This document shows positions 1 to 64,000 of a stretch of 64,000 bases of DNA, one piece after another (position 1 is the stretch's first letter; each line of letters opens with the position of its first letter). Both the position numbers and the translations under genes were made by a program. The notes under the pieces were generated by a model. The model saw nothing but the letters and a program-made list of their open reading frames with translations. It did not search any database and was not told where the DNA came from. Source of the DNA: Xylanibacter ruminicola Ga6B6 (lineage in GTDB: Bacteria > Bacteroidota > Bacteroidia > Bacteroidales > Bacteroidaceae); the NCBI RefSeq assembly GCF_000687715.1, contig NZ_JHXD01000006.1:62001-126000 (forward strand), given 5' to 3'.

Positions 1-807
1 CTGTTTATCTATATCCTGGGTTTAGGGGTGATGGGAGCAGCCATCGGTACAGGTATGGCTATGTTGGTTACAGCTAGTCTGATGCTGTATTTCCTGCTGG
101 TGCGTTCAAAGATGCTCTCGTTGGTAGGACGTCCTGGTTCGTTTAAACCAAAGGCTGATACCATTGGAACTGCTTTCCGGATTGGAGCGCCCATGGGCTT
201 GCAGCATCTGCTGATGGGATCAGCTCAGATGGTGAGTACGCTGATTGTGGCACCATTGGGTACGATTGCTATTGCTGCCCACTCGTTGGCTATTACGGTT
301 GAGAGCTTGTGCTATATGCCTGGTTTTGGTATTGCCGAGGCTGCCACTACGCTGGTGGGGCAGGGTATAGGTGCAGGACAGAAACAGCTTACACGCTCGT
401 TTGCCCATATGTCGGTTGGTTTAGGTATTGTGGTAATGACGCTGATGGGCGTGCTGATGTGGACTTTTGCACCACAGCTGATGGCTATCATGTCGCCTGT
501 TGATGAAGTGATAGCTCTGGGTGCCCAGGTTCTGCGCATCGAGGCTTGGGCCGAGCCGATGTTTGCCGCTGCCATTGTAGTCAACGGTATTTTCGTGGGT
601 GCAGGAGATACAATTATTCCTGCCATTATGAGTTTGGGTTCTATGTGGGCTGTTCGTTTGTCGTTGGCTGCTACACTGGCGCCCAAATGGGGCTTGAAGG
701 GTGTATGGACGGCTATGGCCATTGAACTTACCTTCCGTGGTGTTATCTTCCTTGTGCGGTTGTTCAAGGGAAGCTGGGCTGATAAGTTGAAACTTAAGCA
801 AGCTTAA
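1..807 (+). CDS. MATE family efflux transporter, C-terminal part (5' end outside window)
   Basis: The reading frame is open from base 1, so the gene begins upstream and only the last 268 residues are seen. The sequence is a chain of hydrophobic helices with small-residue and proline motifs typical of the C-terminal half of MATE/NorM Na+ or H+ driven multidrug exporters, for example the segment GFGIAEAATTLVGQGIGAG and a final charged tail. MATE proteins usually have about 440-460 residues and 12 helices, so roughly the last seven helices are present. It would act in the inner membrane, exporting cationic compounds; the substrate cannot be read from sequence. The next gene on either strand is about 500 bp away and convergent, so this is the end of its transcription unit. 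Confidence 0.88.
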   Translation: MFIYILGLGVMGAAIGTGMAMLVTASLMLYFLLVRSKMLSLVGRPGSFKPKADTIGTAFRIGAPMGLQHLLMGSAQMVSTLIVAPLGTIAIAAHSLAITVESLCYMPGFGIAEAATTLVGQGIGAGQKQLTRSFAHMSVGLGIVVMTLMGVLMWTFAPQLMAIMSPVDEVIALGAQVLRIEAWAEPMFAAAIVVNGIFVGAGDTIIPAIMSLGSMWAVRLSLAATLAPKWGLKGVWTAMAIELTFRGVIFLVRLFKGSWADKLKLKQA

Positions 808-833
808 TTCTAATAATTGTTTTAGTAGATAGC

Positions 834-876
834 AAAAAAAAGCCGCTCAAGGGTCATCAACGACTCGAGGGCGGCA
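834..876 (-). terminator. intrinsic terminator with U8 tail, minus strand
   Basis: Read on the minus strand, GCCG[CC]CTCGAG pairs with CTTGAGCGGC around an 11-12 nt loop and is followed directly by eight T. It ends the candidate non-coding transcript described next. The flank on the plus strand is not T-rich, so it is mainly a minus-strand terminator. Confidence 0.7.
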
Positions 877-1136
877 CCAACAATCTATGAATAACTAAAA
901 ACCTTTTTCTGAGAAAAAACGGAGTGTCACCACTGCGTCTTTGTTATCCTTACTAACAAATCTTTTCTAACACCTTAGAAATACCTATCTCCAATTTAAC
1001 TAATAAACCTAAAACCAAATTCTAACTAACTATTAACTCTAACTAAAACCTAAATCAATCAATCTTTATATACCTTAACTAATACCTCTGTATTGTTTTC
1101 TATGCTTCTATTGAAGAACTCTTGTTTTCTTTTGAC
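834..1136 (-). ncRNA. candidate non-coding RNA of about 300 nt
   Basis: The gap between the MATE gene and aat is bounded on the minus strand by a Bacteroidetes -7 box (TACCTTTG, 1148-1141) and by a strong intrinsic terminator (834-876), giving a predicted transcript of about 300 nt. No credible ORF lies inside. The 5' half is very A/T-rich with repeated TTAGTT units; the 3' half holds a hairpin (TTTTTC/GAAAAA around position 910) and the terminator stem. It does not show tmRNA, RNase P or SRP RNA landmarks that I know. An unrecognised housekeeping RNA such as a divergent 6S RNA is possible but not shown. Confidence 0.4.
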
Positions 1137-1140
1137 GTTG

Positions 1141-1172
1141 CAAAGGTACGACGTTTTTTGCAACCACACAAG
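1141..1172 (-). promoter_or_regulatory. promoter of the candidate ncRNA
   Basis: On the minus strand TACCTTTG (1148-1141) matches the Bacteroidetes -7 consensus TAnnTTTG. The -33 position has CTTG rather than TTTG (1172-1169), with a 20-nt spacer. The sequence GTACCTTTGCA is the same form used by both tRNA promoters in this window. Confidence 0.5.
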
Positions 1173-1301
1173 AAATATGATGTACTTTCCTCAAAAAAGT
1201 GCACTTCTTTTGATATACATCAAGCTATTGTGTGCGAACACAATCGATTTGTGTGCGAAAACGGGTCTTTTTTACACTTGTTTACAGTGCGCTACAATTT
1301 T

Positions 1302-1952
1302 TCACGATTTTAGGAGCTTGATATAGGTTTCGTAGGGTATGAAACGTCCTCCCATGCGCTTGAGGTGGGGTGTTTCAAACTGACAGTCAATCAGTTTACC
1401 GCCAAGTTTCTCGAAGGTTCGTGCCAGATGTATCAGGGCTAGCTTTGAGGCGTTGGGTACCAGTGAGAACATACTCTCACCAAAAAAGGCTGTACCCAGG
1501 TTAATGCCGTACAGACCTCCCACCAGTGTCTCGCCCTGCCACACCTCAACACTGGCTGCAAATCCCTGTCGGTGCATCTCGGTATAGGCTTCAATCATTT
1601 CTGGCCCTAACCAGGCGCCTTCGTCGTTGTCGCGGTTTTGAGCGGTGGCGCAGCCACGTATCACCCCCTCAAAGTCTTGATTGATGGTTATCTGTAGCTC
1701 GCCCTTTCTGATAACTTGCTGCATGGAGTGGCTTACGTGTACCTCGTTGGGAAAGATAACGAAGCGTTGAAGTGGACAGAACCATAGTGGCTCTGGTTGA
1801 TGCCGGTATGCAAACCAAGGGAAGAAGCCATTGCTGTAGGCCAGCAGTAATCTGTCAACAGATAGATCGCCACCCACAGCCACTAATCCGTCCTCTTCGC
1901 CAAGGTGTGGATCGGGAAACCACAGATCGTTATCCAATTGATAAACTGCCAT
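1302..1952 (-). CDS. aat: leucyl/phenylalanyl-tRNA--protein transferase
   Basis: The 216-residue protein matches the L/F-transferase family in length and motifs: the N-terminal FPDPH and VAVGGDLSVDRLLLAY segments, the substrate-site WFCPLQR, and the GNAT-like core with VGGLYGINLGTAFFGESMFS and the C-terminal CQFETPHLKRMGG. The enzyme adds Leu or Phe from aminoacyl-tRNA to proteins with N-terminal Arg or Lys in the cytoplasm, creating an N-degron. It is the last gene of an operon with clpS and clpA and its start overlaps the end of clpA by 23 bp, which suggests translational coupling. That places substrate tagging, recognition and unfolding in one transcript. Confidence 0.96.
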   Translation of the reverse strand: MAVYQLDNDLWFPDPHLGEEDGLVAVGGDLSVDRLLLAYSNGFFPWFAYRHQPEPLWFCPLQRFVIFPNEVHVSHSMQQVIRKGELQITINQDFEGVIRGCATAQNRDNDEGAWLGPEMIEAYTEMHRQGFAASVEVWQGETLVGGLYGINLGTAFFGESMFSLVPNASKLALIHLARTFEKLGGKLIDCQFETPHLKRMGGRFIPYETYIKLLKS

Positions 1953-4143
1953 CGCGCGTACTTATTATAATATGTCCACCTTGTTTCAGACTGCCAAACA
2001 GAATCTCGCGCATGAGTAGCGGTTTCAGTCGCTGGGCTATCACGCGGTCCATTTCGCGGGCGCCGTATTCGTGGGTGTACCCTTCGTCAAGCAGCAGCTT
2101 AAAGGCCTCGTCGCTCAGTGTCATCTTTACTAGTTTGGCGTTCAGTTTGTCCTGCAGCTCGCCTAATTTCTTTTTCAGAATGAGTGTAGCCATCTGGTGG
2201 TCCATGTCGTTAAACACTACTGTGCCCGACAGACGGTTGATAAATTCGGGCTTGAATGTTTTCTTAACCTGTTTCAGCATTGCCTCGCCACGCGATGTGT
2301 TGCCTGTAAAGCCGATGTTGGCTTGTGCGGCATATTGAGCGCCTGCGTTTGAGGTCATAATCAGTATCACGTTGCGGAAGTCGGCCTTGCGCCCCTTGTT
2401 GTCGGTCAGACGGGCATAGTCCATCACCTGTAGCAGGATGTTGTAGATGTCCTGATGTGCTTTCTCTATTTCGTCGAGTAGCAACACGCAATTAGGTGTT
2501 TTGCGGATGGCATCGGTAAGTAGTCCGCCATCCTCGTAGCCAACGTAACCTGCAGGTGAGCCTATCAGCTTGGCTACGGTGTGCTTCTCGGTATATTCAC
2601 TCATGTCGAAACGTAGCAATGTTATGCCTAACTCTTTGGCCAGCACGCGTGCCACCTCAGTTTTGCCCACACCAGTGGGACCGACAAACAAAAGCGATGC
2701 CAGTGGCTTGTTGTCATCAAGTAGTCCGGCTTTCGACATCTGTACAGCTTCTACGACCTGTCGGATGGCTTCGTCCTGTCCGTATATCTTTTGTAGCAGG
2801 CGTGGGGCCAGTGTTTCCAGTTGAGCGTTATTGTCATCGCTGTTCATTGCCATGGCATCTACCTTGCAGGTTTTGGCCAACACCTCGGCAATATCGGCCT
2901 TGCTGACATTTGCAGGTTGTGCGGCGTCTTTAATCTCTGCAGCAGCTCCAGCTTCGTCTATCAAGTCAATAGCTTTATCGGGCAGGAAACGATCGTTTAC
3001 GTATTTGTAGCTGGCATCAACAGCAAAGTCGAGTGCTGCCTCGTCGTATGTAACGTGGTGGAAGCCCTCGTATTGCGAGCGCAATTGGCGCACGATGTGC
3101 TTGGTCTCTTCAGGTGTTGGCTCGGGTATGTCGATTTGTTGAAAACGGCGCACCAGACCTTTTGAACGAGCAAAGTGACGGTTGTACTCTTCGTAGGTGG
3201 TTGAACCGATGAAGCGGATGCCGCCAGCTTCTAAGTAAGGCTTCAGCATGTTTGATGCATCCATGGCACCCTCACCGGTGGCGCCTGCGCCTACCAGTGT
3301 GTGTATCTCATCGATGTAAACGATGTTTTTGTCGCTCTCCTCCTGTATGCCCTCCATGATCTGCTTAATACGGTTCTCAAAGTCGCCGCGATACTGAGTG
3401 CCTGCCAGCAGTGTCCCCAGGTCAAGCTGATATATCTTGCTGCCTTTCAGACGTACAGGCAGGTTCTGGTCCTCCTCAATCATACGTGCCAGTCCCCATA
3501 CTAAGGCTGTTTTGCCTACGCCAGGTTCGCCCACGTGCAACGGGTTGTTTTTGTCGCGTCTACACAATACTTGTATAGTACGCTGCAACTCCTGCTCACG
3601 ACCAATCAGTGGGTTGTGCTGTTGGTACAGCTTGTTCATGCAGGTAACCAGTCGGCGCCAGGCTTCCTGCCCCTTTTGTTGGTCGCCTGTGCCCAGTTGG
3701 TCGGCTAGCTCGTAGGCACTGATCAGGTCGCTCATAAAGTTACTTTCATTGTCTCCTAACGCATCTTTCAGTAGGTAACAAGCCCACGATTCGGGTAGGT
3801 TGAGCAGTCCCATCACCAGGTGAGGGACGTCGAGTGCTGTGGCGCTGCTATTGATGATTTGCGCGCAGGCAAATTCTATCAGTTGTCCCATTTGTGTTGA
3901 TGCTTCGGGTTCGTAATCGATGTCTTCGGGCACGGTTTCTACCTCGTCTAACTTGTCTTCTATCCGCTCCTGAAACAGGTTGGCCGAATAGTAGCTGTCG
4001 AGTGTGTTGTAGAACTCATTGTCGTCCATCATGACCAACAGCAGGTGCTCGGGCATGATAAACTCATGTCGGTACTCTTTGCAGCACTTCATCGTGTCGC
4101 TGAGCATCCTGGCGGCGCGTTTGGTTTGTTTTATCTCTGCCAT
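1930..4143 (-). CDS. clpA: ATP-dependent Clp protease ATP-binding subunit ClpA
   Basis: This 737-residue class I Clp ATPase has the ClpA N-domain (about 1-145), a first AAA+ module with Walker A GEPGVGKT at 205-212 and Walker B around 274-281, and a second with Walker A GPTGVGKT at 488-495. An IGF tripeptide at 610-612 fits the loop that docks into ClpP. The long coiled-coil M-domain of ClpB/ClpC is absent, which separates it from those paralogues. It unfolds substrates delivered by ClpS and feeds them to ClpP (not in this window). The gene starts 2 bp after clpS and overlaps aat. Confidence 0.96.
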   Translation of the reverse strand: MAEIKQTKRAARMLSDTMKCCKEYRHEFIMPEHLLLVMMDDNEFYNTLDSYYSANLFQERIEDKLDEVETVPEDIDYEPEASTQMGQLIEFACAQIINSSATALDVPHLVMGLLNLPESWACYLLKDALGDNESNFMSDLISAYELADQLGTGDQQKGQEAWRRLVTCMNKLYQQHNPLIGREQELQRTIQVLCRRDKNNPLHVGEPGVGKTALVWGLARMIEEDQNLPVRLKGSKIYQLDLGTLLAGTQYRGDFENRIKQIMEGIQEESDKNIVYIDEIHTLVGAGATGEGAMDASNMLKPYLEAGGIRFIGSTTYEEYNRHFARSKGLVRRFQQIDIPEPTPEETKHIVRQLRSQYEGFHHVTYDEAALDFAVDASYKYVNDRFLPDKAIDLIDEAGAAAEIKDAAQPANVSKADIAEVLAKTCKVDAMAMNSDDNNAQLETLAPRLLQKIYGQDEAIRQVVEAVQMSKAGLLDDNKPLASLLFVGPTGVGKTEVARVLAKELGITLLRFDMSEYTEKHTVAKLIGSPAGYVGYEDGGLLTDAIRKTPNCVLLLDEIEKAHQDIYNILLQVMDYARLTDNKGRKADFRNVILIMTSNAGAQYAAQANIGFTGNTSRGEAMLKQVKKTFKPEFINRLSGTVVFNDMDHQMATLILKKKLGELQDKLNAKLVKMTLSDEAFKLLLDEGYTHEYGAREMDRVIAQRLKPLLMREILFGSLKQGGHIIISTRDGSLSIG

Positions 4144-4145
4144 AG

Positions 4146-4451
4146 TTATTCCTCTGGTTCAACAGTTAAACGGAGAGGGAAACCCTCTTCACGGGCCATG
4201 TTGGTGGCTTTGCGTACCTTCGATGTGGCAACGTCGTAGCTATAGATACCCACCACAGCTTTGTCGCTATGGTGTACCTGCAGCATAAGTGCCTCGGCCT
4301 CTGTCTCACTCTTAAAAAACACTTGTGTTAATATCTTCACCACAAATTCCATCGTGGTAAAATCGTCGTTGTATATTGTTACTTTGTATCGTCGCGGCTC
4401 ACGCAGGTTGGTGTGCTGCCGCTCTTTTGTTGCCGATTGTTCTTTTGCCAT
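4146..4451 (-). CDS. clpS: ATP-dependent Clp protease adaptor protein ClpS
   Basis: The 101-residue protein has the ClpS core: YKVTIYNDDFTTMEFVVKIL, then LMLQVHHSDKAVVGIYSYDVATSKV. The NDD-(T)-M-F/V segment forms the pocket that binds destabilising N-terminal residues (Leu, Phe, Tyr, Trp), and the VH..D/G segment corresponds to the conserved GxG/VH part of the fold. An N-terminal tail of about 20 residues is charged, as needed for ClpA engagement. It is first in the clpS-clpA-aat operon, separated from clpA by 2 bp. Confidence 0.95.
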   Translation of the reverse strand: MAKEQSATKERQHTNLREPRRYKVTIYNDDFTTMEFVVKILTQVFFKSETEAEALMLQVHHSDKAVVGIYSYDVATSKVRKATNMAREEGFPLRLTVEPEE

Positions 4452-4479
4452 ATTTCGATTTTCGTTTTAAAAATCGTGG

Positions 4480-4487
4480 CAAAGATA
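4480..4487 (-). promoter_or_regulatory. -7 promoter element of clpS-clpA-aat
   Basis: TATCTTTG on the minus strand matches TAnnTTTG and lies 29 bp before the clpS start. The -33 region has CTTG about 20 nt upstream, a partial match. Confidence 0.55.
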
Positions 4488-4530
4488 CATTTTTTAGCTG
4501 AATTAAGCAAGAAAAACGTTGCAAAATGCT

Positions 4531-4538
4531 TATCTTTG
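4531..4538 (+). promoter_or_regulatory. -7 promoter element of the TIGR04076-like gene
   Basis: TATCTTTG on the plus strand; the expected transcript would have a leader of about 15 nt. No clear TTTG is seen at -33. Confidence 0.5.
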
Positions 4539-4557
4539 CACTTGGTAAAGTTTAGTG

Positions 4558-4863
4558 ATGATGAATAAAGTGCGAATAACAGCCATGCGTCAAACAGTGT
4601 ACCGTGACCTGATGGCGCAATACGAGAATCCGATACAGCATGCTTGCGATATAATCGTTGGACAGCAGTGGATTTCTATCAATGGTCAGTGCCCAGAAGG
4701 ACTGTGCCCATCTGCATGGGAGTCGATGCGTGGCTTTGTTGAGAAACTGGCTCGAGGTGAAGGGAACTTTTTTGATGGGTGGATGCAGAATCCTATGAGT
4801 GCTATGATTAGCTGTAATGATGGTTTCCGACCCTTTAGTTTTTACATTGAGGTGATAGAATAA
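4558..4863 (+). CDS. TIGR04076 family protein
   Basis: This small protein (about 101 residues) resembles the TIGR04076 family: a KVRITAMRQ start, a cysteine-bearing stretch (HACDIIVGQQWIS), the motif QCPEGLCPSAW, and a C-terminal ISCNDGFRPFSFYIEVIE. The conserved cysteines suggest redox or metal chemistry but no function is established. GTG at 4555 and ATG at 4558 and 4561 are possible starts; 4558 is chosen as the first ATG after the promoter. It is a single-gene unit that ends at the bidirectional terminator shared with tRNA-Gln. Confidence 0.75.
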   Translation: MMNKVRITAMRQTVYRDLMAQYENPIQHACDIIVGQQWISINGQCPEGLCPSAWESMRGFVEKLARGEGNFFDGWMQNPMSAMISCNDGFRPFSFYIEVIE

Positions 4864-4898
4864 AAAAATCGCTAAGTTCAAAACTTAGCGACTTTTTA
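4864..4898. terminator. bidirectional intrinsic terminator
   Basis: The 10-bp stem TCGCTAAGTT/AACTTAGCGA with a CAA loop has an A-run on the left and a T-run on the right, so it can stop both the plus-strand small gene and the minus-strand tRNA-Gln. Confidence 0.85.
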
Positions 4899-4899
4899 G

Positions 4900-4970
4900 T
4901 TGGGGTACCCGGACTCGAACCAGGAAAGGCAGGACCAGAATCTGCAGTGTTACCATTACACCATACCCCA
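4900..4970 (-). tRNA. tRNA-Gln (anticodon CTG)
   Basis: On the minus strand the 7-bp acceptor TGGGGTA/TACCCCA encloses a D-arm (GTG..CAC), an anticodon arm with loop TTCTGGT (anticodon CTG, U33 present) and a T-arm with GGTTCGAGTCC. U1-A72 is the usual first pair of tRNA-Gln. The anticodon stem has one A-C mismatch at 31-39. CCA is not encoded. Confidence 0.93.
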
Positions 4971-5013
4971 AAATGTTTTTGCTTGAGAACTCTCTTGTTC
5001 TGTTTTGCGGGTG

Positions 5014-5044
5014 CAAAGGTACTACTTTTTCTTGAACTACCAAA
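5014..5044 (-). promoter_or_regulatory. promoter of tRNA-Gln
   Basis: Minus-strand TTTG (5044-5041), 19-nt spacer, TACCTTTG (5021-5014). The sequence downstream, CACCCGCAAA, is shared with the tRNA-Val promoter. Confidence 0.8.
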
Positions 5045-5091
5045 ATTTTTTGGGGAAAAATTATAAAAAACCGCAAATTTTTCACTTTTTC

Positions 5092-5122
5092 TTTGTTTTT
5101 TGGGCAATTTACACTACCTTTG
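5092..5122 (+). promoter_or_regulatory. promoter of rsfS-ftsH-cdsA
   Basis: TTTG (5092-5095), 19-nt spacer, TACCTTTG (5115-5122), about 24 bp before the rsfS ATG. Confidence 0.8.
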
Positions 5123-5146
5123 TGCACAAATAATAGCAAATTTTGA

Positions 5147-5497
5147 ATGATACAACTAGTAGAAACAATTAAAGACGCGATTCAGGAGAAGAAGGGCTGC
5201 GATATAGTAGTGGCCGACCTGACAAAAATAGAAGGAACCATCTGTCAGTATTTCATTATCTGCACTGGCAATTCGCCCACGCAGGTCGAGGCTATTGCCG
5301 AATCCGTGGGTGACATGGTGCGCGAACAGTTGGGCGAGAAACCTGCACATGTGGTAGGACTTGAAAACGCTCAGTGGGTAGCTATGGACTATACCGACGT
5401 GCTGGTACATATTTTCTTGCCTGATGTGCGTGAATACTATGATCTGGAGCATCTGTGGGAAGATGCACCGCTGACTCGTATTCCAGATTTAGACTAA
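5147..5497 (+). CDS. rsfS: ribosome silencing factor RsfS
   Basis: The 116-residue protein is the usual size of RsfS/Iojap and has its motifs: DIVVADLTKIEGTICQYFIICTGNSPTQVEAIA and the C-terminal YTDVLVHIFLPDVREYYDLEHLW. RsfS binds ribosomal protein uL14 on the large subunit and blocks subunit joining when nutrients are low. It is first in an operon with ftsH (18-bp gap) and cdsA, an arrangement common in Bacteroidales. Confidence 0.95.
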   Translation: MIQLVETIKDAIQEKKGCDIVVADLTKIEGTICQYFIICTGNSPTQVEAIAESVGDMVREQLGEKPAHVVGLENAQWVAMDYTDVLVHIFLPDVREYYDLEHLWEDAPLTRIPDLD

Positions 5498-5515
5498 TAT
5501 ATATATAATAGGTAT

Positions 5516-7588
5516 ATGGAGAATAATCAAAAACCCAACAAAAATAACGGCGCCAACGGTCCTAAGATGAATATGCCCAAGTTCAACATGAACTGGATAT
5601 ATTTCATATCCATTCTGGCTTTAGGACTGCTTTACTTTACCAGTGGCGGTGCCGAAAACAGTAGCGTAGCTAAAACCGCATCGTATAGCGAGTTTAAAAC
5701 TATGGTTGAGCGTGGCTATGCCAAGAAGATTGTTGTAAACAAGGCCCAGAGCATGCTGCGCATGTATGTAAAGCCCGAACATATCCGTGATGTGTTTCAT
5801 CAGGGTACGCAGCAAACTGGTGTTGAACCCTATCTGGAAGTTGAGTTCGGTAGCGTAGATCAGGTTGAGCAGTTTGTGGCCAAGGCTAAGGATGAGAAGG
5901 TGTTTACCGGTGATCTGGCTTTCGACAATAAACGTGATAACGAGTTCTTATCGCTGATTCTTTCTAATCTCATTCCTATTTTATTTATAATAGGATTGTG
6001 GATATTCCTAATGCGTCGCATGGGCGGCGGAGGCGGCGGCGTTGGTGGCGGCGTCTTCAACGTAGGCAAGAGCAAAGCTAAGATGTATGAGAAGGGTGGT
6101 GAATTAGGCATCACGTTTAAGGATGTCGCCGGACAGGCTGGTGCCAAACAAGAGATACAGGAGATTGTTGACTTCCTGAAAAATCCACAGAAATATACCG
6201 ACTTGGGTGGTAAGATACCCAAGGGAGCCCTGCTGGTAGGTCCTCCGGGAACAGGTAAAACCCTGTTGGCTAAGGCTGTAGCAGGCGAGGCTGGTGTGCC
6301 TTTCTTCTCAATGAGCGGTTCTGACTTTGTTGAGATGTTTGTGGGTGTTGGTGCCAGTCGTGTGCGCGACCTGTTCCAGCAGGCTAAAACCAAGAGTCCA
6401 TGTATCATCTTCATCGACGAGATTGATGCTGTGGGACGTGCTCGTTCAAAGAATCCTGCCATGGGTGGTAACGATGAGCGCGAGAATACGTTGAATGCCC
6501 TTTTGACTGAGATGGACGGATTCGGTACCAATAGCGGTGTCATTATTCTGGCTGCTACCAACCGTGCCGATATGCTCGACTCGGCTCTGTTGCGTGCAGG
6601 ACGTTTCGATCGTCAGATACACGTTGATCTGCCTGATCTGAACGAGCGTAAGGAGGTATTCAAGGTACACCTGAAGCCTGTGAAGATTGATGAAAGCGTA
6701 GATATCGACTTCCTGGCTCGTCAGACACCAGGTTTCTCGGGTGCTGATATCGCCAATGTTTGTAATGAGGCTGCACTGATTGCGGCCCGTCATAATAGTC
6801 AGACTGTAACGAAGCAGGACTTCCTGGATGCCGTTGACCGTATTATTGGTGGACTTGAAAAGAAAACCAAGGTGATGACACAGGCCGAGAAACGCTCGAT
6901 AGCTATTCACGAGGCCGGTCATGCTACCATCTCATGGTTTACCGAGTTTGCCAATCCATTGGTTAAGGTATCTATCGTGCCACGTGGACAGGCCCTGGGT
7001 GCAGCCTGGTATTTGCCTGAGGAGCGCGTGCTGCAAACCAAGGAGGCAATGCTGGATGAGATGTGTTCGCTGTTGGGTGGTCGTGCAGCCGAAGAGCTGT
7101 TTGTGGGTCATATCTCGACAGGTGCTATGAACGACCTTGAGCGTACCACCAAGCAGGCTTACGGCATGATTGCTTATGCTGGTATGAGCGACAAGCTGCC
7201 TAACATATGCTATTATAACAATGCTGAGTATCAGTTCCAGAGACCTTATTCTGAAACTACGGCAAAGATTATGGACGATGAGGTGCTGCGCATGATTAAT
7301 GAGCAATACGAGCGTGCCAAGCAGATTCTTACCGAGCATAAGGAAGGACATGCGCAGCTGGCTCAGTTGCTGATAGATCGTGAGGTGATTTTTGCCGAGG
7401 ATGTAGAGAAGATTTTTGGTAAGCGTCCATGGACCAGTCGTGCAGAGGAACTGCTTGAAGCCCAGATGAAGGCCGATGCAGAGCGTATGGCTGAAGAGCG
7501 CGCCAAGGAACTTGAAGCTGAAGCAAAGGCTGCTGAGCAGAAGGCATTAGAGAGTAAACCCGAAGAAAAGGAGGATAAGGATGCGTAA
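5516..7588 (+). CDS. ftsH: ATP-dependent zinc metalloprotease FtsH
   Basis: The 690-residue membrane protease has an N-terminal helix (about 27-43), a periplasmic domain, a second helix (about 147-167), a Gly-rich linker, an AAA+ domain with Walker A GPPGTGKT at 242-249 and Walker B IIFIDEID near 297-304, the second region of homology, and the zinc-site HEAGH at 465-469 with Asp540 as the third ligand. It degrades misfolded membrane proteins and short-lived regulators at the inner membrane. The C-terminal 50 residues are Glu/Lys/Ala-rich and likely a coiled coil. The gene overlaps cdsA by 8 bp. Confidence 0.97.
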
Positions 7589-8432
7589 TTTTATTGTTAG
7601 AGCTATTACAGGCGTGCTGTTTGTTGCCGTGCTGGTGTGCAGTTTTTTGCGGCCACAGGCAATGGTGCTACTGTTTGCACTGATTACAGGACTGACCATC
7701 TGGGAGTTTACTGGATTGGTAAATGACCGTGTGCAGGTGACGGTTAACCGCATGATATCTACTGTGGCAGGTGTATATCTCTTTTTTGCCATGGCAGGTT
7801 TCTGCAGTGAGCTCACCCCATCTGCAGTGTTCATTCCTTACCTTGTATCCATCATCTATCTGATGGTGGCTGAGTTGTACCTGAAGAACGAGGACCCCAT
7901 ACACGATTGGGCTTATACCATGATGGCTCAGTTGTATATCGCCCTGCCGTTCTCTCTGCTTAACACACTGGCATTCCACGCAGCTCCACAGGGCTTTGTG
8001 GCTTATGATGCCGTGCTGCCCTTGTCGGTTTTCGTGTTCCTGTGGATGAACGATACGGGTGCCTACCTGTGTGGATCGCTGTTAGGCAAACATAAACTCT
8101 TCCCTCGCATTTCGCCAGGAAAGAGTTGGGAAGGTAGCATCGGCGGTGGTATCATCGTGATAGCAGTAGCCGTGCTGGTATGGTATCTTACCGATGAGTA
8201 TCAGCTTAACCAGTTAGGACTGACCGCTGTTGAGTGGGCTGGATTGGGACTTACCGTAGTCATATTCGGCACCTGGGGCGATCTGGTGGAGAGCTTGTTT
8301 AAGCGCACCATCGGCATTAAGGATAGCGGTAACATACTGCCCGGACATGGTGGCATGCTGGATCGTTTCGATTCATCGCTGCTGGCCATCCCCGCTGCAG
8401 TAGTTTACCTCTACACCATTATGCTACTTTGA
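7581..8432 (+). CDS. cdsA: phosphatidate cytidylyltransferase
   Basis: The 283-residue, multi-helix inner-membrane enzyme makes CDP-diacylglycerol from CTP and phosphatidate, the branch point for phospholipids. The family signature is clear near the C-terminus: SLFKRTIGIKDSGNILPGHGG followed by MLDRFDS. It overlaps ftsH by 8 bp, so it is translated from the same mRNA; FtsH is known to control lipid enzymes in other bacteria, but a link here is only inferred from position. Its 3' end overlaps the convergent lipoprotein gene by 9 bp. Confidence 0.95.
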   Translation: MRNFIVRAITGVLFVAVLVCSFLRPQAMVLLFALITGLTIWEFTGLVNDRVQVTVNRMISTVAGVYLFFAMAGFCSELTPSAVFIPYLVSIIYLMVAELYLKNEDPIHDWAYTMMAQLYIALPFSLLNTLAFHAAPQGFVAYDAVLPLSVFVFLWMNDTGAYLCGSLLGKHKLFPRISPGKSWEGSIGGGIIVIAVAVLVWYLTDEYQLNQLGLTAVEWAGLGLTVVIFGTWGDLVESLFKRTIGIKDSGNILPGHGGMLDRFDSSLLAIPAAVVYLYTIMLL

Positions 8433-8894
8433 TTGATAAAGAACACTTAAAGTTGGCTTATATGTATTTTCGAGGGTAAGGGTGATGAAACCACCTTTAT
8501 CCTCGAATTTTGCGATACGGTGGTCTTTCCCGTCCTTGAGCATGTTAGGCCAAGCACCCAGTTGCTCCTCGAACGCATCGTGCATCTGCTGCCACATTTT
8601 GCGGGTGCTATCGTTGGTAGAGATGGTATAGTTTTCCTGCAGTGCAATCAGCGAATCGTTACGCTGAGCTAGCATCAGACGGTAGTTTAGGTTGGGGTGA
8701 TACATCGATACGCGGGCAAAATCAGAGTCGGTCTTGGCTGAATCGATAGCAAAACCACGAGCTGCGAGCGAGTCGCAGAAGGTTTTAAAAGGCATACCCA
8801 TTGAGAGTCCACGATAGTCGAGATATTTCTTCTCGCTGTTTCCACAAGCACAGAGTGCTGCAATAGCCACTACGGCAACAAATAATTTCTTCAT
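8424..8894 (-). CDS. small lipoprotein of unknown function
   Basis: The 156-residue protein starts with a lipoprotein signal peptide (MKKLFVAVVAIAALCAC; lipid-bearing Cys17). The rest is soluble, with the segment YRGLSMGMPFKTFCDSLAARGF resembling short folds in which a GM-x-F/F-x-x-L motif opens a SmpA-like helix. I do not recognise a family with a known role. It is a single gene with its own promoter; its end overlaps cdsA. Confidence 0.8.
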   Translation of the reverse strand: MKKLFVAVVAIAALCACGNSEKKYLDYRGLSMGMPFKTFCDSLAARGFAIDSAKTDSDFARVSMYHPNLNYRLMLAQRNDSLIALQENYTISTNDSTRKMWQQMHDAFEEQLGAWPNMLKDGKDHRIAKFEDKGGFITLTLENTYKPTLSVLYQSK

Positions 8895-8924
8895 AACAAA
8901 TTATTTTTTTGTAATATTCGGTGG

Positions 8925-8956
8925 CAAAGATAGATATTTTTTTTGGAGTTTCCAAA
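8925..8956 (-). promoter_or_regulatory. promoter of the small lipoprotein gene
   Basis: Minus-strand TTTG (8956-8953), 20-nt spacer, TATCTTTG (8932-8925). It overlaps the plus-strand promoter of the TonB receptor, so the two divergent promoters share DNA. Confidence 0.75.
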
Positions 8957-8972
8957 AAATCTATTAACTTTG
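8942..8972 (+). promoter_or_regulatory. promoter of the TonB receptor operon, abutting the start codon
   Basis: TTTG (8942-8945), 19-nt spacer, TAACTTTG (8965-8972). Only four bases (CAAC) separate this box from the ATG at 8977, so the predicted start of transcription falls at or beside the start codon. Confidence 0.75.
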
Positions 8973-8976
8973 CAAC

Positions 8977-11031
8977 ATGTTTCTATCAACATTACTACTT
9001 ACGGCACTTGTTGCCATGCCTATAACACCCGATACCCTGCGACAGGAACAGCTTGATGAGGTGGTGGTGAAGTCAAACTCGGCTCGCCAGCGTCTACGTC
9101 AGATACAGACTGGTGCTGAGCAGGTGCAACTGAAGGACCTTACTAACTCGCCACAACTGTTTGGCGAACATGATATTATGCGCTCTATGCAACTGCTTAC
9201 AGGTGTAAAGAGCGAGAGTGATGCATCGAGCAGTTTTCAGGTTCGTGGTGGCACATCAGCCCAAAACCAGATACTGGTTGATATTGCTCCTGTATATAAT
9301 GTGGGTCACCTGGCCGGATTGTTCTCGGCCTTTAATAGCGATGCACTCGTATCAGCTACGCTCTATAAAGGTTTGCTGCCAGCACAATATGGTGGTGCCT
9401 CGAGTGCGGTGCTAGACATTATCGGTAAAACAGGTAATAAGAGCGAGTACCACGGCGGTGCCAGTATCGGACTCCTTTCGGCAAAAGGTACTATTGAGGG
9501 CCCGATAGTGAAGAACAAGGCTGCTTTTTTAGTCACGGCGCGCCGTTCGTATATGGACATGTTTCTGAAACTGTCGCCCGATTTCAGGGGTAACACCTTG
9601 TATTTCTATGATATTAATGCCAAGGCTGACTGGACCATTAACGAGAACAACCAATTGTTTCTGAGTTTCTTTACCGGACACGATCGTACGGCACTTGAGG
9701 ATATGGTTGACATTCGTTGGAACAATCTCTCAACCAGTTTGAAGTGGTTGCACCATTTTGGTAGTAATGCCTATGCCCAGTCGACGGCTTACTATAGTGG
9801 CTATCAGACGGATAATGGTATCGACTTTCTGGGGGTGAATATCTGGTTCTCGGGGCATATCCGCCAGACGGGATTCCGACAGGATTTTCATATTAATCTG
9901 GATAAGTACAAGATTGATGCTGGTTTGCAAACGGCATTGCTTAACGTTAAATCAGCCGAGTGGAAGCAGGTAACGTTGCACGAGAAGGAGCAGCGTCGCG
10001 CTTGGGACAACGCATTTTGGTTAAACCTGATGGCACCTATAACCGCTAAGTTTGATGTGTCGGCCGGCCTGCGTGTAAGTGCCTTCTCGCCCTTGGGTGG
10101 TTCGCTGTATTACGACCTGGAGCCTAATGGTGACATTGCTTGGTACTACAACTATGGCAAGAATCAGGTGGTTAAAACCCACACTGTGCTTGAGCCCCGT
10201 CTCTCTGTCAACTATCAATTGTCACCCGTTACCTCGCTTAAGTTCGGCTACACCCGTACTTCACAGAATGTGCATGCCTTGCGCAACCAAAGTACAGCAA
10301 CTCCCTTTGATCGTTACACTATGAGCAGTAACATTGTCAAGCCTGAGGTAGCCGATCAGGTGAGTGCCGGATTCTTTATGATGACACCTAATCAGGATTA
10401 CGATTTTGCGGCCGAGGTTTACTATCGTCATATTAATAATGTTTTGGACTATCGCGATGGAAAATCGTTTGCCAGCGAGATTGAAATTGAACGTTTGATG
10501 CTGGCTGGTAAGGGAAAGGGCTACGGCATAGAGTTGAGTGCTCGCAAAAACAATGGCAGACTGACAGGTTGGATTGGCTATACGCTGTCGTGGTCGAAAA
10601 CCAAGATTGATGGCATTAATCAGGGACGCTGGTACGACGCTAATAACGATCGTCGTCATGATATCAACATCGTGGCCATGTACCAGCTGAACAAGCGCTG
10701 GAACCTGAGCGCCTCGTGGGTATATAACAGTGGTCAGGCTTTCACTGCCCCTAGTGGAAAGTACATGATTGAGGACAACTGGATTTATTACTACACCGAG
10801 CGTAATGGTTATCGTGCACCGGCCTCGCACCATCTGGATGTAAGTGCGGTTTGGAGCAAGAAATACAGAAATCGCACGCATCAGCTGGTGTTCGGTATCT
10901 ACAATCTGTATAACCGCTACAACCCTTTCCTCATTAACTTCGAGGATGGTGAGTATGGCGCAGGCACTAAAGCCAAGCAGTATTCGTTGTTCGGCATCGT
11001 ACCGTCAGTATCGTTTAATATTAATTTCTGA
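8977..11031 (+). CDS. TonB-dependent outer membrane receptor
   Basis: The 684-residue protein has a plug domain (about 25-150, with DEVVVKSNSARQRLRQ, SFQVRGGTSAQNQILVD and the GLLPAQYGGASSAVLDI segment) followed by a 22-strand-type beta barrel rich in aromatic residues and ending in F (VSFNINF). It lacks the N-terminal carboxypeptidase-like domain common in SusC proteins. The signal peptide is unusually short and lacks positive charge (MFLSTLLLTALVAMP). An in-frame TAA at 8965 excludes an upstream start. The DUF4249 gene follows after 5 bp, a pairing usual for this receptor class. The transported substrate is unknown. Confidence 0.9.
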   Translation: MFLSTLLLTALVAMPITPDTLRQEQLDEVVVKSNSARQRLRQIQTGAEQVQLKDLTNSPQLFGEHDIMRSMQLLTGVKSESDASSSFQVRGGTSAQNQILVDIAPVYNVGHLAGLFSAFNSDALVSATLYKGLLPAQYGGASSAVLDIIGKTGNKSEYHGGASIGLLSAKGTIEGPIVKNKAAFLVTARRSYMDMFLKLSPDFRGNTLYFYDINAKADWTINENNQLFLSFFTGHDRTALEDMVDIRWNNLSTSLKWLHHFGSNAYAQSTAYYSGYQTDNGIDFLGVNIWFSGHIRQTGFRQDFHINLDKYKIDAGLQTALLNVKSAEWKQVTLHEKEQRRAWDNAFWLNLMAPITAKFDVSAGLRVSAFSPLGGSLYYDLEPNGDIAWYYNYGKNQVVKTHTVLEPRLSVNYQLSPVTSLKFGYTRTSQNVHALRNQSTATPFDRYTMSSNIVKPEVADQVSAGFFMMTPNQDYDFAAEVYYRHINNVLDYRDGKSFASEIEIERLMLAGKGKGYGIELSARKNNGRLTGWIGYTLSWSKTKIDGINQGRWYDANNDRRHDINIVAMYQLNKRWNLSASWVYNSGQAFTAPSGKYMIEDNWIYYYTERNGYRAPASHHLDVSAVWSKKYRNRTHQLVFGIYNLYNRYNPFLINFEDGEYGAGTKAKQYSLFGIVPSVSFNINF

Positions 11032-11036
11032 TAACT

Positions 11037-11831
11037 ATGCGTAGATTACTATATATAATAGGTATATTTGTACTGATATCGTGTACAAAAGAGATTAGCA
11101 TCGACTATCATGGTCACGATACACGCTATGTGGTTGAAGGCACCATTAACAACGATGGTACGGAGATTCGTGTGAGTACAACTAATGCGATGGAGGATAA
11201 TGCTACTGGCAGCGATGTGAACAACGCCACCGTTACTATGACGGCCGACGATGGTACTACCGCTACCATTCCCTTTGTGCGAAATGGTTACTACCGTTCA
11301 AAATTTGCTGGTACTGCAGGCACTGTATATAAGTTGGATGTTGAGGTAGATGGACAGCATTTTACATCTACTTCTACCATGCAGCGCACACCCAAGATGA
11401 ACGAGTTTAAACTGGTGTGGAAGAAGATGTTGACGGAGCGTTACTTGTTTGGCGACCTGCGCCTGCAGGATATTCCTAACGAGAGCAACTGGTATTTTAT
11501 GCATATTTACCGTAATGGTTTAGGTTATCGTTGGGCGGTGATGAAGGATGATAAGAATCCGAACAAGGAACTGCAGCAGCTGTTCTCCTTCTTCCGTGAT
11601 GGTCAGCACGATAATGATGTTCTGCAGGATGGCGACGAGTTACACATCGTTATCCGTGCCATCGATCAACGTGCTTACGACTATCTGTACTCTATGCAGC
11701 AGATGTCGAGCACAGCTACCAATCCAATTGATAACTTTACAGGTGGCTGTCTGGGGTATTTCTCAGCCCACAGCGAGATAGAATACTATCAAGACTTCTA
11801 TTACCGCGATGTAACCGAGGATGACGAATAA
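11037..11831 (+). CDS. DUF4249 domain-containing lipoprotein
   Basis: The 264-residue protein has a lipoprotein signal (MRRLLYIIGIFVLISC, Cys16) and the N-terminal strand YVVEGTINNDGTEIRVSTT typical of DUF4249, with a beta-rich body. DUF4249 proteins are encoded next to TonB receptors in Bacteroidetes and are thought to be surface partners of them, in the role SusD plays for SusC; this is inferred from context. The 3' end overlaps the convergent lipoprotein gene by 31 bp. Confidence 0.87.
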   Translation: MRRLLYIIGIFVLISCTKEISIDYHGHDTRYVVEGTINNDGTEIRVSTTNAMEDNATGSDVNNATVTMTADDGTTATIPFVRNGYYRSKFAGTAGTVYKLDVEVDGQHFTSTSTMQRTPKMNEFKLVWKKMLTERYLFGDLRLQDIPNESNWYFMHIYRNGLGYRWAVMKDDKNPNKELQQLFSFFRDGQHDNDVLQDGDELHIVIRAIDQRAYDYLYSMQQMSSTATNPIDNFTGGCLGYFSAHSEIEYYQDFYYRDVTEDDE

Positions 11832-12307
11832 CCGTTAGTTAAGTTTGTTAATTTGCGAATAATGAAAGTAACGGTTATGCCTTTTTGTTCGTAGTCGTAC
11901 CTGATAAGCACAGAATTGTCGGTAAACGAAACCACCTGTGCTAATAGCGAGCGCTTGGCTCCACCATCATCAAGGTATGTAAGTTTTAGATTATTGTTAT
12001 CGCACTGATAGTCGCCTTCGTAAATCACCATACCTTCTGTGTCGTAGGCGGTAAAAGTTCCTTTACGTACCATGCCATTGTAATTGCCGTCATCACGGAA
12101 TACAAACTGATCGTACGTAAAGTTGTCGGGCCCCAGATCGGTGTCGCCATCAATCACAACATCGCCTTCGCCCCAACCGCGCTGCCAAGTGCCGACAATC
12201 AGTTCGCCCAATCGGCGTCCATCGTCGTCGCCACCACCGCAAGCGGTCAAAAAGATCAGGGCAGCCACCATAGCTGCCCTGTATAATATCTTACTTAACA
12301 TTTCCAA
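11801..12307 (-). CDS. lipocalin-like lipoprotein
   Basis: The 168-residue protein has a signal peptide with lipobox LTAC, followed by a Gly/Asp-rich tether (GGGDDDGRR) and a beta-rich domain beginning [13 protein letters not shown], as in lipocalin-like or META-like domains of Bacteroidales lipoproteins. Function unknown. The start may be Met1 or Met3 (12301); both lie within the last 17 bp of asd, so it is probably cotranscribed downstream of asd. Confidence 0.75.
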
Positions 12308-13304
12308 CCTTTACTAAGTACTCTGCAATCTGAACAGCATTCAGGGCAGCACCCTTACGAATCTGGTCGCCACTGAGCCAGAAAGTCAGACCGTTTTCGT
12401 CGCTCAGGTCCTTACGTACACGACCTACGTATACATCGTCCTTGCCAGCAGTCTCCAGAGGCATGGGGTAGGTAAGTGTAGCGGGATCGTCCTTCAGTGT
12501 ACAGCCAGGAGCAGCGGCGATAGCCTTCTGAGCCTCCTCTACGCTGATGGGGCGCTCGGTCTCAATCCAAACACTCTCTGAGTGAGAGCGCAGTGAGCTA
12601 ACACGTACGCACATGGCCGAGCACTTGGCATCGGTATGCATGATCTTACGTGTCTCGTTAAACATCTTCATCTCCTCCTTAGTGTAGCCATTTGGCTGGA
12701 ACACGTCAATCTGAGGGATAACGTTATAAGCCAGCTGGTGGGCAAACTTCTTCACAGTCTTAACCTCACCATCCTCTACCATCTCCTTATACTGCTGCTG
12801 CAGTTCTGCCATGGCGGCGGCACCGGCACCTGAAGCACTCTGATATGAAGCAACATGGATGCGCTTTATATGAGAGAGCTTTTCCAGAGGCTGGAGAACA
12901 ACTACCATCATGATAGTAGTGCAGTTAGGGTTGGCGATGATACCACGAGGACGGTTCAGGGCATCCTCGGCGTTGCACTCGGGCACTACCAAGGGGACAT
13001 CGTCGTCCATACGGAATGCACTCGAGTTATCAATCATTACTGCACCATACTTTGTGATAGTCTCGGCAAACTCCTTCGATGTGCCTGCACCTGCTGAAGT
13101 GAAGGCGATGTCGACATCCTTGAAATCGTCGTTGTGCTGAAGCAGTTTGACCTCAATCTCCTTACCTTTAAAATTGTACTTCGTTCCGGCACTGCGCTCT
13201 GAGCCAAACAGTACCAGTTCGTCCATTGGGAAATTTCTCTCAGCGAGGATGCGCAGAAACTCTTGTCCTACGGCTCCACTCGCACCTACAATTGCTACTT
13301 TCAT
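12291..13304 (-). CDS. asd: aspartate-semialdehyde dehydrogenase
   Basis: The 337-residue enzyme reduces aspartyl phosphate to aspartate semialdehyde for lysine/diaminopimelate, methionine and threonine synthesis. It has the Rossmann start [18 protein letters not shown], the catalytic Cys128 in NPNCTT, the [17 protein letters not shown] segment and the [12 protein letters not shown] active-site region with the catalytic His. It has its own promoter and is divergent from the antiporter gene. Confidence 0.96.
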
Positions 13305-13338
13305 CTTGATAATCCTTTAAATGGTTACAATTTGGCCG

Positions 13339-13370
13339 CAAAATTATGTTTTTTTTTTCATTTTACCAAA
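13339..13370 (-). promoter_or_regulatory. promoter of asd
   Basis: Minus-strand TTTG (13370-13367), 20-nt spacer, TAATTTTG (13346-13339). Confidence 0.7.
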
Positions 13371-13378
13371 AAAATGAG

Positions 13379-13386
13379 TACCTTTG
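13379..13386 (+). promoter_or_regulatory. -7 promoter element of the antiporter gene
   Basis: TACCTTTG on the plus strand. It supports the ATG at 13395 as the translation start because the earlier in-frame ATGs (13263, 13374) would lie upstream of the transcription start. No good TTTG at -33. Confidence 0.55.
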
Positions 13387-13394
13387 TAGCCAAA

Positions 13395-15527
13395 ATGACA
13401 TTATTATTATCATATTTGCCGATTACAGACCCAACTTTTATCTTTTTTGTGGTGCTGATGATCATTCTGTTTGCTCCTATCGTGATGAGTAAACTCAGAA
13501 TTCCGCATATCATCGGCATGGTTCTGGCAGGTATCGCCATCGGTCAATATGGTTTTAATATTCTGGTTCGCGACAACTCGTTTGAGCTCTTCGGTAGGGT
13601 AGGTCTTTACTATATTATGTTCCTGGCCGGACTGGAGATGGATATGGAGGGTGTGAAGAAACATTCGCGCCGGTTCCTGCTGTTCGGACTGCTGACCTGT
13701 TTTGTACCGCTGATACTTACCTATGTCATGTCGGTAACCATCCTCGACTATTCGTCGTCGGCCTCGTTCCTGTTAGGCTGTATCATGGCGTCGAACACCC
13801 TGATAGCTTATCCTATTGTGGGCCGATACGGTTTGCAGAAGCACCAGAGTGTGGCACTTAGCGTAGGCTCGTCGATGATATCACTGTTTATGGCACTGGT
13901 GATGCTGGCTGCCATTTCAGGCTCGTTCAGCAAGGATAGTGGCTGGCTGTTCTGGGTGCTGTTTGTGGTTAAATTTGCTGCCTTCTGTGTGGGTAGTGTG
14001 GTGCTGATACCAAAACTGACACGCTATTTCCTGCGCCGATACAGTGATGCCGTGATGCAGTACACCTTTGTTATGGCGGTGATGTTCCTTAGTGCGGCAC
14101 TTTCGTCGCTCATTGGTATCGAGGGCGTGTTTGGTGCATTCTACTCGGGTTTGATATTAAACAGATATATCCCACGTGTGTCGCCGCTGATGAACCGTAT
14201 TGAGTTTATTGGTAACGCGCTGTTCATCCCCTATTTCCTGATTGGTGTGGGTATGCTCATCAATCTGGGTACGCTGTTCTCCAGCATGCAAATGGTATGT
14301 ATTGTGCTGCTCATTGTGTTCTTCGGAACATTTGGTAAGGCTGTGGCTGCCTATATCTGCAGTCTGCTGTTCCGCCTGTCAAAGGCCGATGGTCACATGA
14401 TGTTCGGTCTTACATCGGCCCATGCGGCAGGTGCCATCGCTATGGTGATGGTGGGCATCCGCCTGGAGGTGGCTCCTGGCGAATACCTGGTGAGCGACGA
14501 CATGCTGAATGGTATCATTATGATGATTCTGTTTACCTGTATCATCAGTACCATGATGACCGAGCATGCTGCCAAGAAGATTATTATTCAGGAGAAGACC
14601 CATCTGCAGAGTGATGTGCCTAAGGATGATGATGAGAAGATATTGCTGTGTGTGAAATATCCCGAGATTGCACCACATCTGTTGTACATGTCGATGTTTA
14701 TGCGTAACCAGCGTCTGAACCGCGACTTGGTGGCGTTGAACGTTGTTTACGACGATGAGCGTAGCAATGCTGCTCGCGAAGAGGGTATCCGATTGTTAGA
14801 GCAACTGCAGCAAACGGCCAGTGCCAGTGAGGTAAAAGTGCAGACACAGGTGCGTTTGGCTACCAATATCGCCAATGGTATTAAGCATGCTTTCCGTGAG
14901 TTTGGTTGTTCTGAGATTGTGATGGGTATGCACGTGCATACCGATATCAACCCCAGGTTCTGGGGAGAGTTTATCCAGAGTTTGTATAATGGCTTGAATC
15001 GTCAGATTCTGCTGGTACGTTTCGTTCAGCCTATGACCACGTTGCGTCGTATTCGTGTGGCAGTGCCTTCACGAGCTGAGTTCGAACCAGGTTTCCATCG
15101 TTGGCTCGAAAGGTTAAGTAGGTTGGCTGGTCAGTTGGACTGCCGTATCCAGTTCCATGGTCGCAACGAGAGTCTGATGCTTATCAAGGAGTACATTAAC
15201 AACCGCCATCCCAATGTGCGTGCCGAGTACACCTACATGGCCCATTGGAACGAGCTGCCTCAGTTGGCTGCGGGTATTGCCGACGACCATCTGTTTGTGG
15301 TAGTTACAGCCCGTAAGGGTACCATCTCATACAAAACAGCGTTGGAGCGTCTGCCAGATGAGTTGCAGAAGCACTTCTCGGGCAAGAATCTCATGATTAT
15401 CTTCCCCGACCAGCATGGTGATACCAAGGACGAGCGCATGAGCTTTACTGAGTCTCAGCACCACGAGGAGAAGAGTATCTATGATACTATTCTGCGTTGG
15501 ATACATGAGAGAAAGATTAAGAATTAA
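13395..15527 (+). CDS. CPA2-type cation:proton antiporter
   Basis: The protein has about 12 membrane helices in its first 400 residues (for example the start of the family with IPHIIGMVLAGIAIGQYG and FLAGLEMDMEGVKK) and a 300-residue cytoplasmic tail that looks like two universal stress protein-like (UspA) domains, with segments such as EIVMGMHVHTDINPRFWGEF and RQILLVRFVQPM. This is the architecture of Na+(K+)/H+ exchangers of the CPA2 family. A longer frame begins at 13263 inside asd, but the promoter at 13379 and the hydrophobic onset favour 13395 (710 residues). lolD follows after 23 bp and may be cotranscribed. Confidence 0.9.
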   Translation: MTLLLSYLPITDPTFIFFVVLMIILFAPIVMSKLRIPHIIGMVLAGIAIGQYGFNILVRDNSFELFGRVGLYYIMFLAGLEMDMEGVKKHSRRFLLFGLLTCFVPLILTYVMSVTILDYSSSASFLLGCIMASNTLIAYPIVGRYGLQKHQSVALSVGSSMISLFMALVMLAAISGSFSKDSGWLFWVLFVVKFAAFCVGSVVLIPKLTRYFLRRYSDAVMQYTFVMAVMFLSAALSSLIGIEGVFGAFYSGLILNRYIPRVSPLMNRIEFIGNALFIPYFLIGVGMLINLGTLFSSMQMVCIVLLIVFFGTFGKAVAAYICSLLFRLSKADGHMMFGLTSAHAAGAIAMVMVGIRLEVAPGEYLVSDDMLNGIIMMILFTCIISTMMTEHAAKKIIIQEKTHLQSDVPKDDDEKILLCVKYPEIAPHLLYMSMFMRNQRLNRDLVALNVVYDDERSNAAREEGIRLLEQLQQTASASEVKVQTQVRLATNIANGIKHAFREFGCSEIVMGMHVHTDINPRFWGEFIQSLYNGLNRQILLVRFVQPMTTLRRIRVAVPSRAEFEPGFHRWLERLSRLAGQLDCRIQFHGRNESLMLIKEYINNRHPNVRAEYTYMAHWNELPQLAAGIADDHLFVVVTARKGTISYKTALERLPDELQKHFSGKNLMIIFPDQHGDTKDERMSFTESQHHEEKSIYDTILRWIHERKIKN

Positions 15528-15550
15528 ACATTTAAGATTAAGCATTAGAG

Positions 15551-16234
15551 ATGATTGATATAAAGAATATAACCAAGAGCTTTGGCTCGTTACAGGTGCT
15601 GAAGGGCATCGACCTACATATCAACAAGGGCGAGGTGGTAAGCATTGTAGGTCCCAGTGGTGCTGGTAAAACCACGTTGCTGCAGATTATCGGCACACTC
15701 GACCGTCCTGATACGGGTAGTGTTGTGGTTGATGGTATCGACACAACCACGCTCTCATCCAAGCATCTTGCCGATTTCCGCAACCGCCATCTGGGATTTG
15801 TGTTCCAGTTTCATCAGCTGTTGCCCGAGTTTACTGCTATCGAGAATATCATGATTCCCGCATATATTGCAGGCATGTCGCAGAGCAAGGCCAAGCAGCG
15901 TGCCAAAGAACTGCTTGAGTTTATGGGACTGGCCGATCGTGCTACCCACAAACCCAACGAACTCTCGGGTGGTGAGAAACAGCGTGTGGCAGTGGCGCGT
16001 GCGCTGGTAAACAATCCTGCAGTGATTCTTGCCGATGAGCCTTCTGGTTCGCTCGACACAAAGAATAAGGAAGAACTGCATCAGCTGTTCTTCGATCTTC
16101 GTGATCAGTTCGGACAGACCTTTGTGATTGTTACCCACGATGAGGGGCTTGCTTCGATTACAGATAGAACTATTCATCTTAAGGATGGACTGATATTACC
16201 TACGGAAAACATTGAAATAACAGAGGAAATATGA
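15551..16234 (+). CDS. lolD: ABC transporter ATP-binding protein, LolD-like
   Basis: The 227-residue ATPase has Walker A GPSGAGKT (34-41), Q-loop around [10 protein letters not shown] (the LLPEFTA form typical of LolD), signature LSGGE (138-142), Walker B ILADEP (159-164) and an H-loop in VTHDE. LolD powers release of lipoproteins from the inner membrane to the LolA carrier. The permease partner LolC/E is not adjacent, so assignment rests on sequence type; a FtsE/MacB-like role cannot be excluded. It overlaps the next gene by ATGA. Confidence 0.85.
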
Positions 16235-17076
16235 TCAAATTAGGAGATTACAATACCTTGAAAATCGTGAAGTCGGTCGACTTCGGACTTTATCTCGACG
16301 GTGGCGAGGAAGGTGAAATTCTGCTTCCCCAGCGTTATGTTACTAACGATATGAAGATTGGCAACGAGGTGACAGTGTTTATCTACCTCGACCAGGAGGA
16401 GCGTCCTGTGGCCACTACCGAAACACCTTACGCTAAGGTGGGTGAGTTCGTAAGCTTAGAGGTGGCATGGGTTAACCAGTTTGGTGCATTCCTTAACTGG
16501 GGCCTGATGAAGGATATCTTCTGCCCCTTCCGCGAGCAGAAAAAACGTATGGAGCAAGGTCAGCGTCATATCGTTTATATTAAGGTAGATGAAGACAGCT
16601 ATCGTTTGATGGCTACGGCCAAGGTTGAGAAATATCTCACTACACCTATCATTACCGATCTGCCGTCGTTGCAGCATGGTGCCGAGGTGGATATCTTAGT
16701 GTGGCAGAAGACTGATCTTGGATTCAAGGTTATTGTGAACAACAAGTTCCAGGGCCTGATTTTCGAGAATCAGATTTTCCAGCCTCTGCATAGTGGTATG
16801 AAACTCAAGGCCTATGTAGATCATGTGCGTCAGGATGGCAAGATTGATATCGTACTACAGCAGACTGGCAGACAGCAAACGTTGGACTTTGCTGAGACAC
16901 TGCTACGCTATCTGTACGAGAACGATGGATTCTGCAATCTGGGAGATAAGTCGCCTGCCGAGTTAATTTACGACCGCTTCCAGGTATCAAAGAAAGCCTA
17001 CAAGAAAGCTGTTGGCGATCTCTATAAGCGACGCCTCATCACCATCGAACCCGATGGTATCCGCTTAGTAAAATAA
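16231..17076 (+). CDS. CvfB-like S1 RNA-binding protein
   Basis: The 281-residue protein has the CvfB/YitL architecture: an N-terminal S1-like domain ([21 protein letters not shown]...), two further S1 repeats (about 65-215) and a C-terminal winged-helix (about 220-281, [29 protein letters not shown]). CvfB proteins bind RNA and affect virulence or translation in Gram-positives; the role in Bacteroidetes is not known. Its ATG overlaps the lolD stop (ATGA). Confidence 0.88.
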
Positions 17077-17084
17077 AAAGCAAT

Positions 17085-17116
17085 AAAAAACCTCGCCGAT
17101 TGGCGAGGCTTTTTTT
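17085..17116. terminator. bidirectional terminator between the CvfB-like gene and asnS
   Basis: CCTCGCC-GATT-GGCGAGG hairpin at 17091-17108, A-run on the left and T-run on the right. Confidence 0.9.
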
Positions 17117-17120
17117 ATGT

Positions 17121-18560
17121 TTAGAACTCTGCTGATTTCGGAGTACGTGGGAATGGGATCACGTCGCGGATGTTCTGCATACCTGTTACGAACAGGATGA
17201 GACGCTCGAAACCAAGACCGAAACCGGCGTGTGGGCATGAACCCCACTTGCGGGTGTCGATGTACCACCAGAGGTGGGTCTGGTCCATTTCGCGGCGATT
17301 AATCTCGCCCATCAACTTATCGTAGCTCTCCTCACGAACACTACCACCGATAATCTCACCAATCTGTGGGAAGAGTACATCGGTACCCTGCATGGTAGGA
17401 CCAGGGGCAACAGCGCCCTTGTAACCTACTGAACCGCCATCGGCAGTGTCCTGGTTCTGCTTCATGTAGAACGACTTGAATGCACGTGGGTAGTCGGTCA
17501 TGATAACTGGCTTCTTGAAGTGCTCCTCAACCAGATAACGCTCGTGCTCGCTGGCCAGGTCGTCGCCCCAGTTGCAGGGGAACTCGAACTTCTTACCGTT
17601 CTTGATAGCCTCCTGCAGGATGTTGATACCCTCGGTGTAAGGCAAGCGAACGAAGGTCTCCTTGAGTACACCCTCCAGGCGCTCGATCAGAGTCTTGTCG
17701 ATCATCTTGTTCAGGAACTCGAGGTCGTCCTTACAGTTGTCGAGAGCCCAACGTACGCAGTACTTGATGAAGTCCTCTTCAAGGTCCATCAGCTCTTCCT
17801 GATCCAAGAAAGCAACCTCAGGCTCAACCATCCAGAACTCAGCCAGGTGGCGAGGTGTGTTACTGTTCTCTGCACGGAAAGTAGGACCGAAGGTGTAGAT
17901 TGAACCCAGTGCGGTAGCACCCAGCTCACCCTCCAGCTGACCAGATACGGTCAGCGAAGTCTGCTCACCGAAGAAATCATCGTCGTAGATAATCTTGCCG
18001 TTCTCGTCCTTCTTCAGGTCGTACAGGTTCTTGGTAGTTACCTGGAACATGTTACCTGCACCCTCACAGTCACTGGCAGTAATCAGTGGGGTGTGGAAGT
18101 AGAAGAATCCATGCTCGTGGAAGTAGGTGTGGATAGCCATCGCCATGTTGTGGCGGATACGCATCACAGCTCCAAAAGTGTTGGTACGCAGACGCATGTG
18201 GGCGTTCTTACGCATTACCTCGAAGCTCTGGCCCTTCTTCTGCATGGGGTAGTCGTTGCCGCACAGACCGTAAACCTCAAGCTTGGTAGCCTGGATTTCG
18301 CTGCTCTGACCGGCACCCTGACTCTCAACCAGTGTACCCTCGGCGCTGATGCAGGCACCAGTGGTGATATCCTTCAATACCTGCTCGTCGAACTTAGTAG
18401 GATCAACAACAATCTGCACATTCTTGATGGTAGAACCGTCGTTGAGGGCAATGAAGTCTACTGCTTTAGAGCTGCGGTGCGTGCGCACCCAACCCTTTAC
18501 GCAAACCTCCTTGCCATATTCAGTGCTCTTCAGCACATCAATAATCTTTGTTCTTTTCAT
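17121..18560 (-). CDS. asnS: asparaginyl-tRNA synthetase
   Basis: This 479-residue class IIb synthetase has an N-terminal OB fold that binds the anticodon ([25 protein letters not shown]), motif 2 ([21 protein letters not shown]) and motif 3 ([16 protein letters not shown]). It charges tRNA-Asn with asparagine. The AEFWMVEPE form and C-terminal [12 protein letters not shown] are typical of AsnRS rather than AspRS. The upstream pseudouridine synthase gene lies 47 bp away in the same direction and the gap is filled by CTAGAT repeats. Confidence 0.97.
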
Positions 18561-18568
18561 CTTTTTGT

Positions 18569-18609
18569 ATTTGCTAGATATTCTAGATTTGCTAGATTTA
18601 CTAGATATT
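18569..18609. repeat. CTAGAT micro-repeats upstream of asnS
   Basis: The 47-bp gap between the two minus-strand genes contains four copies of CTAGAT or TCTAGAT separated by 5-6 A/T-rich bases. It replaces a normal ribosome-binding region and is probably slipped-strand or satellite-like sequence. Confidence 0.55.
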
Positions 18610-19957
18610 ACTCGTAAGCTCCCATACGCAGGCGGTCAACCTCCTCCTCGGTCAGGTAGCGCCAGTCGCCACGCTTCAGGTTCTTCTTGGTCAGTCCAGC
18701 GAACTGTACGCGGTCGAGCTTCTGAACACGGTAGCCCAGGCTCTCGAAGATACGGCGAACGATACGGTTCTTACCTGAGTGAATCTCGATGCCAACCTGC
18801 TTCTTGTCGGTAGGATGTGCATACTGAACGTCGTCGGCCTTGATCTCGCCATCCTCAAGCTGGATGCCCTCGGCAATCTGTGCCAGATCGTGAGCGGTAA
18901 CGTTCTTATCGAGGTATACGTGATAAATCTTCTTCTTCAAGTACTTAGGATGTGTAAGCTTCGAAGCCAGATCGCCATCGTTGGTGAGCAGCAGCACACC
19001 GGTAGTGTTGCGGTCGAGACGACCTACGGGGTAGATGCGCTCAGGACAAGCGTTCTTAACGAGGTCCATAACAGTCTTACGCTGCTGAGGATCATCGCTG
19101 GTAGTAACGTAGTCCTTTGGCTTGTTGAGCAGTACGTAAACCTTCTTCTCGATGTTTACGGGCTGATCGTGGAACTTAACAACATCAGTACGCAGAATCT
19201 TTGTTCCCAGCTCGGTTACAATCTCGCCGTTAACCGATACTACACCTGCCTGGATGAACTCATCGGCCTCGCGACGGCTGCAAACACCAGCATTAGCCAG
19301 GAACTTGTTCAAACGCAGTGGCTCGTTTGGATCGTAGTTAATCTCCTTGTACTCGATGCGCTTCTTCATTGAGTACTTTGCATTTGGATCGTAGTCGGCT
19401 GTGCGCTGACGTGGACCCTTCTTGTAAGGAGCTGCTCCGTAAGGCTTGCCATAGCCACCCTGCTGAGGACGACCGTAGCCACCCTGCTGAGGACGACCGT
19501 AGCCACCCTGCTGAGGACGACCGTAACCACCCTGCTGAGGACGACCGTAGCCACCCTGCTGAGGACGCTGGCCATAACCGCCACCCTGTGGACGCTGACC
19601 GTAGCCACCCTGCTGGGGACGACCGTAACCGCCCTGCTGAGGACGACCGTAGCCACCCTGTGGGCGCTGGCCATAACCACCCTGACGCTGCTGACCGTAG
19701 CCACCATCGTTATTGTAGTTGTTACGTGGGCGATAGCCTCCCTGAGGACGCTGAGGTGCATTGCTCTGCAAACCTGCGCCGAATCCCTCTGGGCGGAACT
19801 CGCCTTCGTCGTTGTTATTGCGATAGCTGGGACGCTCATATACTGGGCGTGCAGCGGTATGAATGCGTGGACGTGGTGAACGACCTGGACGATACTCCTT
19901 CTGATATCCGTCCTGTGCAGTCTCTTCCTGTTTTTTCTCGTTGTTTTCGAAATCCAT
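18608..19957 (-). CDS. RluB/RluE-type rRNA pseudouridine synthase with long low-complexity N-terminus
   Basis: The last 240 residues form a normal RsuA/RluB family enzyme: S4 RNA-binding domain ([20 protein letters not shown]), catalytic loop [17 protein letters not shown] with the catalytic Asp, and the [17 protein letters not shown] motif. It isomerises a uridine in rRNA. The first 200 residues are disordered and built of about ten GGYG(R/Q)PQQ units, encoded by a 24-bp tandem repeat (about 19440-19690). Arg/Gly/Tyr-rich tails of this kind bind RNA or phase-separate in other proteins; that role is inferred here. Confidence 0.9.
19440..19690. repeat. 24-bp tandem repeat inside the pseudouridine synthase gene
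   Basis: On the plus strand the unit is close to CCACCCTGCTGAGGACGACC plus GTAG, repeated about ten times with some 21-27 bp variants (CGCTGGCCATAACC forms). Units are multiples of three, so copy-number changes keep the frame and only change the length of the GGYGRPQQ tail. Confidence 0.85.
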
Positions 19958-20011
19958 GACTTGTTATTCTTTAAAAATGTTACTAATGTCTATAAAATAA
20001 ATAATGTGTAA

Positions 20012-21358
20012 TTAAATGCCTGTATAGGTTGATGGGGTGATGGCACGAAGTTCTTCTTTTACATCCTCACTCACCTCGAGTGTTTCAATGAAATTCTTGA
20101 TCTTTTCGCCAGTCAGCTTCTCGTTGGTACGAGTCAGTGCCTTCAGTGTCTCGTATGGGTTGGGGTAGGCCTCACGACGCAGAATAGTCTGGATAGCCTC
20201 GGCTACTACAGCCCATGTGTTGTCGAGATCCTCCTGCAGCTTCTCCTCGTTCAGGATGAGCTTGCGCAAACCCTTCAGTGTGCTCTGGAAAGCAATCACG
20301 GCATGACCCATAGGTACACCTACGTTACGCAGAACGGTAGAGTCGGTCAGGTCGCGCTGCAAACGGCTTACGGGCAGCTTGGCTGCCAGGAACTGTAAAA
20401 TGGCGTTGGCGATACCAAGGTTACCCTCAGAGTTCTCGTAGTCGATGGGGTTCACCTTATGTGGCATAGCACTCGAACCAACCTCGCCTTTCTTGATCTT
20501 CTGCTTGAAGTAGTCCATAGAGATGTACATCCAGAAGTCGCGATCCAAGTCGATAACGATGGTGTTGATACGACGCATAGCATCGAAGATAGCACCCAGC
20601 CAGTCGTAGTTCGAAATCTGAGTGGTGTACTGCTCGCGCTCCAATCCTAACTTCTCGCTTACGAATGTGTTACCAAACTCACGCCAGTCGTACTGTGGAT
20701 AAGCCACGTGGTGAGCATTGTAGTTACCGGTAGCACCACCAAACTTAGCGGTGATTGGGGTAGCCTTCAGGCCGCGCAGCTGCTCTTCCAGACGGTACAC
20801 GTAAACCATCACCTCCTTGCCCAAGCGGGTAGGCGATGCAGGCTGTCCGTGGGTCTTGGCCAGCATAGGGATGTTCTTCCACTGCTCGGCATAATCGTGC
20901 AGCTGCTCAATCAGCTCCTCGACCATAGGATAGTAAACCTGCTCCAGAGCCTCCTTGATAGAAAGGGGAACGCTGGTGTTGTTAATGTCCTGCGATGTGA
21001 GGCCGAAGTGGATAAACTCCTTGTAGCTCTCGAAACCGCCCATGGCGTCGAGCTGCTCCTTGATAAAGTACTCTACGGCTTTTACGTCGTGGTTAGTAAT
21101 CGACTCAATGTCTTTCACACGCTGTGCATTAGCGGGTGTGAAATTACGGTAGATGTCACGAAGTTGATCGAATGTTGAGTGGTTGATACCCTGAAGTTGA
21201 GGTAATGGCAATTCACACAAGGCAATAAAATACTCAATTTCAACGCGTACCCTGTAACGTATCAAGGCATACTCTGAAAAGTATTCTGCCAATGGCTCGG
21301 TCTTACTTCTGTAACGGCCATCAATAGGCGAGATGGCTGTCAATAAACTTAAATCCAT
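20012..21358 (-). CDS. purB: adenylosuccinate lyase
   Basis: The 448-residue enzyme of the fumarase/aspartase superfamily acts twice in purine synthesis (SAICAR to AICAR; adenylosuccinate to AMP). The family signature GSSAMPHKVNPIDYENSEG with the mobile catalytic serine loop is present, as are TSQDINNTSVPLSIKEAL and KTHGQPASPTRLGKE with the catalytic His. The 448-residue form with PIDGRYRSKTEPLAEYFSEYALI is the E. coli-like type. The next gene upstream on this strand is tRNA-Val 107 bp away. Confidence 0.97.
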   Translation of the reverse strand: MDLSLLTAISPIDGRYRSKTEPLAEYFSEYALIRYRVRVEIEYFIALCELPLPQLQGINHSTFDQLRDIYRNFTPANAQRVKDIESITNHDVKAVEYFIKEQLDAMGGFESYKEFIHFGLTSQDINNTSVPLSIKEALEQVYYPMVEELIEQLHDYAEQWKNIPMLAKTHGQPASPTRLGKEVMVYVYRLEEQLRGLKATPITAKFGGATGNYNAHHVAYPQYDWREFGNTFVSEKLGLEREQYTTQISNYDWLGAIFDAMRRINTIVIDLDRDFWMYISMDYFKQKIKKGEVGSSAMPHKVNPIDYENSEGNLGIANAILQFLAAKLPVSRLQRDLTDSTVLRNVGVPMGHAVIAFQSTLKGLRKLILNEEKLQEDLDNTWAVVAEAIQTILRREAYPNPYETLKALTRTNEKLTGEKIKNFIETLEVSEDVKEELRAITPSTYTGI

Positions 21359-21465
21359 GTTTTAAATTAATTCCTGTAATTATCGATAATTTCTAAACGT
21401 TCAATATCCTTCTTTAACCCAAAACCGCAACCTCATCGGCTGCGGAAAGCGGATTTTTTGTGTTG

Positions 21466-21540
21466 TGGGCGTTGACGGATTCGAACCGCCGACCCTCTGC
21501 TTGTAAGGCAGATGCTCTAAACCAGCTGAGCTAAACGCCC
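21466..21540 (-). tRNA. tRNA-Val (anticodon TAC)
   Basis: On the minus strand acceptor GGGCGTT/AACGCCC, D-arm GCTCAGCTGGTTTAGAGC, anticodon arm CTGCC-TTACAAG-CAG with anticodon TAC, and T-arm GGCGGTTCGAATCC-GTC. 75 nt, CCA not encoded, discriminator A. Confidence 0.96.
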
Positions 21541-21591
21541 TTCTTCGACAAGCGAAGCGACCTGAAGTCGTATGTTTCTTGTTTGCGGGTG

Positions 21592-21622
21592 CAAAGGTAC
21601 AAAGAAAAATTGAAACTGCAAA
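21592..21622 (-). promoter_or_regulatory. promoter of tRNA-Val
   Basis: Minus-strand TTTG (21622-21619), 19-nt spacer, TACCTTTG (21599-21592), followed by CACCCGCAAAC as in the tRNA-Gln promoter. A leader of about 50 nt would precede the tRNA and contains the imperfect hairpin CGACTTCAGGTCG. Confidence 0.8.
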
Positions 21623-21657
21623 ATTTTCAGGCGAAAATCTTGCAGTTTCTTGTAAAT

Positions 21658-22083
21658 TTATAGCTGATAGAGGTCGTTTGCGGCCATCAACTCCACTTTT
21701 TTGTCTGAAAGAATCTTCTCGCAGGCATCCAAATCGGTGGGGCGGATTACCACTGTGGCCACATCGCCATTAGCAAACGAATACATATACTCGATGAAAA
21801 CACCGTTCTGTGAGAGGTGCTTCAGTACGATGGCAAGCGAACCGCTGGTGTTGGGGCATACAAATCCGATCACATCAGTAATCTTCACGGCAAAGTGTGC
21901 CTCTTTCAGAACCTGATAGGCTTTGTCGGGATCGGAAACGATGCAGCGCAGAATACCAAAGTCGCTGTTATCGGCAATACTCATGGCCGAAAGGTTGATG
22001 CCTGCTGCACCAAGCACCTCGGTCACCTCAGTCAGACGGCCTGACTTGTTCTCAAGGAAAATTGATAGTTGCTTAGTCTTCAT
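21658..22083 (-). CDS. ACT domain-containing protein
   Basis: The 141-residue protein has two ACT domains: TKQLSIFLENKSGRLTEVTEVLGAAGINLSAMS (about 3-68) and GSLAIVLKHLSQNGVFIEYMYSF (about 70-141). Such tandem-ACT proteins bind amino acids and are often encoded with phenylacetate-CoA ligase or indolepyruvate oxidoreductase genes. paaK is 15 bp upstream in the same operon, so it is likely an amino-acid-responsive regulator or sensor linked to aromatic acid metabolism; this is inferred. Confidence 0.9.
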   Translation of the reverse strand: MKTKQLSIFLENKSGRLTEVTEVLGAAGINLSAMSIADNSDFGILRCIVSDPDKAYQVLKEAHFAVKITDVIGFVCPNTSGSLAIVLKHLSQNGVFIEYMYSFANGDVATVVIRPTDLDACEKILSDKKVELMAANDLYQL

Positions 22084-22098
22084 AATCGATTGTATTTT

Positions 22099-23397
22099 TT
22101 AGATGTTACGTTTGTCAATCACACGCTTGGCTTTACCCTCTGAGCGTTCAATGCCCTTTGGCTCAACCAGCTTAACCTTGAAGCCCAGTCCGATGACGCT
22201 ACGCAGCTCGCCTTCCAGTTTCTTCTGCAGACCAACCATTGTGGCCATATCGTCGGTAAAGTACTCCTCCTTCACCTCAACCTTCAGTTCTGAGGTGTCG
22301 GTATTGTTCACACGGTCGACGGTGAGCAGGAAGTGAGGCTCGTACTCGGGCAACTTCAGGATTACATCCTCAATCTGCGATGGGAATACGTTCACACCAC
22401 GGATAATCAGCATGTCGTCGCAACGGCCCAGGATGCGATCCATGCGTACCAAGGTACGTCCGCACTTACACTTGTCGTAGTGCAGGGCTGTCAGGTCGTG
22501 GGTGCGATAGCGGAGCAGGGGCATACCCTCCTTGGTAAGGTGGGTAAAGGTTAACTCACCGAACTGACCTTCTGGTAGGGGCTCACCAGTCTTTGGGTCC
22601 AGAATCTCTGGATAGAACAAGTCTTCGTTCAGGTGGGTGCCGCACTGGTGCTCGCACTCGTAGCCTACGCCAGGACCGGCAATCTCGCTCAGTCCGTAGA
22701 TATCGTAAGCCTTAATACCCAGACTCTCTTCCAGTTTCTTGCGCATCTTCTCGGTCCAAGGCTCTGCGCCAAACACGCCTACCTTCAACTTGAACTCATC
22801 GCGGCTCCAAGGGCACTCTTTCATGGCCTCGCCCAGGAACATGGCGTAGCTGGGGGTACAGCAAAGAATGGTGGTTCCAAAGTCGTGCATCAGGGTCATC
22901 TGCTTCTGGGTGTTACCTGAAGAGATGGGAATTACCGATGCGCCGATGTTGGTGGCTCCGTCGTGGGCGCCAAGACCTCCGGTAAACAGGCCGTAGCCGT
23001 AAGCCACCTGAAAGATATCGTCCTTACCTGCACCATAGGCTGTAAAGGCGCGACTGATGGCTTCGCTCCACATAGCAAGGTCTTTGCGGGTGTAAAGTAC
23101 TACAACTGGTTTGCCGGTGGTTCCCGATGAGGCGTGGATTCTGACAATCTGACTCATGGGTACGGCAGCCAGTCCAAAGGGATAGTTGTCGCGGAGGTCG
23201 AGCTTATTAGTAAAAGGCAGCTTGGTAATGTCGTCGATACTCTTGATATCGCCCGGTTCCAACCCCATCTCCTGAAACTTCTTACGGTAGAAGGGGGTGT
23301 TGTAATATACATACTCTGCCATTTTTACTAGGCGTTGACTCTGGATTTCGCGAAGCTGTTCGCGATCCATGCACTCCATTGTTTCATTCCAAATCAT
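22099..23397 (-). CDS. paaK: phenylacetate-CoA ligase
   Basis: The 432-residue AMP-forming enzyme has the YYNTPFYRKKF start, the P-loop-like HASSGTTGKPVVVLYT, DIYGLSEIAGPGVGYEC and GRCDDMLIIRGVNVFPSQIE motifs of the PaaK family. It activates phenylacetate (or another arylacetate) with CoA. In anaerobic gut Bacteroidales this fits reductive or oxidative metabolism of aromatic amino acids through indolepyruvate/phenylpyruvate oxidoreductase, but no such genes are in this window. Operon with the ACT protein downstream. Confidence 0.93.
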   Translation of the reverse strand: MIWNETMECMDREQLREIQSQRLVKMAEYVYYNTPFYRKKFQEMGLEPGDIKSIDDITKLPFTNKLDLRDNYPFGLAAVPMSQIVRIHASSGTTGKPVVVLYTRKDLAMWSEAISRAFTAYGAGKDDIFQVAYGYGLFTGGLGAHDGATNIGASVIPISSGNTQKQMTLMHDFGTTILCCTPSYAMFLGEAMKECPWSRDEFKLKVGVFGAEPWTEKMRKKLEESLGIKAYDIYGLSEIAGPGVGYECEHQCGTHLNEDLFYPEILDPKTGEPLPEGQFGELTFTHLTKEGMPLLRYRTHDLTALHYDKCKCGRTLVRMDRILGRCDDMLIIRGVNVFPSQIEDVILKLPEYEPHFLLTVDRVNNTDTSELKVEVKEEYFTDDMATMVGLQKKLEGELRSVIGLGFKVKLVEPKGIERSEGKAKRVIDKRNI

Positions 23398-23436
23398 GTC
23401 TGTTTCTTGTCGTTGATTATATGTACTTTACGGGCA

Positions 23437-23444
23437 CAAAGTTA
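23437..23444 (-). promoter_or_regulatory. -7 promoter element of paaK-ACT
   Basis: TAACTTTG on the minus strand, about 40 bp before the paaK ATG; CTTG about 21 nt upstream is a weak -33. Confidence 0.5.
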
Positions 23445-23504
23445 AGGTATTTTTTTGAATCAACCAAGAAAGTGCCGTCAAAAGTGTATATTTTATTTAT
23501 TTGG

Positions 23505-23536
23505 TTTGGAACTTTCGTATATTTATCGTATTTTTG
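23505..23536 (+). promoter_or_regulatory. promoter of the MBL-fold gene
   Basis: TTTG (23505-23508), 20-nt spacer, TATTTTTG (23529-23536), about 28 bp before the ATG. Confidence 0.7.
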
Positions 23537-23563
23537 CGCCAGTTCTATATATATTAATAAGGT

Positions 23564-24298
23564 ATGAAGAAACTAGTTTTATTACTATTGGCCTTTTTAG
23601 GTCTCAACACAGCCTGTGGCCAGCCCCCTTACGAGGTAGATGAGTTTACCACCGCGAGTGGCAAAACCGTTAAGTTTCATGCGCTGATGCACTCGTGTAT
23701 CCGTATCCAGTACGATGGCAAGGAGATTCAGATTGATCCTGTGTCGAAGTTGGGCAATCGTTCTATCAACTATGCAGCCATGCCTAAGGCCGATTACATC
23801 TTTGTAACCCACGAGCATGCCGACCATTACGATGCAGCTGCTCTTAAAACACTTTCTGCAGAAAAAACGCAGTTGGTGCTGAATAAGCGCTGTGCCGATA
23901 TGTTTGGTTCTGGTAAGGTGATGGCAAATGGCGATAAACTGCAGTTAGCCGATATAAGCGTTGAGGCTGTGCCTGCGTATAATTCTACGGCAGGTCGCGA
24001 GCAGTTCCATCCCAAGGGGCGCGATAATGGTTATATCCTAACTATCGATGGCTTGCGTATCTATATTGCCGGCGATACCGAGGATATCCCGGAGATGGCG
24101 CAGATTAAGGATATCGACATTGCTTTCCTGCCTTGCAACCAGCCTTATACAATGACTCCCGATCAGTTGGTTCGTGCTGCAAAGGTTATCAAGCCCAAGG
24201 TGCTGTTCCCGTATCATTACGGACAAACCGACCTGAGTTCGATACCTGCTCAGCTTGAGGGAACAGGTATCGATGTCCGTATTCGTCATTATGAGTAA
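23564..24298 (+). CDS. exported MBL-fold metal-dependent hydrolase
   Basis: The 244-residue protein has a signal peptide or lipoprotein leader (MKKLVLLLLAFLGLNTAC). The mature part is a metallo-beta-lactamase fold of the UlaG type: FVTHEHADHYD (metal-binding HxHxDH), GDTED near 165-169 and a final His in FPYHYGQTD. The substrate is unknown. It is a single gene convergent with the DUF2461 gene 3 bp away. Confidence 0.85.
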   Translation: MKKLVLLLLAFLGLNTACGQPPYEVDEFTTASGKTVKFHALMHSCIRIQYDGKEIQIDPVSKLGNRSINYAAMPKADYIFVTHEHADHYDAAALKTLSAEKTQLVLNKRCADMFGSGKVMANGDKLQLADISVEAVPAYNSTAGREQFHPKGRDNGYILTIDGLRIYIAGDTEDIPEMAQIKDIDIAFLPCNQPYTMTPDQLVRAAKVIKPKVLFPYHYGQTDLSSIPAQLEGTGIDVRIRHYE

Positions 24299-24301
24299 GG
24301 A

Positions 24302-25027
24302 CTACTCGTAATCGTCGATTACTGAGTTCATGAAATCCATCATTGGCTTGGCGGCTTTGAACATACGTTCAATTTCGTCGAGCCATTTTTCGCCTTCATA
24401 AAAGTCGTCTGATACCTGATGCCAGCAACAGTAATCCTTCATGCGCAGGTACTCCACGTAGGGCCAGTCTTTGGGGAATCCTACCGGACATTTCTTCAGT
24501 TTCTCCAGTCCAAAGCCTTGGGGCTGGTCCCAGCTTGATACATCTGTAGGTGTTGAGAAACTGCTGGCTACAGGACTACCGTAGTATTTCTTGAATTCTT
24601 TGTTTTCTACGCATTTCAGCCATTCGGCTGTATTGCCCATCATCTCGTTGCGGCACGATGTGAGTATGTTGGTTGGCAACCAGTAGTTGCCGCATGCCAC
24701 CATGCAATGTCCCGGTTCCAGATGCAGGTAGTAACCGCCATGCAGCGCCTTCTTGCCATGAGCTGCAATATAGCCGCCAAAGTGGTTCTTATAGGGCGAC
24801 TTATCAGGCGAAAAGCGTGTGTCGCGATTAAAACGATACGTGCAATCCTTTACTGTAAGATGTGCAATCGAGGGGTCAAAACTTGCAATTCTGTTAATTG
24901 CCATTTCAATTCCAGCTTCGAAATCAGCCCTTACAGCATCATACTCCGCCTTATGCTCCCAAAACCAATCGCGGTTGTTATTCGCCATCAACTGCTTCAG
25001 ATAGCTTAAAATCCGTTTTGTATCCAT
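24302..25027 (-). CDS. DUF2461 (TIGR02453) family protein
   Basis: The 241-residue protein begins with LSYLKQLMANNNRDWFWEHK, the NNRDWF motif of DUF2461, and contains YRFNRDTRFSPDKSPYKNHFGGYIA and GGYYLHLEPG. No biochemical role is established for the family. It follows the GNAT gene by 11 bp and is likely translated from the same mRNA. Confidence 0.93.
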   Translation of the reverse strand: MDTKRILSYLKQLMANNNRDWFWEHKAEYDAVRADFEAGIEMAINRIASFDPSIAHLTVKDCTYRFNRDTRFSPDKSPYKNHFGGYIAAHGKKALHGGYYLHLEPGHCMVACGNYWLPTNILTSCRNEMMGNTAEWLKCVENKEFKKYYGSPVASSFSTPTDVSSWDQPQGFGLEKLKKCPVGFPKDWPYVEYLRMKDYCCWHQVSDDFYEGEKWLDEIERMFKAAKPMMDFMNSVIDDYE

Positions 25028-25038
25028 ATTCTATGTTT

Positions 25039-25539
25039 TTATTTTGTTTTCTGATAAGCCAGGCGTTCGTCGCCCGAAAGTAGGTAGATGATGCCGCAGT
25101 AGGTAAAGCCTTGTTTCAGGATGACGTGCTGCATAATCTTGTTATCGCGGTGGGTGTCGATGCGGATATTGTTGTCGTGAGCAAAGCAGAAGTCCATAAT
25201 GCTCTTGAAGATGCCATGTGCATCTGGATAGCTGGCAATACGATGCACTACGTGATAGGGTAGAGTGTCCTCTATCCAGTTGCCCTCGTAGATTTTGGCG
25301 TAAGTTGGCTCGGGACTGGGTAGAAAAGCAAAATAAGCTACGATGGTGCCATCGTCTTCTACCACATGTCCGCCACCCACTTCTATGTCGTGTAGAATCA
25401 CGTCTGTAGACGGGTAGCTATCTGCCCATTGGTGCATGTTGCCCGATTGGCGCATAATCTGCTTGGCTGCAGCTATAACGTTCATAATGTCATCAACCTG
25501 CTGCGGGTTGGCTTTTGTGATGGTTCTATTCATTATCAT
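25039..25539 (-). CDS. GNAT family N-acetyltransferase
   Basis: The 166-residue protein has the GNAT layout: an N-terminal alpha/beta start (TKANPQQVDDIMNVIAAAK), central strands (IVAYFAFLPSPEP) and the C-terminal HRDNKIMQHVILKQGFTYCGII region that is typical for the acetyl-CoA-binding helix and following strand. The usual Q/RxxGxG/A loop is not well conserved, so acetyl-CoA binding should be regarded as probable only. Met3 is an alternative start. First gene of the pair with DUF2461. Confidence 0.8.
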   Translation of the reverse strand: MIMNRTITKANPQQVDDIMNVIAAAKQIMRQSGNMHQWADSYPSTDVILHDIEVGGGHVVEDDGTIVAYFAFLPSPEPTYAKIYEGNWIEDTLPYHVVHRIASYPDAHGIFKSIMDFCFAHDNNIRIDTHRDNKIMQHVILKQGFTYCGIIYLLSGDERLAYQKTK

Positions 25540-25558
25540 TATCTTCTATTACCGTCGG

Positions 25559-25566
25559 CAAAGTTA
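25559..25566 (-). promoter_or_regulatory. -7 promoter element of the GNAT-DUF2461 pair
   Basis: TAACTTTG on the minus strand, 20 bp before the ATG; no clear -33. Confidence 0.45.
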
Positions 25567-25635
25567 CAAATTTCTGTCCAAACACACATAAGAAAAACGA
25601 CATAAATGAATGGAAATAGCGTTTTTAAACAAATC

Positions 25636-25659
25636 AGGGCCCGCTTATAAGCGAGCCCT
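25636..25659. terminator. terminator hairpin downstream of the LruC gene
   Basis: AGGGCCCGCTT/AAGCGAGCCCT stem with one C-A mismatch and a 4-nt loop; T-run on the plus-strand side, weaker U-rich tail on the minus-strand side. It shares the GCTT/AAGCGAG core with other terminators of the window. Confidence 0.6.
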
Positions 25660-25700
25660 ATGTGTTTTTTCTTGGTATTTTTTCTTGGTATTTGATGTAA

Positions 25701-27662
25701 TTATTTCCACCAGAAATCATCCTGGAATGTACCTTGTACATAGTCGGTGAATCTCATATACGCGTTAGCAATGTTTGTTCTTTCTGGAACAGGTGTGAAT
25801 GTGTCATCAACCAAAATCTTACAAGCAGCTTCGCCTCTTGTGGCTTTTAGCTCCATCCATGAACCGTTCTTCAGTACCTCAATCTTGATGTTCTTAATCT
25901 GTTCAGGCGTCGTGTACTCTCCATCAACTTCGAATGTAACAGGATCTACAGTAGGTCCTGAACCTGTGTTGTACATCTTATAAGTGCCACTTGCGTTAGG
26001 AGACGTTTCTCCAAATAGACCGTGTACCTCTATGCCCTTGACTCTCAGCGGGAGGGTACCACCTGCACAGATCAGCTTCAGAGTGGTCTTGCCACCTTCT
26101 GCCTTCACTACATCGAATACAACATCGTTGAAGTCGAAGTCGCCAGCCTCTGATGCCGACAGGTCTTCAGCAATCACGCGATAGAGTGGGGTACTGCTAC
26201 CTACGAAACCTGGGTTACATGGTGTTGCTGTAATGTTGATGTTAGGCTTGCCTGACTGGAAACCTGCAGCATAAATATTGTTATCGATGCTGAAACCGTC
26301 TTTCTCATAAATAAACTTATTTCCACTACCATCGTTGCCCTGAGCAAAATGCGTCTCAGCCGAAACATACAGGTTGCCGCCATAGGTTACAGCACCATGA
26401 CTGTTGATGCTCGCAAGATATGTGTCTCTGACAATATCCTTAGCTTGGAATACAGCATATCCATCTTGTGAGATTCCATAGATGCCATAACCATCATCAC
26501 CAGTCTTTCCACACTCAAACTGAGCAGTTTTCTCGACTACAAACACTGCATCCGCTCCCATTAGAATCTTAAATGGACCAGAAACGGCACCTGTACTTGA
26601 ATCTCTACCTCCATAGAAATTCTCTGTCAATACACCACAACCAGCATCAATCTTAAATGATCCTGTAGCTGATGAGATATTCATCTCGAAGTCATGAGTC
26701 ACCTCAAGCATACAGTTGTTGATCACGTTCTCGCTTCCGCCGATGTAAGCATAATCATAGGTAGTCCAATGTCCGTTGTTTACCCAGCCAGAGTTGTTGC
26801 TGTTAACTTTGGTGGTGCCAGTAACAGTACACTCGGCATTGTTCTGTATAGCACCTGCGTTCACAGTAACATTGGTGGCATTGATGGTACCATCGTTTAC
26901 AATTCTGCTATCATTGCTTTCGGCATTCACACTTCCTGCTTCCAGTGTACCAACATTATAGAGGAAACTTGCCATGTTTACTTCAAAAGTACCAGCTTTG
27001 ATAGTTCCATGATTATACACCTTTGTGTTGGTGTTAGCCTTGAGGAAACCTGCAGTTTCGAGTGTAGCACCTTCTGCAATATAAATGGCATCAACATTTA
27101 AAGTGGTGGCGCTAAGCTCGGCTAACTTTAAGGTTGCTCCAGTGAGCAGATAGATTTCCGATCTATAATCTGGGGCAAATTTAGGTGCTGCAGCATTGGT
27201 GTCATCATTGGATAAATCAACAGTACCTGTTATGTAAATCTTGCTAGCGCCAGCCCATGTAGAAACGGATTGGGTTTCTGAATCAATGTAATATGAACCA
27301 GCTCCAGCTCCATTTGGAGAAAGTCTGTTAACACCTGCAGGCACATCATCCAAGAAATTGCTGGCATCGCAGTCAGTTGGGAAAGAAATCGTAGGCTGTA
27401 AGTTGCCTTTGCAGGTAGCATAAGTGCCCACGGCACGTGTAAGGGCGCGCGATTTGGCATTTTTGCTGCTGAATCCCCAGTCAACATTGGGGCCAACCTT
27501 ACCAAACGCTCTTTCAAAAGCAACTGCATACGTTTCGTTCAAATTCTGTTCAACTTTCTCCTCACTGTATTGATATTTATCCTTACTACACGAAGAGAGT
27601 ACCATTGTACCCAATATGGTGGCTACAATCACAATCATTCCATAATAACAGTTCTTTTTCAT
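25701..27662 (-). CDS. LruC domain-containing surface lipoprotein
   Basis: The 653-residue protein has a lipoprotein signal (Cys25 in VLSSC) and the N-terminal segment AVAFERAFGKVGPNVDWGFSS found in many Bacteroidales lipoproteins. Residues about 150-340 form short repeats of the kind VNDGTINATNVTVNAGAIQNN, which suggest a right-handed parallel beta-helix. The C-terminal 180 residues contain the LruC (DUF4842-like) motif DFDFNDVVFDV. Proteins with this domain are thought to sit on the cell surface; the role is unknown. It is a single gene preceded by the 800-bp repeat region. Confidence 0.85.
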   Translation of the reverse strand: MKKNCYYGMIVIVATILGTMVLSSCSKDKYQYSEEKVEQNLNETYAVAFERAFGKVGPNVDWGFSSKNAKSRALTRAVGTYATCKGNLQPTISFPTDCDASNFLDDVPAGVNRLSPNGAGAGSYYIDSETQSVSTWAGASKIYITGTVDLSNDDTNAAAPKFAPDYRSEIYLLTGATLKLAELSATTLNVDAIYIAEGATLETAGFLKANTNTKVYNHGTIKAGTFEVNMASFLYNVGTLEAGSVNAESNDSRIVNDGTINATNVTVNAGAIQNNAECTVTGTTKVNSNNSGWVNNGHWTTYDYAYIGGSENVINNCMLEVTHDFEMNISSATGSFKIDAGCGVLTENFYGGRDSSTGAVSGPFKILMGADAVFVVEKTAQFECGKTGDDGYGIYGISQDGYAVFQAKDIVRDTYLASINSHGAVTYGGNLYVSAETHFAQGNDGSGNKFIYEKDGFSIDNNIYAAGFQSGKPNINITATPCNPGFVGSSTPLYRVIAEDLSASEAGDFDFNDVVFDVVKAEGGKTTLKLICAGGTLPLRVKGIEVHGLFGETSPNASGTYKMYNTGSGPTVDPVTFEVDGEYTTPEQIKNIKIEVLKNGSWMELKATRGEAACKILVDDTFTPVPERTNIANAYMRFTDYVQGTFQDDFWWK

Positions 27663-27713
27663 AATTGTAATAGGTTAAATTAGTAATTGTATTAATCATT
27701 GATATATTTGGCG

Positions 27714-27721
27714 CAAATATA
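27714..27721 (-). promoter_or_regulatory. -7 promoter element of the LruC gene
   Basis: TATATTTG on the minus strand, about 50 bp before the ATG; no TTTG at -33. Confidence 0.45.
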
Positions 27722-28005
27722 CGAAAAATACTAAAATGTTGTATGTCTTGACTAGTTAATAAGAGTTAACTGTTGCGCAAAAAAATATGTGTTCGCAAAC
27801 AAAAAACATCGTATTGTCGATGGATTACGCGTGATATGTGCCAAAATCTTAGATGCCCTATCGTATATTTTTTCTATAGAATAAGCATTATTATTATTTT
27901 AAATTATGTAATTAGCCTACATGCCTACATGTTTTTGCCGTTTACCTACGTACTAACAGATATTGTTTGCCTAGTTAGCAGCTTTTATCCTTAATACTCG
28001 TTGCG

Positions 28006-28088
28006 AAATTCTCTAGAGAATTTTGCCGTTACCTAGGCACTCAGTAGTGTTTAGTAAGGCACTTAGCTGAAAATTCTCTAGAGAATTT
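28006..28088. repeat. pair of perfect 18-bp palindromes
   Basis: AAATTCTCTAGAGAATTT occurs at 28006-28023 and at 28071-28088, 65 bp start to start. The flanks GCG and CGC extend the similarity in opposite orientation, so the pair is itself an inverted repeat. Confidence 0.95.
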
Positions 28089-28148
28089 CGCAGCATCCTT
28101 TAGGAAGAAATATTGCAAGTACATTAATAAGTATGTTTTCGCAAGGCA

Positions 28149-28229
28149 GAAAGTAGCTTTTCGCATACTGATAAGTAAGCATCGAGAGACCCAAAAGCTA
28201 CTTTTCGTACCCTAAAAAGCTACTTTTCG
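28149..28229. repeat. AAAAGCTACTTTTCG repeats
   Basis: Identical 15-mers at 28193-28207 and 28215-28229; an inverted relative, GAAAGTAGCTTTTCG, at 28149-28163. Confidence 0.9.
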
Positions 28230-28232
28230 GTC

Positions 28233-28342
28233 GATTTTATGTAGGCTTTATGTAGGCTTTTGTGGTACTTTATGTAGGCTTGAAAACGCCAGAAATCCTT
28301 TATGCATGCGGTTTTCGAGCGATTTTATGTAGGCATGTAGGC
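28233..28342. repeat. TTTATGTAGGC tandem-like repeats
   Basis: The core TTTATGTAGGC occurs at about 28236, 28248, 28269 and 28324; the first and last copies share the longer 15-mer CGATTTTATGTAGGC. Confidence 0.85.
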
Positions 28343-28410
28343 AATATGCCGAAAAATTTTTTGGGGAAATGGAATCATATGGAATACTGGTTGATTGAGA
28401 AATAAAACAA

Positions 28411-28441
28411 AAGAGGTGCAGACGTTGAATCTGCACCTCTT
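28411..28441 (-). terminator. dnaK terminator
   Basis: 12-bp stem AAGAGGTGCAGA/TCTGCACCTCTT, 7-nt loop, followed on the minus strand by TTTGTTTTATTT. Confidence 0.85.
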
Positions 28442-28467
28442 GGTTATGTTGTAAGTAAATCAATTAT

Positions 28468-30384
28468 TTACTTTACCTCCTCGAAGTCGGCATCCTGGAT
28501 GTCCTCAGCCTTTGGACCCTCCTGCTGAGCCTGCTGCTGACCGCCCTGGAACTGATCGCCACCAGGCTGACCTGCTGCACCGCTCTGCTGGTACATCTGC
28601 TGTGAAGCAGTCTGCCAAGCAGTGTTCAGAGCTGCGATAGCTGTGTCGATAGCAGCTACGTCGCCTGCCTTGTGAGCATCCTTGAGCTGCTGCAGAGCCT
28701 GCTCGATAGCTGGCTTGTGCTGTGCAGGGATCTTATCGCCAAGCTCCTTCAGCTGATTCTCGGTCTGGAAAATCATTGAGTCGGCCTGGTTCAGCTTGTC
28801 AATACGCTCGCGCTCCTTCTTATCGTTCTCGGCATTCTGCTCAGCCTCGGCCTTCATGCGGTTGATCTCGTCCTGTGACAGACCAGATGAAGCCTCGATG
28901 CGGATAGCCTGCTCCTTACCTGTAGCCTTATCCTTGGCAGATACCTTGAGGATACCGTTGGCATCGATATCGAAGGTTACCTCGATCTGAGGAATACCAC
29001 GACGTGCTGGAGCGATACCTGTAAGGTTGAACTGTCCGATGCTCTTGTTCTGAGCAGCCATTGGGCGCTCACCCTGCAGAACGTGGATAGTTACCTCAGT
29101 CTGGTTATCAGCTGCTGTAGAGAATGTCTCGCTCTTCTTGCAAGGGATAGTTGAGTTAGCCTCGATCAGCTTGGTCATTACACCACCCATGGTCTCGATA
29201 CCCAGTGTAAGAGGAGTAACGTCGAGCAGTACGATGTCGCCTACACCACCTTCCTTGTTCAGGATAGCACCCTGGATTGAAGCACCTACGGCTACAACCT
29301 CGTCAGGATTTACACCCTTTGAAGGCTCCTTACCGAAGTAGTTCTTAACCAGAGTCTGAACAGCTGGGATACGGCTTGAACCACCTACCAGGATAACCTC
29401 GTCGATATCAGCTGTGTTCAGCTTAGCATCGGCCATAGCCTTCTGACATGGAGCCAGACAAGCCTGGATGAGGTCGTGAGCCAGCTGCTCGAACTTAGCA
29501 CGGGTAAGAGTCTTAACCAAGTGCTTAGGTACACCGCCTACAGGCATGATGTATGGCAGGTTGATCTCGGTGCTTGTGCTTGAAGACAGCTCGATCTTAG
29601 CCTTCTCAGCAGCCTCCTTCAGGCGCTGCATAGCCATTGGGTCGCTCTTCAGGTCGGCACCCTCGTCGTTCTTGAACTCCTGTACCAGCCAGTCGATGAT
29701 AACCTGGTCGAAGTCGTCACCACCCAGGTGAGTATCACCATTGGTAGAAAGTACCTCGAATACGCCGCCACCGAACTCCAGAATAGAGATATCGAATGTA
29801 CCACCACCCAGGTCGAATACGGCAATCTTCATATCCTTGTTAGCCTTATCAACACCGTAAGCCAAAGCTGCGGCTGTAGGCTCGTTTACAATACGCTTTA
29901 CGTCGAGACCAGCAATCTGACCAGCCTCCTTAGTAGCCTGACGCTGAGAATCTGAGAAGTAAGCAGGTACGGTGATAACTGCCTCTGTAACCTCCTGTCC
30001 GAGATAATCCTCGGCAGTCTTCTTCATCTTCTGCAGAACCATAGCAGAGATTTCCTGTGGAGTGTACTTACGACCGTTGATGTCAACACGTGGGTAGCCA
30101 CCCTCGTTAACTACGGTATATGGTACACGACCGATTTCCTTCTCAGTCTGCTGCCAGTTCTCACCCATGAAACGCTTGATAGAGTAAACAGTGTTCTTAG
30201 GATTAGTGATGGCCTGACGCTTAGCAGGGTCACCGATCTTACGCTCACCGTTGTCAACAAAACCAACTACAGAAGGTGTTGTACGCTTACCCTCGCTGTT
30301 GGCAATTACTACTGGCTCGTTACCCTCGAATACGGCAACACAGCTGTTGGTAGTTCCTAAATCGATTCCAATAATCTTTCCCAT
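28468..30384 (-). CDS. dnaK: molecular chaperone DnaK
   Basis: The 638-residue Hsp70 has the N-terminal [13 protein letters not shown] phosphate loop, [25 protein letters not shown] and the beta-sandwich substrate domain, ending with a Gln/Gly-rich lid tail and the acidic end QDADFEEVK. It folds nascent and stressed proteins with DnaJ and GrpE; neither is next to it here. I see no good TAnnTTTG box before the start, so another promoter type or heat-shock control is possible. Confidence 0.98.
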
Positions 30385-30501
30385 AATTCTTATATTTTTT
30401 TAATTTATACTCAATTTGACACAATCGGGAGTGCAAAGCATGTGCCAAAATGTCCTTTTATGATAAAAATGTTTTTTATTACGTCATTTTGGCATAAAAT
30501 A

Positions 30502-30533
30502 TTTGGATATTCATCCGAAAAAGTCTATCTTTG
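30502..30533 (+). promoter_or_regulatory. promoter of the secreted BamE-like gene
   Basis: TTTG (30502-30505), 20-nt spacer, TATCTTTG (30526-30533), which places transcription start near 30538 and supports the ATG at 30565. Confidence 0.8.
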
Positions 30534-30564
30534 CACACAGAATTCTATAATAAAACAATCGGTC

Positions 30565-31974
30565 ATGATGAAAAAACTGTTTTTTACTGCCTGTATGTCG
30601 TTTGCCTTTCTGGCAACCTCGGCTCAGACCAACTCTTATATCGTGAAGACTAAGGGTGCCACTAGGAGTGCTCAGAATCACATGGCAGACGTGATTGCCG
30701 AAGTGAAGGAGGAGGATGAGGAGAGCTCGAAGGACTTCATCAGCCAGAACTTCCGCTATCAGAGTTTGTGCGATTGGGAAGAGGGCATGAAGTTTATGGT
30801 GATGCCCGAGAAGCTTGATCTGGTGGTGAAAACTTTTACTGATGCTGCCACAGGTAAGAATGTAAGCAACCTGAAGCTGAAGTACAAAATCATGATTTAC
30901 AAAGGCCATTCAGAGGGTAAGGATGGTAGAGCACAGATTGATTTCTTGTGTCAGGATGATGGCAAAAACTATTATTATGTGATAGATCACCTTACGTTCG
31001 ACGACTATTGTTTCCAGAGAACGGGCGTGCCCACATTGGCTTATCTGGGCGATGTGGATATTGCTAGGGAGAAGCTGCAGGATAAGGTGCTTTATACCAA
31101 GAGTAAACTTTACCGGGTTGACACAGAGTATGATGGCGAAGGCTATCAGGAGGTGATAGTGGATAATGATTTGGTGGTAAAAGTGGTAGCCGTTGGCGTT
31201 GGCTCGCGTAACTATCCTGTAAAAATAGTTGTAGAGGATAATAATGGCAACCAGTTCTACCAGAACGTAACGATGTCGAGGACAAACTGTGCCACTCGTG
31301 ACGATGAGTTTGAGGGCGATGAGGCTCGATTCTTGTTTAATAACTCGTTCGAGTTGCAGGACGACATCATGTCAATCAGCAGTCGTAACTACAAGATTTT
31401 TGTGGGCAAAGTTGTTCATACCAAGATACCTGTAAAAATGCTGAACGAGGTTACCAACAAGCAGCAGGCTATCCCACGTTTGGCTGAGTATAGGATTGAG
31501 TCGATTACACCTCATAAGGGCGATGATATGGCTACTGTTAAGCTTAAGAATACGACGCTTGGTACCTTCTTCTTTGCAGATTGCTACCTTGATCAGTATA
31601 AGAGTGAGGCCCATCCCGAACAGTTCTTTGGATTGATATTTGCCCCTGGAGCCGGCAAGAAGGTGGTTACCAGCGAGGCCAGTCGTGCTATGATTCGTGC
31701 CGGACACGTTGGTATTGGTATGAGCGAGGACGAGGTACAGATGGCTGCTGGTGAACCTGATAAGGTTGAGAACGGCCAAGGCGGTCAGTACTTCTGGATA
31801 TTTAAACGCTCGAACGATAAGCTGTTGTATGTAGAGTTTGATGGTTCGGGTATAGTGAAGAAAACCAGTGTTAAGGATATGGAAGAGCGCACTGGTAAGA
31901 AGAAAAAATCTAAGAAGCCTGAACCTGTTAAGGGTTGGATGGGTGGATCAAAAGCCGATCCGTTAGCAGATTAA
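30565..31974 (+). CDS. secreted protein with C-terminal SmpA/BamE-like motif
   Basis: The frame extends to 30442 but the promoter at 30526-30533 and the signal peptide MMKKLFFTACMSFAFLATSAQ fix the start at 30565 (469 residues). The first half (about 25-200) is mixed alpha/beta and not recognised. Near the C-terminus IGMSEDEVQMAAGEPDKVE matches the pattern of SmpA/OmlA (BamE) domains, in which GMs-x-x-E-V..GxPd opens a small alpha-beta fold. The last 30 residues are Lys-rich. No lipobox. Function unknown; an envelope location is likely. Confidence 0.75.
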   Translation: MMKKLFFTACMSFAFLATSAQTNSYIVKTKGATRSAQNHMADVIAEVKEEDEESSKDFISQNFRYQSLCDWEEGMKFMVMPEKLDLVVKTFTDAATGKNVSNLKLKYKIMIYKGHSEGKDGRAQIDFLCQDDGKNYYYVIDHLTFDDYCFQRTGVPTLAYLGDVDIAREKLQDKVLYTKSKLYRVDTEYDGEGYQEVIVDNDLVVKVVAVGVGSRNYPVKIVVEDNNGNQFYQNVTMSRTNCATRDDEFEGDEARFLFNNSFELQDDIMSISSRNYKIFVGKVVHTKIPVKMLNEVTNKQQAIPRLAEYRIESITPHKGDDMATVKLKNTTLGTFFFADCYLDQYKSEAHPEQFFGLIFAPGAGKKVVTSEASRAMIRAGHVGIGMSEDEVQMAAGEPDKVENGQGGQYFWIFKRSNDKLLYVEFDGSGIVKKTSVKDMEERTGKKKKSKKPEPVKGWMGGSKADPLAD

Positions 31975-31983
31975 AATACAAAC

Positions 31984-32013
31984 AGAAATCCCAGCCAAAC
32001 GGCTGGGATTTCT
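31984..32013. terminator. bidirectional terminator between the BamE-like gene and recA
   Basis: 13-bp stem AGAAATCCCAGCC/GGCTGGGATTTCT with an AAAC loop. Confidence 0.85.
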
Positions 32014-32022
32014 TGTTTCATG

Positions 32023-33045
32023 TTATTTCTTATCAGCGATTGCTTCCATAATCTTTGCTTCGAGTTCCTCGCAGAGTTCTGGGTTATCCTTGAGCAGTGC
32101 TTTTACTGCATCGCGGCCTTGAGCTAACTTCGAGTCGCCGTAGCTGAACCATGAGCCACTCTTCTTGATAATCTCGTATTCAACACCCAGATCCACAATC
32201 TCGCCAATCTTTGAGATTCCCTCGCCAAAGGTAATCTCGAATTCGGCCTTGCGGAATGGGGGAGCCACCTTGTTCTTAATCACCTTTACACGTACTTGGT
32301 TACCGATGATGTTGTCGCCATCCTTAATAGCTGTAACTTTGCGGATATCCAGACGTACTGAAGCGTAGAACTTCAGGGCGTTACCACCAGTGGTGGTCTC
32401 GGGATTACCGAACATCACACCAATCTTTTCGCGCAACTGGTTGATGAAGATACAGGTAGTATTGGTCTTCGAGATGGTTGAGGTGAGCTTGCGGAGTGCC
32501 TGGCTCATCAAGCGGGCCTGCAAACCTACTGCTGAATCACCCATGTCGCCCTCAATTTCCTTCTTTGGTGTCAGAGCTGCTACAGAGTCGATAACGATAA
32601 TATCGATGGCGCTCGAACGAATCAGCTGATCGGCAATCTCCAATGCCTGCTCACCATTATCGGGCTGTGAGATGTAGAGGTTTTCTACATCAACACCCAG
32701 GTGGGCAGCATAGAAACGGTCGAATGCATGCTCGGCATCGATGAAAGCGGCAATACCACCATTCTTCTGGCACTCTGCAATAGCGTGGATGGCCAGTGTG
32801 GTTTTACCTGACGACTCAGGACCATAGATCTCGATGATACGACCCTTGGGGTAGCCGCCTACACCCAGTGCTGCATTTAAACCAATCGAACCAGTTGGAA
32901 TAACTTCTACGTTATCAATCTGTTCGTCTCCCATGCGCATAATCGAGCCTTTACCATAGTCCTTCTCAATCTTAGACATGGCAGCCTGAAGCGCTTTCAT
33001 TTTCTCTTGCTGAGGCGACAAGGCCTCTTCCTTTTCTTTTGCCAT
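32023..33045 (-). CDS. recA: recombinase RecA
   Basis: The 340-residue recombinase has Walker A GPESSGKT (75-82), Walker [14 protein letters not shown], the L1/L2 loop region with [33 protein letters not shown], and the C-terminal domain. It drives homologous recombination and the SOS response. It is 41 bp downstream of the carboxynorspermidine dehydrogenase-like gene and probably cotranscribed. I see no LexA box near it. Confidence 0.98.
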
Positions 33046-33086
33046 AGTTAGTTTTACTACGTTACGATTAATGATTTATGTTTTAT

Positions 33087-34325
33087 TTAGAGCTCAAGAT
33101 CTCCGTCGTGAATCTCGTGCCAAGGCAGACCCTGCTTGTTGAGCTGCTCCATGAATGGATCGGGATCGAACTCCTCGACGTTGTGAACGCCTGGGGTGTT
33201 CCAAAGTCCCTTGCAGAACATCATGGCACCAATCATTGCAGGTACACCTGTGGTGTAGCTAACACCCTGCATGCCGGTCTCCTCGTAGGCGGCACGGTGG
33301 CTGCAGTTGTTATATACATAATAGGTGTGCTCCTTGCCATCGTTGCCAATACCGCGGATGCGACAGCCGATAGAGGTCTGACCCTCGTAGTTCTCGCCCA
33401 GATCCTGTGGGTTAGGCAGCACGGCCTTCAGGAACTGCAGAGGTACAATCTTTACCTTGGCAGTACCAGTACCATCGGCCAATGGTGCCTCGTACTCTAC
33501 CTCGTCGATACGGCTCATGCCGATGTTCTGAATCACTTCGAGGTGTTTCAGATACTGCTGACCAAAGGTCATCCAGAAACGGGCACGCTTGATGGTGGGG
33601 TAGTTGATAACCAGACTCTCGATTTCCTCGTGGTGCAGCAGATAGCTGTCGCGAGGACCGATCTCTGGATAGGTAAGATCCTTGTGAATCTCCAGAGGCT
33701 CTGTCTCAACCCACTTGCCATCTTCCCAGTACAGTCCCTTCTGGGTAATCTCGCGGATGTTGATCTCTGGGTTGAAGTTGGTGGCGAAAGCCTTGTGGTG
33801 GTCGCCAGCGTTACAGTCAACAATATCCAGATACTGAATCTCCTTGAAATGGTGCTTTGCAGCGTAAGCGGTGTAGATAGAGGTTACACCTGGGTCGAAA
33901 CCGCAACCCAGAATAGCTGTCAGTCCAGCCTTCTCGAAGCGCTCGCGATAAGCCCACTGCCATGAGTACTCAAAGTGAGCCTCGTCCTTTGGCTCGTAGT
34001 TGGCGGTGTCGAGATAGTTGCAACCGCAAGCCAGGCAGGCATCCATAATTGTGAGGTCCTGATAGGGCAGGGCCAGGTTGATAACCAGCTCGGGCTTGAA
34101 GTCGTTGAACAGCACCTTGAGCTGCTCTACATCATCAGCATCAACCTGAGCGGTCTTAATATCCATTTTATATCCAGCCTTGTGGATATCCTCCACAATC
34201 TTATCGCACTTAGCCTTACGGCGACTAGCAATCATAAACTCTGTAAACACGTCAGCGTTCTGAGCAATCTTAAATGCTGCAACGGTAGCCACGCCACCTG
34301 CGCCAATCATTAATACTTTTGCCAT
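33087..34325 (-). CDS. saccharopine dehydrogenase family protein, probable carboxynorspermidine dehydrogenase
   Basis: The 412-residue protein begins with the Rossmann motif KVLMIGAGGVATVAAFKIAQN and has the LYS1/CANSDH layout, with NLALPYQDLTIMDACLACGCNYLDTANYE and AILGCGFDPGVTSIYTAYA. In Bacteroidales this family member makes carboxyspermidine for spermidine synthesis from aspartate semialdehyde and putrescine; saccharopine dehydrogenase proper is the alternative. The decarboxylase nspC is not in this window. Between an unknown gene (upstream) and recA. Confidence 0.85.
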   Translation of the reverse strand: MAKVLMIGAGGVATVAAFKIAQNADVFTEFMIASRRKAKCDKIVEDIHKAGYKMDIKTAQVDADDVEQLKVLFNDFKPELVINLALPYQDLTIMDACLACGCNYLDTANYEPKDEAHFEYSWQWAYRERFEKAGLTAILGCGFDPGVTSIYTAYAAKHHFKEIQYLDIVDCNAGDHHKAFATNFNPEINIREITQKGLYWEDGKWVETEPLEIHKDLTYPEIGPRDSYLLHHEEIESLVINYPTIKRARFWMTFGQQYLKHLEVIQNIGMSRIDEVEYEAPLADGTGTAKVKIVPLQFLKAVLPNPQDLGENYEGQTSIGCRIRGIGNDGKEHTYYVYNNCSHRAAYEETGMQGVSYTTGVPAMIGAMMFCKGLWNTPGVHNVEEFDPDPFMEQLNKQGLPWHEIHDGDLEL

Positions 34326-34368
34326 AGTCTAAAATATTTAATGTTTAATTCTTCAATCCTTTAATTCT

Positions 34369-34974
34369 TTAATCTTTTATCTCATTGGCCTTGATACCGA
34401 GTGCTGCCATCAGCGAGTAGCCTAAGATTTCCTGACGGAAATTGCCGCCAGTTTGTGGTTGCATGCTGAACACGGTGATGCGTTTGTCATCATCGTCGGC
34501 ATGGCGCAACGTCTCGCGTACCTTATTATATATAGAAGCATCTTCGGCGTTAGGTATCACCATCAGGCGTTTAATGTTCTTCTGGGCACAAACCAGTTCG
34601 AGTACCTCGCAAAAGAAATCGCCTGTTTTGGCGAACCCTTCGGCCTGATAGGCATTGATGGTAAACTCGCCCAGATGGTCCTTGAATGCCTTTTCGCTCA
34701 AGTCGTTAGCATAGTTGCCTGGTACGAAGTTGTTCATCTGCTGTTGATCCTTCTGGTGAATCAGGATTACCTGTATCTCGTTCTCACCTTCTCTCACGCC
34801 GCCATCGAGTGCAACGCAGTCAAGCCACTTGGCGATATCAGCCTGTGGAATACGTCTTCCAATCATGCGCTCGAAGTTCACAATGAGATTAAATGCCACA
34901 GTATCAACGTAGTCCGCATCTACCAGTACCACGTTGTCACTCCACTTTACTTCATTATTCAGTTCGTTGTTCAT
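34369..34974 (-). CDS. conserved protein of unknown function
   Basis: The 201-residue cytoplasmic protein starts at MNNELNNEVKW; the longer frame from 35013 adds 13 residues that overlap the promoter and are rejected. The first 90 residues contain VVLVDADYVDTVAFNLIVNFERMIGRRIP, and the second half IKRLMVIPNAEDASIYNKVRETLR; together these resemble a Rossmann-like nucleotide-binding or NYN-like fold, but I do not recognise a family. It is first in a probable operon with the CANSDH-like gene and recA and has its own promoter. Confidence 0.75.
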   Translation of the reverse strand: MNNELNNEVKWSDNVVLVDADYVDTVAFNLIVNFERMIGRRIPQADIAKWLDCVALDGGVREGENEIQVILIHQKDQQQMNNFVPGNYANDLSEKAFKDHLGEFTINAYQAEGFAKTGDFFCEVLELVCAQKNIKRLMVIPNAEDASIYNKVRETLRHADDDDKRITVFSMQPQTGGNFRQEILGYSLMAALGIKANEIKD

Positions 34975-34982
34975 ATGGAGTG

Positions 34983-35014
34983 CAAATATACAAACTTTTT
35001 CGCTAAGCAACAAA
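34983..35014 (-). promoter_or_regulatory. promoter of the unknown gene-CANSDH-recA unit
   Basis: Minus-strand TTTG (35014-35011), 20-nt spacer, TATATTTG (34990-34983). The predicted transcription start is within about 10 nt of the ATG at 34974. Confidence 0.7.
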
Positions 35015-35028
35015 CTTTTCTCGTTTTA

Positions 35029-35060
35029 TTTGGTTTTCTTCTCACTTATTCGTACCTTTG
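35029..35060 (+). promoter_or_regulatory. promoter of nhaD
   Basis: TTTG (35029-35032), 20-nt spacer, TACCTTTG (35053-35060); leader of about 40 nt. Confidence 0.8.
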
Positions 35061-35103
35061 CAGCCAAATTCAAAACAATAATTAAAAAGTATTCTAAACA
35101 AAA

Positions 35104-36435
35104 ATGTCAACATTAACAATTTTGATTGTCGTTGTGTTCTGTATAGGCTATCTTTGTATAGCTCTTGAGAGCCTGACAAAAGTAAATAAAGCGGCTATTG
35201 CGCTGCTGATGTGTGTGCTGTGCTGGACACTGCTTATGCTCGATCCTACATCGTATTATCCCAGCTTACTGGGCAGTGATGTGATGCACCACATATCCGA
35301 GGTTATCGAACATCATTTGGGCGATGCCGCAGGTACCTTGTTCTTCCTGATGGGTGCCATGACCATCGTTGAGATAGTAGACTCAAACGGTGGTTTTAAC
35401 TTTGTTCGTGACACATTGAAGACACGCTCTAAGCGTAAGCTGATGTGGCGAATGGCCTTTATGACCTTCTTCCTCTCGGCTATTCTGGATAACCTGACAA
35501 CATCTATCGTGATGATTATGGTGCTGCGTAAGCTGGTTCAGAGTCGTAACGACCGATTGATCTATGCTGCTCTGGTAGTTATCTCGGCTAACTCGGGAGG
35601 CGCATTCTCGCCTATTGGCGATGTAACCACCATCATGCTTTGGATCAAGGGCGTTATTACTACTCAGGGTGTGCTGACCGAAATATTTATCCCTTCGCTG
35701 ATTTCTATGCTGATACCTGCCTTTATCCTGCAGTATCAGTTGGTAGGCAAGTTTGATAAGGAGCAGAATCTGCCAAAGGCCGATGTCAGCACCTTTACTA
35801 AGTCGCAGCGCGACATCATCTTCTGGCTGGGTGTTGGCGGTCTGTGCTTCGTACCCATCTTCAAGACGATTACTCATCTGCCTCCATTCATGGGTATCCT
35901 GCTTGTTCTGGGTCTGCTTTGGACAGTTACAGAAATCTTCCACTACAGTGCCTCTGATGATGACACCATGGCCAAGCGTGTAAGCGATCTGCTGTCGCGT
36001 ATCGACCTGTCAACCATTATGTTTTTCCTGGGTATCCTGATGGCAGTATCCGTACTGCAGGAGGTAGGCGTACTCACCATGCTGGGTGGCGTACTTGATA
36101 CCACTTTCGAGGGTAATCACTTCCTGGTAACAGGTATTATCGGTGTGCTCTCTTCGATTGTTGATAATGTGCCTCTGGTAGCTGGATGTATGGGTATGTA
36201 TCCTGTTGCTGCTACTGGCGATATGGCTATCGATGGTATCTTCTGGCAGTTGCTGGCCTACTGTGCTGGTGTGGGTGGTTCAATGCTTATCATCGGATCG
36301 GCTGCAGGCGTGGTTGTGATGGGTCTTGAGAAGATTACCTTTGGCTGGTATATGAAGAAGATTACCTGGGTAGCTTTTGTAGGCTATCTGGCAGGTATTC
36401 TTACTTACTGGGTTGAAAGAGCATTGTTATTCTAA
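35104..36435 (+). CDS. nhaD: Na+/H+ antiporter NhaD
   Basis: The 443-residue protein has 12-13 membrane helices and the NhaD/ion-transporter-superfamily motifs: FFLMGAMTIVEIVDSNGGFNFV, FFLSAILDNLTTSIVMIMVL, ANSGGAFSPIGDVTTIMLW and the second repeat SIVDNVPLVAG. It extrudes Na+ in exchange for protons. It is a single-gene unit ending at a bidirectional terminator. Confidence 0.94.
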   Translation: MSTLTILIVVVFCIGYLCIALESLTKVNKAAIALLMCVLCWTLLMLDPTSYYPSLLGSDVMHHISEVIEHHLGDAAGTLFFLMGAMTIVEIVDSNGGFNFVRDTLKTRSKRKLMWRMAFMTFFLSAILDNLTTSIVMIMVLRKLVQSRNDRLIYAALVVISANSGGAFSPIGDVTTIMLWIKGVITTQGVLTEIFIPSLISMLIPAFILQYQLVGKFDKEQNLPKADVSTFTKSQRDIIFWLGVGGLCFVPIFKTITHLPPFMGILLVLGLLWTVTEIFHYSASDDDTMAKRVSDLLSRIDLSTIMFFLGILMAVSVLQEVGVLTMLGGVLDTTFEGNHFLVTGIIGVLSSIVDNVPLVAGCMGMYPVAATGDMAIDGIFWQLLAYCAGVGGSMLIIGSAAGVVVMGLEKITFGWYMKKITWVAFVGYLAGILTYWVERALLF

Positions 36436-36440
36436 ATAAT

Positions 36441-36466
36441 AAGCCCTCGCTCAATGGCGAGGGCTT
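36441..36466. terminator. bidirectional terminator between nhaD and the kinase array
   Basis: AAGCCCTCGC/GCGAGGGCTT stem with a 6-nt loop, followed by TATTGTTTTTATTT on the plus strand and AATAATTT on the minus strand. Confidence 0.85.
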
Positions 36467-36474
36467 TATTGTTT

Positions 36475-39219
36475 TTATTTCCTTGGTATCCACATCCAGA
36501 AGGTAGAACCATGACCTTCACCTTCTGAGTCAACACCAATCTTTCCTTCGCATCGTTCGGCGATAGCCTTACAGATACTCAATCCTAAACCTGTACCCTG
36601 TACAAAGTCGTTCAGCTTTACAAAACGTTCAAACACGGCAGCCTGCTTATCCTTGGGGATACCAGCACCCGTATCCTCGCAGTAGAAGTAGATGCCACCA
36701 TCCTGCTCGCGATAGCCCACCTTGATGTGTCCCTCGTGGGTGTACTTGATGGCGTTGGTAGTAAAGTTGGTAAGTACCTGTTGTATGCGACCCTTATCGA
36801 GCGTGGCAGGGAAGGTGTCGTATGGATTATCCTTAATGAACTGTACGCCTGCCTCATCTACACGCTGTGCCAATGTCTGACAGATGTCGTCGAATACCTT
36901 GGCAAAGTCAACCTGCTCGGGTTGGATGGCCAGTGCCTGACCCACATTCGAGGCTTCGAGGATATCGTTGATGAGTCGCATCAGCATGTCGCAGTTGTTG
37001 CGGATAATGCGGATAAACTCCATACGCTCGCTATGTTCCTCAACCACAGGCAACAGATCGCTGAATCCCACAATGGCATTCAGAGGCGTACGTATCTCAT
37101 GGGTCATATTAGCCAGGAAGGCGGCCTTCATCTTACCTGATTCCTCAGCGCGCAGAGTCTCGTCCTTCAGCTTCTGCTGAGCTTCCATCAGGGTGTCGAT
37201 GTTACGAGCCACACCAAAATACTGATATACCTTTCCATTCTCATCGAAACTGGGAATACCGCTGATGGCATACCATACAGGATTAGGGTTGATAACGGTG
37301 TGCTTGAAGTGGATGGTCTGGTTGTATGGCTTAGCCAGAGCAATGGTTGCCATTGCATCCTTGAGCGCAGTTGCACTAAACTCATCAGTAACGCCACCAT
37401 AGAATTCATCCAAAGTCTTGGTGTAGTCGGTTTTGCGACCACTATAGCTGAAGTGGATGAGTCCCTCTTTCAAGTCGAATGTCCAAACAAACATCTTACA
37501 GGTTTCAAGCAGATAACCCAGTTGGTTCTCGTAGGTCTTGATATCTTCGGTGGCTTTACGAATCTCGGTATCGTGCCTATGCTGTTCCAGATATAGGTGT
37601 CGTTCGGCAGTCATATCGCGGGCCGTTACCACGTAGAACTGCATCTCGCCATTCTCATCGAATGTTGGGCGTACCTTAATCTCGATATACTTGTAGATGC
37701 CAATCTCGGGATAGAACATGCGCTGACAAACGTGGAAGTTCTCTTTGTCGCCTTTGTGGTACAGACCTTTTACCAGGGGAACTTCGAACAGGTTCATCTG
37801 GCGGAAGAACTCCTCGCCATCCTTGTCAAACTCGCAGAGGTCGGCCATACGACGGTTCACGTCAATCAGTTTACCATCCTTGTCATAGAACGACATGGCT
37901 ATCAAGCCATATTCGAACATGTTCTGGTATTTGCTGGCTATCTCTTCGTTCATGCGCTCCTCTTGTACCTCGTTGGTGTAATCCCTGAACGAGGTAATGA
38001 TGTAACGTGGCTTGTCTTCGTCGTATTCTACTACGGCATGTCCCTCAATCCAATGCCAGTCGGGCTTTTCTATCGTTCCTCTGTTATAACGACGCTTCAG
38101 ATAGCCCAGATCCTTATGACCTTGACTCATCAAGCGCATGGCTTCGCTGAATTTACCCTTCTCTTCTTCGGGGAGGCGTTCCATAAACACGGCGTGACTC
38201 ATACCTTCTTCGGGTAGCATATCGCCATATCTGTTTTTCAACCATTGTGTCTGGATGTCGAACTCTATCACATAGTATTTACCTGAACTCAGTGCTTTCT
38301 GCATCATCTCGTTCAGGTCAACCGATTTCTCAACAGCCTTTCGAACGCGGGTACGCATCATCTGACTGAACAGCAGGAAGATGATGGCTGCTGCGATGAT
38401 GCCAACCAGCAGAATGAGTGCCATGGGCGAGGCATCGTTGTGTACATTCTCGGGATGGAACCACCTGTCGTATATCCTCTCGACATCGCCCGATTGCTCC
38501 ATACGTGCAAATGTGTCGTCGATAGCATGAATCAGCTCCTTATCGTAGCCGATGATACGCAACTCGCCAGCAGGGATATCGGTCTCGTCAAACTCAATGC
38601 CATCAATGTTCAGCTCCTTAACCTTCATCATCAGTGGCTGTTCGCCCCACATGTAGTACTTGTACTTGCCACTTCGGATACCCATCAGGGCCTCGCGGGG
38701 TGAATGGTACTCAACCTTAAAGGCCTTGCTTCTCTGTTCATTTATCTTCAAGTCTACATAGTCGTTTTTCTTCACTGTCAGTGTATCGTCCTTAGTAAGC
38801 TGACTGATGCGTCGGAGTGGACGGGTACCCTTCAGTCGTACAGCCCTTACATTATAATAGGTAATCATGTTCTGGGTGTACTCGAATGGGGGACGGTCGT
38901 ATTTAAACTTCAGACAGTGGATAAGGTCGGCCTCGTGCCTGTCGAAAGTCTCTGTACACTGGTACCACTCTTTCATGATGAACTTGTGCGGAATACCCAG
39001 TTTGTCTAATATCAAGTTCAATACCTCAACATTGTAGCCATCAGGTTCACCCATGTCGTTTCTGAACTCATAAGGCGGGAACTCCCAGTCGCTCACAATA
39101 ATCAGCGGTTTTTCGGTGGTGTATTCACGTATATATTTGGCCGCAGCTTGCTGTACGTGGCACAAGGCAAGCAAACTGGTAATAGCAAGTATGAATATCT
39201 TTTTTGTCATGATCATCAA
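36475..39219 (-). CDS. sensor histidine kinase A with periplasmic solute-binding domain
   Basis: This 914-residue membrane kinase is last in the four-gene operon (9 bp after kinase B). Order of parts: signal/anchor helix (about 6-27), periplasmic SBP_bac_3-like domain (about 35-255, with IIVSDWEFPPYEF and EPDGYNVEVLNLILDKLGIPH), membrane helix (about 266-286), PAS-like regions (about 310-410, 430-570, 590-680), HisKA with phosphoacceptor His707 in NMTHEIRTPLNAIVGFSDLL, and a complete HATPase_c (NAIKYT N-box, CEDTGAGI, GTGLGLSICK). No receiver or DNA-binding domain is fused. The ligand would be a small periplasmic solute; its nature is unknown. C-terminal half is strongly similar to kinase A' (42003-43985). 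Confidence 0.93.
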   Translation of the reverse strand: MMIMTKKIFILAITSLLALCHVQQAAAKYIREYTTEKPLIIVSDWEFPPYEFRNDMGEPDGYNVEVLNLILDKLGIPHKFIMKEWYQCTETFDRHEADLIHCLKFKYDRPPFEYTQNMITYYNVRAVRLKGTRPLRRISQLTKDDTLTVKKNDYVDLKINEQRSKAFKVEYHSPREALMGIRSGKYKYYMWGEQPLMMKVKELNIDGIEFDETDIPAGELRIIGYDKELIHAIDDTFARMEQSGDVERIYDRWFHPENVHNDASPMALILLVGIIAAAIIFLLFSQMMRTRVRKAVEKSVDLNEMMQKALSSGKYYVIEFDIQTQWLKNRYGDMLPEEGMSHAVFMERLPEEEKGKFSEAMRLMSQGHKDLGYLKRRYNRGTIEKPDWHWIEGHAVVEYDEDKPRYIITSFRDYTNEVQEERMNEEIASKYQNMFEYGLIAMSFYDKDGKLIDVNRRMADLCEFDKDGEEFFRQMNLFEVPLVKGLYHKGDKENFHVCQRMFYPEIGIYKYIEIKVRPTFDENGEMQFYVVTARDMTAERHLYLEQHRHDTEIRKATEDIKTYENQLGYLLETCKMFVWTFDLKEGLIHFSYSGRKTDYTKTLDEFYGGVTDEFSATALKDAMATIALAKPYNQTIHFKHTVINPNPVWYAISGIPSFDENGKVYQYFGVARNIDTLMEAQQKLKDETLRAEESGKMKAAFLANMTHEIRTPLNAIVGFSDLLPVVEEHSERMEFIRIIRNNCDMLMRLINDILEASNVGQALAIQPEQVDFAKVFDDICQTLAQRVDEAGVQFIKDNPYDTFPATLDKGRIQQVLTNFTTNAIKYTHEGHIKVGYREQDGGIYFYCEDTGAGIPKDKQAAVFERFVKLNDFVQGTGLGLSICKAIAERCEGKIGVDSEGEGHGSTFWMWIPRK

Positions 39220-39228
39220 GTTTCGGAT

Positions 39229-42006
39229 TTAACAACGTTCCATTTCTATCAGCTTACAAGGTATCGAGAACCATACCATGGTGCCCTTGCCTTCGGTAGA
39301 TTTAAGCTCTATCTGTCCGCCCATATACTCTACCAACTCATGGCAGATACTGAGACCAAGGCCTGCGCCATTGTTGGCACCAGTTACAAATCGGTCGAAA
39401 ATGTGTTCGATGTCCTCTTGCTTAATGCCACATCCGGTATCTTCTACCGATACAATCAGTCGGTCGGCAATAAACTCGTAGCGTGCCAATACCGAGCCCG
39501 AGGTGGTATGTTGTATGGCGTTGGTAAGTATCTTGTTAAGAATCATCGATACATTGGGTTCGTCAATCTCTACTATTAGACGTTTAAACGGATTCTGTGC
39601 CGTATATTCTACGCCGGGCTTCCTGTGGTTGTCCCATACAGATGAACAGCGTCCCTCGAAAATGCTGGCCAGGTCGATGGGCTGGGGCGAGATGGTGATC
39701 ATGCCGGCATCTAGTCGCGACAGGAACAGAATGTCGTTGATCAGTTTGAGCAGCGAGGCCGAGTTCTCCTTAATCTCATTGATAAATACAGCCTCGTCTT
39801 CAGGCGAGTGATCCATCTGAAACAGCTCGGAGAATCCTACAACTGTATTCAATGGCGTACGTATTTCGTGGCTCATGTTGTGCAGGAAGGCGTTCTTTAC
39901 CGTCTCTACCTCCTGAGCACGAACCGACTCCAATGCCAATTTCTCCTCTACGGCCTTGATGTCGCTGATGTCACGAATCAGTCCGAAGTATTCCACTATC
40001 TGTCCATCCTTGTAGGTGGGCACAAAGTTAAACTGCAGGTGCAGAGTAACGTGGTCCTTGCGTCTGATGCAAGTCTTGATTTCTGCTCGCAGACTGCCAG
40101 GTTGCTTGTTATCCATCTTGTTCAGTATGCGTAGTGCCTGTTTCTCCGATGATGGAGCGATGAATGCCAATGCTCTGGTTTGGGTTAGCGAGTATTTCTC
40201 GTGGTTAATCTCGCTGAACACGGTTAACGTATGCGTGTCGAGGTGATACTTGGCCAGACTGATACCTCCTACTGCCAGCACATAGTCGATGTTACGCACA
40301 TAGTTGGTAACCTCGTCCTGAATCTCTTGCAGTTCGTTGGTGTTCTCCTGTAGTTGTCGGTACGAGTGGGCTACCTCGGTAACATTACGTCCAGAACCGA
40401 AGAAACCGATACGCTTACCATCCTTATCGCGGATAGGCATTACCTGCAACTCGTAGTATAGCTTGTCGCGTTTCAACAGATTGTTCAGTGTACGCCCATC
40501 GTCAGGTCCGTAAAATATCTGTGTGGCATAGAAGATTTCTAAGTCGTCGAGATCCAAATCTTCTATACCCAGCACATCGGATAGCGTGATGTGCTGTTTT
40601 TTGATTGTTTCTATGTCAACTCCTACTACAGCAAGTGATTTGGAGTTCATATCGGTGATATAACCATCGGCATCATAGTACACCATATCAACCATGGCCG
40701 AGTTAAACAGCGACTGATAACGCAGCATCGACTCCTTAATGAGCTGTTGGCGCATGCGCTCCTGGGTGGTATCGGTCTTCGAACAGATAATAACTGATGG
40801 CTTCTTGTGTTTGTCGCGTCGCAATACCGACAGGGTAGCCGTGTAGTTGTTGCTATGAATCAGGTCGTTCTCGTATTCCTTGAGCTGCAAGGTAAAGGTA
40901 GGAACTTTCTCCTCGATAACCAGGCGCAAGGCTTCGGTAAGTTGCGTAAAGTCGTTAGGGTCGAATCGGTGTGAGAATTCCAGCAGTGAATAGTTGCGCT
41001 CGGGGTAGCCGGCCGAATCCATCATCACAAAGAACTGTGAGGCAACATCGTAAGTACAGAACTTTACGTTACTGGTACGCATTACCAACGACAGACGTTC
41101 ATTTTCCTTCAAGATTTTCTTTGTTATCTGGTGTTCGCGAATCTTGAAGAAGGCGTAGTACATGATAACGGCCAAAGCCAGAATGGCAAAGAACTTGATC
41201 CAATCCCAGATCCATGATGGGATACCCGATTCCTGGCGCTCTGGGTAGAACCACTTGTTCTGGATAGCTGTCAACTGGTCGTTGGCGCGCAGTTTCGAGT
41301 AAACGCTATCCAGTTGCGCCAGCAGGTGATGGTCGTTGGCAAAGAACTTATACTCGCCATAGGGAAAGTCGAAAGGTGTGAGCTCCAGGTTATCGGTATG
41401 GTATTTCATCATCAGCCACTTCAGCGACACAGAGTTCCAAAGTATCACACCTTTATTTTCAGAACTTACTGTCTGTATGGCCTCTTTCATGTCGTCGAAT
41501 GGGATGATTTCCTTGGCCCATCCGTTATCAATCAGTTTATGGTGACTGAAACTGCCCTCATGCACAATGATAGAGTAGTCGGTAAGGTCTTTTCCTGCCT
41601 TGGCATGGATAGCCTGACTTTTAGGAGTTACCAGACTATGGGTGAATATCTGCACAATGGTTTTGCCGTAGGATGAGTTGTTGCGGGCAAAGTCGGCATC
41701 CATTCTCAGCATCAGGTCCGACTTATGGTCTTTCAGGTCTTTTTGGGCTTCCAGAGTTGGACGTAGTCTGATAACATATGGAATGTCGAGTTCTTTGAAA
41801 ATCATCTTCAAAAGGTCGATATTATAGCCGTCAGGTTCGCCGTTCTCGTTCAGGAATACATAGGGCCACAGGTCCCAGGCATCCTCATACACCAACGGTC
41901 GCTGATCATTGTAAACAATGATGCTGTCTTTCTGAGCGTATGCGGTGCCAAATGACAGGTGGCAGGCTAAAAGTAGTACAAATATTCTAAATCTATTCAT
42001 AATCAT
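39229..42006 (-). CDS. sensor histidine kinase B with periplasmic solute-binding domain
   Basis: The 925-residue kinase starts at an ATG that overlaps the stop of the upstream kinase A' (ATGA), so its start is secure. Parts: signal/anchor (about 6-25), SBP_bac_3-like domain (about 30-255, with EPDGYNIDLLKMIFKELDIPY), membrane helix (about 268-288), PAS-like domains, HisKA with His713 in NMSHEIRTPLNTVVGFSELF, and intact HATPase_c (TNAIQHT, VEDTGCGI, GAGLGLSICH). It is the paralogue of kinase B' (43987-46023): both share the linker REHQITKK-type sequence after the helix and a characteristic NEIKEN-type stretch after the H-box. No receiver domain. Confidence 0.93.
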   Translation of the reverse strand: MIMNRFRIFVLLLACHLSFGTAYAQKDSIIVYNDQRPLVYEDAWDLWPYVFLNENGEPDGYNIDLLKMIFKELDIPYVIRLRPTLEAQKDLKDHKSDLMLRMDADFARNNSSYGKTIVQIFTHSLVTPKSQAIHAKAGKDLTDYSIIVHEGSFSHHKLIDNGWAKEIIPFDDMKEAIQTVSSENKGVILWNSVSLKWLMMKYHTDNLELTPFDFPYGEYKFFANDHHLLAQLDSVYSKLRANDQLTAIQNKWFYPERQESGIPSWIWDWIKFFAILALAVIMYYAFFKIREHQITKKILKENERLSLVMRTSNVKFCTYDVASQFFVMMDSAGYPERNYSLLEFSHRFDPNDFTQLTEALRLVIEEKVPTFTLQLKEYENDLIHSNNYTATLSVLRRDKHKKPSVIICSKTDTTQERMRQQLIKESMLRYQSLFNSAMVDMVYYDADGYITDMNSKSLAVVGVDIETIKKQHITLSDVLGIEDLDLDDLEIFYATQIFYGPDDGRTLNNLLKRDKLYYELQVMPIRDKDGKRIGFFGSGRNVTEVAHSYRQLQENTNELQEIQDEVTNYVRNIDYVLAVGGISLAKYHLDTHTLTVFSEINHEKYSLTQTRALAFIAPSSEKQALRILNKMDNKQPGSLRAEIKTCIRRKDHVTLHLQFNFVPTYKDGQIVEYFGLIRDISDIKAVEEKLALESVRAQEVETVKNAFLHNMSHEIRTPLNTVVGFSELFQMDHSPEDEAVFINEIKENSASLLKLINDILFLSRLDAGMITISPQPIDLASIFEGRCSSVWDNHRKPGVEYTAQNPFKRLIVEIDEPNVSMILNKILTNAIQHTTSGSVLARYEFIADRLIVSVEDTGCGIKQEDIEHIFDRFVTGANNGAGLGLSICHELVEYMGGQIELKSTEGKGTMVWFSIPCKLIEMERC

Positions 42007-43985
42007 TCAGTAATTTCTTGTTTACATGGAATCCATACCCAGAAGGTAGAGCCACAATCCTTGCCTTCGGATGTAACGCCAATCTCACCACCGCTGTTGT
42101 CGGCAATAAGCTTGCAGATGCTCAGGCCCAGACCTGTGCCCTGTACAAAATCATTCAGCTTTACAAAGCGGTCGAACACTTTTCCCTGGTGCTCCTTGGG
42201 TATGCCTGCGCCGGTATCTTCGCAGTAGATGTACAAGCCTTCCTTGTCCTGTCGCTTCTGCTGCTCATAACCAATCTTTATATGTCCCTGTTGGGTATAT
42301 TTGATGGCGTTGGTAACAAAGTTGGTTACTATCTGTTGGGTACGTCCGCCATCAATGGTTGTGATATAGGTGGGGTAGGGACTCTCTACCAGGAATTCTA
42401 TCTTGGGGTTCTTGATGCGCTGTGCCAACGAGGTGGCTACGCTGTTAAAGCACTTGGCAAAGTCGGTTCTGGTGGGCTTGACGATGATGTCGCCACTCTC
42501 TAACGATGAGAGTGCCAGAATATCGTTTACCAGACGTAACAGCATGTCGCAGTTGTTGGATATTACTTGTATGATACCCTCTCGCTCTTCGGGTGTGCTC
42601 ATGGTTGCCAATACATCCGAGAAACCTACGATGGCATTCAGTGGGGTGCGTATCTCATGACTCATGCTGGCCAGGAAGGTACTCTTGCGCATTCCCGACT
42701 GATTGGCGCGTTCGGTTTCTTCCTTCAACTGCTCCTGCTTGTTAATCAAGGCGGTAACATCTCTTATCACACCATAGGTACCCGTCTGCTTGCCGTTCTC
42801 ATCATAGTATGGAATGCTATCGATAAAGGTCCACTCCAGTTCATCGCTGTCGTGGAACAACGGATGCATATGGGTCAAGGTCGACTTAGGCTCGTTAAAG
42901 AACTCGTAGGGATGGCGTAATCCTTCGGCAAACGGATCGTCGATAAAGTGGGTAATGAGTTCGTCGAAACCCATTTTGCTTTCTATCACGCTCATCTCGC
43001 GATATAAGGTTACCTCGCGTTTCTCGAACGAGGTGCGGAAAAAGTGCATGTCAACATTCTCCATCAGGTATTTCAACTCTGTCTCGTACTGCTCGATGGC
43101 CTGGTTGGTACGTTGCAGCGATGCTTCGTTCTCCTTGTCCTGTTGGTATAGCTTGCGTTCCTGGGTAACATCTCGCATATACAGTGTGAAGAACTCCAAT
43201 TGGTGGTCTTCATTGAGAATGGGGTGTATCCTGATTTCTGAATAACAGTTCACGCCACGCTCATACATCACTGTCTTGGTGCAGAAGTAGAGGTCGTCGG
43301 TAAGATTCTTCCGTAGGATATAACGGAAGGTTGGCAACTCAAACAAACTGTAGCGATGATAGAATGGGTCGTCTTCCGACTTAAACTTCAGTATCTCGCG
43401 CAACTTCTGGTTGGCTGTCAGCAGATGACCATCCTTGTCGTAGAAGGCTTGACCAACGATACTCTGCTCAAACAGTTTGCGGTAGCGGTCGGTTAGTTCG
43501 CGCTCTTCTTTCTCGGTCAGTATCTGTTCGGTCTTGTCGTTCAGCGTACAGTAAAAGTTGATGGGCGTTTTCTTGTCAGTCTGGTCGTATTCCACTACAC
43601 CCACATCGTGTATATAGCGCCAGTCGTTTTCGTGCTTATCCAGACTTCTGTCCCATCTGAAAATACATTCCGACGATTCGGCTCCTTTTACCAGTCGGAT
43701 CATGAATTCGGCGTAGAGATGGCGGTCGTCGGGATGTATGTATTCCAGACTCTGTTCGTAAGTCATGCCGTTGGCTGGCAGGAAATCGCCATACAGGTTA
43801 TAGGCCAGGTGGTTTTGCAGATTCAATCGGAGCACGTAGTTGTTATCGTTCAGCGTGCGTTGCATGATGGTAGCCATATCTTTGGCTCTCCAGGTATTCT
43901 TTCGAATGCTGTAGAGTGTAATGCGGTTCAATATCACACCAATGATAATCACCACCAGGGTTAATATAACTATCAGTATCTGCAT
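42003..43985 (-). CDS. sensor histidine kinase A', no periplasmic sensor
   Basis: The 660-residue kinase has one N-terminal membrane helix (about 3-22) and no periplasmic domain. It then has three PAS-like regions, the first with YGDFLPANGMTYEQSLEYIHPDD, paralleling YGDMLPEEGMSHAVFMERLPEE of kinase A, and QAFYDKDGHLLTANQKLREIL. HisKA carries His443 in SMSHEIRTPLNAIVGFSDVL and HATPase_c is intact (NAIKYT, CEDTGAGI, KLNDFVQGTGLGLSICK, the last almost identical to kinase A). It is separated by 1 bp from kinase B' and overlaps kinase B by 4 bp. It could only sense cytoplasmic or membrane signals unless it pairs with a neighbour. Confidence 0.92.
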   Translation of the reverse strand: MQILIVILTLVVIIIGVILNRITLYSIRKNTWRAKDMATIMQRTLNDNNYVLRLNLQNHLAYNLYGDFLPANGMTYEQSLEYIHPDDRHLYAEFMIRLVKGAESSECIFRWDRSLDKHENDWRYIHDVGVVEYDQTDKKTPINFYCTLNDKTEQILTEKEERELTDRYRKLFEQSIVGQAFYDKDGHLLTANQKLREILKFKSEDDPFYHRYSLFELPTFRYILRKNLTDDLYFCTKTVMYERGVNCYSEIRIHPILNEDHQLEFFTLYMRDVTQERKLYQQDKENEASLQRTNQAIEQYETELKYLMENVDMHFFRTSFEKREVTLYREMSVIESKMGFDELITHFIDDPFAEGLRHPYEFFNEPKSTLTHMHPLFHDSDELEWTFIDSIPYYDENGKQTGTYGVIRDVTALINKQEQLKEETERANQSGMRKSTFLASMSHEIRTPLNAIVGFSDVLATMSTPEEREGIIQVISNNCDMLLRLVNDILALSSLESGDIIVKPTRTDFAKCFNSVATSLAQRIKNPKIEFLVESPYPTYITTIDGGRTQQIVTNFVTNAIKYTQQGHIKIGYEQQKRQDKEGLYIYCEDTGAGIPKEHQGKVFDRFVKLNDFVQGTGLGLSICKLIADNSGGEIGVTSEGKDCGSTFWVWIPCKQEITE

Positions 43986-43986
43986 A

Positions 43987-46023
43987 CTATATCACAATTT
44001 TTCTTTCAAAGTCAATCATCTCGCAAGGCAGGGCGATAAAGAACGAACTACCCTTGTCGGGTTCCGACAGCACGTCGATGGTGCCGCCCATCTGTTCTAT
44101 CATCTCTTTCACGATAGGCAGATCCAATCCTGTGCCAATGCGTTTGTTCTTGCCATCGCTCACAAAGCGGTCGAACATCTTGGTGGCATCTTCCAGATCC
44201 ATACCGCCATCAGTACTGTCAACAATCACAATCAGCTCGTCGTGCAGGTATTCGTATCTTGATTTAATGAGTCCCTCGTTGCTGCTCAAACCTACATAGT
44301 TGCACAACTTCTCGATGGCGATGCCCAAGTTGTGCTTATCAATTTTTACACGAAGCGATATATATGAGTTGTTGATAATCTTTCTAGCATCATTGCTTGT
44401 CTCGCTCCAACCATGCTGGCACCAACTGTCGAATAATGTGGCAAAATCGTGTACCTCGTAGTTGTATTCTATCATGTGGGCATCCAAGCGTGATATGAAT
44501 AGGATATCGTTGATCAGGTTCAGCAGCACATCTGTGTTCTTCTTGATTTCGTTGGCAAATATCGGTTCGTCTTCCAAGCTGTGTTCTGTCTTAAATAGGT
44601 CGGCAAAACCAATCACTGCGTGTAAGGGCACTCGCAGCTCATAGCTCATGTTCAGCAGGAAGGCGTTCTTCAGCTGCTCCTCTTCCTGGGCTTTGGCTGT
44701 TTCTTCCTGCAGTCGCATTTCAGTGTACGACATCTCTGTGTCGTTTCGCAGCAGACCGAAGTAGTGCGTTACTATGCCGTCGTGGTTGGTGATGGGCATC
44801 AGGTTGAAGTTCAAGTAGATGTCGCGTCCCTGCTTGTCGGTCAGTTTGGTATGCAGCGTTTCTGATATCGTACCTAAACGCCGTCTGTCCATATGCAGAA
44901 TCAAGTGCTTGGCTTTGTAACGGTCGTCGCTATGTATCAGCTCCACTGCATGTAGCTGTGCTATACGTTTACCTGTTTCGCTCAAGTCGCTCAGAATTTC
45001 CAGCTCATGGGTGTCGGGGTAATAGTTTACCAAACGAGCCTCGCTAATTCTCAGCGAGTAGTTAATGTCTCTGATGTATTGCTGTATCTCTTTGGTACGC
45101 TTCTCAATCAGTCTGCTGGCTTCTTTCTGCTTGTGGGTCGATTCTACCATCTCGGTAATGTCTCTACCTGCAGCAATCACACCATAAAGCTGGTTGTCCT
45201 CATTGCGGATAGGCCCTAACATCACCTCGTAGTATATCTTGCCTTGGCGTGTTACCTCAGGTACACGCTCGTCAGTAGCCTTTGTCTGACTGATATCTGT
45301 AATCGACGATAGTTGGGTGTGTTCAATGGTGCGCACGTCCATCTCTCTGTACGATGGTATATCGGTCATCTTCATCTGGCGGTCCAGTAAGGCTTGTGGG
45401 TCTTTCACACCAAATGTCTCGCAGGCTTTATCGTTCATGTCAGCCAGATAGCCATCTGCATTGTAGTAAATCATGTCAACCAACGACGAGTTAAACACCG
45501 TGTGGTATCTTAGCATCAGTTTTCGGGTATCCTCAGCCATTTGCTGCTCCAGAGTTACGTCGCGCTGGGTACCTAAAATCTCGCTTGGAATGTCGTGGCG
45601 ATTCCTGTGCAGTACCGAGAGGGTTATCTCGTAGCATTTCACTAATCCGTCTTTGTTGGGTGCACTTTTCACGGTTAGCGTGTCCGATAGGGTATCTCTG
45701 TTCTGTATGCTTGTAATGGCTTTCTGTATCTTTTTAAAGTCATCGCGGTCGTAAAGCTGTGAAAAGTCGAAAGGTGTATAGAGTGTTTCGGTCAGATCCT
45801 GTTTCGATATAACCTTAAACATATTCTTCTTGGTATGATAGGTCCAGGCGTCGGTTTTGTTGGCATCCATAATCAGTGTCAGTTGCATATTCAGCCGCTG
45901 TACTTTTCTGGTTATTTTGCGTTCGCGGTAGTAGATGAGACGATTGTATACTACCATGCCAATAACGGATATCAAGAAAACCGTTATCAGATAAATATAT
46001 ATATGATTGCTGTATATAAGCAT
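43987..46023 (-). CDS. degenerate sensor kinase B' (predicted pseudokinase), no periplasmic sensor
   Basis: The 678-residue protein is first in the operon. It has a single N-terminal helix (about 9-26), PAS-like domains and the dimerisation/catalytic region of a histidine kinase. The H-box reads NMSYELRVPLHAVIGFADLF: the phosphoacceptor His is Tyr461 (codon TAT at 44643-44641). In the ATPase domain, G1 is VDSTDGGM (Ser603 where Asp is required, Asp605 for Gly) and G2 is GTGLDL (Asp634 for Gly). The F-box FDRFV and overall length are kept and the frame is intact, so it looks maintained rather than decaying. It probably acts as a dimer partner, scaffold or sensor rather than an active kinase. 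Confidence 0.9.
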   Translation of the reverse strand: MLIYSNHIYIYLITVFLISVIGMVVYNRLIYYRERKITRKVQRLNMQLTLIMDANKTDAWTYHTKKNMFKVISKQDLTETLYTPFDFSQLYDRDDFKKIQKAITSIQNRDTLSDTLTVKSAPNKDGLVKCYEITLSVLHRNRHDIPSEILGTQRDVTLEQQMAEDTRKLMLRYHTVFNSSLVDMIYYNADGYLADMNDKACETFGVKDPQALLDRQMKMTDIPSYREMDVRTIEHTQLSSITDISQTKATDERVPEVTRQGKIYYEVMLGPIRNEDNQLYGVIAAGRDITEMVESTHKQKEASRLIEKRTKEIQQYIRDINYSLRISEARLVNYYPDTHELEILSDLSETGKRIAQLHAVELIHSDDRYKAKHLILHMDRRRLGTISETLHTKLTDKQGRDIYLNFNLMPITNHDGIVTHYFGLLRNDTEMSYTEMRLQEETAKAQEEEQLKNAFLLNMSYELRVPLHAVIGFADLFKTEHSLEDEPIFANEIKKNTDVLLNLINDILFISRLDAHMIEYNYEVHDFATLFDSWCQHGWSETSNDARKIINNSYISLRVKIDKHNLGIAIEKLCNYVGLSSNEGLIKSRYEYLHDELIVIVDSTDGGMDLEDATKMFDRFVSDGKNKRIGTGLDLPIVKEMIEQMGGTIDVLSEPDKGSSFFIALPCEMIDFERKIVI

Positions 46024-46055
46024 AAATTGTCTGTAAGTATGGTAGTAAACACCCG

Positions 46056-46086
46056 CAAAGATAGCTGATTTTGCGCAAATAACAAA
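46056..46086 (-). promoter_or_regulatory. promoter of the four-kinase operon
   Basis: Minus-strand TTTG (46086-46083), 19-nt spacer, TATCTTTG (46063-46056), 33 bp before the first kinase. The divergent frr promoter lies 27 bp away. Confidence 0.8.
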
Positions 46087-46112
46087 ATTTTTGAACGAAA
46101 AAAACGCAATTA

Positions 46113-46144
46113 TTTGGAAGTTTCGCAGAAAAACGTTACTTTTG
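46113..46144 (+). promoter_or_regulatory. promoter of frr-rsgA
   Basis: TTTG (46113-46116), 20-nt spacer, TACTTTTG (46137-46144). Confidence 0.75.
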
Positions 46145-46174
46145 TCATCAGAAAATGACTAAAAGTACAAAAAT

Positions 46175-46735
46175 ATGGTTGACGTAAAAGAAATTTTAAA
46201 CAAGAGCGAAGAGCGCATGGAAATGGCTGCTATGTACCTCGAAGAGGAGCTGAACCGTATCCGTGCCGGCCGCGCCAACGTGGCTATTCTCGATGCTGTA
46301 CGTGTTGAAGTGTATGGCAGCAAGGTGCCCCTCAATCAGGTGGCTAACGTGAGTGTGCCCGATCCTCGTACCATTGCTATCAAGCCTTGGGATCGCAAGG
46401 AGATCCGTAACATTGAGAAGGCTATTATGGATAGCGACGTAGGTATCACTCCTGAGAATAATGGTGAGATTATCCGATTGAATATTCCACAGCCCACTGA
46501 GGAGCGTCGTCGCGATCTTACCAAGCAGTGCAACAAGATTGCCGAGAAGGCTAAGGTTGAGGTACGTAATGTGCGTGGTGATATCAAGGATAAACTGAAG
46601 AAAGCAATTAAGGACGGTCTGTCAGAGGACTTGGAGAAGGATGCTGAGGCTGAGCTCCAGAAGTTGCACGATAAGTTTATCAAGAAGATCGACGAGCTGA
46701 TTACGGCCAAGAATAAGGAAATCATGACCGTATAA
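46175..46735 (+). CDS. frr: ribosome recycling factor
   Basis: The 186-residue protein has the RRF signature: RIRAGRANVAILDAVRVEVYGSKVPLNQVANV, PWDRKEIRNIEKAIMDSDVGITP and PTEERRRDLTKQCNKIAEKAKVEVRNVR. With EF-G it splits ribosomes after termination. The rsgA start follows the frr stop with no gap. Confidence 0.98.
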   Translation: MVDVKEILNKSEERMEMAAMYLEEELNRIRAGRANVAILDAVRVEVYGSKVPLNQVANVSVPDPRTIAIKPWDRKEIRNIEKAIMDSDVGITPENNGEIIRLNIPQPTEERRRDLTKQCNKIAEKAKVEVRNVRGDIKDKLKKAIKDGLSEDLEKDAEAELQKLHDKFIKKIDELITAKNKEIMTV

Positions 46736-47665
46736 ATGCGCGGACTTGTTATTAAGAATACAGGCAGCTGGTACACCGTCTTAACCGACGATGGCCAGCT
46801 GATTGAGTGTAAGATAAAGGGTAACTTTCGATTGAAAGGTATCCGTAGTACTAACCCTGTAGCCGTGGGCGATAGGGTAGAGATTGTACCTAACAACGAG
46901 GGTACGGCTTTTATTACCGAGATCGAGGATCGCCGTAATTACATTATCCGTAAGAGTATCAATCTCTCTAAACAGAGTCATATCCTGGCGGCTAATGTCG
47001 ATCAGGCCATCTTGGTGGTTACAGTGGTAAACCCACAGACATCCACTACCTTTATTGATCGTTTCCTGGCTTCGGCCGAGGCTTATCGTGTGCCGGTTAT
47101 CCTGGTGTTTAATAAAACCGACTTGCTCGATGAAGATACACGTCGTTACCAAGAGGCAATGGTACATCTGTATCAAACCATAGGTTATGAGTGCTATCAG
47201 ATATCAGCCGAAACTGGTGCTGGTGTTGAGGCTTTGCAACCCTTGCTCAAGGATAAGATAACCTTGCTGAGTGGTAATAGTGGCGTAGGTAAGTCAACGC
47301 TCATTAATCGCTTGGTGCCTGGTGCCAGTCAGCGTACAGCCGAAATCAGCGATGCCCATAACACTGGTCAGCACACCACCACTTTCAGTGAGATGATACG
47401 GTTGGATGAGGGCTGGCTTATCGATACCCCAGGTATTAAGGGCTTTGGTACGTTCGATATGGAGCCAGAGGAGCTTACCAGCTATTTCAAGGAGATATTC
47501 CATTTCTCTCAAGATTGCAAATTCTCAAATTGTACCCATACCCACGAACCTGGTTGTGCTGTGCTCAAAGCACTCGAGGACCATTACATTGCCGAAAGCC
47601 GCTATCAGTCGTATCTCTCGATGCTCGAGGATAAGGACGAAGGCAAATATAGAGCAGCTTATTAA
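46736..47665 (+). CDS. rsgA: ribosome small subunit-dependent GTPase A
   Basis: The 309-residue circularly permuted GTPase has an OB fold (about 1-70), G4 NKTD (126-129), G1 GNSGVGKS (180-187), G3 DTPG (230-233) and a zinc site with Cys261, Cys266, His268 and Cys274. It helps mature the 30S subunit. Adjacent to frr with zero spacing, so both ribosome factors are coexpressed. Confidence 0.97.
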
Positions 47666-47675
47666 ACAAACATAA

Positions 47676-50120
47676 ATGAAAAGACTTATTACAACACAAA
47701 TGCTGTTGACCATTGGCATGATGGCCACAGCCCAAGTAAAGACGCCTGTTACCGAATTCAATCTCGCAGGCCCTTATGCAGTTTCTACCCCTTTTGCTGT
47801 CGATACAGTTGATGTGCAGGGTAAGAAGTTCGATCCCATCTCACAGTTAGGCTCCATTGCTTTAACCTCTCAGTCTACAGGCAAGTTCTCTGGTCAGGTA
47901 CTCCCATCGTTGCCCGATAGTAAGAGTGTTGGCTTGCTGAGTTTCTATGTTAATAACTCCAATTTTATCAAGGGTAAGATTGAGGTTAAAGGTCCCAAGC
48001 ACTCCAAGCTATATATCGATGGTGTTGAGGCTGGCGGTGAGTTGAAACTTGCGCCCGAGCATCACACCTTCACCATCCAGTATCTGGCTGAGCCTAAGGA
48101 TACCGATTCTATTCAGGTGGTTTTCGATACACCCACAGCCATTACCTATCAGCTGACATCCAATCATCCCTATATGGTGCACGATCTGACTGATGGTAAG
48201 CGAGTTCGTGGTATCAATCTTTCGGCCGATGGTCAGTTTGCTTGTGTGTCTTATCAGACAACCGACCGTGGCGGTAACAGCCGTTGGAATTATGAGCTGC
48301 GTGATGTGAAGTCCGGTCGACTGATTTCGCAGCCTTCACGCAATCCAAGGTGGTTGCCAAAGAGCATCGCTTGGTTGGAAGAGGAGAAAGAGGGTAGTCA
48401 TCGCGTATTATATAAGGTTGATCCCAAGACAGGTGTCCGCACGCGTTTTGCTTATGATATTCCCGAAGGAAGCTACTCGGTTGCTCCTACCGAGGATTAT
48501 CTCATTTTTACACTTGAAGAGGAAGGTCCTAAGGAGGATAAGGAAGTATTCGAGGTTCTTGAGATGGACGATCGCCAGCCAGGTTGGCGCAAACGTAACT
48601 ATCTGGTCAAGTATGATATTAAAACGGGTGTTACCCAGCGCATGACCTTTGGTAACAAGGGCGAGTATCTGTATGATATCTCACAGGATGGTAGCAAACT
48701 GTTGGTAATCAGCAATCGCTCTCGTCTGACTAAGCGTCCTACCACTGTTTCTGATGTGTTTGTGATGGATGCCAAGACGCTGAAGGCTGATACGCTGCTT
48801 TCGGGTGCTGAATTCCTGGGCGGAGGCTCTTTCTCGCCTGATGGCTCGCAGATATTGTTTGTGGGTAATCCAGAGGCTTTTAATCGCATCGGTTGTCAGT
48901 TACCTGCCGAGGTTACACCTAGTATGACGGAGAATGAACTTTTCCTGTTTGATATCGCATCAAAACAGGTAAAGCCATTAACTAAGGATTTCGATCCTTC
49001 AATTAATGATGTCGATTGGTCGTGGGCTGATAGTCAGATTTACTTCTCAGCCGAAGATCGCGATTATGTCAATATGTTTGTGCTGAATCCGAAGACGGGG
49101 AATATTGCTAAACTGCCTGCTAAGGGCGATTATGCTTATCGCTTCAATATGGCTGCTCATGCTCCTGTGCTGGCATATCTGTCGTATAAAACGATGGAAC
49201 CTGCATCGGCCTATGTAGCTACTGTTAAGAATGCAAAGTTCAATGCTCATAGTATAATGTTCAATGGTGCTGAGGCACTTGGCGATGCTGAGATTGGTAC
49301 CTGTCAGGATTGGAACTTCACCAACAGTAAGGGCGATACCGTATATGGTCGTCTTTATCTGCCCAAGGATTTCGATGCAACCAAGAAGTATCCTATGATT
49401 GTTTACTACTATGGTGGCTGCTCGCCTGTGTCGCGTTATTTCGAATCTCCATACGCTCCACAGTATTGGAACTCTCTTGGTTATGTGGCCTATATCCTTG
49501 AGCCCAGTGGCGCTACAGGTTTTGGTCAGGAGTGGGCATCGCGCCATGTTAATACCGCTGGCCGTGGTCCTGCCGAGGATATCATCGAGGGCACTAAGAA
49601 AATCTGCGAGGCTCATCCATTTATTAATAAGGATAAGATTGGTTGTATGGGTGCTTCGTATGGTGGTTTTATGACTCAGTATCTGCAAACACAGACAGAT
49701 ATCTTTGCTGCCGCTGTTTCGCATGCTGGTATTGCCAACCACACCAGTTATTGGGGTGAAGGCTATTGGGGTTATAACTACAGCGAGGTGTCGATGGCCA
49801 ACAGCTATCCTTGGAGTCATCGTCAGTTGTATGTCGATCAGAGTCCGCTGTTCAATGCCGATAAGATCCACACCCCTCTGCTGTTACTCCATGGTAATGC
49901 CGATACCAACGTGCCACTCATCGAGAGTCTGCAGATGTTCACAGCGCTTAAGTTGCTAGGCCGCGAAGTATCGTTGGTAGAGGTTGAGGGTGAGAATCAT
50001 CATATTCTCGACTATTCAAAGAAAGAAAAATGGTTAGCCACCCAGATGGCTTGGTTCCAGAAGTGGTTGAAGGATGATTCTACCTGGTGGGACGCTCTCT
50101 ATCCCAAGAAACATCTTTAA
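47676..50120 (+). CDS. S9 family peptidase (dipeptidyl peptidase IV-like)
   Basis: The 814-residue protein has a short signal peptide (MKRLITTQMLLTIGMMATAQ), an N-terminal extension and beta-propeller (about 170-520) and a C-terminal alpha/beta hydrolase with the triad Ser661 (GASYGGF), Asp743 (NADTNVP) and His775 (ENHHI). It removes dipeptides or short peptides in the periplasm, which suits asaccharolytic peptide use. It starts 10 bp after rsgA and may be read from the same transcript. It ends at a bidirectional terminator. Confidence 0.93.
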   Translation: MKRLITTQMLLTIGMMATAQVKTPVTEFNLAGPYAVSTPFAVDTVDVQGKKFDPISQLGSIALTSQSTGKFSGQVLPSLPDSKSVGLLSFYVNNSNFIKGKIEVKGPKHSKLYIDGVEAGGELKLAPEHHTFTIQYLAEPKDTDSIQVVFDTPTAITYQLTSNHPYMVHDLTDGKRVRGINLSADGQFACVSYQTTDRGGNSRWNYELRDVKSGRLISQPSRNPRWLPKSIAWLEEEKEGSHRVLYKVDPKTGVRTRFAYDIPEGSYSVAPTEDYLIFTLEEEGPKEDKEVFEVLEMDDRQPGWRKRNYLVKYDIKTGVTQRMTFGNKGEYLYDISQDGSKLLVISNRSRLTKRPTTVSDVFVMDAKTLKADTLLSGAEFLGGGSFSPDGSQILFVGNPEAFNRIGCQLPAEVTPSMTENELFLFDIASKQVKPLTKDFDPSINDVDWSWADSQIYFSAEDRDYVNMFVLNPKTGNIAKLPAKGDYAYRFNMAAHAPVLAYLSYKTMEPASAYVATVKNAKFNAHSIMFNGAEALGDAEIGTCQDWNFTNSKGDTVYGRLYLPKDFDATKKYPMIVYYYGGCSPVSRYFESPYAPQYWNSLGYVAYILEPSGATGFGQEWASRHVNTAGRGPAEDIIEGTKKICEAHPFINKDKIGCMGASYGGFMTQYLQTQTDIFAAAVSHAGIANHTSYWGEGYWGYNYSEVSMANSYPWSHRQLYVDQSPLFNADKIHTPLLLLHGNADTNVPLIESLQMFTALKLLGREVSLVEVEGENHHILDYSKKEKWLATQMAWFQKWLKDDSTWWDALYPKKHL

Positions 50121-50122
50121 TA

Positions 50123-50162
50123 AACAATAAATCCCTCGCCAGTAAGCGAGGGATTTATTGTT
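50123..50162. terminator. bidirectional terminator, 17-bp perfect stem
   Basis: AACAATAAATCCCTCGC at 50123-50139 pairs with positions 50146-50162 around a 6-nt loop. The stem overlaps the stop codon of the convergent hydrolase gene. The identical stem recurs at 53866-53905. Confidence 0.92.
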
Positions 50163-51360
50163 ATAGCGTCTTTACCCAACCAACAATATCTGCAAGTACC
50201 TCTTCAGCTATGGTCTCTTCAATATTGTAGTATTCATCAGGACGACCTGTGTCGCAGTGCTGAAACAGATGGTTCAGTCCTTCGCACTCTTTGATGACCG
50301 TCTTTTTGTTCTTTGGCAGCAGGCGACGTAGTACTGGGATGTTTTGTGCAGCTGGCACCTGACAATCCTTGGTGCCATTGAGCGCCAGTACTGGGCACTT
50401 GGTGTTGTTGATATTCTGTGTGGGATCATAATCCATAAACCACTCCAACCACTTGTTGCCCTTCATCATATTGCGCAGATACTCCATGGTGATACCTTTG
50501 GCCAGCGGACTGCCACTGTTTCTGGTCTGATACAGCAGGATGCTATCACCCTTGACGGCAGGACCTGCCAGCGACACGATGAAGTCGACCTTCTTCTGTG
50601 CCCCCAGCATAAAAGCTATCAGTCCACCCTCGCTATGCCCCAGCAATCCAACCTTTTTGAATCGTTTCTGAGCACGCAACCACTCGATACCTGCTGCGGC
50701 ATCTTCTGCCAGGTCGGCCGATGTGGCATTCTTCATATCGCCACCTACTGATTGGCCTGTGGCGCGATCGTCATAGCGCAGTGTGGCTATGCCAGCGCGC
50801 GCCAGGCGGTCAGCAATCACTGCAAAGGGCTTGTGGGCATAGATTTCTTCATCGCGATTCTCTGGTCCGCTGCCTGTCACCATAATTATTACGCACTTAG
50901 CTCTGCCTTTGGGTACGGTTAGTGTGCCTGCCAGTGTGGCGCCAGCCTTGGCGTTGGTAAATGTCACCTCCTCTGTGGTATAGGGGAATGGGCCTTTTGG
51001 CGTCTGTGGGCGATTGGGACCATCGGGTGAAATCTCTTTCATGTTGAGCGGTAACTTCATGCCATGCTGGGTGAAAGAGCCCTGCAATTTCCCATCTACA
51101 AAGCGAGCTACGTATGTAGCGCCAAGCGATTTGACACTGACCTTTATTGAGTCGTTAGTAAGCAGGTCGACAGTGGCAGGGATGCCTGTTGCACCTTGTG
51201 CAGGACTGTCGAGTGTACATTTGTCATCGACAAGATTCAGTACAATGGGCAGTTTCTGCCCCATGGCTTCCAGTTCGCCACTCCAACTCCTGCGTATCTC
51301 CTGCGCATTAGCTGAAAGGCCTATGCAGGCTAAGATTAGGGTGATGAATAGTTTTTTCAT
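50161..51360 (-). CDS. secreted alpha/beta hydrolase
   Basis: The 399-residue protein has a signal peptide (MKKLFITLILACIGLSANAQ), an N-terminal DUF3887-like/beta domain (about 20-120) and an alpha/beta hydrolase domain with MVTGSGPENRDEE, nucleophile elbow GHSEGG, and a C-terminal KDCQVP..GLNHLFQH region carrying Asp and His. The EGLNHLFQ end resembles periplasmic acyl or peptide hydrolases of Bacteroidales; the substrate is unknown. The Arc-like gene lies 12 bp upstream in the same direction. Confidence 0.9.
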   Translation of the reverse strand: MKKLFITLILACIGLSANAQEIRRSWSGELEAMGQKLPIVLNLVDDKCTLDSPAQGATGIPATVDLLTNDSIKVSVKSLGATYVARFVDGKLQGSFTQHGMKLPLNMKEISPDGPNRPQTPKGPFPYTTEEVTFTNAKAGATLAGTLTVPKGRAKCVIIMVTGSGPENRDEEIYAHKPFAVIADRLARAGIATLRYDDRATGQSVGGDMKNATSADLAEDAAAGIEWLRAQKRFKKVGLLGHSEGGLIAFMLGAQKKVDFIVSLAGPAVKGDSILLYQTRNSGSPLAKGITMEYLRNMMKGNKWLEWFMDYDPTQNINNTKCPVLALNGTKDCQVPAAQNIPVLRRLLPKNKKTVIKECEGLNHLFQHCDTGRPDEYYNIEETIAEEVLADIVGWVKTL

Positions 51361-51372
51361 TTCGCTTTTACT

Positions 51373-51564
51373 TTAATCTTCTCTGGTTTCATTGTCTTTC
51401 TTCTTTTTAGGTAGACGCTTGGCTTTGCGCAGGGCCTCTGTGATGATCCACTGCAGCTGGCCATTGGTGCTGCGGAACTCGTCCGCAGCCCAGGCCTCTA
51501 TCGCGTCCATCGTGTCGCTATCAACACGCAGGATAAAACTCTTAGTGGATTTCTTTTCAGCCAT
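51373..51564 (-). CDS. Arc-like ribbon-helix-helix protein
   Basis: The 63-residue protein contains KSFILRVDSDTMDAIEAWAADE and NGQLQWIITEALRKAKR, the pattern of an Arc-type ribbon-helix-helix DNA-binding domain with a Lys-rich tail. No toxin gene is adjacent. It sits between an SPFH gene (13 bp upstream) and the hydrolase gene, so the three may form one transcript that it helps regulate; this is inferred from context only. Confidence 0.8.
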   Translation of the reverse strand: MAEKKSTKSFILRVDSDTMDAIEAWAADEFRSTNGQLQWIITEALRKAKRLPKKKKDNETRED

Positions 51565-51577
51565 TAATTATCAATTA

Positions 51578-52543
51578 TTAATGATTTAACGTTCCTGTAT
51601 TGACTACTGGTTGAGCATTGTCGTCGCCACAGAGCACTACCAGCAGATTGCTAACCATGGCAGCCTTCTTGTCGTCGTCGAGTTCTACTATCTCCTCGTC
51701 GGCCAGTTTGTCGAGAGCCATCTTAACCATCGATACAGCGCCTTCTACTATCTTTTCGCGTGCAGTGATGATGGCACTGGCCTGTTGGCGGCGAAGCATT
51801 ACGGCTGCAATCTCAGGAGCGTAGGCCAGATAGTTGATGCGAGCCTCTACCACCTCGATACCTGCCAGAGCCAGACGCTCATCCAACTTCTGTTCAAGCT
51901 GCTCATTTATCTCATCAGCGCTCGAGCGCAGGGTGGGCTCGCCAGTTTTGGTGTCCTCATCGTCGTAGGCATACTGACCGGCCACCTGTCGCAGGGCAGC
52001 ATCACTCTGTACACGTACAAAGTTCTCCAGAGCGTTCATCAGTCCCTTGGTATCAGCGCCAACGGTGTTGGGGGCAGCAGCCATGGTCTGAGTGTCTACC
52101 TCGAACAGAGCTTTGTAGGTGTCCTTCAGTTTCCAAACCAGCACCAGACCAATCATCACTGGATTACCAGTCTTATCGTTCACCTTGATAGGCTCAGCGT
52201 CCAGGTTGCGAGCACGCAGACTAACCTTCTTGGTGCCATAGAATGGGTTGATCCAGAAGAAACCAGTCTGTGCGAATGTGCCGCTGTACTTACCAAACCA
52301 TGTGGTAACGCGGGCCTCGTTGGGTTCCAACTGCATGTGGCCGCACCACATTATTATATTAACGATGATCATCACGCCGCAAAGTCCAAGCAGCCATCCG
52401 CCCTGCGAACCACCAGTAGCGTCGAGCATAATGATGCTCTCAACGATACCAACAATCGTCAGAATTAGAACTGCGATATTTACAAACAGCATCAGGAATC
52501 CATTCAGTACCGATCCTCTGAACTCAAACTCTTTTGTTTCCAT
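51578..52543 (-). CDS. SPFH domain-containing membrane protein
   Basis: The 321-residue protein has two N-terminal helices (about 12-35 and 45-65), the SPFH/band-7 core (about 75-220, with [20 protein letters not shown] and [29 protein letters not shown]) and a C-terminal helix. This is the form often encoded next to an Arc-type gene in Bacteroidales. SPFH proteins form ring-like scaffolds in membranes; the role here is unknown. Confidence 0.92.
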
Positions 52544-52593
52544 AATCTTAATGTTTAATATTTATAATTCGATTTGATATCATTTTGATATCG

Positions 52594-52601
52594 CAAAGAT
52601 A
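52594..52601 (-). promoter_or_regulatory. -7 promoter element of the SPFH unit
   Basis: TATCTTTG on the minus strand, 51 bp before the ATG; the -33 site is ATTG with a 19-nt spacer. Confidence 0.5.
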
Positions 52602-52652
52602 TGAAGTGTTTTCGAACTGACAATGGATTTTGAGTAAACATTAACCATATTT

Positions 52653-52694
52653 AACTATCAACTATCAATTATCAATTGTCAATTATCAATTATT
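52653..52694. repeat. 7-bp tandem repeat, six units
   Basis: Six consecutive units of AA[CT]T[AG]T[CT] fill the gap between the SPFH gene and mnmA. It is likely a simple-sequence tract. Confidence 0.8.
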
Positions 52695-52750
52695 TAGTAC
52701 CTTTGAGCTTTGCTCGAAGATAGGCTGCATCTCAGAAAAACCCAAATAAA

Positions 52751-52782
52751 TTTGGTTTTTCATTCGATTTGCACTATCTTTG
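52751..52782 (+). promoter_or_regulatory. promoter of mnmA, abutting the start codon
   Basis: TTTG (52751-52754), 20-nt spacer, TATCTTTG (52775-52782). Only CACCC separates it from the ATG at 52788, so a leaderless mRNA is predicted. Confidence 0.8.
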
Positions 52783-52787
52783 CACCC

Positions 52788-53867
52788 ATGAATATCAAGG
52801 AGATAGAGAATAAGCGTATAGCTGTGCTGCTCTCAGGCGGTGTAGACAGCAGTGTGGTGGTGCACGAGTTTGCCCAGCTGGGTCTGCACCCTGACTGCTT
52901 CTATATTAAGATAGGTCCTGAGGAGCAGGAGGAGTGGGACTGCTCTAGCGAGGAGGACCTGGAGATGGCTACGGCCGTATCGCACAAGTACGGCTGTAAG
53001 CTGGAGGTGATAGACTGCCACAAGGAGTACTGGGATCAGGTTACTAAGTACACCATGGACAAAGTGCGCGCAGGACTGACACCCAACCCTGACGTGATGT
53101 GTAACCGTCTGATTAAGTTTGGAGCCTTTGATGAGAAGCGTGGTCACGACTACGACCTGATAGCCACTGGTCACTACGCTATGACAGAGATAGATGCTGA
53201 GGGCAACAAGTGGCTCTGTACCAGTCCTGACCCGGTGAAGGATCAGACTGACTTTCTGGCACAGATAGCCGACTGGCAGTTGAAGAAGGCCCTCTTCCCA
53301 ATAGGGCACTATGTGAAGGACGAGGTGCGTGTAATTGCTGAGCGCGAGCACTTGGTTAACGCCAAGCGTAAGGACTCGCAGGGCATCTGTTTCTTGGGCA
53401 AGATTAATTATAACGACTATATCCGCAGATACTTAGGCGAGCAGCCTGGCGATGTGATCGAACTGGAAACTGGCAAGCGTATAGGCGAGCACAAGGGCCT
53501 TTGGTTCCATACTATTGGTCAGCGCAAGGGCATGGGTTTTGGCGGTGGTCCTTGGTTTGTGGTTAAGAAAGATGTGGATAATAATATATTATATGTGTCG
53601 CATGGCTACGATCCAGAAACTGCTTATAAGGCCGACTTCCCTGTGCACGATTTCCATTTCCTGACCAAGGAGTTGCAATCTACTGAGGTTACCTTTAAGA
53701 TTCGTCATACCCCAGAATACCATCCGGCTACCTTAGAATGGACAAGTCCAAACACGTGCATGGTTCACTCAAAAGATAAAATTCATGGTGTGGCACCTGG
53801 TCAGTTCTGTGTGGTTTACGACAAGGATCATCACCGCTGCTTAGGCTCAGGCGAAATCACCATTTAA
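52788..53867 (+). CDS. mnmA: tRNA-specific 2-thiouridylase MnmA
   Basis: The 359-residue enzyme puts sulphur on U34 of tRNA-Glu, -Gln and -Lys. It has the PP-loop SGGVDSS (16-22), the catalytic Cys105 in TPNPDVMCNRLIKF and Cys201 in KDSQGICFLG, and the C-terminal beta barrel. A longer frame begins at 52710, but its 26 extra codons run through the promoter, so 52788 is used. The same product acts on the tRNA-Gln encoded at 4900 in principle (its CTG form is not a U34 tRNA, so it would not be a substrate). Confidence 0.95.
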   Translation: MNIKEIENKRIAVLLSGGVDSSVVVHEFAQLGLHPDCFYIKIGPEEQEEWDCSSEEDLEMATAVSHKYGCKLEVIDCHKEYWDQVTKYTMDKVRAGLTPNPDVMCNRLIKFGAFDEKRGHDYDLIATGHYAMTEIDAEGNKWLCTSPDPVKDQTDFLAQIADWQLKKALFPIGHYVKDEVRVIAEREHLVNAKRKDSQGICFLGKINYNDYIRRYLGEQPGDVIELETGKRIGEHKGLWFHTIGQRKGMGFGGGPWFVVKKDVDNNILYVSHGYDPETAYKADFPVHDFHFLTKELQSTEVTFKIRHTPEYHPATLEWTSPNTCMVHSKDKIHGVAPGQFCVVYDKDHHRCLGSGEITI

Positions 53868-53905
53868 CAATAAATCCCTCGCCGATAAGCGAGGGATTTA
53901 TTGTT
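53866..53905. terminator. bidirectional terminator, identical stem to 50123
   Basis: AACAATAAATCCCTCGC (53866-53882) pairs with 53889-53905 around CGATAA. Both arms match the terminator 3.7 kb upstream exactly. Confidence 0.92.
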
Positions 53906-53906
53906 T

Positions 53907-55805
53907 TTATTTCTTTGTAAAACTACTGAAGTAATTCATACAAACTCTCTGCCATTCCTTGGCATTTTCAAGTTGGTGCTGTAAGCGGGCATCTACTTCC
54001 TGCCAGCGCTGCTCGTCGATGTTGGGCTTGGCTTCGTTCCAGATGCGGATGAAGTCCTCAACCTCTTCTACACCACGTGCGTAGCGGTAGTTCATCTCCT
54101 CAAGCACGGTGCGACCACTCTTCAGTCGGTAGCTCCATGGCACACGGTGGAACCACAGCAGGTAGCGCTCAGGGCAGGTGTTGATGTTGTCGTACAGTGT
54201 GCAGTAAGGCTCGCGATACTGTGCGGTGGCATTCGAACCTGTATGTGTGCGGTCGAAACCAATGCTGTCGTTGTTGGCCTTGTGGTAGTAAACCGGGCAC
54301 CACTCCAAGGGTACGTGTGCATTGTAACCGTCAGGCTCGGGACCATAGTGCTCGTCAAAAGCAAAGATGTGATGCAATCCGATAGGCATCATGTAATCTA
54401 CACAAGCTTCACGACTGCGCAGCATCATCGACTTTAATGCTTCGTTATTCGATGCATCAAAAGTCTGTCCCAGCCACTCCTGGGCGATAGTCTCTGAAGT
54501 CAGGGCAGGGTTCCATGCCAGACGGCCAAAGGCATACCAGTTGGCCTGTGAGAAGTGGTGACCGCACCAGTTCTTGTCGAGTCCAATATTGGCTACACCA
54601 GCAATACCTACCAGCTTTTTAGGTGCAACAAATCCGAAGAACTCACGCCACATAGGAGCCAAGTAGGTAAGATGGCGCGACTGTCCTAAGTACTCCTGAG
54701 TAATCTGCAGTTCAGCCATCTGTTTGGTCTTTTTGATATTGTCGAAGATAGGTGCGTAGGGTTCGCGTGGCTGGAAATCCAACGGACCGTTCTTTGATTG
54801 CAGAATCACGTTATCGCGGAACTTGCCGTCTAAGTCCTTAAACTCGCTTACTGCCTGCTTTACACGGTCCTCGCCACTGTGGGCAGCGCCATATACAAAG
54901 CTTCGCCACATGATAATACCACCGTATGGTTTCACGGCATCGGCCAGCATGTTGGCACCATCAGCGTGTGTGCGCTTGTAGTCGAATGGCCCAGGCTGTC
55001 CCTCTGAGTTAGCCTTTACCAGGAATCCTCCAAAGTCAGGAATCTGTGCGTAAATCTCCTTGGCCTTAGCTTTCCACCAGGCTTTTACCTGGGCATTCAG
55101 TGGGTCGGCAGTCTTTACAGGCTTGCCACCGTTGAATCCCTTGGCAGGAATGCTCATGGGTGAGGCGAAGTTTACCGACAGATACACCTTGATGCCGTAA
55201 GGGCGCAGAATGTCGGCATACTGTTTTACCTTATTAATATATATAGCCGACAGCATCTTAGGCGATGCATTTACATTATTCAGTACTGTGCCATTGATAC
55301 CGATTGAAGCGTTGGCACGTGCATATTCTTTTATCAGTTCTGCGTCGATGGGCTGGTCGGGATCCTCAACAAAAATGGTGCGACCATGGAATTTTCTTTC
55401 GCCGGCTTTGCCTTTCCAGAAAATGCTTAATCCTGCATAACCACGCTCGATGGTACCATTCAGGTTGTCCCAGTGGTTCAATATGCGCAGTTTGTAGAAT
55501 GGCTTGCTGCCAGTGGTTTCACCACGCAGCATTGCATAAGCACCATACAAAAGCCCTATTTCATTTTTTGCAGTGATGGTGCTTCCACTGATACGATAAG
55601 CATCCTCATCGTAACTTGGATCAATAATAAGGGTGGCTTGGTCACCCTGATAGTACGCTCTCAGTTCCTGGGCTGCTATACACTCAGGTCCTGTAACTTT
55701 TGCTTTGTTAATAGGTTGGTACCTCAGCCACAACTGGTGACCGTCTTCTGCCTTTGCCATCCCAGCAAAGACCAATGCCATTAAGAGTAATGTTAGTTTC
55801 TTCAT
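53907..55805 (-). CDS. alpha-glucuronidase, GH67
   Basis: The 632-residue protein has a signal peptide (MKKLTLLLMALVFAGMAKA) and the GH67 layout: an N-terminal beta domain (about 20-130, with the DGHQLWLRY opening), a TIM barrel (for example GYAGLSIFWKGKAGERKF, YARANASIGINGTVLNNV, DFGGFLVKANSEGQPGP) and a C-terminal helical domain. GH67 enzymes remove 4-O-methyl-glucuronic acid from the ends of glucuronoxylan oligosaccharides. It is divergent from a GH35 gene; no SusC/D pair or xylanase lies in the window. Confidence 0.94.
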   Translation of the reverse strand: MKKLTLLLMALVFAGMAKAEDGHQLWLRYQPINKAKVTGPECIAAQELRAYYQGDQATLIIDPSYDEDAYRISGSTITAKNEIGLLYGAYAMLRGETTGSKPFYKLRILNHWDNLNGTIERGYAGLSIFWKGKAGERKFHGRTIFVEDPDQPIDAELIKEYARANASIGINGTVLNNVNASPKMLSAIYINKVKQYADILRPYGIKVYLSVNFASPMSIPAKGFNGGKPVKTADPLNAQVKAWWKAKAKEIYAQIPDFGGFLVKANSEGQPGPFDYKRTHADGANMLADAVKPYGGIIMWRSFVYGAAHSGEDRVKQAVSEFKDLDGKFRDNVILQSKNGPLDFQPREPYAPIFDNIKKTKQMAELQITQEYLGQSRHLTYLAPMWREFFGFVAPKKLVGIAGVANIGLDKNWCGHHFSQANWYAFGRLAWNPALTSETIAQEWLGQTFDASNNEALKSMMLRSREACVDYMMPIGLHHIFAFDEHYGPEPDGYNAHVPLEWCPVYYHKANNDSIGFDRTHTGSNATAQYREPYCTLYDNINTCPERYLLWFHRVPWSYRLKSGRTVLEEMNYRYARGVEEVEDFIRIWNEAKPNIDEQRWQEVDARLQHQLENAKEWQRVCMNYFSSFTKK

Positions 55806-55825
55806 ATTTATTGATAATTTTGTTG

Positions 55826-55833
55826 CAAAAATA
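55826..55833 (-). promoter_or_regulatory. -7 promoter element of the GH67 gene
   Basis: TATTTTTG on the minus strand, 21 bp before the ATG; no clear -33. Confidence 0.45.
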
Positions 55834-55876
55834 TAAAAAATCTGTGTAATCCGCGTAATCCGTGCCTAAAAATTTG

Positions 55877-55884
55877 TACCTTTG
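55877..55884 (+). promoter_or_regulatory. -7 promoter element of the GH35 gene
   Basis: TACCTTTG on the plus strand, 28 bp before the ATG; no clear -33. Confidence 0.55.
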
Positions 55885-55912
55885 CACCAAATAACGAAAT
55901 AAAAGATACAAA

Positions 55913-58276
55913 ATGAAAAAGATCCAACTACTGATTACTGCTTTATTGCTTATTTTTCCGATGCTGGTACATGCCGGTGATTTCACTGTGGGCAACCAGA
56001 CATTCCTGTTAAATGGTCAGCCTTTTGTGGTTAAGGCGGCCGAAGTTCACTATCCGCGTATCCCCCGTCCTTATTGGGAGCATCGCATCAAAATGTGTAA
56101 GGCTTTGGGCATGAACACCCTCTGCATCTATGTGTTCTGGAATATCCATGAGCAGCGCGAGGGACAGTTCGATTTTACTGATAATAACGATGTGGCCGAG
56201 TTCTGCCGACTGGCCCAGAAAAATGGTATGTACGTGATTGTACGTCCTGGTCCATATGTATGTGCCGAGTGGGAGATGGGCGGTCTGCCTTGGTGGCTGC
56301 TGAAGAAGAAAGATATCCGTCTGCGTGAGCGCGATCCTTATTTCTTGGAGCGTGTAAAAATCTTCGAGCAGAAGGTTGGCGAGCAGTTGGCACCACTCAC
56401 CATCCAGAATGGTGGCCCTATCATTATGGTACAGGTCGAGAACGAGTATGGCTCGTATGGCGAGGATAAACCCTATATCTCTGAGATTCGCGACTGTCTG
56501 CGTGGTATCTACGGCGAAAAACTCACCCTGTTCCAGTGCGACTGGAGTTCAAACTTCGAAAAGAACGGTCTTGATGATTTGGTGTGGACCATGAACTTCG
56601 GTACTGGTGCTAATATCGATCACGAGTTCGCACGCCTGAGACAGTTGCGCCCCAATGCACCTCTGATGTGTTCGGAGTTCTGGAGCGGTTGGTTCGATAA
56701 GTGGGGCGCTAATCACGAAACACGTCCTGCTAAGGATATGGTAGATGGTATGGACGAGATGCTGTCTAAGAATATCTCGTTTTCACTCTATATGACTCAC
56801 GGTGGTACCTCGTTTGGTCACTGGGCAGGTGCTAACTCACCTGGTTTCGCACCCGATGTAACCAGTTACGATTACGATGCTCCTATCAACGAGTATGGTG
56901 GTACCACCGAGAAATTCTTCCAGCTGCGCAAGATGATGCAGAAGTACAGCAAGTCACCGCTGCCTGCAATCCCTTCGCGTCCTGCTAATATGATTAATAT
57001 CCCTGCCTTCGAAATGAAGGAGCATGCTGATATCCTGTTGGGTGCCGATAGTCTGGTCATGAACAGTCCGCTGCGCACCATGGAGGAACTCAATCAGGGC
57101 TGGGGTTCGATGGTGTATATCACCTCGCTGCCTGATATCGACACACCTAGTGTGCTCACCCTCAACGATGGTCACGACTTTGCACAGGTGTTCATCGATA
57201 GTACCTATATCGGTAAGATTGATCGTGTGCGCAACGAAAAGAGTCTCCTGCTGCCTGCAGTTAAGAAAGGTCAGGAGCTTAAGATTCTCATCGAGGCCAT
57301 GGGCCGTATCAACTTTGGTCGCGCCATCAAGGATTACAAGGGTATCACCGAGAGTGTCACCCTCTCAACCGATAAGGATGGTCACGAGCTTATCTGGAAC
57401 CTCAAACGCTGGGATATCTTTACCATTCCCGATAGCTATGTAGCTGCCAAGAAGGCACTTGATACCGCAAAGCGCGATTCGCTCACTAAGATGGTGTTCA
57501 AGGGTTCTGGCTATTATCGTGGCTATTTCAATCTTAAGAGGGTAGGCGATACCTTCCTGAATATGGAGAACTGGGGCAAGGGTCAGGTATATGTCAATGG
57601 TCATGCTATCGGTCGTTTCTGGTCTATTGGTCCTCAGCAAACCCTCTATGTGCCTGGTTGCTGGCTCAAGAAGGGTAAGAACGAAGTGGTTGTGCTCGAT
57701 GTGGTAGGTCCTTCTGCCAAGGCTTTCTATTTCACCAAGGATCAGAAGCGCCTCTCACCCTGGCTCTTTGCACAGAATAAGCCCGAACTTGATAAACTGA
57801 ATGTTGAAAAATCTCGTACACATAACAATCCTGCTGATCAGCCTGATCTCAACTCTGCTACCCCTGTGAAGGTTGGTCAGCTGGCAGCCGGTAACGGCTG
57901 GCAGATGGTACGTTTTGCTGCCCCAAAGACCGGTCGCTATCTCGCTATTCAGGCTTTGTCTACCCACGAAGGTAAGGATGTGGTGTCTGTTGCTGAGCTC
58001 TATGCTATTAATGCTACTGGTGCTCGCCTCAGTCGTGAGTCTTGGACGGTGAAATATGCCGATAGCGAGGAAACAAAACGTGGTAATAATACTGCTGAAA
58101 AATCTTTCGATTTGCAGGAGTCAACTTACTGGCGTACCGAGAAGGGCGTGGCTCTGCCACATCTGATGGTGATTGACTTGGGTAGCGAGCAGACGATTAC
58201 CGGTTTCGACTATCTGCCACGTGCCGAGGAAGGTGCCCCTGGTAGCATCAAGGATTACAAAATCTTTGTCTATTAA
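55913..58276 (+). CDS. secreted beta-galactosidase, GH35
   Basis: The 787-residue protein has a signal peptide (about 1-21), a TIM barrel with acid/base Glu178 in QVENEYGSYG and nucleophile Glu255 in LMCSEFWSGW, a beta-sandwich middle region (with NMENWGKGQVYVNGHAIGRFW), and a C-terminal discoidin-like (F5/8 type C) domain from about 655. It releases galactose from the non-reducing end of plant or host glycans. It shares a divergent promoter region with the GH67 gene. Confidence 0.94.
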   Translation: MKKIQLLITALLLIFPMLVHAGDFTVGNQTFLLNGQPFVVKAAEVHYPRIPRPYWEHRIKMCKALGMNTLCIYVFWNIHEQREGQFDFTDNNDVAEFCRLAQKNGMYVIVRPGPYVCAEWEMGGLPWWLLKKKDIRLRERDPYFLERVKIFEQKVGEQLAPLTIQNGGPIIMVQVENEYGSYGEDKPYISEIRDCLRGIYGEKLTLFQCDWSSNFEKNGLDDLVWTMNFGTGANIDHEFARLRQLRPNAPLMCSEFWSGWFDKWGANHETRPAKDMVDGMDEMLSKNISFSLYMTHGGTSFGHWAGANSPGFAPDVTSYDYDAPINEYGGTTEKFFQLRKMMQKYSKSPLPAIPSRPANMINIPAFEMKEHADILLGADSLVMNSPLRTMEELNQGWGSMVYITSLPDIDTPSVLTLNDGHDFAQVFIDSTYIGKIDRVRNEKSLLLPAVKKGQELKILIEAMGRINFGRAIKDYKGITESVTLSTDKDGHELIWNLKRWDIFTIPDSYVAAKKALDTAKRDSLTKMVFKGSGYYRGYFNLKRVGDTFLNMENWGKGQVYVNGHAIGRFWSIGPQQTLYVPGCWLKKGKNEVVVLDVVGPSAKAFYFTKDQKRLSPWLFAQNKPELDKLNVEKSRTHNNPADQPDLNSATPVKVGQLAAGNGWQMVRFAAPKTGRYLAIQALSTHEGKDVVSVAELYAINATGARLSRESWTVKYADSEETKRGNNTAEKSFDLQESTYWRTEKGVALPHLMVIDLGSEQTITGFDYLPRAEEGAPGSIKDYKIFVY

Positions 58277-58319
58277 TATAAATATAGGTAAAAAAGTTGT
58301 TTGTTTTAAAAATATTCAG

Positions 58320-58327
58320 TATCTTTG
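58320..58327 (+). promoter_or_regulatory. -7 promoter element of the polysaccharide export genes
   Basis: TATCTTTG, with GTTG at a 20-nt spacer as a weak -33 or TTTG at 16 nt. Confidence 0.6.
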
Positions 58328-58359
58328 CAGCCGTTTAAAAATAGCTAGTATTTTTTGAA

Positions 58360-60828
58360 ATGAAGAGATCTCTATTGGTATTATCATTGTTGCTCACCAC
58401 CCTGTTGGTGCAGGCTCAGATGAGCGACATTCAGGTGATGCAGTATGTCCAGCGCGAGATGAAGAATGGTTCTTCTCAGTCGCAGATTGCTACTAAACTC
58501 ATGCAGAAAGGCGTTACCATGCAGCAGTTGCAGCGTGTGCGCAGTCAGTACGAAAAGTTGAACGGCACCTCAGCGGTGCGTTCATCAGGTTCAACCACCG
58601 ATCAGCTTACGGCCGATAGTCGTATGCGAGAGAGCAACGGTGCGGTGCGTGTTGATGCTGAGGGTAACGAACTGTATGTACAGAAGATTGGTAGTAACAA
58701 TACTGACGAAGATATGCTCGAGAATTCTAACTTGAGCAATCGTCAGCAAGTTTATATCCCTGATTCAGTGAATACCATCAACGGCAAACGTGTGTTCGGC
58801 CGTGATATCTTCAATAACAAAGCCCTTTCATTCGAACCCAACATGAATATCGCCACTCCTACCTCGTATATCGTAGGTCCTGGCGATAAGGTGTTCGTTG
58901 ATGTCTATGGTGGTTCTCAAAAGTCAGAGCAGATGGAGGTAGGACCCGATGGTTCTATCGTGGTTACTGGTTATGGTCCTATCCACATTGCAGGTCTGTC
59001 GGTTGCAGCTGCCAATGCCAAGATCAAACAGACTCTTGGCAAGCGCTATAGCAGTTCAAAGATTCGCATGACGTTGGGTCAGACCCGTACCATTATGGTC
59101 AATGTGATGGGCGAGGTGATGGCACCTGGTACTTACACCCTTTCGGCCTTCGCCAGTGTGTTCCATGCCTTGTATATGGCTGGTGGTGTAAATAGTTTGG
59201 GTACATTGCGTGATATCAAGGTGTTCCGTGGTGGTCGTCAGATTGCTTCGGTCGATATCTACGATTATATCCTCAATGGCAAGCTCTCAGGCAATATCCG
59301 TTTGGCCGAGAATGATGTCATCATGGTCGGTCCTTATCAGAACATCGTCGATGTGGCTGGTAATGTCAAGCGCCCCATGGCCTACGAGATGAAGAAGAAC
59401 GAGAGCATTGCTACCCTGTTCAAGTATGCCGGTGGCTTTACAGGCGATGCTTACAAAAAATCGGTTCGTGTTAATCGTGTGGCAGGCGAGAAATATTCGG
59501 TTTACAATATCAACGAGTTCGATATGTCGAGCTTCCGCTTGCAGGATGGCGACTCAGTGACTGTCGGTGGTAACCTTCGTCGTTACGAGAATATGGTCGA
59601 GATTGCAGGTGCTGTGTTCCGCCCCGGACAGTATAGCTTGGGTGGCAATATCACCACTGTTAAGAGTTTGATCGAGCAGGCCGACGGCTTGACCGAAGAT
59701 GCCTTTGCCGGTCGCGGTGTTTTGCATCGTATGAAAGCCGATCGCACCCGTCGTGTCATCTCGCTCGATATCCAGGGTATTCTCAATGGCACTGTCGCCG
59801 ATGTACCTTTGGAGAACGAAGATGTGCTCACCATCGCTTCTAAACAGGAGAAGACCAACGAGCGCACCGTTACTATTTTCGGCGAGGTGATGTTCCCTGC
59901 CACTTACGAGTATGCTGATGACGAGTCAATCGAAGACCTGATTATCCAGGCTGGTGGCCTCACCGATGCTGCTTCTACCGTTAAGGTTGATGTGTCGCGT
60001 CGCATGATTGATCCTAAGGCTACCGAGGATTCTCCTGAGGTGGCTCAAACCTTCTCTTTCACTTTGAAAGATGGTTTCGTCGTTGACGGTTCTAAGGACT
60101 TCACACTGCAGCCTTACGATGAGGTGTATGTGCGTAAGAGTCCCGGCTATATGCCCCAGCGCAATGTCAGTGTCGAGGGTGAGGTACTCTTCGCAGGTAA
60201 TTATCCTTTGACACGTAAAAACCAGCGTCTCAGCGAGGTGGTGAAGGCTGCCGGCGGTGTTACCAAGGAGGCTTATATCCGTGGTGCCCGTATCGAGCGC
60301 CCCATGAACGACGATGAGAAGTTCCGCCTTAATCGTATTCTCCAGTTGGCCAAGGTGCAGTCTGGTGCCGGTTTCGATGCCAATAAGGTCGATCAGGATA
60401 GCGTTTACTATGTAGCCATTGAGCTCGATAAGGCTTTGGCTAATCCTGGATCCGATGACGATGTGGTATTGCGCGAGGGCGACCGTATTATTGTGCCCGA
60501 GTTTAGCGGTACGGTTAAGATTGATGGTAACGTGATGTATCCCAATACGGCTAGCTATAGTGCAGGTAAGAGTTATAAGTGGTACGTAAAGAACCAGGCT
60601 GGCGGTTTCGGTATGGGCGCTAAAAAATCGCGTGCCTTCATTCTCTATCAGAATGGTGCCGTTAAGAAGGCCAGCGGCGCAAAGATCGAGCCAGGTTGCG
60701 AAATCATCGTGCCCAGCAAAACACGCTCTGCCAACGAAAAGATTAGCATGATTGCTAACCTTGGCACCTCTCTCGCCACCATGGTTACCATGCTGGCCAC
60801 AGTTACAAACCTGATAAAGACATTCTAA
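58360..60828 (+). CDS. SLBB-domain polysaccharide export protein (Wza-like)
   Basis: The 822-residue protein has a signal peptide (MKRSLLVLSLLLTTLLVQAQ), an N-terminal helical part, a Poly_export domain (about 165-245, YIVGPGDKVFVDVYGGS) and about six SLBB repeats (for example VNVMGEVMAPGTYTLSAF, VDVAGNVKRPMAYEMKK, VEIAGAVFRPGQYSLGG, VTIFGEVMFPATYEYADD). The last 25 residues form a hydrophobic helix rather than the Wza C-terminal pore helix. It would form the periplasmic/outer-membrane channel for capsule or exopolysaccharide. No lipobox. wzz follows after 6 bp. Confidence 0.95.
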   Translation: MKRSLLVLSLLLTTLLVQAQMSDIQVMQYVQREMKNGSSQSQIATKLMQKGVTMQQLQRVRSQYEKLNGTSAVRSSGSTTDQLTADSRMRESNGAVRVDAEGNELYVQKIGSNNTDEDMLENSNLSNRQQVYIPDSVNTINGKRVFGRDIFNNKALSFEPNMNIATPTSYIVGPGDKVFVDVYGGSQKSEQMEVGPDGSIVVTGYGPIHIAGLSVAAANAKIKQTLGKRYSSSKIRMTLGQTRTIMVNVMGEVMAPGTYTLSAFASVFHALYMAGGVNSLGTLRDIKVFRGGRQIASVDIYDYILNGKLSGNIRLAENDVIMVGPYQNIVDVAGNVKRPMAYEMKKNESIATLFKYAGGFTGDAYKKSVRVNRVAGEKYSVYNINEFDMSSFRLQDGDSVTVGGNLRRYENMVEIAGAVFRPGQYSLGGNITTVKSLIEQADGLTEDAFAGRGVLHRMKADRTRRVISLDIQGILNGTVADVPLENEDVLTIASKQEKTNERTVTIFGEVMFPATYEYADDESIEDLIIQAGGLTDAASTVKVDVSRRMIDPKATEDSPEVAQTFSFTLKDGFVVDGSKDFTLQPYDEVYVRKSPGYMPQRNVSVEGEVLFAGNYPLTRKNQRLSEVVKAAGGVTKEAYIRGARIERPMNDDEKFRLNRILQLAKVQSGAGFDANKVDQDSVYYVAIELDKALANPGSDDDVVLREGDRIIVPEFSGTVKIDGNVMYPNTASYSAGKSYKWYVKNQAGGFGMGAKKSRAFILYQNGAVKKASGAKIEPGCEIIVPSKTRSANEKISMIANLGTSLATMVTMLATVTNLIKTF

Positions 60829-60834
60829 CGTAAT

Positions 60835-61902
60835 ATGGAGCAGAATCAGATACAATCTCAGACTAGAAAATTCCAGCCCATAGATTTTGGGGCTATTTGG
60901 CAGGCTCTTAAAAAGAATCGTAAACTCTACTATGTCGTATTGCCTGTCGCTTTTGTTGTGGCTATAGTTATTGCAAAGTCGATACCTACATATTATAAGT
61001 GTGAGGTGATATTAGCTCCAGAGGCCGGTGGTGGTAGTGGCAGTATGGGACAGTTGGCTTCTTTGGCCAGTTCCTTCGGTGTCAGTTTAGGTGGTGGTGG
61101 CAATGCTGGTGGCGATGCCATTACCCCTACGCTTTATCCAGACCTGATGAAAAGTACTGATTTTAAAACATCCCTGTTCCCCATTAAGTTGCATGGCAAA
61201 AAGGATAAAACGTCTATGACGTATTACGATTATCTCAAGAATGAGTGGAAGGAGCCTTGGTGGGAAGATTTCTTTGGTTTGATGGCACCCGAGAAGAAGA
61301 AAGATACCCTGGTCAATAACTTCGAACTGACAGGCGAACAGGCTCGTATTTCTGGTATGATAATGAAAAATGTGGTTTGCAAGATTGATAAGAAAACAAA
61401 CCTTATTTCAATTAATGTTACCACTCAGGATCCTTATATTGCTGCTTTATTGGCAGACTCTGTAAAAACGCGTTTGCAGGATTTCTTAACGGAATATCGT
61501 ACCCAGAAAGCTAATCACGATCTGGAATATGCCGAGATGTTGCAGGCTCAAGCAAAAAAAGATTATGAGCATGCTCGTCAGAAGTATGTAGAGTTTGTCG
61601 ATGCGAACCAAGATATTGTTCTCGAAAGTATCCGTCAGAAGCAAACTGATCTGGAGAACGATTTGCAGTTGCAGTATAACAACTATAATACGCTGAGTGC
61701 CCAGGTGTTGGCATACAAGGCAAAAGTTCAGGAGGCTACACCTGCTTTTACCACCCTTCAGCGTGCCACAGTGCCATTAGGTCCTGCAGGTCCTAATCGT
61801 AATCGTATACTGGTTGTGTGTCTGTTTTTGGCTGCATTGTTCACAACCATTTACGTGTTGTATAAAGAGCATCAGTTAAAGCCGCTGTTAGGCTTATCAT
61901 AA
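60835..61902 (+). CDS. chain length determinant (Wzz-like) protein
   Basis: The 355-residue inner-membrane protein has helices at about 34-53 and 327-345 enclosing a long periplasmic coiled-coil region, the Wzz/PCP layout. A Gly/Ser-rich stretch follows the first helix (GGGSGSMGQLASLASSFGVSLGGGG). There is no fused tyrosine kinase domain. The segment RATVPLGPAGPNRNRILVV before the second helix is the conserved PCP proline-rich motif. It sets polymer length with the Wzy polymerase, not in the window. Confidence 0.92.
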   Translation: MEQNQIQSQTRKFQPIDFGAIWQALKKNRKLYYVVLPVAFVVAIVIAKSIPTYYKCEVILAPEAGGGSGSMGQLASLASSFGVSLGGGGNAGGDAITPTLYPDLMKSTDFKTSLFPIKLHGKKDKTSMTYYDYLKNEWKEPWWEDFFGLMAPEKKKDTLVNNFELTGEQARISGMIMKNVVCKIDKKTNLISINVTTQDPYIAALLADSVKTRLQDFLTEYRTQKANHDLEYAEMLQAQAKKDYEHARQKYVEFVDANQDIVLESIRQKQTDLENDLQLQYNNYNTLSAQVLAYKAKVQEATPAFTTLQRATVPLGPAGPNRNRILVVCLFLAALFTTIYVLYKEHQLKPLLGLS

Positions 61903-61917
61903 CAATCATAGCCCCTT

Positions 61918-61973
61918 AAAAAGACGGAACGTGACGTATAATTATTAGATAAATCGTCATTTTCCGTCTTTTT
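61918..61973 (+). terminator. terminator of the SLBB-wzz unit
   Basis: AAAAAGACGGAA (61918-61929) pairs with TTCCGTCTTTTT (62-73 of the same block), extended by TGACG/CGTCA, and followed by T-rich sequence. Confidence 0.85.
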
Positions 61974-61974
61974 A

Positions 61975-62006
61975 TTTGGTGGTATCATAAAATTCCTTTA
62001 TCTTTG
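61975..62006 (+). promoter_or_regulatory. promoter of the rfbC locus
   Basis: TTTG (61975-61978), 20-nt spacer, TATCTTTG (61999-62006). Confidence 0.8.
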
Positions 62007-62247
62007 CATGCGGAAAAGGGAAATCGATTTCATCAAACTCCCCATTACCGTGTAGTTAATAAAAGCAAAATATTTAGTAACGTACTGACCTATAGCACTT
62101 TGCATCTGTCAGTCCGGAATATTTTCTTTGTACTTGTGTAAAAAATACACGCTCGTCGGGGCTGTCTGCCCCTTGCCGCGTGGCGCTCCCCGAGTGTTTT
62201 AGCATGGTATTAAATATGGCGCTTTTAGCGCATTGACAATATAGATT

Positions 62248-62802
62248 ATGGAAGTTATAACAACATCAATTGACGGTGTGTTCATTATTGAACCCCGCAT
62301 TTTCGAAGATAGCCGTGGCTATTTCTTCGAATCTTTCTCTCAACGAGAGTTCGAAGAAAAAATTGGTCCCATCAATTTCGTTCAGGACAATGAATCAAAA
62401 TCAAGCTATGGCGTAATGAGAGGACTCCATTTTCAGCGCCCTCCCTTTACTCAAAGCAAATTGGTGCGTTGTGTTAAAGGTGCTGTGCTCGATGTTGCAG
62501 TTGATGTCCGCAAAGGTTCTCCAACCTATGGACAGCACGTAGCTGTTGAACTCACCGAGGATAATCACCGTCAGTTCTTTATCCCTAAGGGCTTTGCTCA
62601 CGGCTTTGCTGTATTGAGCGAAACCGCCGTTTTCCAATACAAATGCGATGAATTCTATCATCCCGAGGCTGATTGTGGCATCAGTATATTGGATGATTCG
62701 TTGGGGATAGATTGGTGTATCCCAACAGATAAGTCGATTCTTTCAGAAAAAGATACAAAGCATCCTTTATTAAAGGATTTTGTTACTCCATTTGAATATT
62801 AA
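62248..62802 (+). CDS. rfbC: dTDP-4-dehydrorhamnose 3,5-epimerase
   Basis: The 184-residue cupin has the RmlC sequence: [44 protein letters not shown] (catalytic His), [20 protein letters not shown] and [15 protein letters not shown]. It makes dTDP-L-rhamnose precursor for surface polysaccharide. The rfbA, B and D partners are not in the window, so they may lie further downstream or elsewhere. ugd remnant begins 10 bp later. Confidence 0.96.
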
Positions 62803-62812
62803 AGCACAAGCA

Positions 62813-63019
62813 ATGAATATTGCAATCGTAGGTACAGGCTATGTTGGTTTGGTAAGTGGAACCTGTTTCGCTGAGATGGGCGCACATGTTACATGTGTCG
62901 ATGTTGATGTCGAGAAAATCAATAAACTTCAGAGCGGCATTATGCCAATTTATGAGCCAGGTCTAGAGGACCAAGAACTTGAGGAATTAGGTCTTATTTT
63001 CTCAAGAATTGGGGAGTAG
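62813..63019 (+). pseudogene. ugd: UDP-glucose 6-dehydrogenase remnant, internal in-frame deletion
   Basis: The 68-residue frame opens as a perfect Ugd N-terminus ([20 protein letters not shown], then [27 protein letters not shown]), which is the NAD-binding Rossmann start and should be followed by about 370 more residues. Instead residues 53-68 read [16 protein letters not shown] and stop. That tail resembles the usual Ugd C-terminus (for example KELEELGF-type endings with a final IG). An in-frame deletion joining codon ~52 to the last ~16 codons explains it. It cannot be active. A divergent start at 62780 in the same frame would add [11 protein letters not shown] and is not credible. Confidence 0.85.
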
Positions 63020-63039
63020 TTTTATTTTTGATTTTATTT

Positions 63040-64000
63040 ATGCTAGATTCCTCAAATAGTAATAAACGTATAGCTAAGAATACATTGTTACTATATGTAA
63101 GAATGTTATTCTTAATGCTTGTATCACTATATACCAGTCGTGTGATTCTTAATGCACTTGGTGTTGAAGATTATGGTATTTATAATGTCGTAGGTGGTGT
63201 TGTTGCAATGTTTTCAATGATTAGTGCATCGCTGAATTCTGCAATAAGTCGGTTTATTACATATGAGTTAGGTACAGGAAATTTAAATAGGCTAAAGACA
63301 GTATTCTCATCCTCCGTTACTATTCAGATAGGGTTGGTCGTTTTATTTTTGCTGATAGCAGAGACGGTTGGAGTATGGTTTGTAAACTATAAAATGATCA
63401 TTCCTGCAGATAGGTTAGTTGCTGCAAATTGGTGCCTTCAGTTATCTGCCATTACATTTTCTATTAACTTGGTAAGTGTCCCCTACAATGCTGCAATTAT
63501 TGCGCATGAAAAGATGTCTGCTTTTGCATACATATCATTTATCGAGGCTTTAGGAAAATTGTTAATTGCATGGTTCATTATACTTAGTCCAATTGATAGA
63601 CTTGTTTTTTATGCAATCATGCTTGCTGTGATGGCAGTTGTAATTCGATATATTTATATATATTATTGTAAGCAACATTTTGAGGAATGTTCTTATTCAT
63701 TTATTTATGATCATTGCTTGCTTAAACGTATATTTGGATTTGCTGGCTGGAATATGATCGGAACATCTTCTGCAATTTTGAGAAATCAAGGCGTTGATAT
63801 TTTAATTAATTTATTTTTTGGACCAGCTGTTAATGGCGCAAAGGCAATCGCAAATCAGGTTAACGCTGCAATTGACGGGTTTGTTCAGAATTTTATGATT
63901 GCCATGAATCCTCAAATTACTAAGTCATATGCAAATGGCAACCATCATTATATGTTGGATTTAGTCATGAAAGGAGCTAAGTTTTCTTTTTTTATTTTAT
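63040..64000 (+). CDS. oligosaccharide flippase-like (Wzx) membrane protein, 3' end outside window
   Basis: An ATG at 63040 opens a frame that runs to the window edge without a stop (320 codons seen). The start NKRIAKNTLLLYVRMLFLMLVSLYTSRVIL, then GVEDYGIYNVVGGVVAMFSMIS and later FAGWNMIGTSSAILRNQGVDILINLFFGP, is typical of the polysaccharide transport (PST/MVF) family that flips lipid-linked repeat units across the inner membrane. About nine helices are visible. The coding DNA is clearly richer in A/T than the rest of the window, consistent with a transferred polysaccharide cassette. Confidence 0.88.
   Translation, partial: MLDSSNSNKRIAKNTLLLYVRMLFLMLVSLYTSRVILNALGVEDYGIYNVVGGVVAMFSMISASLNSAISRFITYELGTGNLNRLKTVFSSSVTIQIGLVVLFLLIAETVGVWFVNYKMIIPADRLVAANWCLQLSAITFSINLVSVPYNAAIIAHEKMSAFAYISFIEALGKLLIAWFIILSPIDRLVFYAIMLAVMAVVIRYIYIYYCKQHFEECSYSFIYDHCLLKRIFGFAGWNMIGTSSAILRNQGVDILINLFFGPAVNGAKAIANQVNAAIDGFVQNFMIAMNPQITKSYANGNHHYMLDLVMKGAKFSFFIL

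Follow-up and report, generated by a model that had tools for sequence, protein, structure and literature searches.

Tandem pairs of two histidine kinase types in Xylanibacter ruminicola Ga6B6: a putative heteromeric sensor module

The window analyzed in this work (the whole stretch of 64,000 nucleotides from contig NZ_JHXD01000006.1 of Xylanibacter ruminicola Ga6B6) carries four complete histidine kinase genes on its minus strand, arranged in the order B'-A'-B-A and encoding proteins of 678, 660, 925, and 914 aa, respectively (Table 1). The junctions between these genes, given in the sequence-only reading of this DNA as 1 bp (B'/A'), a 4-bp overlap (A'/B), and 9 bp (B/A), were recovered from the ORF coordinates, and the shared sequence strings listed there are present in the translations of the four kinases. 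The gene of A starts with TTG, which is immediately followed by ATG. Upstream of B', a possible promoter was found, which presumably fits the Bacteroidetes promoter consensus, and a terminator-like hairpin lies behind the last gene, although the scan detected 6 such sites versus 8.4 in shuffled sequences, i.e., no excess. The promoter-like stretch together with the hairpin fits a four-gene operon. The divergent upstream neighbours of the locus are genes which we take to be frr and rsgA, while the convergent downstream neighbour of A presumably encodes an nhaD-type antiporter. A second, short B-A pair is located on another contig of the same genome (L073).

Table 1. Features of the B'-A'-B-A locus and of two receiver proteins encoded elsewhere in the genome
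Feature	Position	Strand	Description	Basis
B' (678 aa)	43987-46023	minus	one N-terminal TM helix, three PAS-like domains, DHp, degenerate CA	ORF, Pfam, model
A' (660 aa)	42003-43985	minus	without periplasmic domain; His443; N, G1, and G2 boxes intact	ORF, Pfam
B (925 aa)	39229-42006	minus	signal helix, periplasmic SBP_bac_3, TM helix, three PAS-like domains, DHp, CA; His713	ORF, Pfam, model
A (914 aa)	36475-39219	minus	periplasmic SBP_bac_3, PAS-like domains, DHp, CA; His707, boxes intact	ORF, Pfam
Tyr461 codon (TAT) of B'	44641-44643	minus	at the position of the phospho-accepting His	
Solute-binding domain of B	41242-41889	minus	residues 40-255 (model)	Pfam, model
Solute-binding domain of A	38455-39105	minus	residues 39-255	Pfam
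Possible promoter	46056-46086	minus	TTTG, 19 nt, TATCTTTG; 32 bp before the start of B'	
Terminator-like hairpin	36441-36466	both	in the gap separating A from its convergent neighbour downstream	
Stand-alone receiver (118 aa)	G000:C5:82333-82686 = L014:5334-5690			
Soluble kinase-receiver hybrid (417 aa)	G000:C12:63292-64542 = L009:2793-4046			

The Pfam search assigned HisKA and HATPase_c domains, above the curated cut-off, to all four kinases, and SBP_bac_3 exclusively to B and A. No receiver, HPt, or HTH domain was matched in the four proteins, which distinguishes them both from BvgS-type sensors, carrying receiver and HPt domains behind the kinase core, and from the hybrid two-component systems of Bacteroides, in which a kinase, a receiver, and an AraC-type HTH are combined in one chain. 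The His expected of a phospho-accepting HisKA kinase is present in A', B, and A; in B' its place is taken by Tyr461, a feature absent from the sequence-only reading. The other motifs of B' are degenerate as well: the N-box Asn is replaced by Tyr, and the G1 and G2 boxes read DSTDGGM and IGTGLDLPI, respectively. The B protein of the window, unlike most of its type, has both the His and the complete set of kinase motifs, so that the full asymmetry within the window is limited to the B'-A' couple.

Structure models were obtained for B (mean pLDDT 74, pTM 0.33) and B' (mean pLDDT 84, pTM 0.38), and, given these pTM values, they were used for domain limits and fold matches alone. The domains which they showed in B' and B, including the periplasmic domain of B, are given in Table 1. 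The nearest solved relatives of the periplasmic domains are the sensor domain 3h7m and amino-acid binders, with low scores. With 3h7m and BvgS the locus shares a periplasmic solute-binding fold placed on a membrane kinase, in the window in B and A only; BvgS has such binding domains in tandem, whereas here there is one per protein.

The assignment of kinases 1 and 3 to one type and of kinases 2 and 4 to the other was borne out by a tree of the kinase cores, in which all 30 B rows joined in one node (SH-aLRT 100) and all 30 A rows in another (98). The outgroup consisted of the cores of 35 further kinases encoded in this genome, and two additional outgroup rows (L010) were duplicates of family members from L073. 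A grouping of A' with B', named beforehand as an outcome that would speak against the two types, did not occur, since A grouped with A' and B with B'.

Searches with the window's B as the query (E <= 1e-60; at most two matches scored per genome) revealed the module in 129 of the 299 genomes of the genus, and in a sample of the family 11 of 301 genomes, representing 2 of 30 genera, gave a match to the B alignment (E <= 1e-100). Among the best 80 matches of a separate scan of named organisms, three in Prevotella or Prevotellaceae assemblies (L181-L183) covered the query nearly at full length, two (L184 and L186) covered its C-terminal half, and most of the others covered the kinase core only. 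The detailed mapping comprised 76 sources (the window, L073, L077-L090, and L121-L180), all picked for having hits. The order B'-A'-B-A, with a short pair followed by a long one, was found in 32 of them, including L080, where two additional, truncated genes separate the pairs; such a recurrence shows that the layout is not due to chance. Other layouts were single pairs, some having binding domains and some lacking them, tandem arrays of two long pairs, and arrays of six genes (L080 and L142).

The pairing itself is kept in the homologous loci. An A gene comes next after 115 of the 118 B genes that have a downstream neighbour from the family, nearly always at a distance of 51 bp or less, and the other three junctions are fragments or a fusion. 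Within the mapped sources, B without an adjoining A was seen only at a contig end (L089) or in a chimeric remnant (L090), while in L152 the A gene is present and masked by an antisense frame. The core tree and the recurring layout, together with the paired divergence described below, back the view that a two-gene B-A module has been duplicated. The accompanying claim that the promoter-distal pair alone carries solute-binding domains is correct for the window (Pfam), but it does not extend to the family: several arrays have these domains in both pairs (L147, L160, L163, and L165-L167), so that "distal pair only" is one layout of several. On wider trees, short B proteins are explained by two changes from the long form (one clade and L176/L177). 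Short A proteins call for four changes, namely in one clade (37 rows, support 66%), in L176/L177, in L085, and in L169, the cases of L085 and L169 coinciding with a contig end or a shortened frame. The ancestors of both types seem to have had the solute-binding domain, which would then have disappeared from the upstream copy. The simplest history would be a duplication of a B-A pair equipped with solute-binding domains, followed by their loss from the upstream copy, though a single event is not proven by the trees.

The asymmetry seen in the B'-A' couple is the usual state in the family. In type A, the H-box contains His in 116 of 117 proteins, the exception being the truncated 400-aa protein of L080; in type B, it is replaced by Tyr, Phe, Gln, Asn, or Glu in 99 of 115 proteins and retained in 16. 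Short B proteins (n = 39) have Tyr (33), His (5), or Phe (1), and long ones (n = 76) have Tyr (42), Phe (11), His (11), Gln (10), Asn (1), or Glu (1); pieces of L088 and L126 shorter than 300 aa, one of which (from L126) has His, were left out of this count. The N-box Asn is kept in all 114 readable A proteins, in 69 of the 76 long B proteins, and in 8 of the 39 short ones. For comparison, among the other kinases of the window's genome, His was found in 34 of 35 and the N-box Asn in 35 of 35. Another kinase of this genome, lying outside the A/B family (L072:1422-3356), has Gln at the phospho-His position. All five B proteins inspected from the sister genus (L311-L315) also have Gln at the phosphosite. 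According to the B tree, there were at least seven changes between the His and non-His states. In the 32 four-gene loci, the phosphosites of B' and B were Tyr/Tyr in 14, Tyr/His in 7 (the window included), Tyr/Phe in 6, His/Phe in 3, and Phe/Tyr and Tyr/Gln in one each. His was not present in both B' and B in any of these 32 loci, which at such numbers may be a matter of chance.

In ten pairs of loci, dN/dS (NG86) ranged from 0.046 to 0.229 for B and from 0.053 to 0.223 for A, with several dS values above 1, i.e., near saturation. By this measure, the B genes are under purifying selection, like those of A, rather than decaying.

Paired divergence was analyzed with distance matrices calculated for the last 620 residues of the proteins from the 32 four-gene loci. 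The distances correlated strongly within the couples (r = 0.916 for B'-A' and 0.944 for B-A) and less so across them (0.752 for B'-B, 0.726 for B'-A, 0.731 for A'-B, and 0.705 for A'-A). In L162 and L180 the distal pair belongs to another B lineage, and without these two loci the gap was narrower, with 0.919 for B'-A' and 0.920 for B-A versus 0.805-0.829 for the cross-pairs. In partial correlations for these 30 loci, the couples reached 0.731 (B'-A') and 0.739 (B-A), values attained by none of 500 permutations, compared with 0.076-0.153 for the cross-pairs, of which B'-B (0.153) and A'-B (0.138), small as they are, also lay above nearly all permutations. When the couples were compared with A'-B by bootstrap, the 95% ranges of the difference excluded zero over the whole stretch, while for the kinase core alone one range just included it (-0.001 to 0.194). 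The divergence of B' thus follows that of A', and the divergence of B that of A, more closely than is the case in any cross-pairing. It should be stressed that A' and B are as closely adjacent as B' and A', so that linkage alone does not predict the observed pattern; an exchange of B-A blocks possibly contributes to it.

Histidine kinases are typically homodimers. The shared DHp fold, the co-location, the co-divergence, and the difference in phosphosites lead us to propose, with a probability of about 0.6, that each B-A couple forms a heteromeric sensor with A as the phosphodonor; the heteromer, the direction of phosphotransfer, the ligand, and the output are all inferred. The locus would then comprise two copies of one sensor unit, in which type A, with its phospho-His and ATP site intact, would work with the B protein encoded just upstream, most likely through the homologous DHp helices. 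B would act as a second sensory arm, mostly unable to carry phosphate, that modulates or completes A: the long B, with its ATP-site Asn mostly kept, could phosphorylate the His of A in trans, and the short B', with this Asn mostly lost, would be an allosteric partner. The distal unit might perceive a periplasmic ligand via its two solute-binding domains in addition to cytosolic PAS signals, while the proximal one, having lost these domains, would have to rely on cues from the membrane or the cytosol. From A, phosphate would pass to a receiver whose gene lies elsewhere. The complete motif set of the window's own B, and the His of all 16 type B proteins that retain it, count against this proposal.

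Heteromers of kinases have precedents, although reports of them have been called rare (PMC12675982). The closest worked example is FasB/FasC, likewise the products of neighbouring genes for kinases of two different types, for which a two-hybrid assay gave hetero- but not homodimers and His246 of FasC was a key residue (PMC12675982). As described there, the FasBCAX operon of group A Streptococcus also contains the response regulator gene fasA, whereas no receiver gene is found on the window's contig; moreover, in our case most partner proteins have lost the phosphosite and not the CA domain, the units are stacked two or three times, and the heteromers are a proposal. It is also reported that the kinases RetS/GacS (PMC12189002) and ChrS/HrrS (PMC9491836) can form hetero-oligomers, though ChrS and HrrS each homodimerise too, and a truncated ChrS pseudokinase gave no significant heterodimer signal (PMC9491836). 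In these reports neither RetS/GacS nor ChrS/HrrS is described as an always-adjacent pair, which sets them apart from B-A. The remark of the sequence-only reading that no described system with this layout is known still holds for the literature searched, in which none was found; this is weak evidence, as most subscription papers were outside the search. What makes the family, found in 129 of the 299 genomes of the genus (at most two matches scored per genome), of interest is that one partner of a gene pair mostly lacks its phosphosite, with at least seven changes of state on its tree, and the other has kept it. The natural phosphosite variants (Tyr, Phe, Gln, Asn, Glu, and His) allow one to ask how a pseudokinase functions within a sensor, and the natural duplicates within one operon allow one to ask how partners select each other.

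As to the possible recipients of phosphate, all 25 receiver domains of the genome lie outside the window's contig, on which the genome search found no receiver gene. A stand-alone receiver and a soluble kinase-receiver hybrid (Table 1) were found to follow the module when 150 genomes of the genus were compared: the 118-aa receiver is present in 56 of 65 module carriers versus 4 of 85 other genomes, and the 417-aa hybrid in 58 of 65 versus 3 of 85. In few genomes does the receiver adjoin a TPR-type kinase. A control kinase of another type, which adjoins this receiver in the window's genome, was detected in 43 of the 150 genomes, nearly all of them module carriers. Carriers are also richer in kinases, with a median of 20 HisKA matches (7 in the others), a median HisKA/receiver ratio of 1.2 (0.64 in the others), and kinases outnumbering receivers in 54 of 65 genomes (2 of 85 in the others), as counted from up to 37 kinase and 28 receiver candidates scored per genome and uncorrected for completeness or ancestry. 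The rsgA tree, whose resolution was too low for a count of independent events, offered two supported independent pairs. Since the control kinase and the kinase numbers follow the same genomes, the case for the receiver and the hybrid as specific partners of the module is weakened. It is a fair guess, and no more, that the two proteins form a hub used jointly by kinases that have no regulator gene beside them, and the combination of many kinases with few receivers is a hint of such a phosphorelay hub. A more far-reaching version of our proposal, which we put forward only tentatively, is that of an obligate two-chain kinase in which A alone would carry phosphate, the long B would phosphorylate it in trans, and the short B' would only gate it, with two or three units stacked per operon forming a multi-input sensor that might feed this hub of Prevotella's many kinases lacking adjacent regulators.

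The same receiver is relevant for the strongest competing explanation, namely that B resembles DivL of Caulobacter and is a self-dimerising pseudokinase that reads the phosphorylation of a single-domain receiver and then adjusts how active A is within a larger complex, no A-B dimer being formed. DivL has a kinase fold with several PAS domains, Tyr550 at the position of the phospho-His, and no autokinase activity; it acts on CckA and binds, and thereby reads, phosphorylated DivK (PMC4211667). Tyr occupies this position in the window's B' and in 75 of the 115 B proteins (33 short and 42 long), the DivL core (4q20) matches the models of B' and B with target TM-scores of 0.78 and 0.83, and the stand-alone receiver accompanies the module as given above. 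Nevertheless, the ordinary kinases 4u7n (0.81 and 0.82) and 4zki (0.80 and 0.79) match the two models equally well, and the link of the receiver to B is unspecific, because this protein also follows the general kinase richness. Furthermore, the Asn of the ATP site is present in most long B proteins, whereas DivL is reported to bind an ATP analogue only weakly; and, in contrast to DivL as described in that source (PMC4211667), the residue at the phosphosite varies. In the family studied here, the partner is encoded by the adjoining gene. We consider a DivL-like role of B rather unlikely.

Somewhat less probable still is that the four proteins are separate homodimeric receptors, with B losing its kinase function and serving as a dominant-negative or titrating sensor, and with the pairing produced by operon inheritance and the exchange of B-A blocks. 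This would agree with the DHp and CA domains being complete by Pfam in all four proteins, with the full motifs of the window's distal B, and with the replacement of the distal pair as a block in L162 and L180, but it is at odds with the purifying selection on B, with the lack of comparable co-divergence in the equally adjacent A'-B, and with the restriction of solitary B genes to a contig end and a remnant. A control of a neighbouring AraC-type regulator and rhamnose locus by the module is very improbable, for although a co-directional AraC-type gene (AraC_binding, HTH_18) directly follows A in 28 of the 76 mapped sources (e.g., L128:2780-3649), with what is presumably a rhamnulokinase gene beyond it in several loci, the regulator has no receiver domain by Pfam, occurs in 68 of 150 genomes, remains at the rhamnose-type locus where the module is missing (beside a rhamnulokinase- or antiporter-like gene in the four module-free stretches L319, L320, L322, and L330), and is absent from the window's locus, its genome giving no match at E <= 1e-70.

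Returning to the heteromeric B-A sensor, gene fusions offer no specific support for the B'-A' pairing, as the three in-frame fusions found (L136:6440-11191, 1583 aa; L316:2-4138, 1378 aa, cut by the contig end; and L318:6387-11174, 1595 aa) link A' to B rather than to B'. They would be in keeping with a complex of more than two chains, or with a stop codon having been lost neutrally.

Other irregular genes were noted as well. In L080 (9027-11477), a third B-A couple located between the two pairs is reduced to proteins of 411 and 400 aa, both devoid of a CA domain and of the phosphosite His. In L126 (at about 10-13 kb), B' is split into three frames of 402, 186, and 210 aa, which may be an assembly error, while the other three genes are whole. 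In the sister genus (L311:5308-9300), B is divided into two pieces, one periplasmic (309 aa) and one with the kinase (688 aa), and A is represented by a 371-aa periplasmic remnant, behind which lies an unassigned frame of 550 aa.
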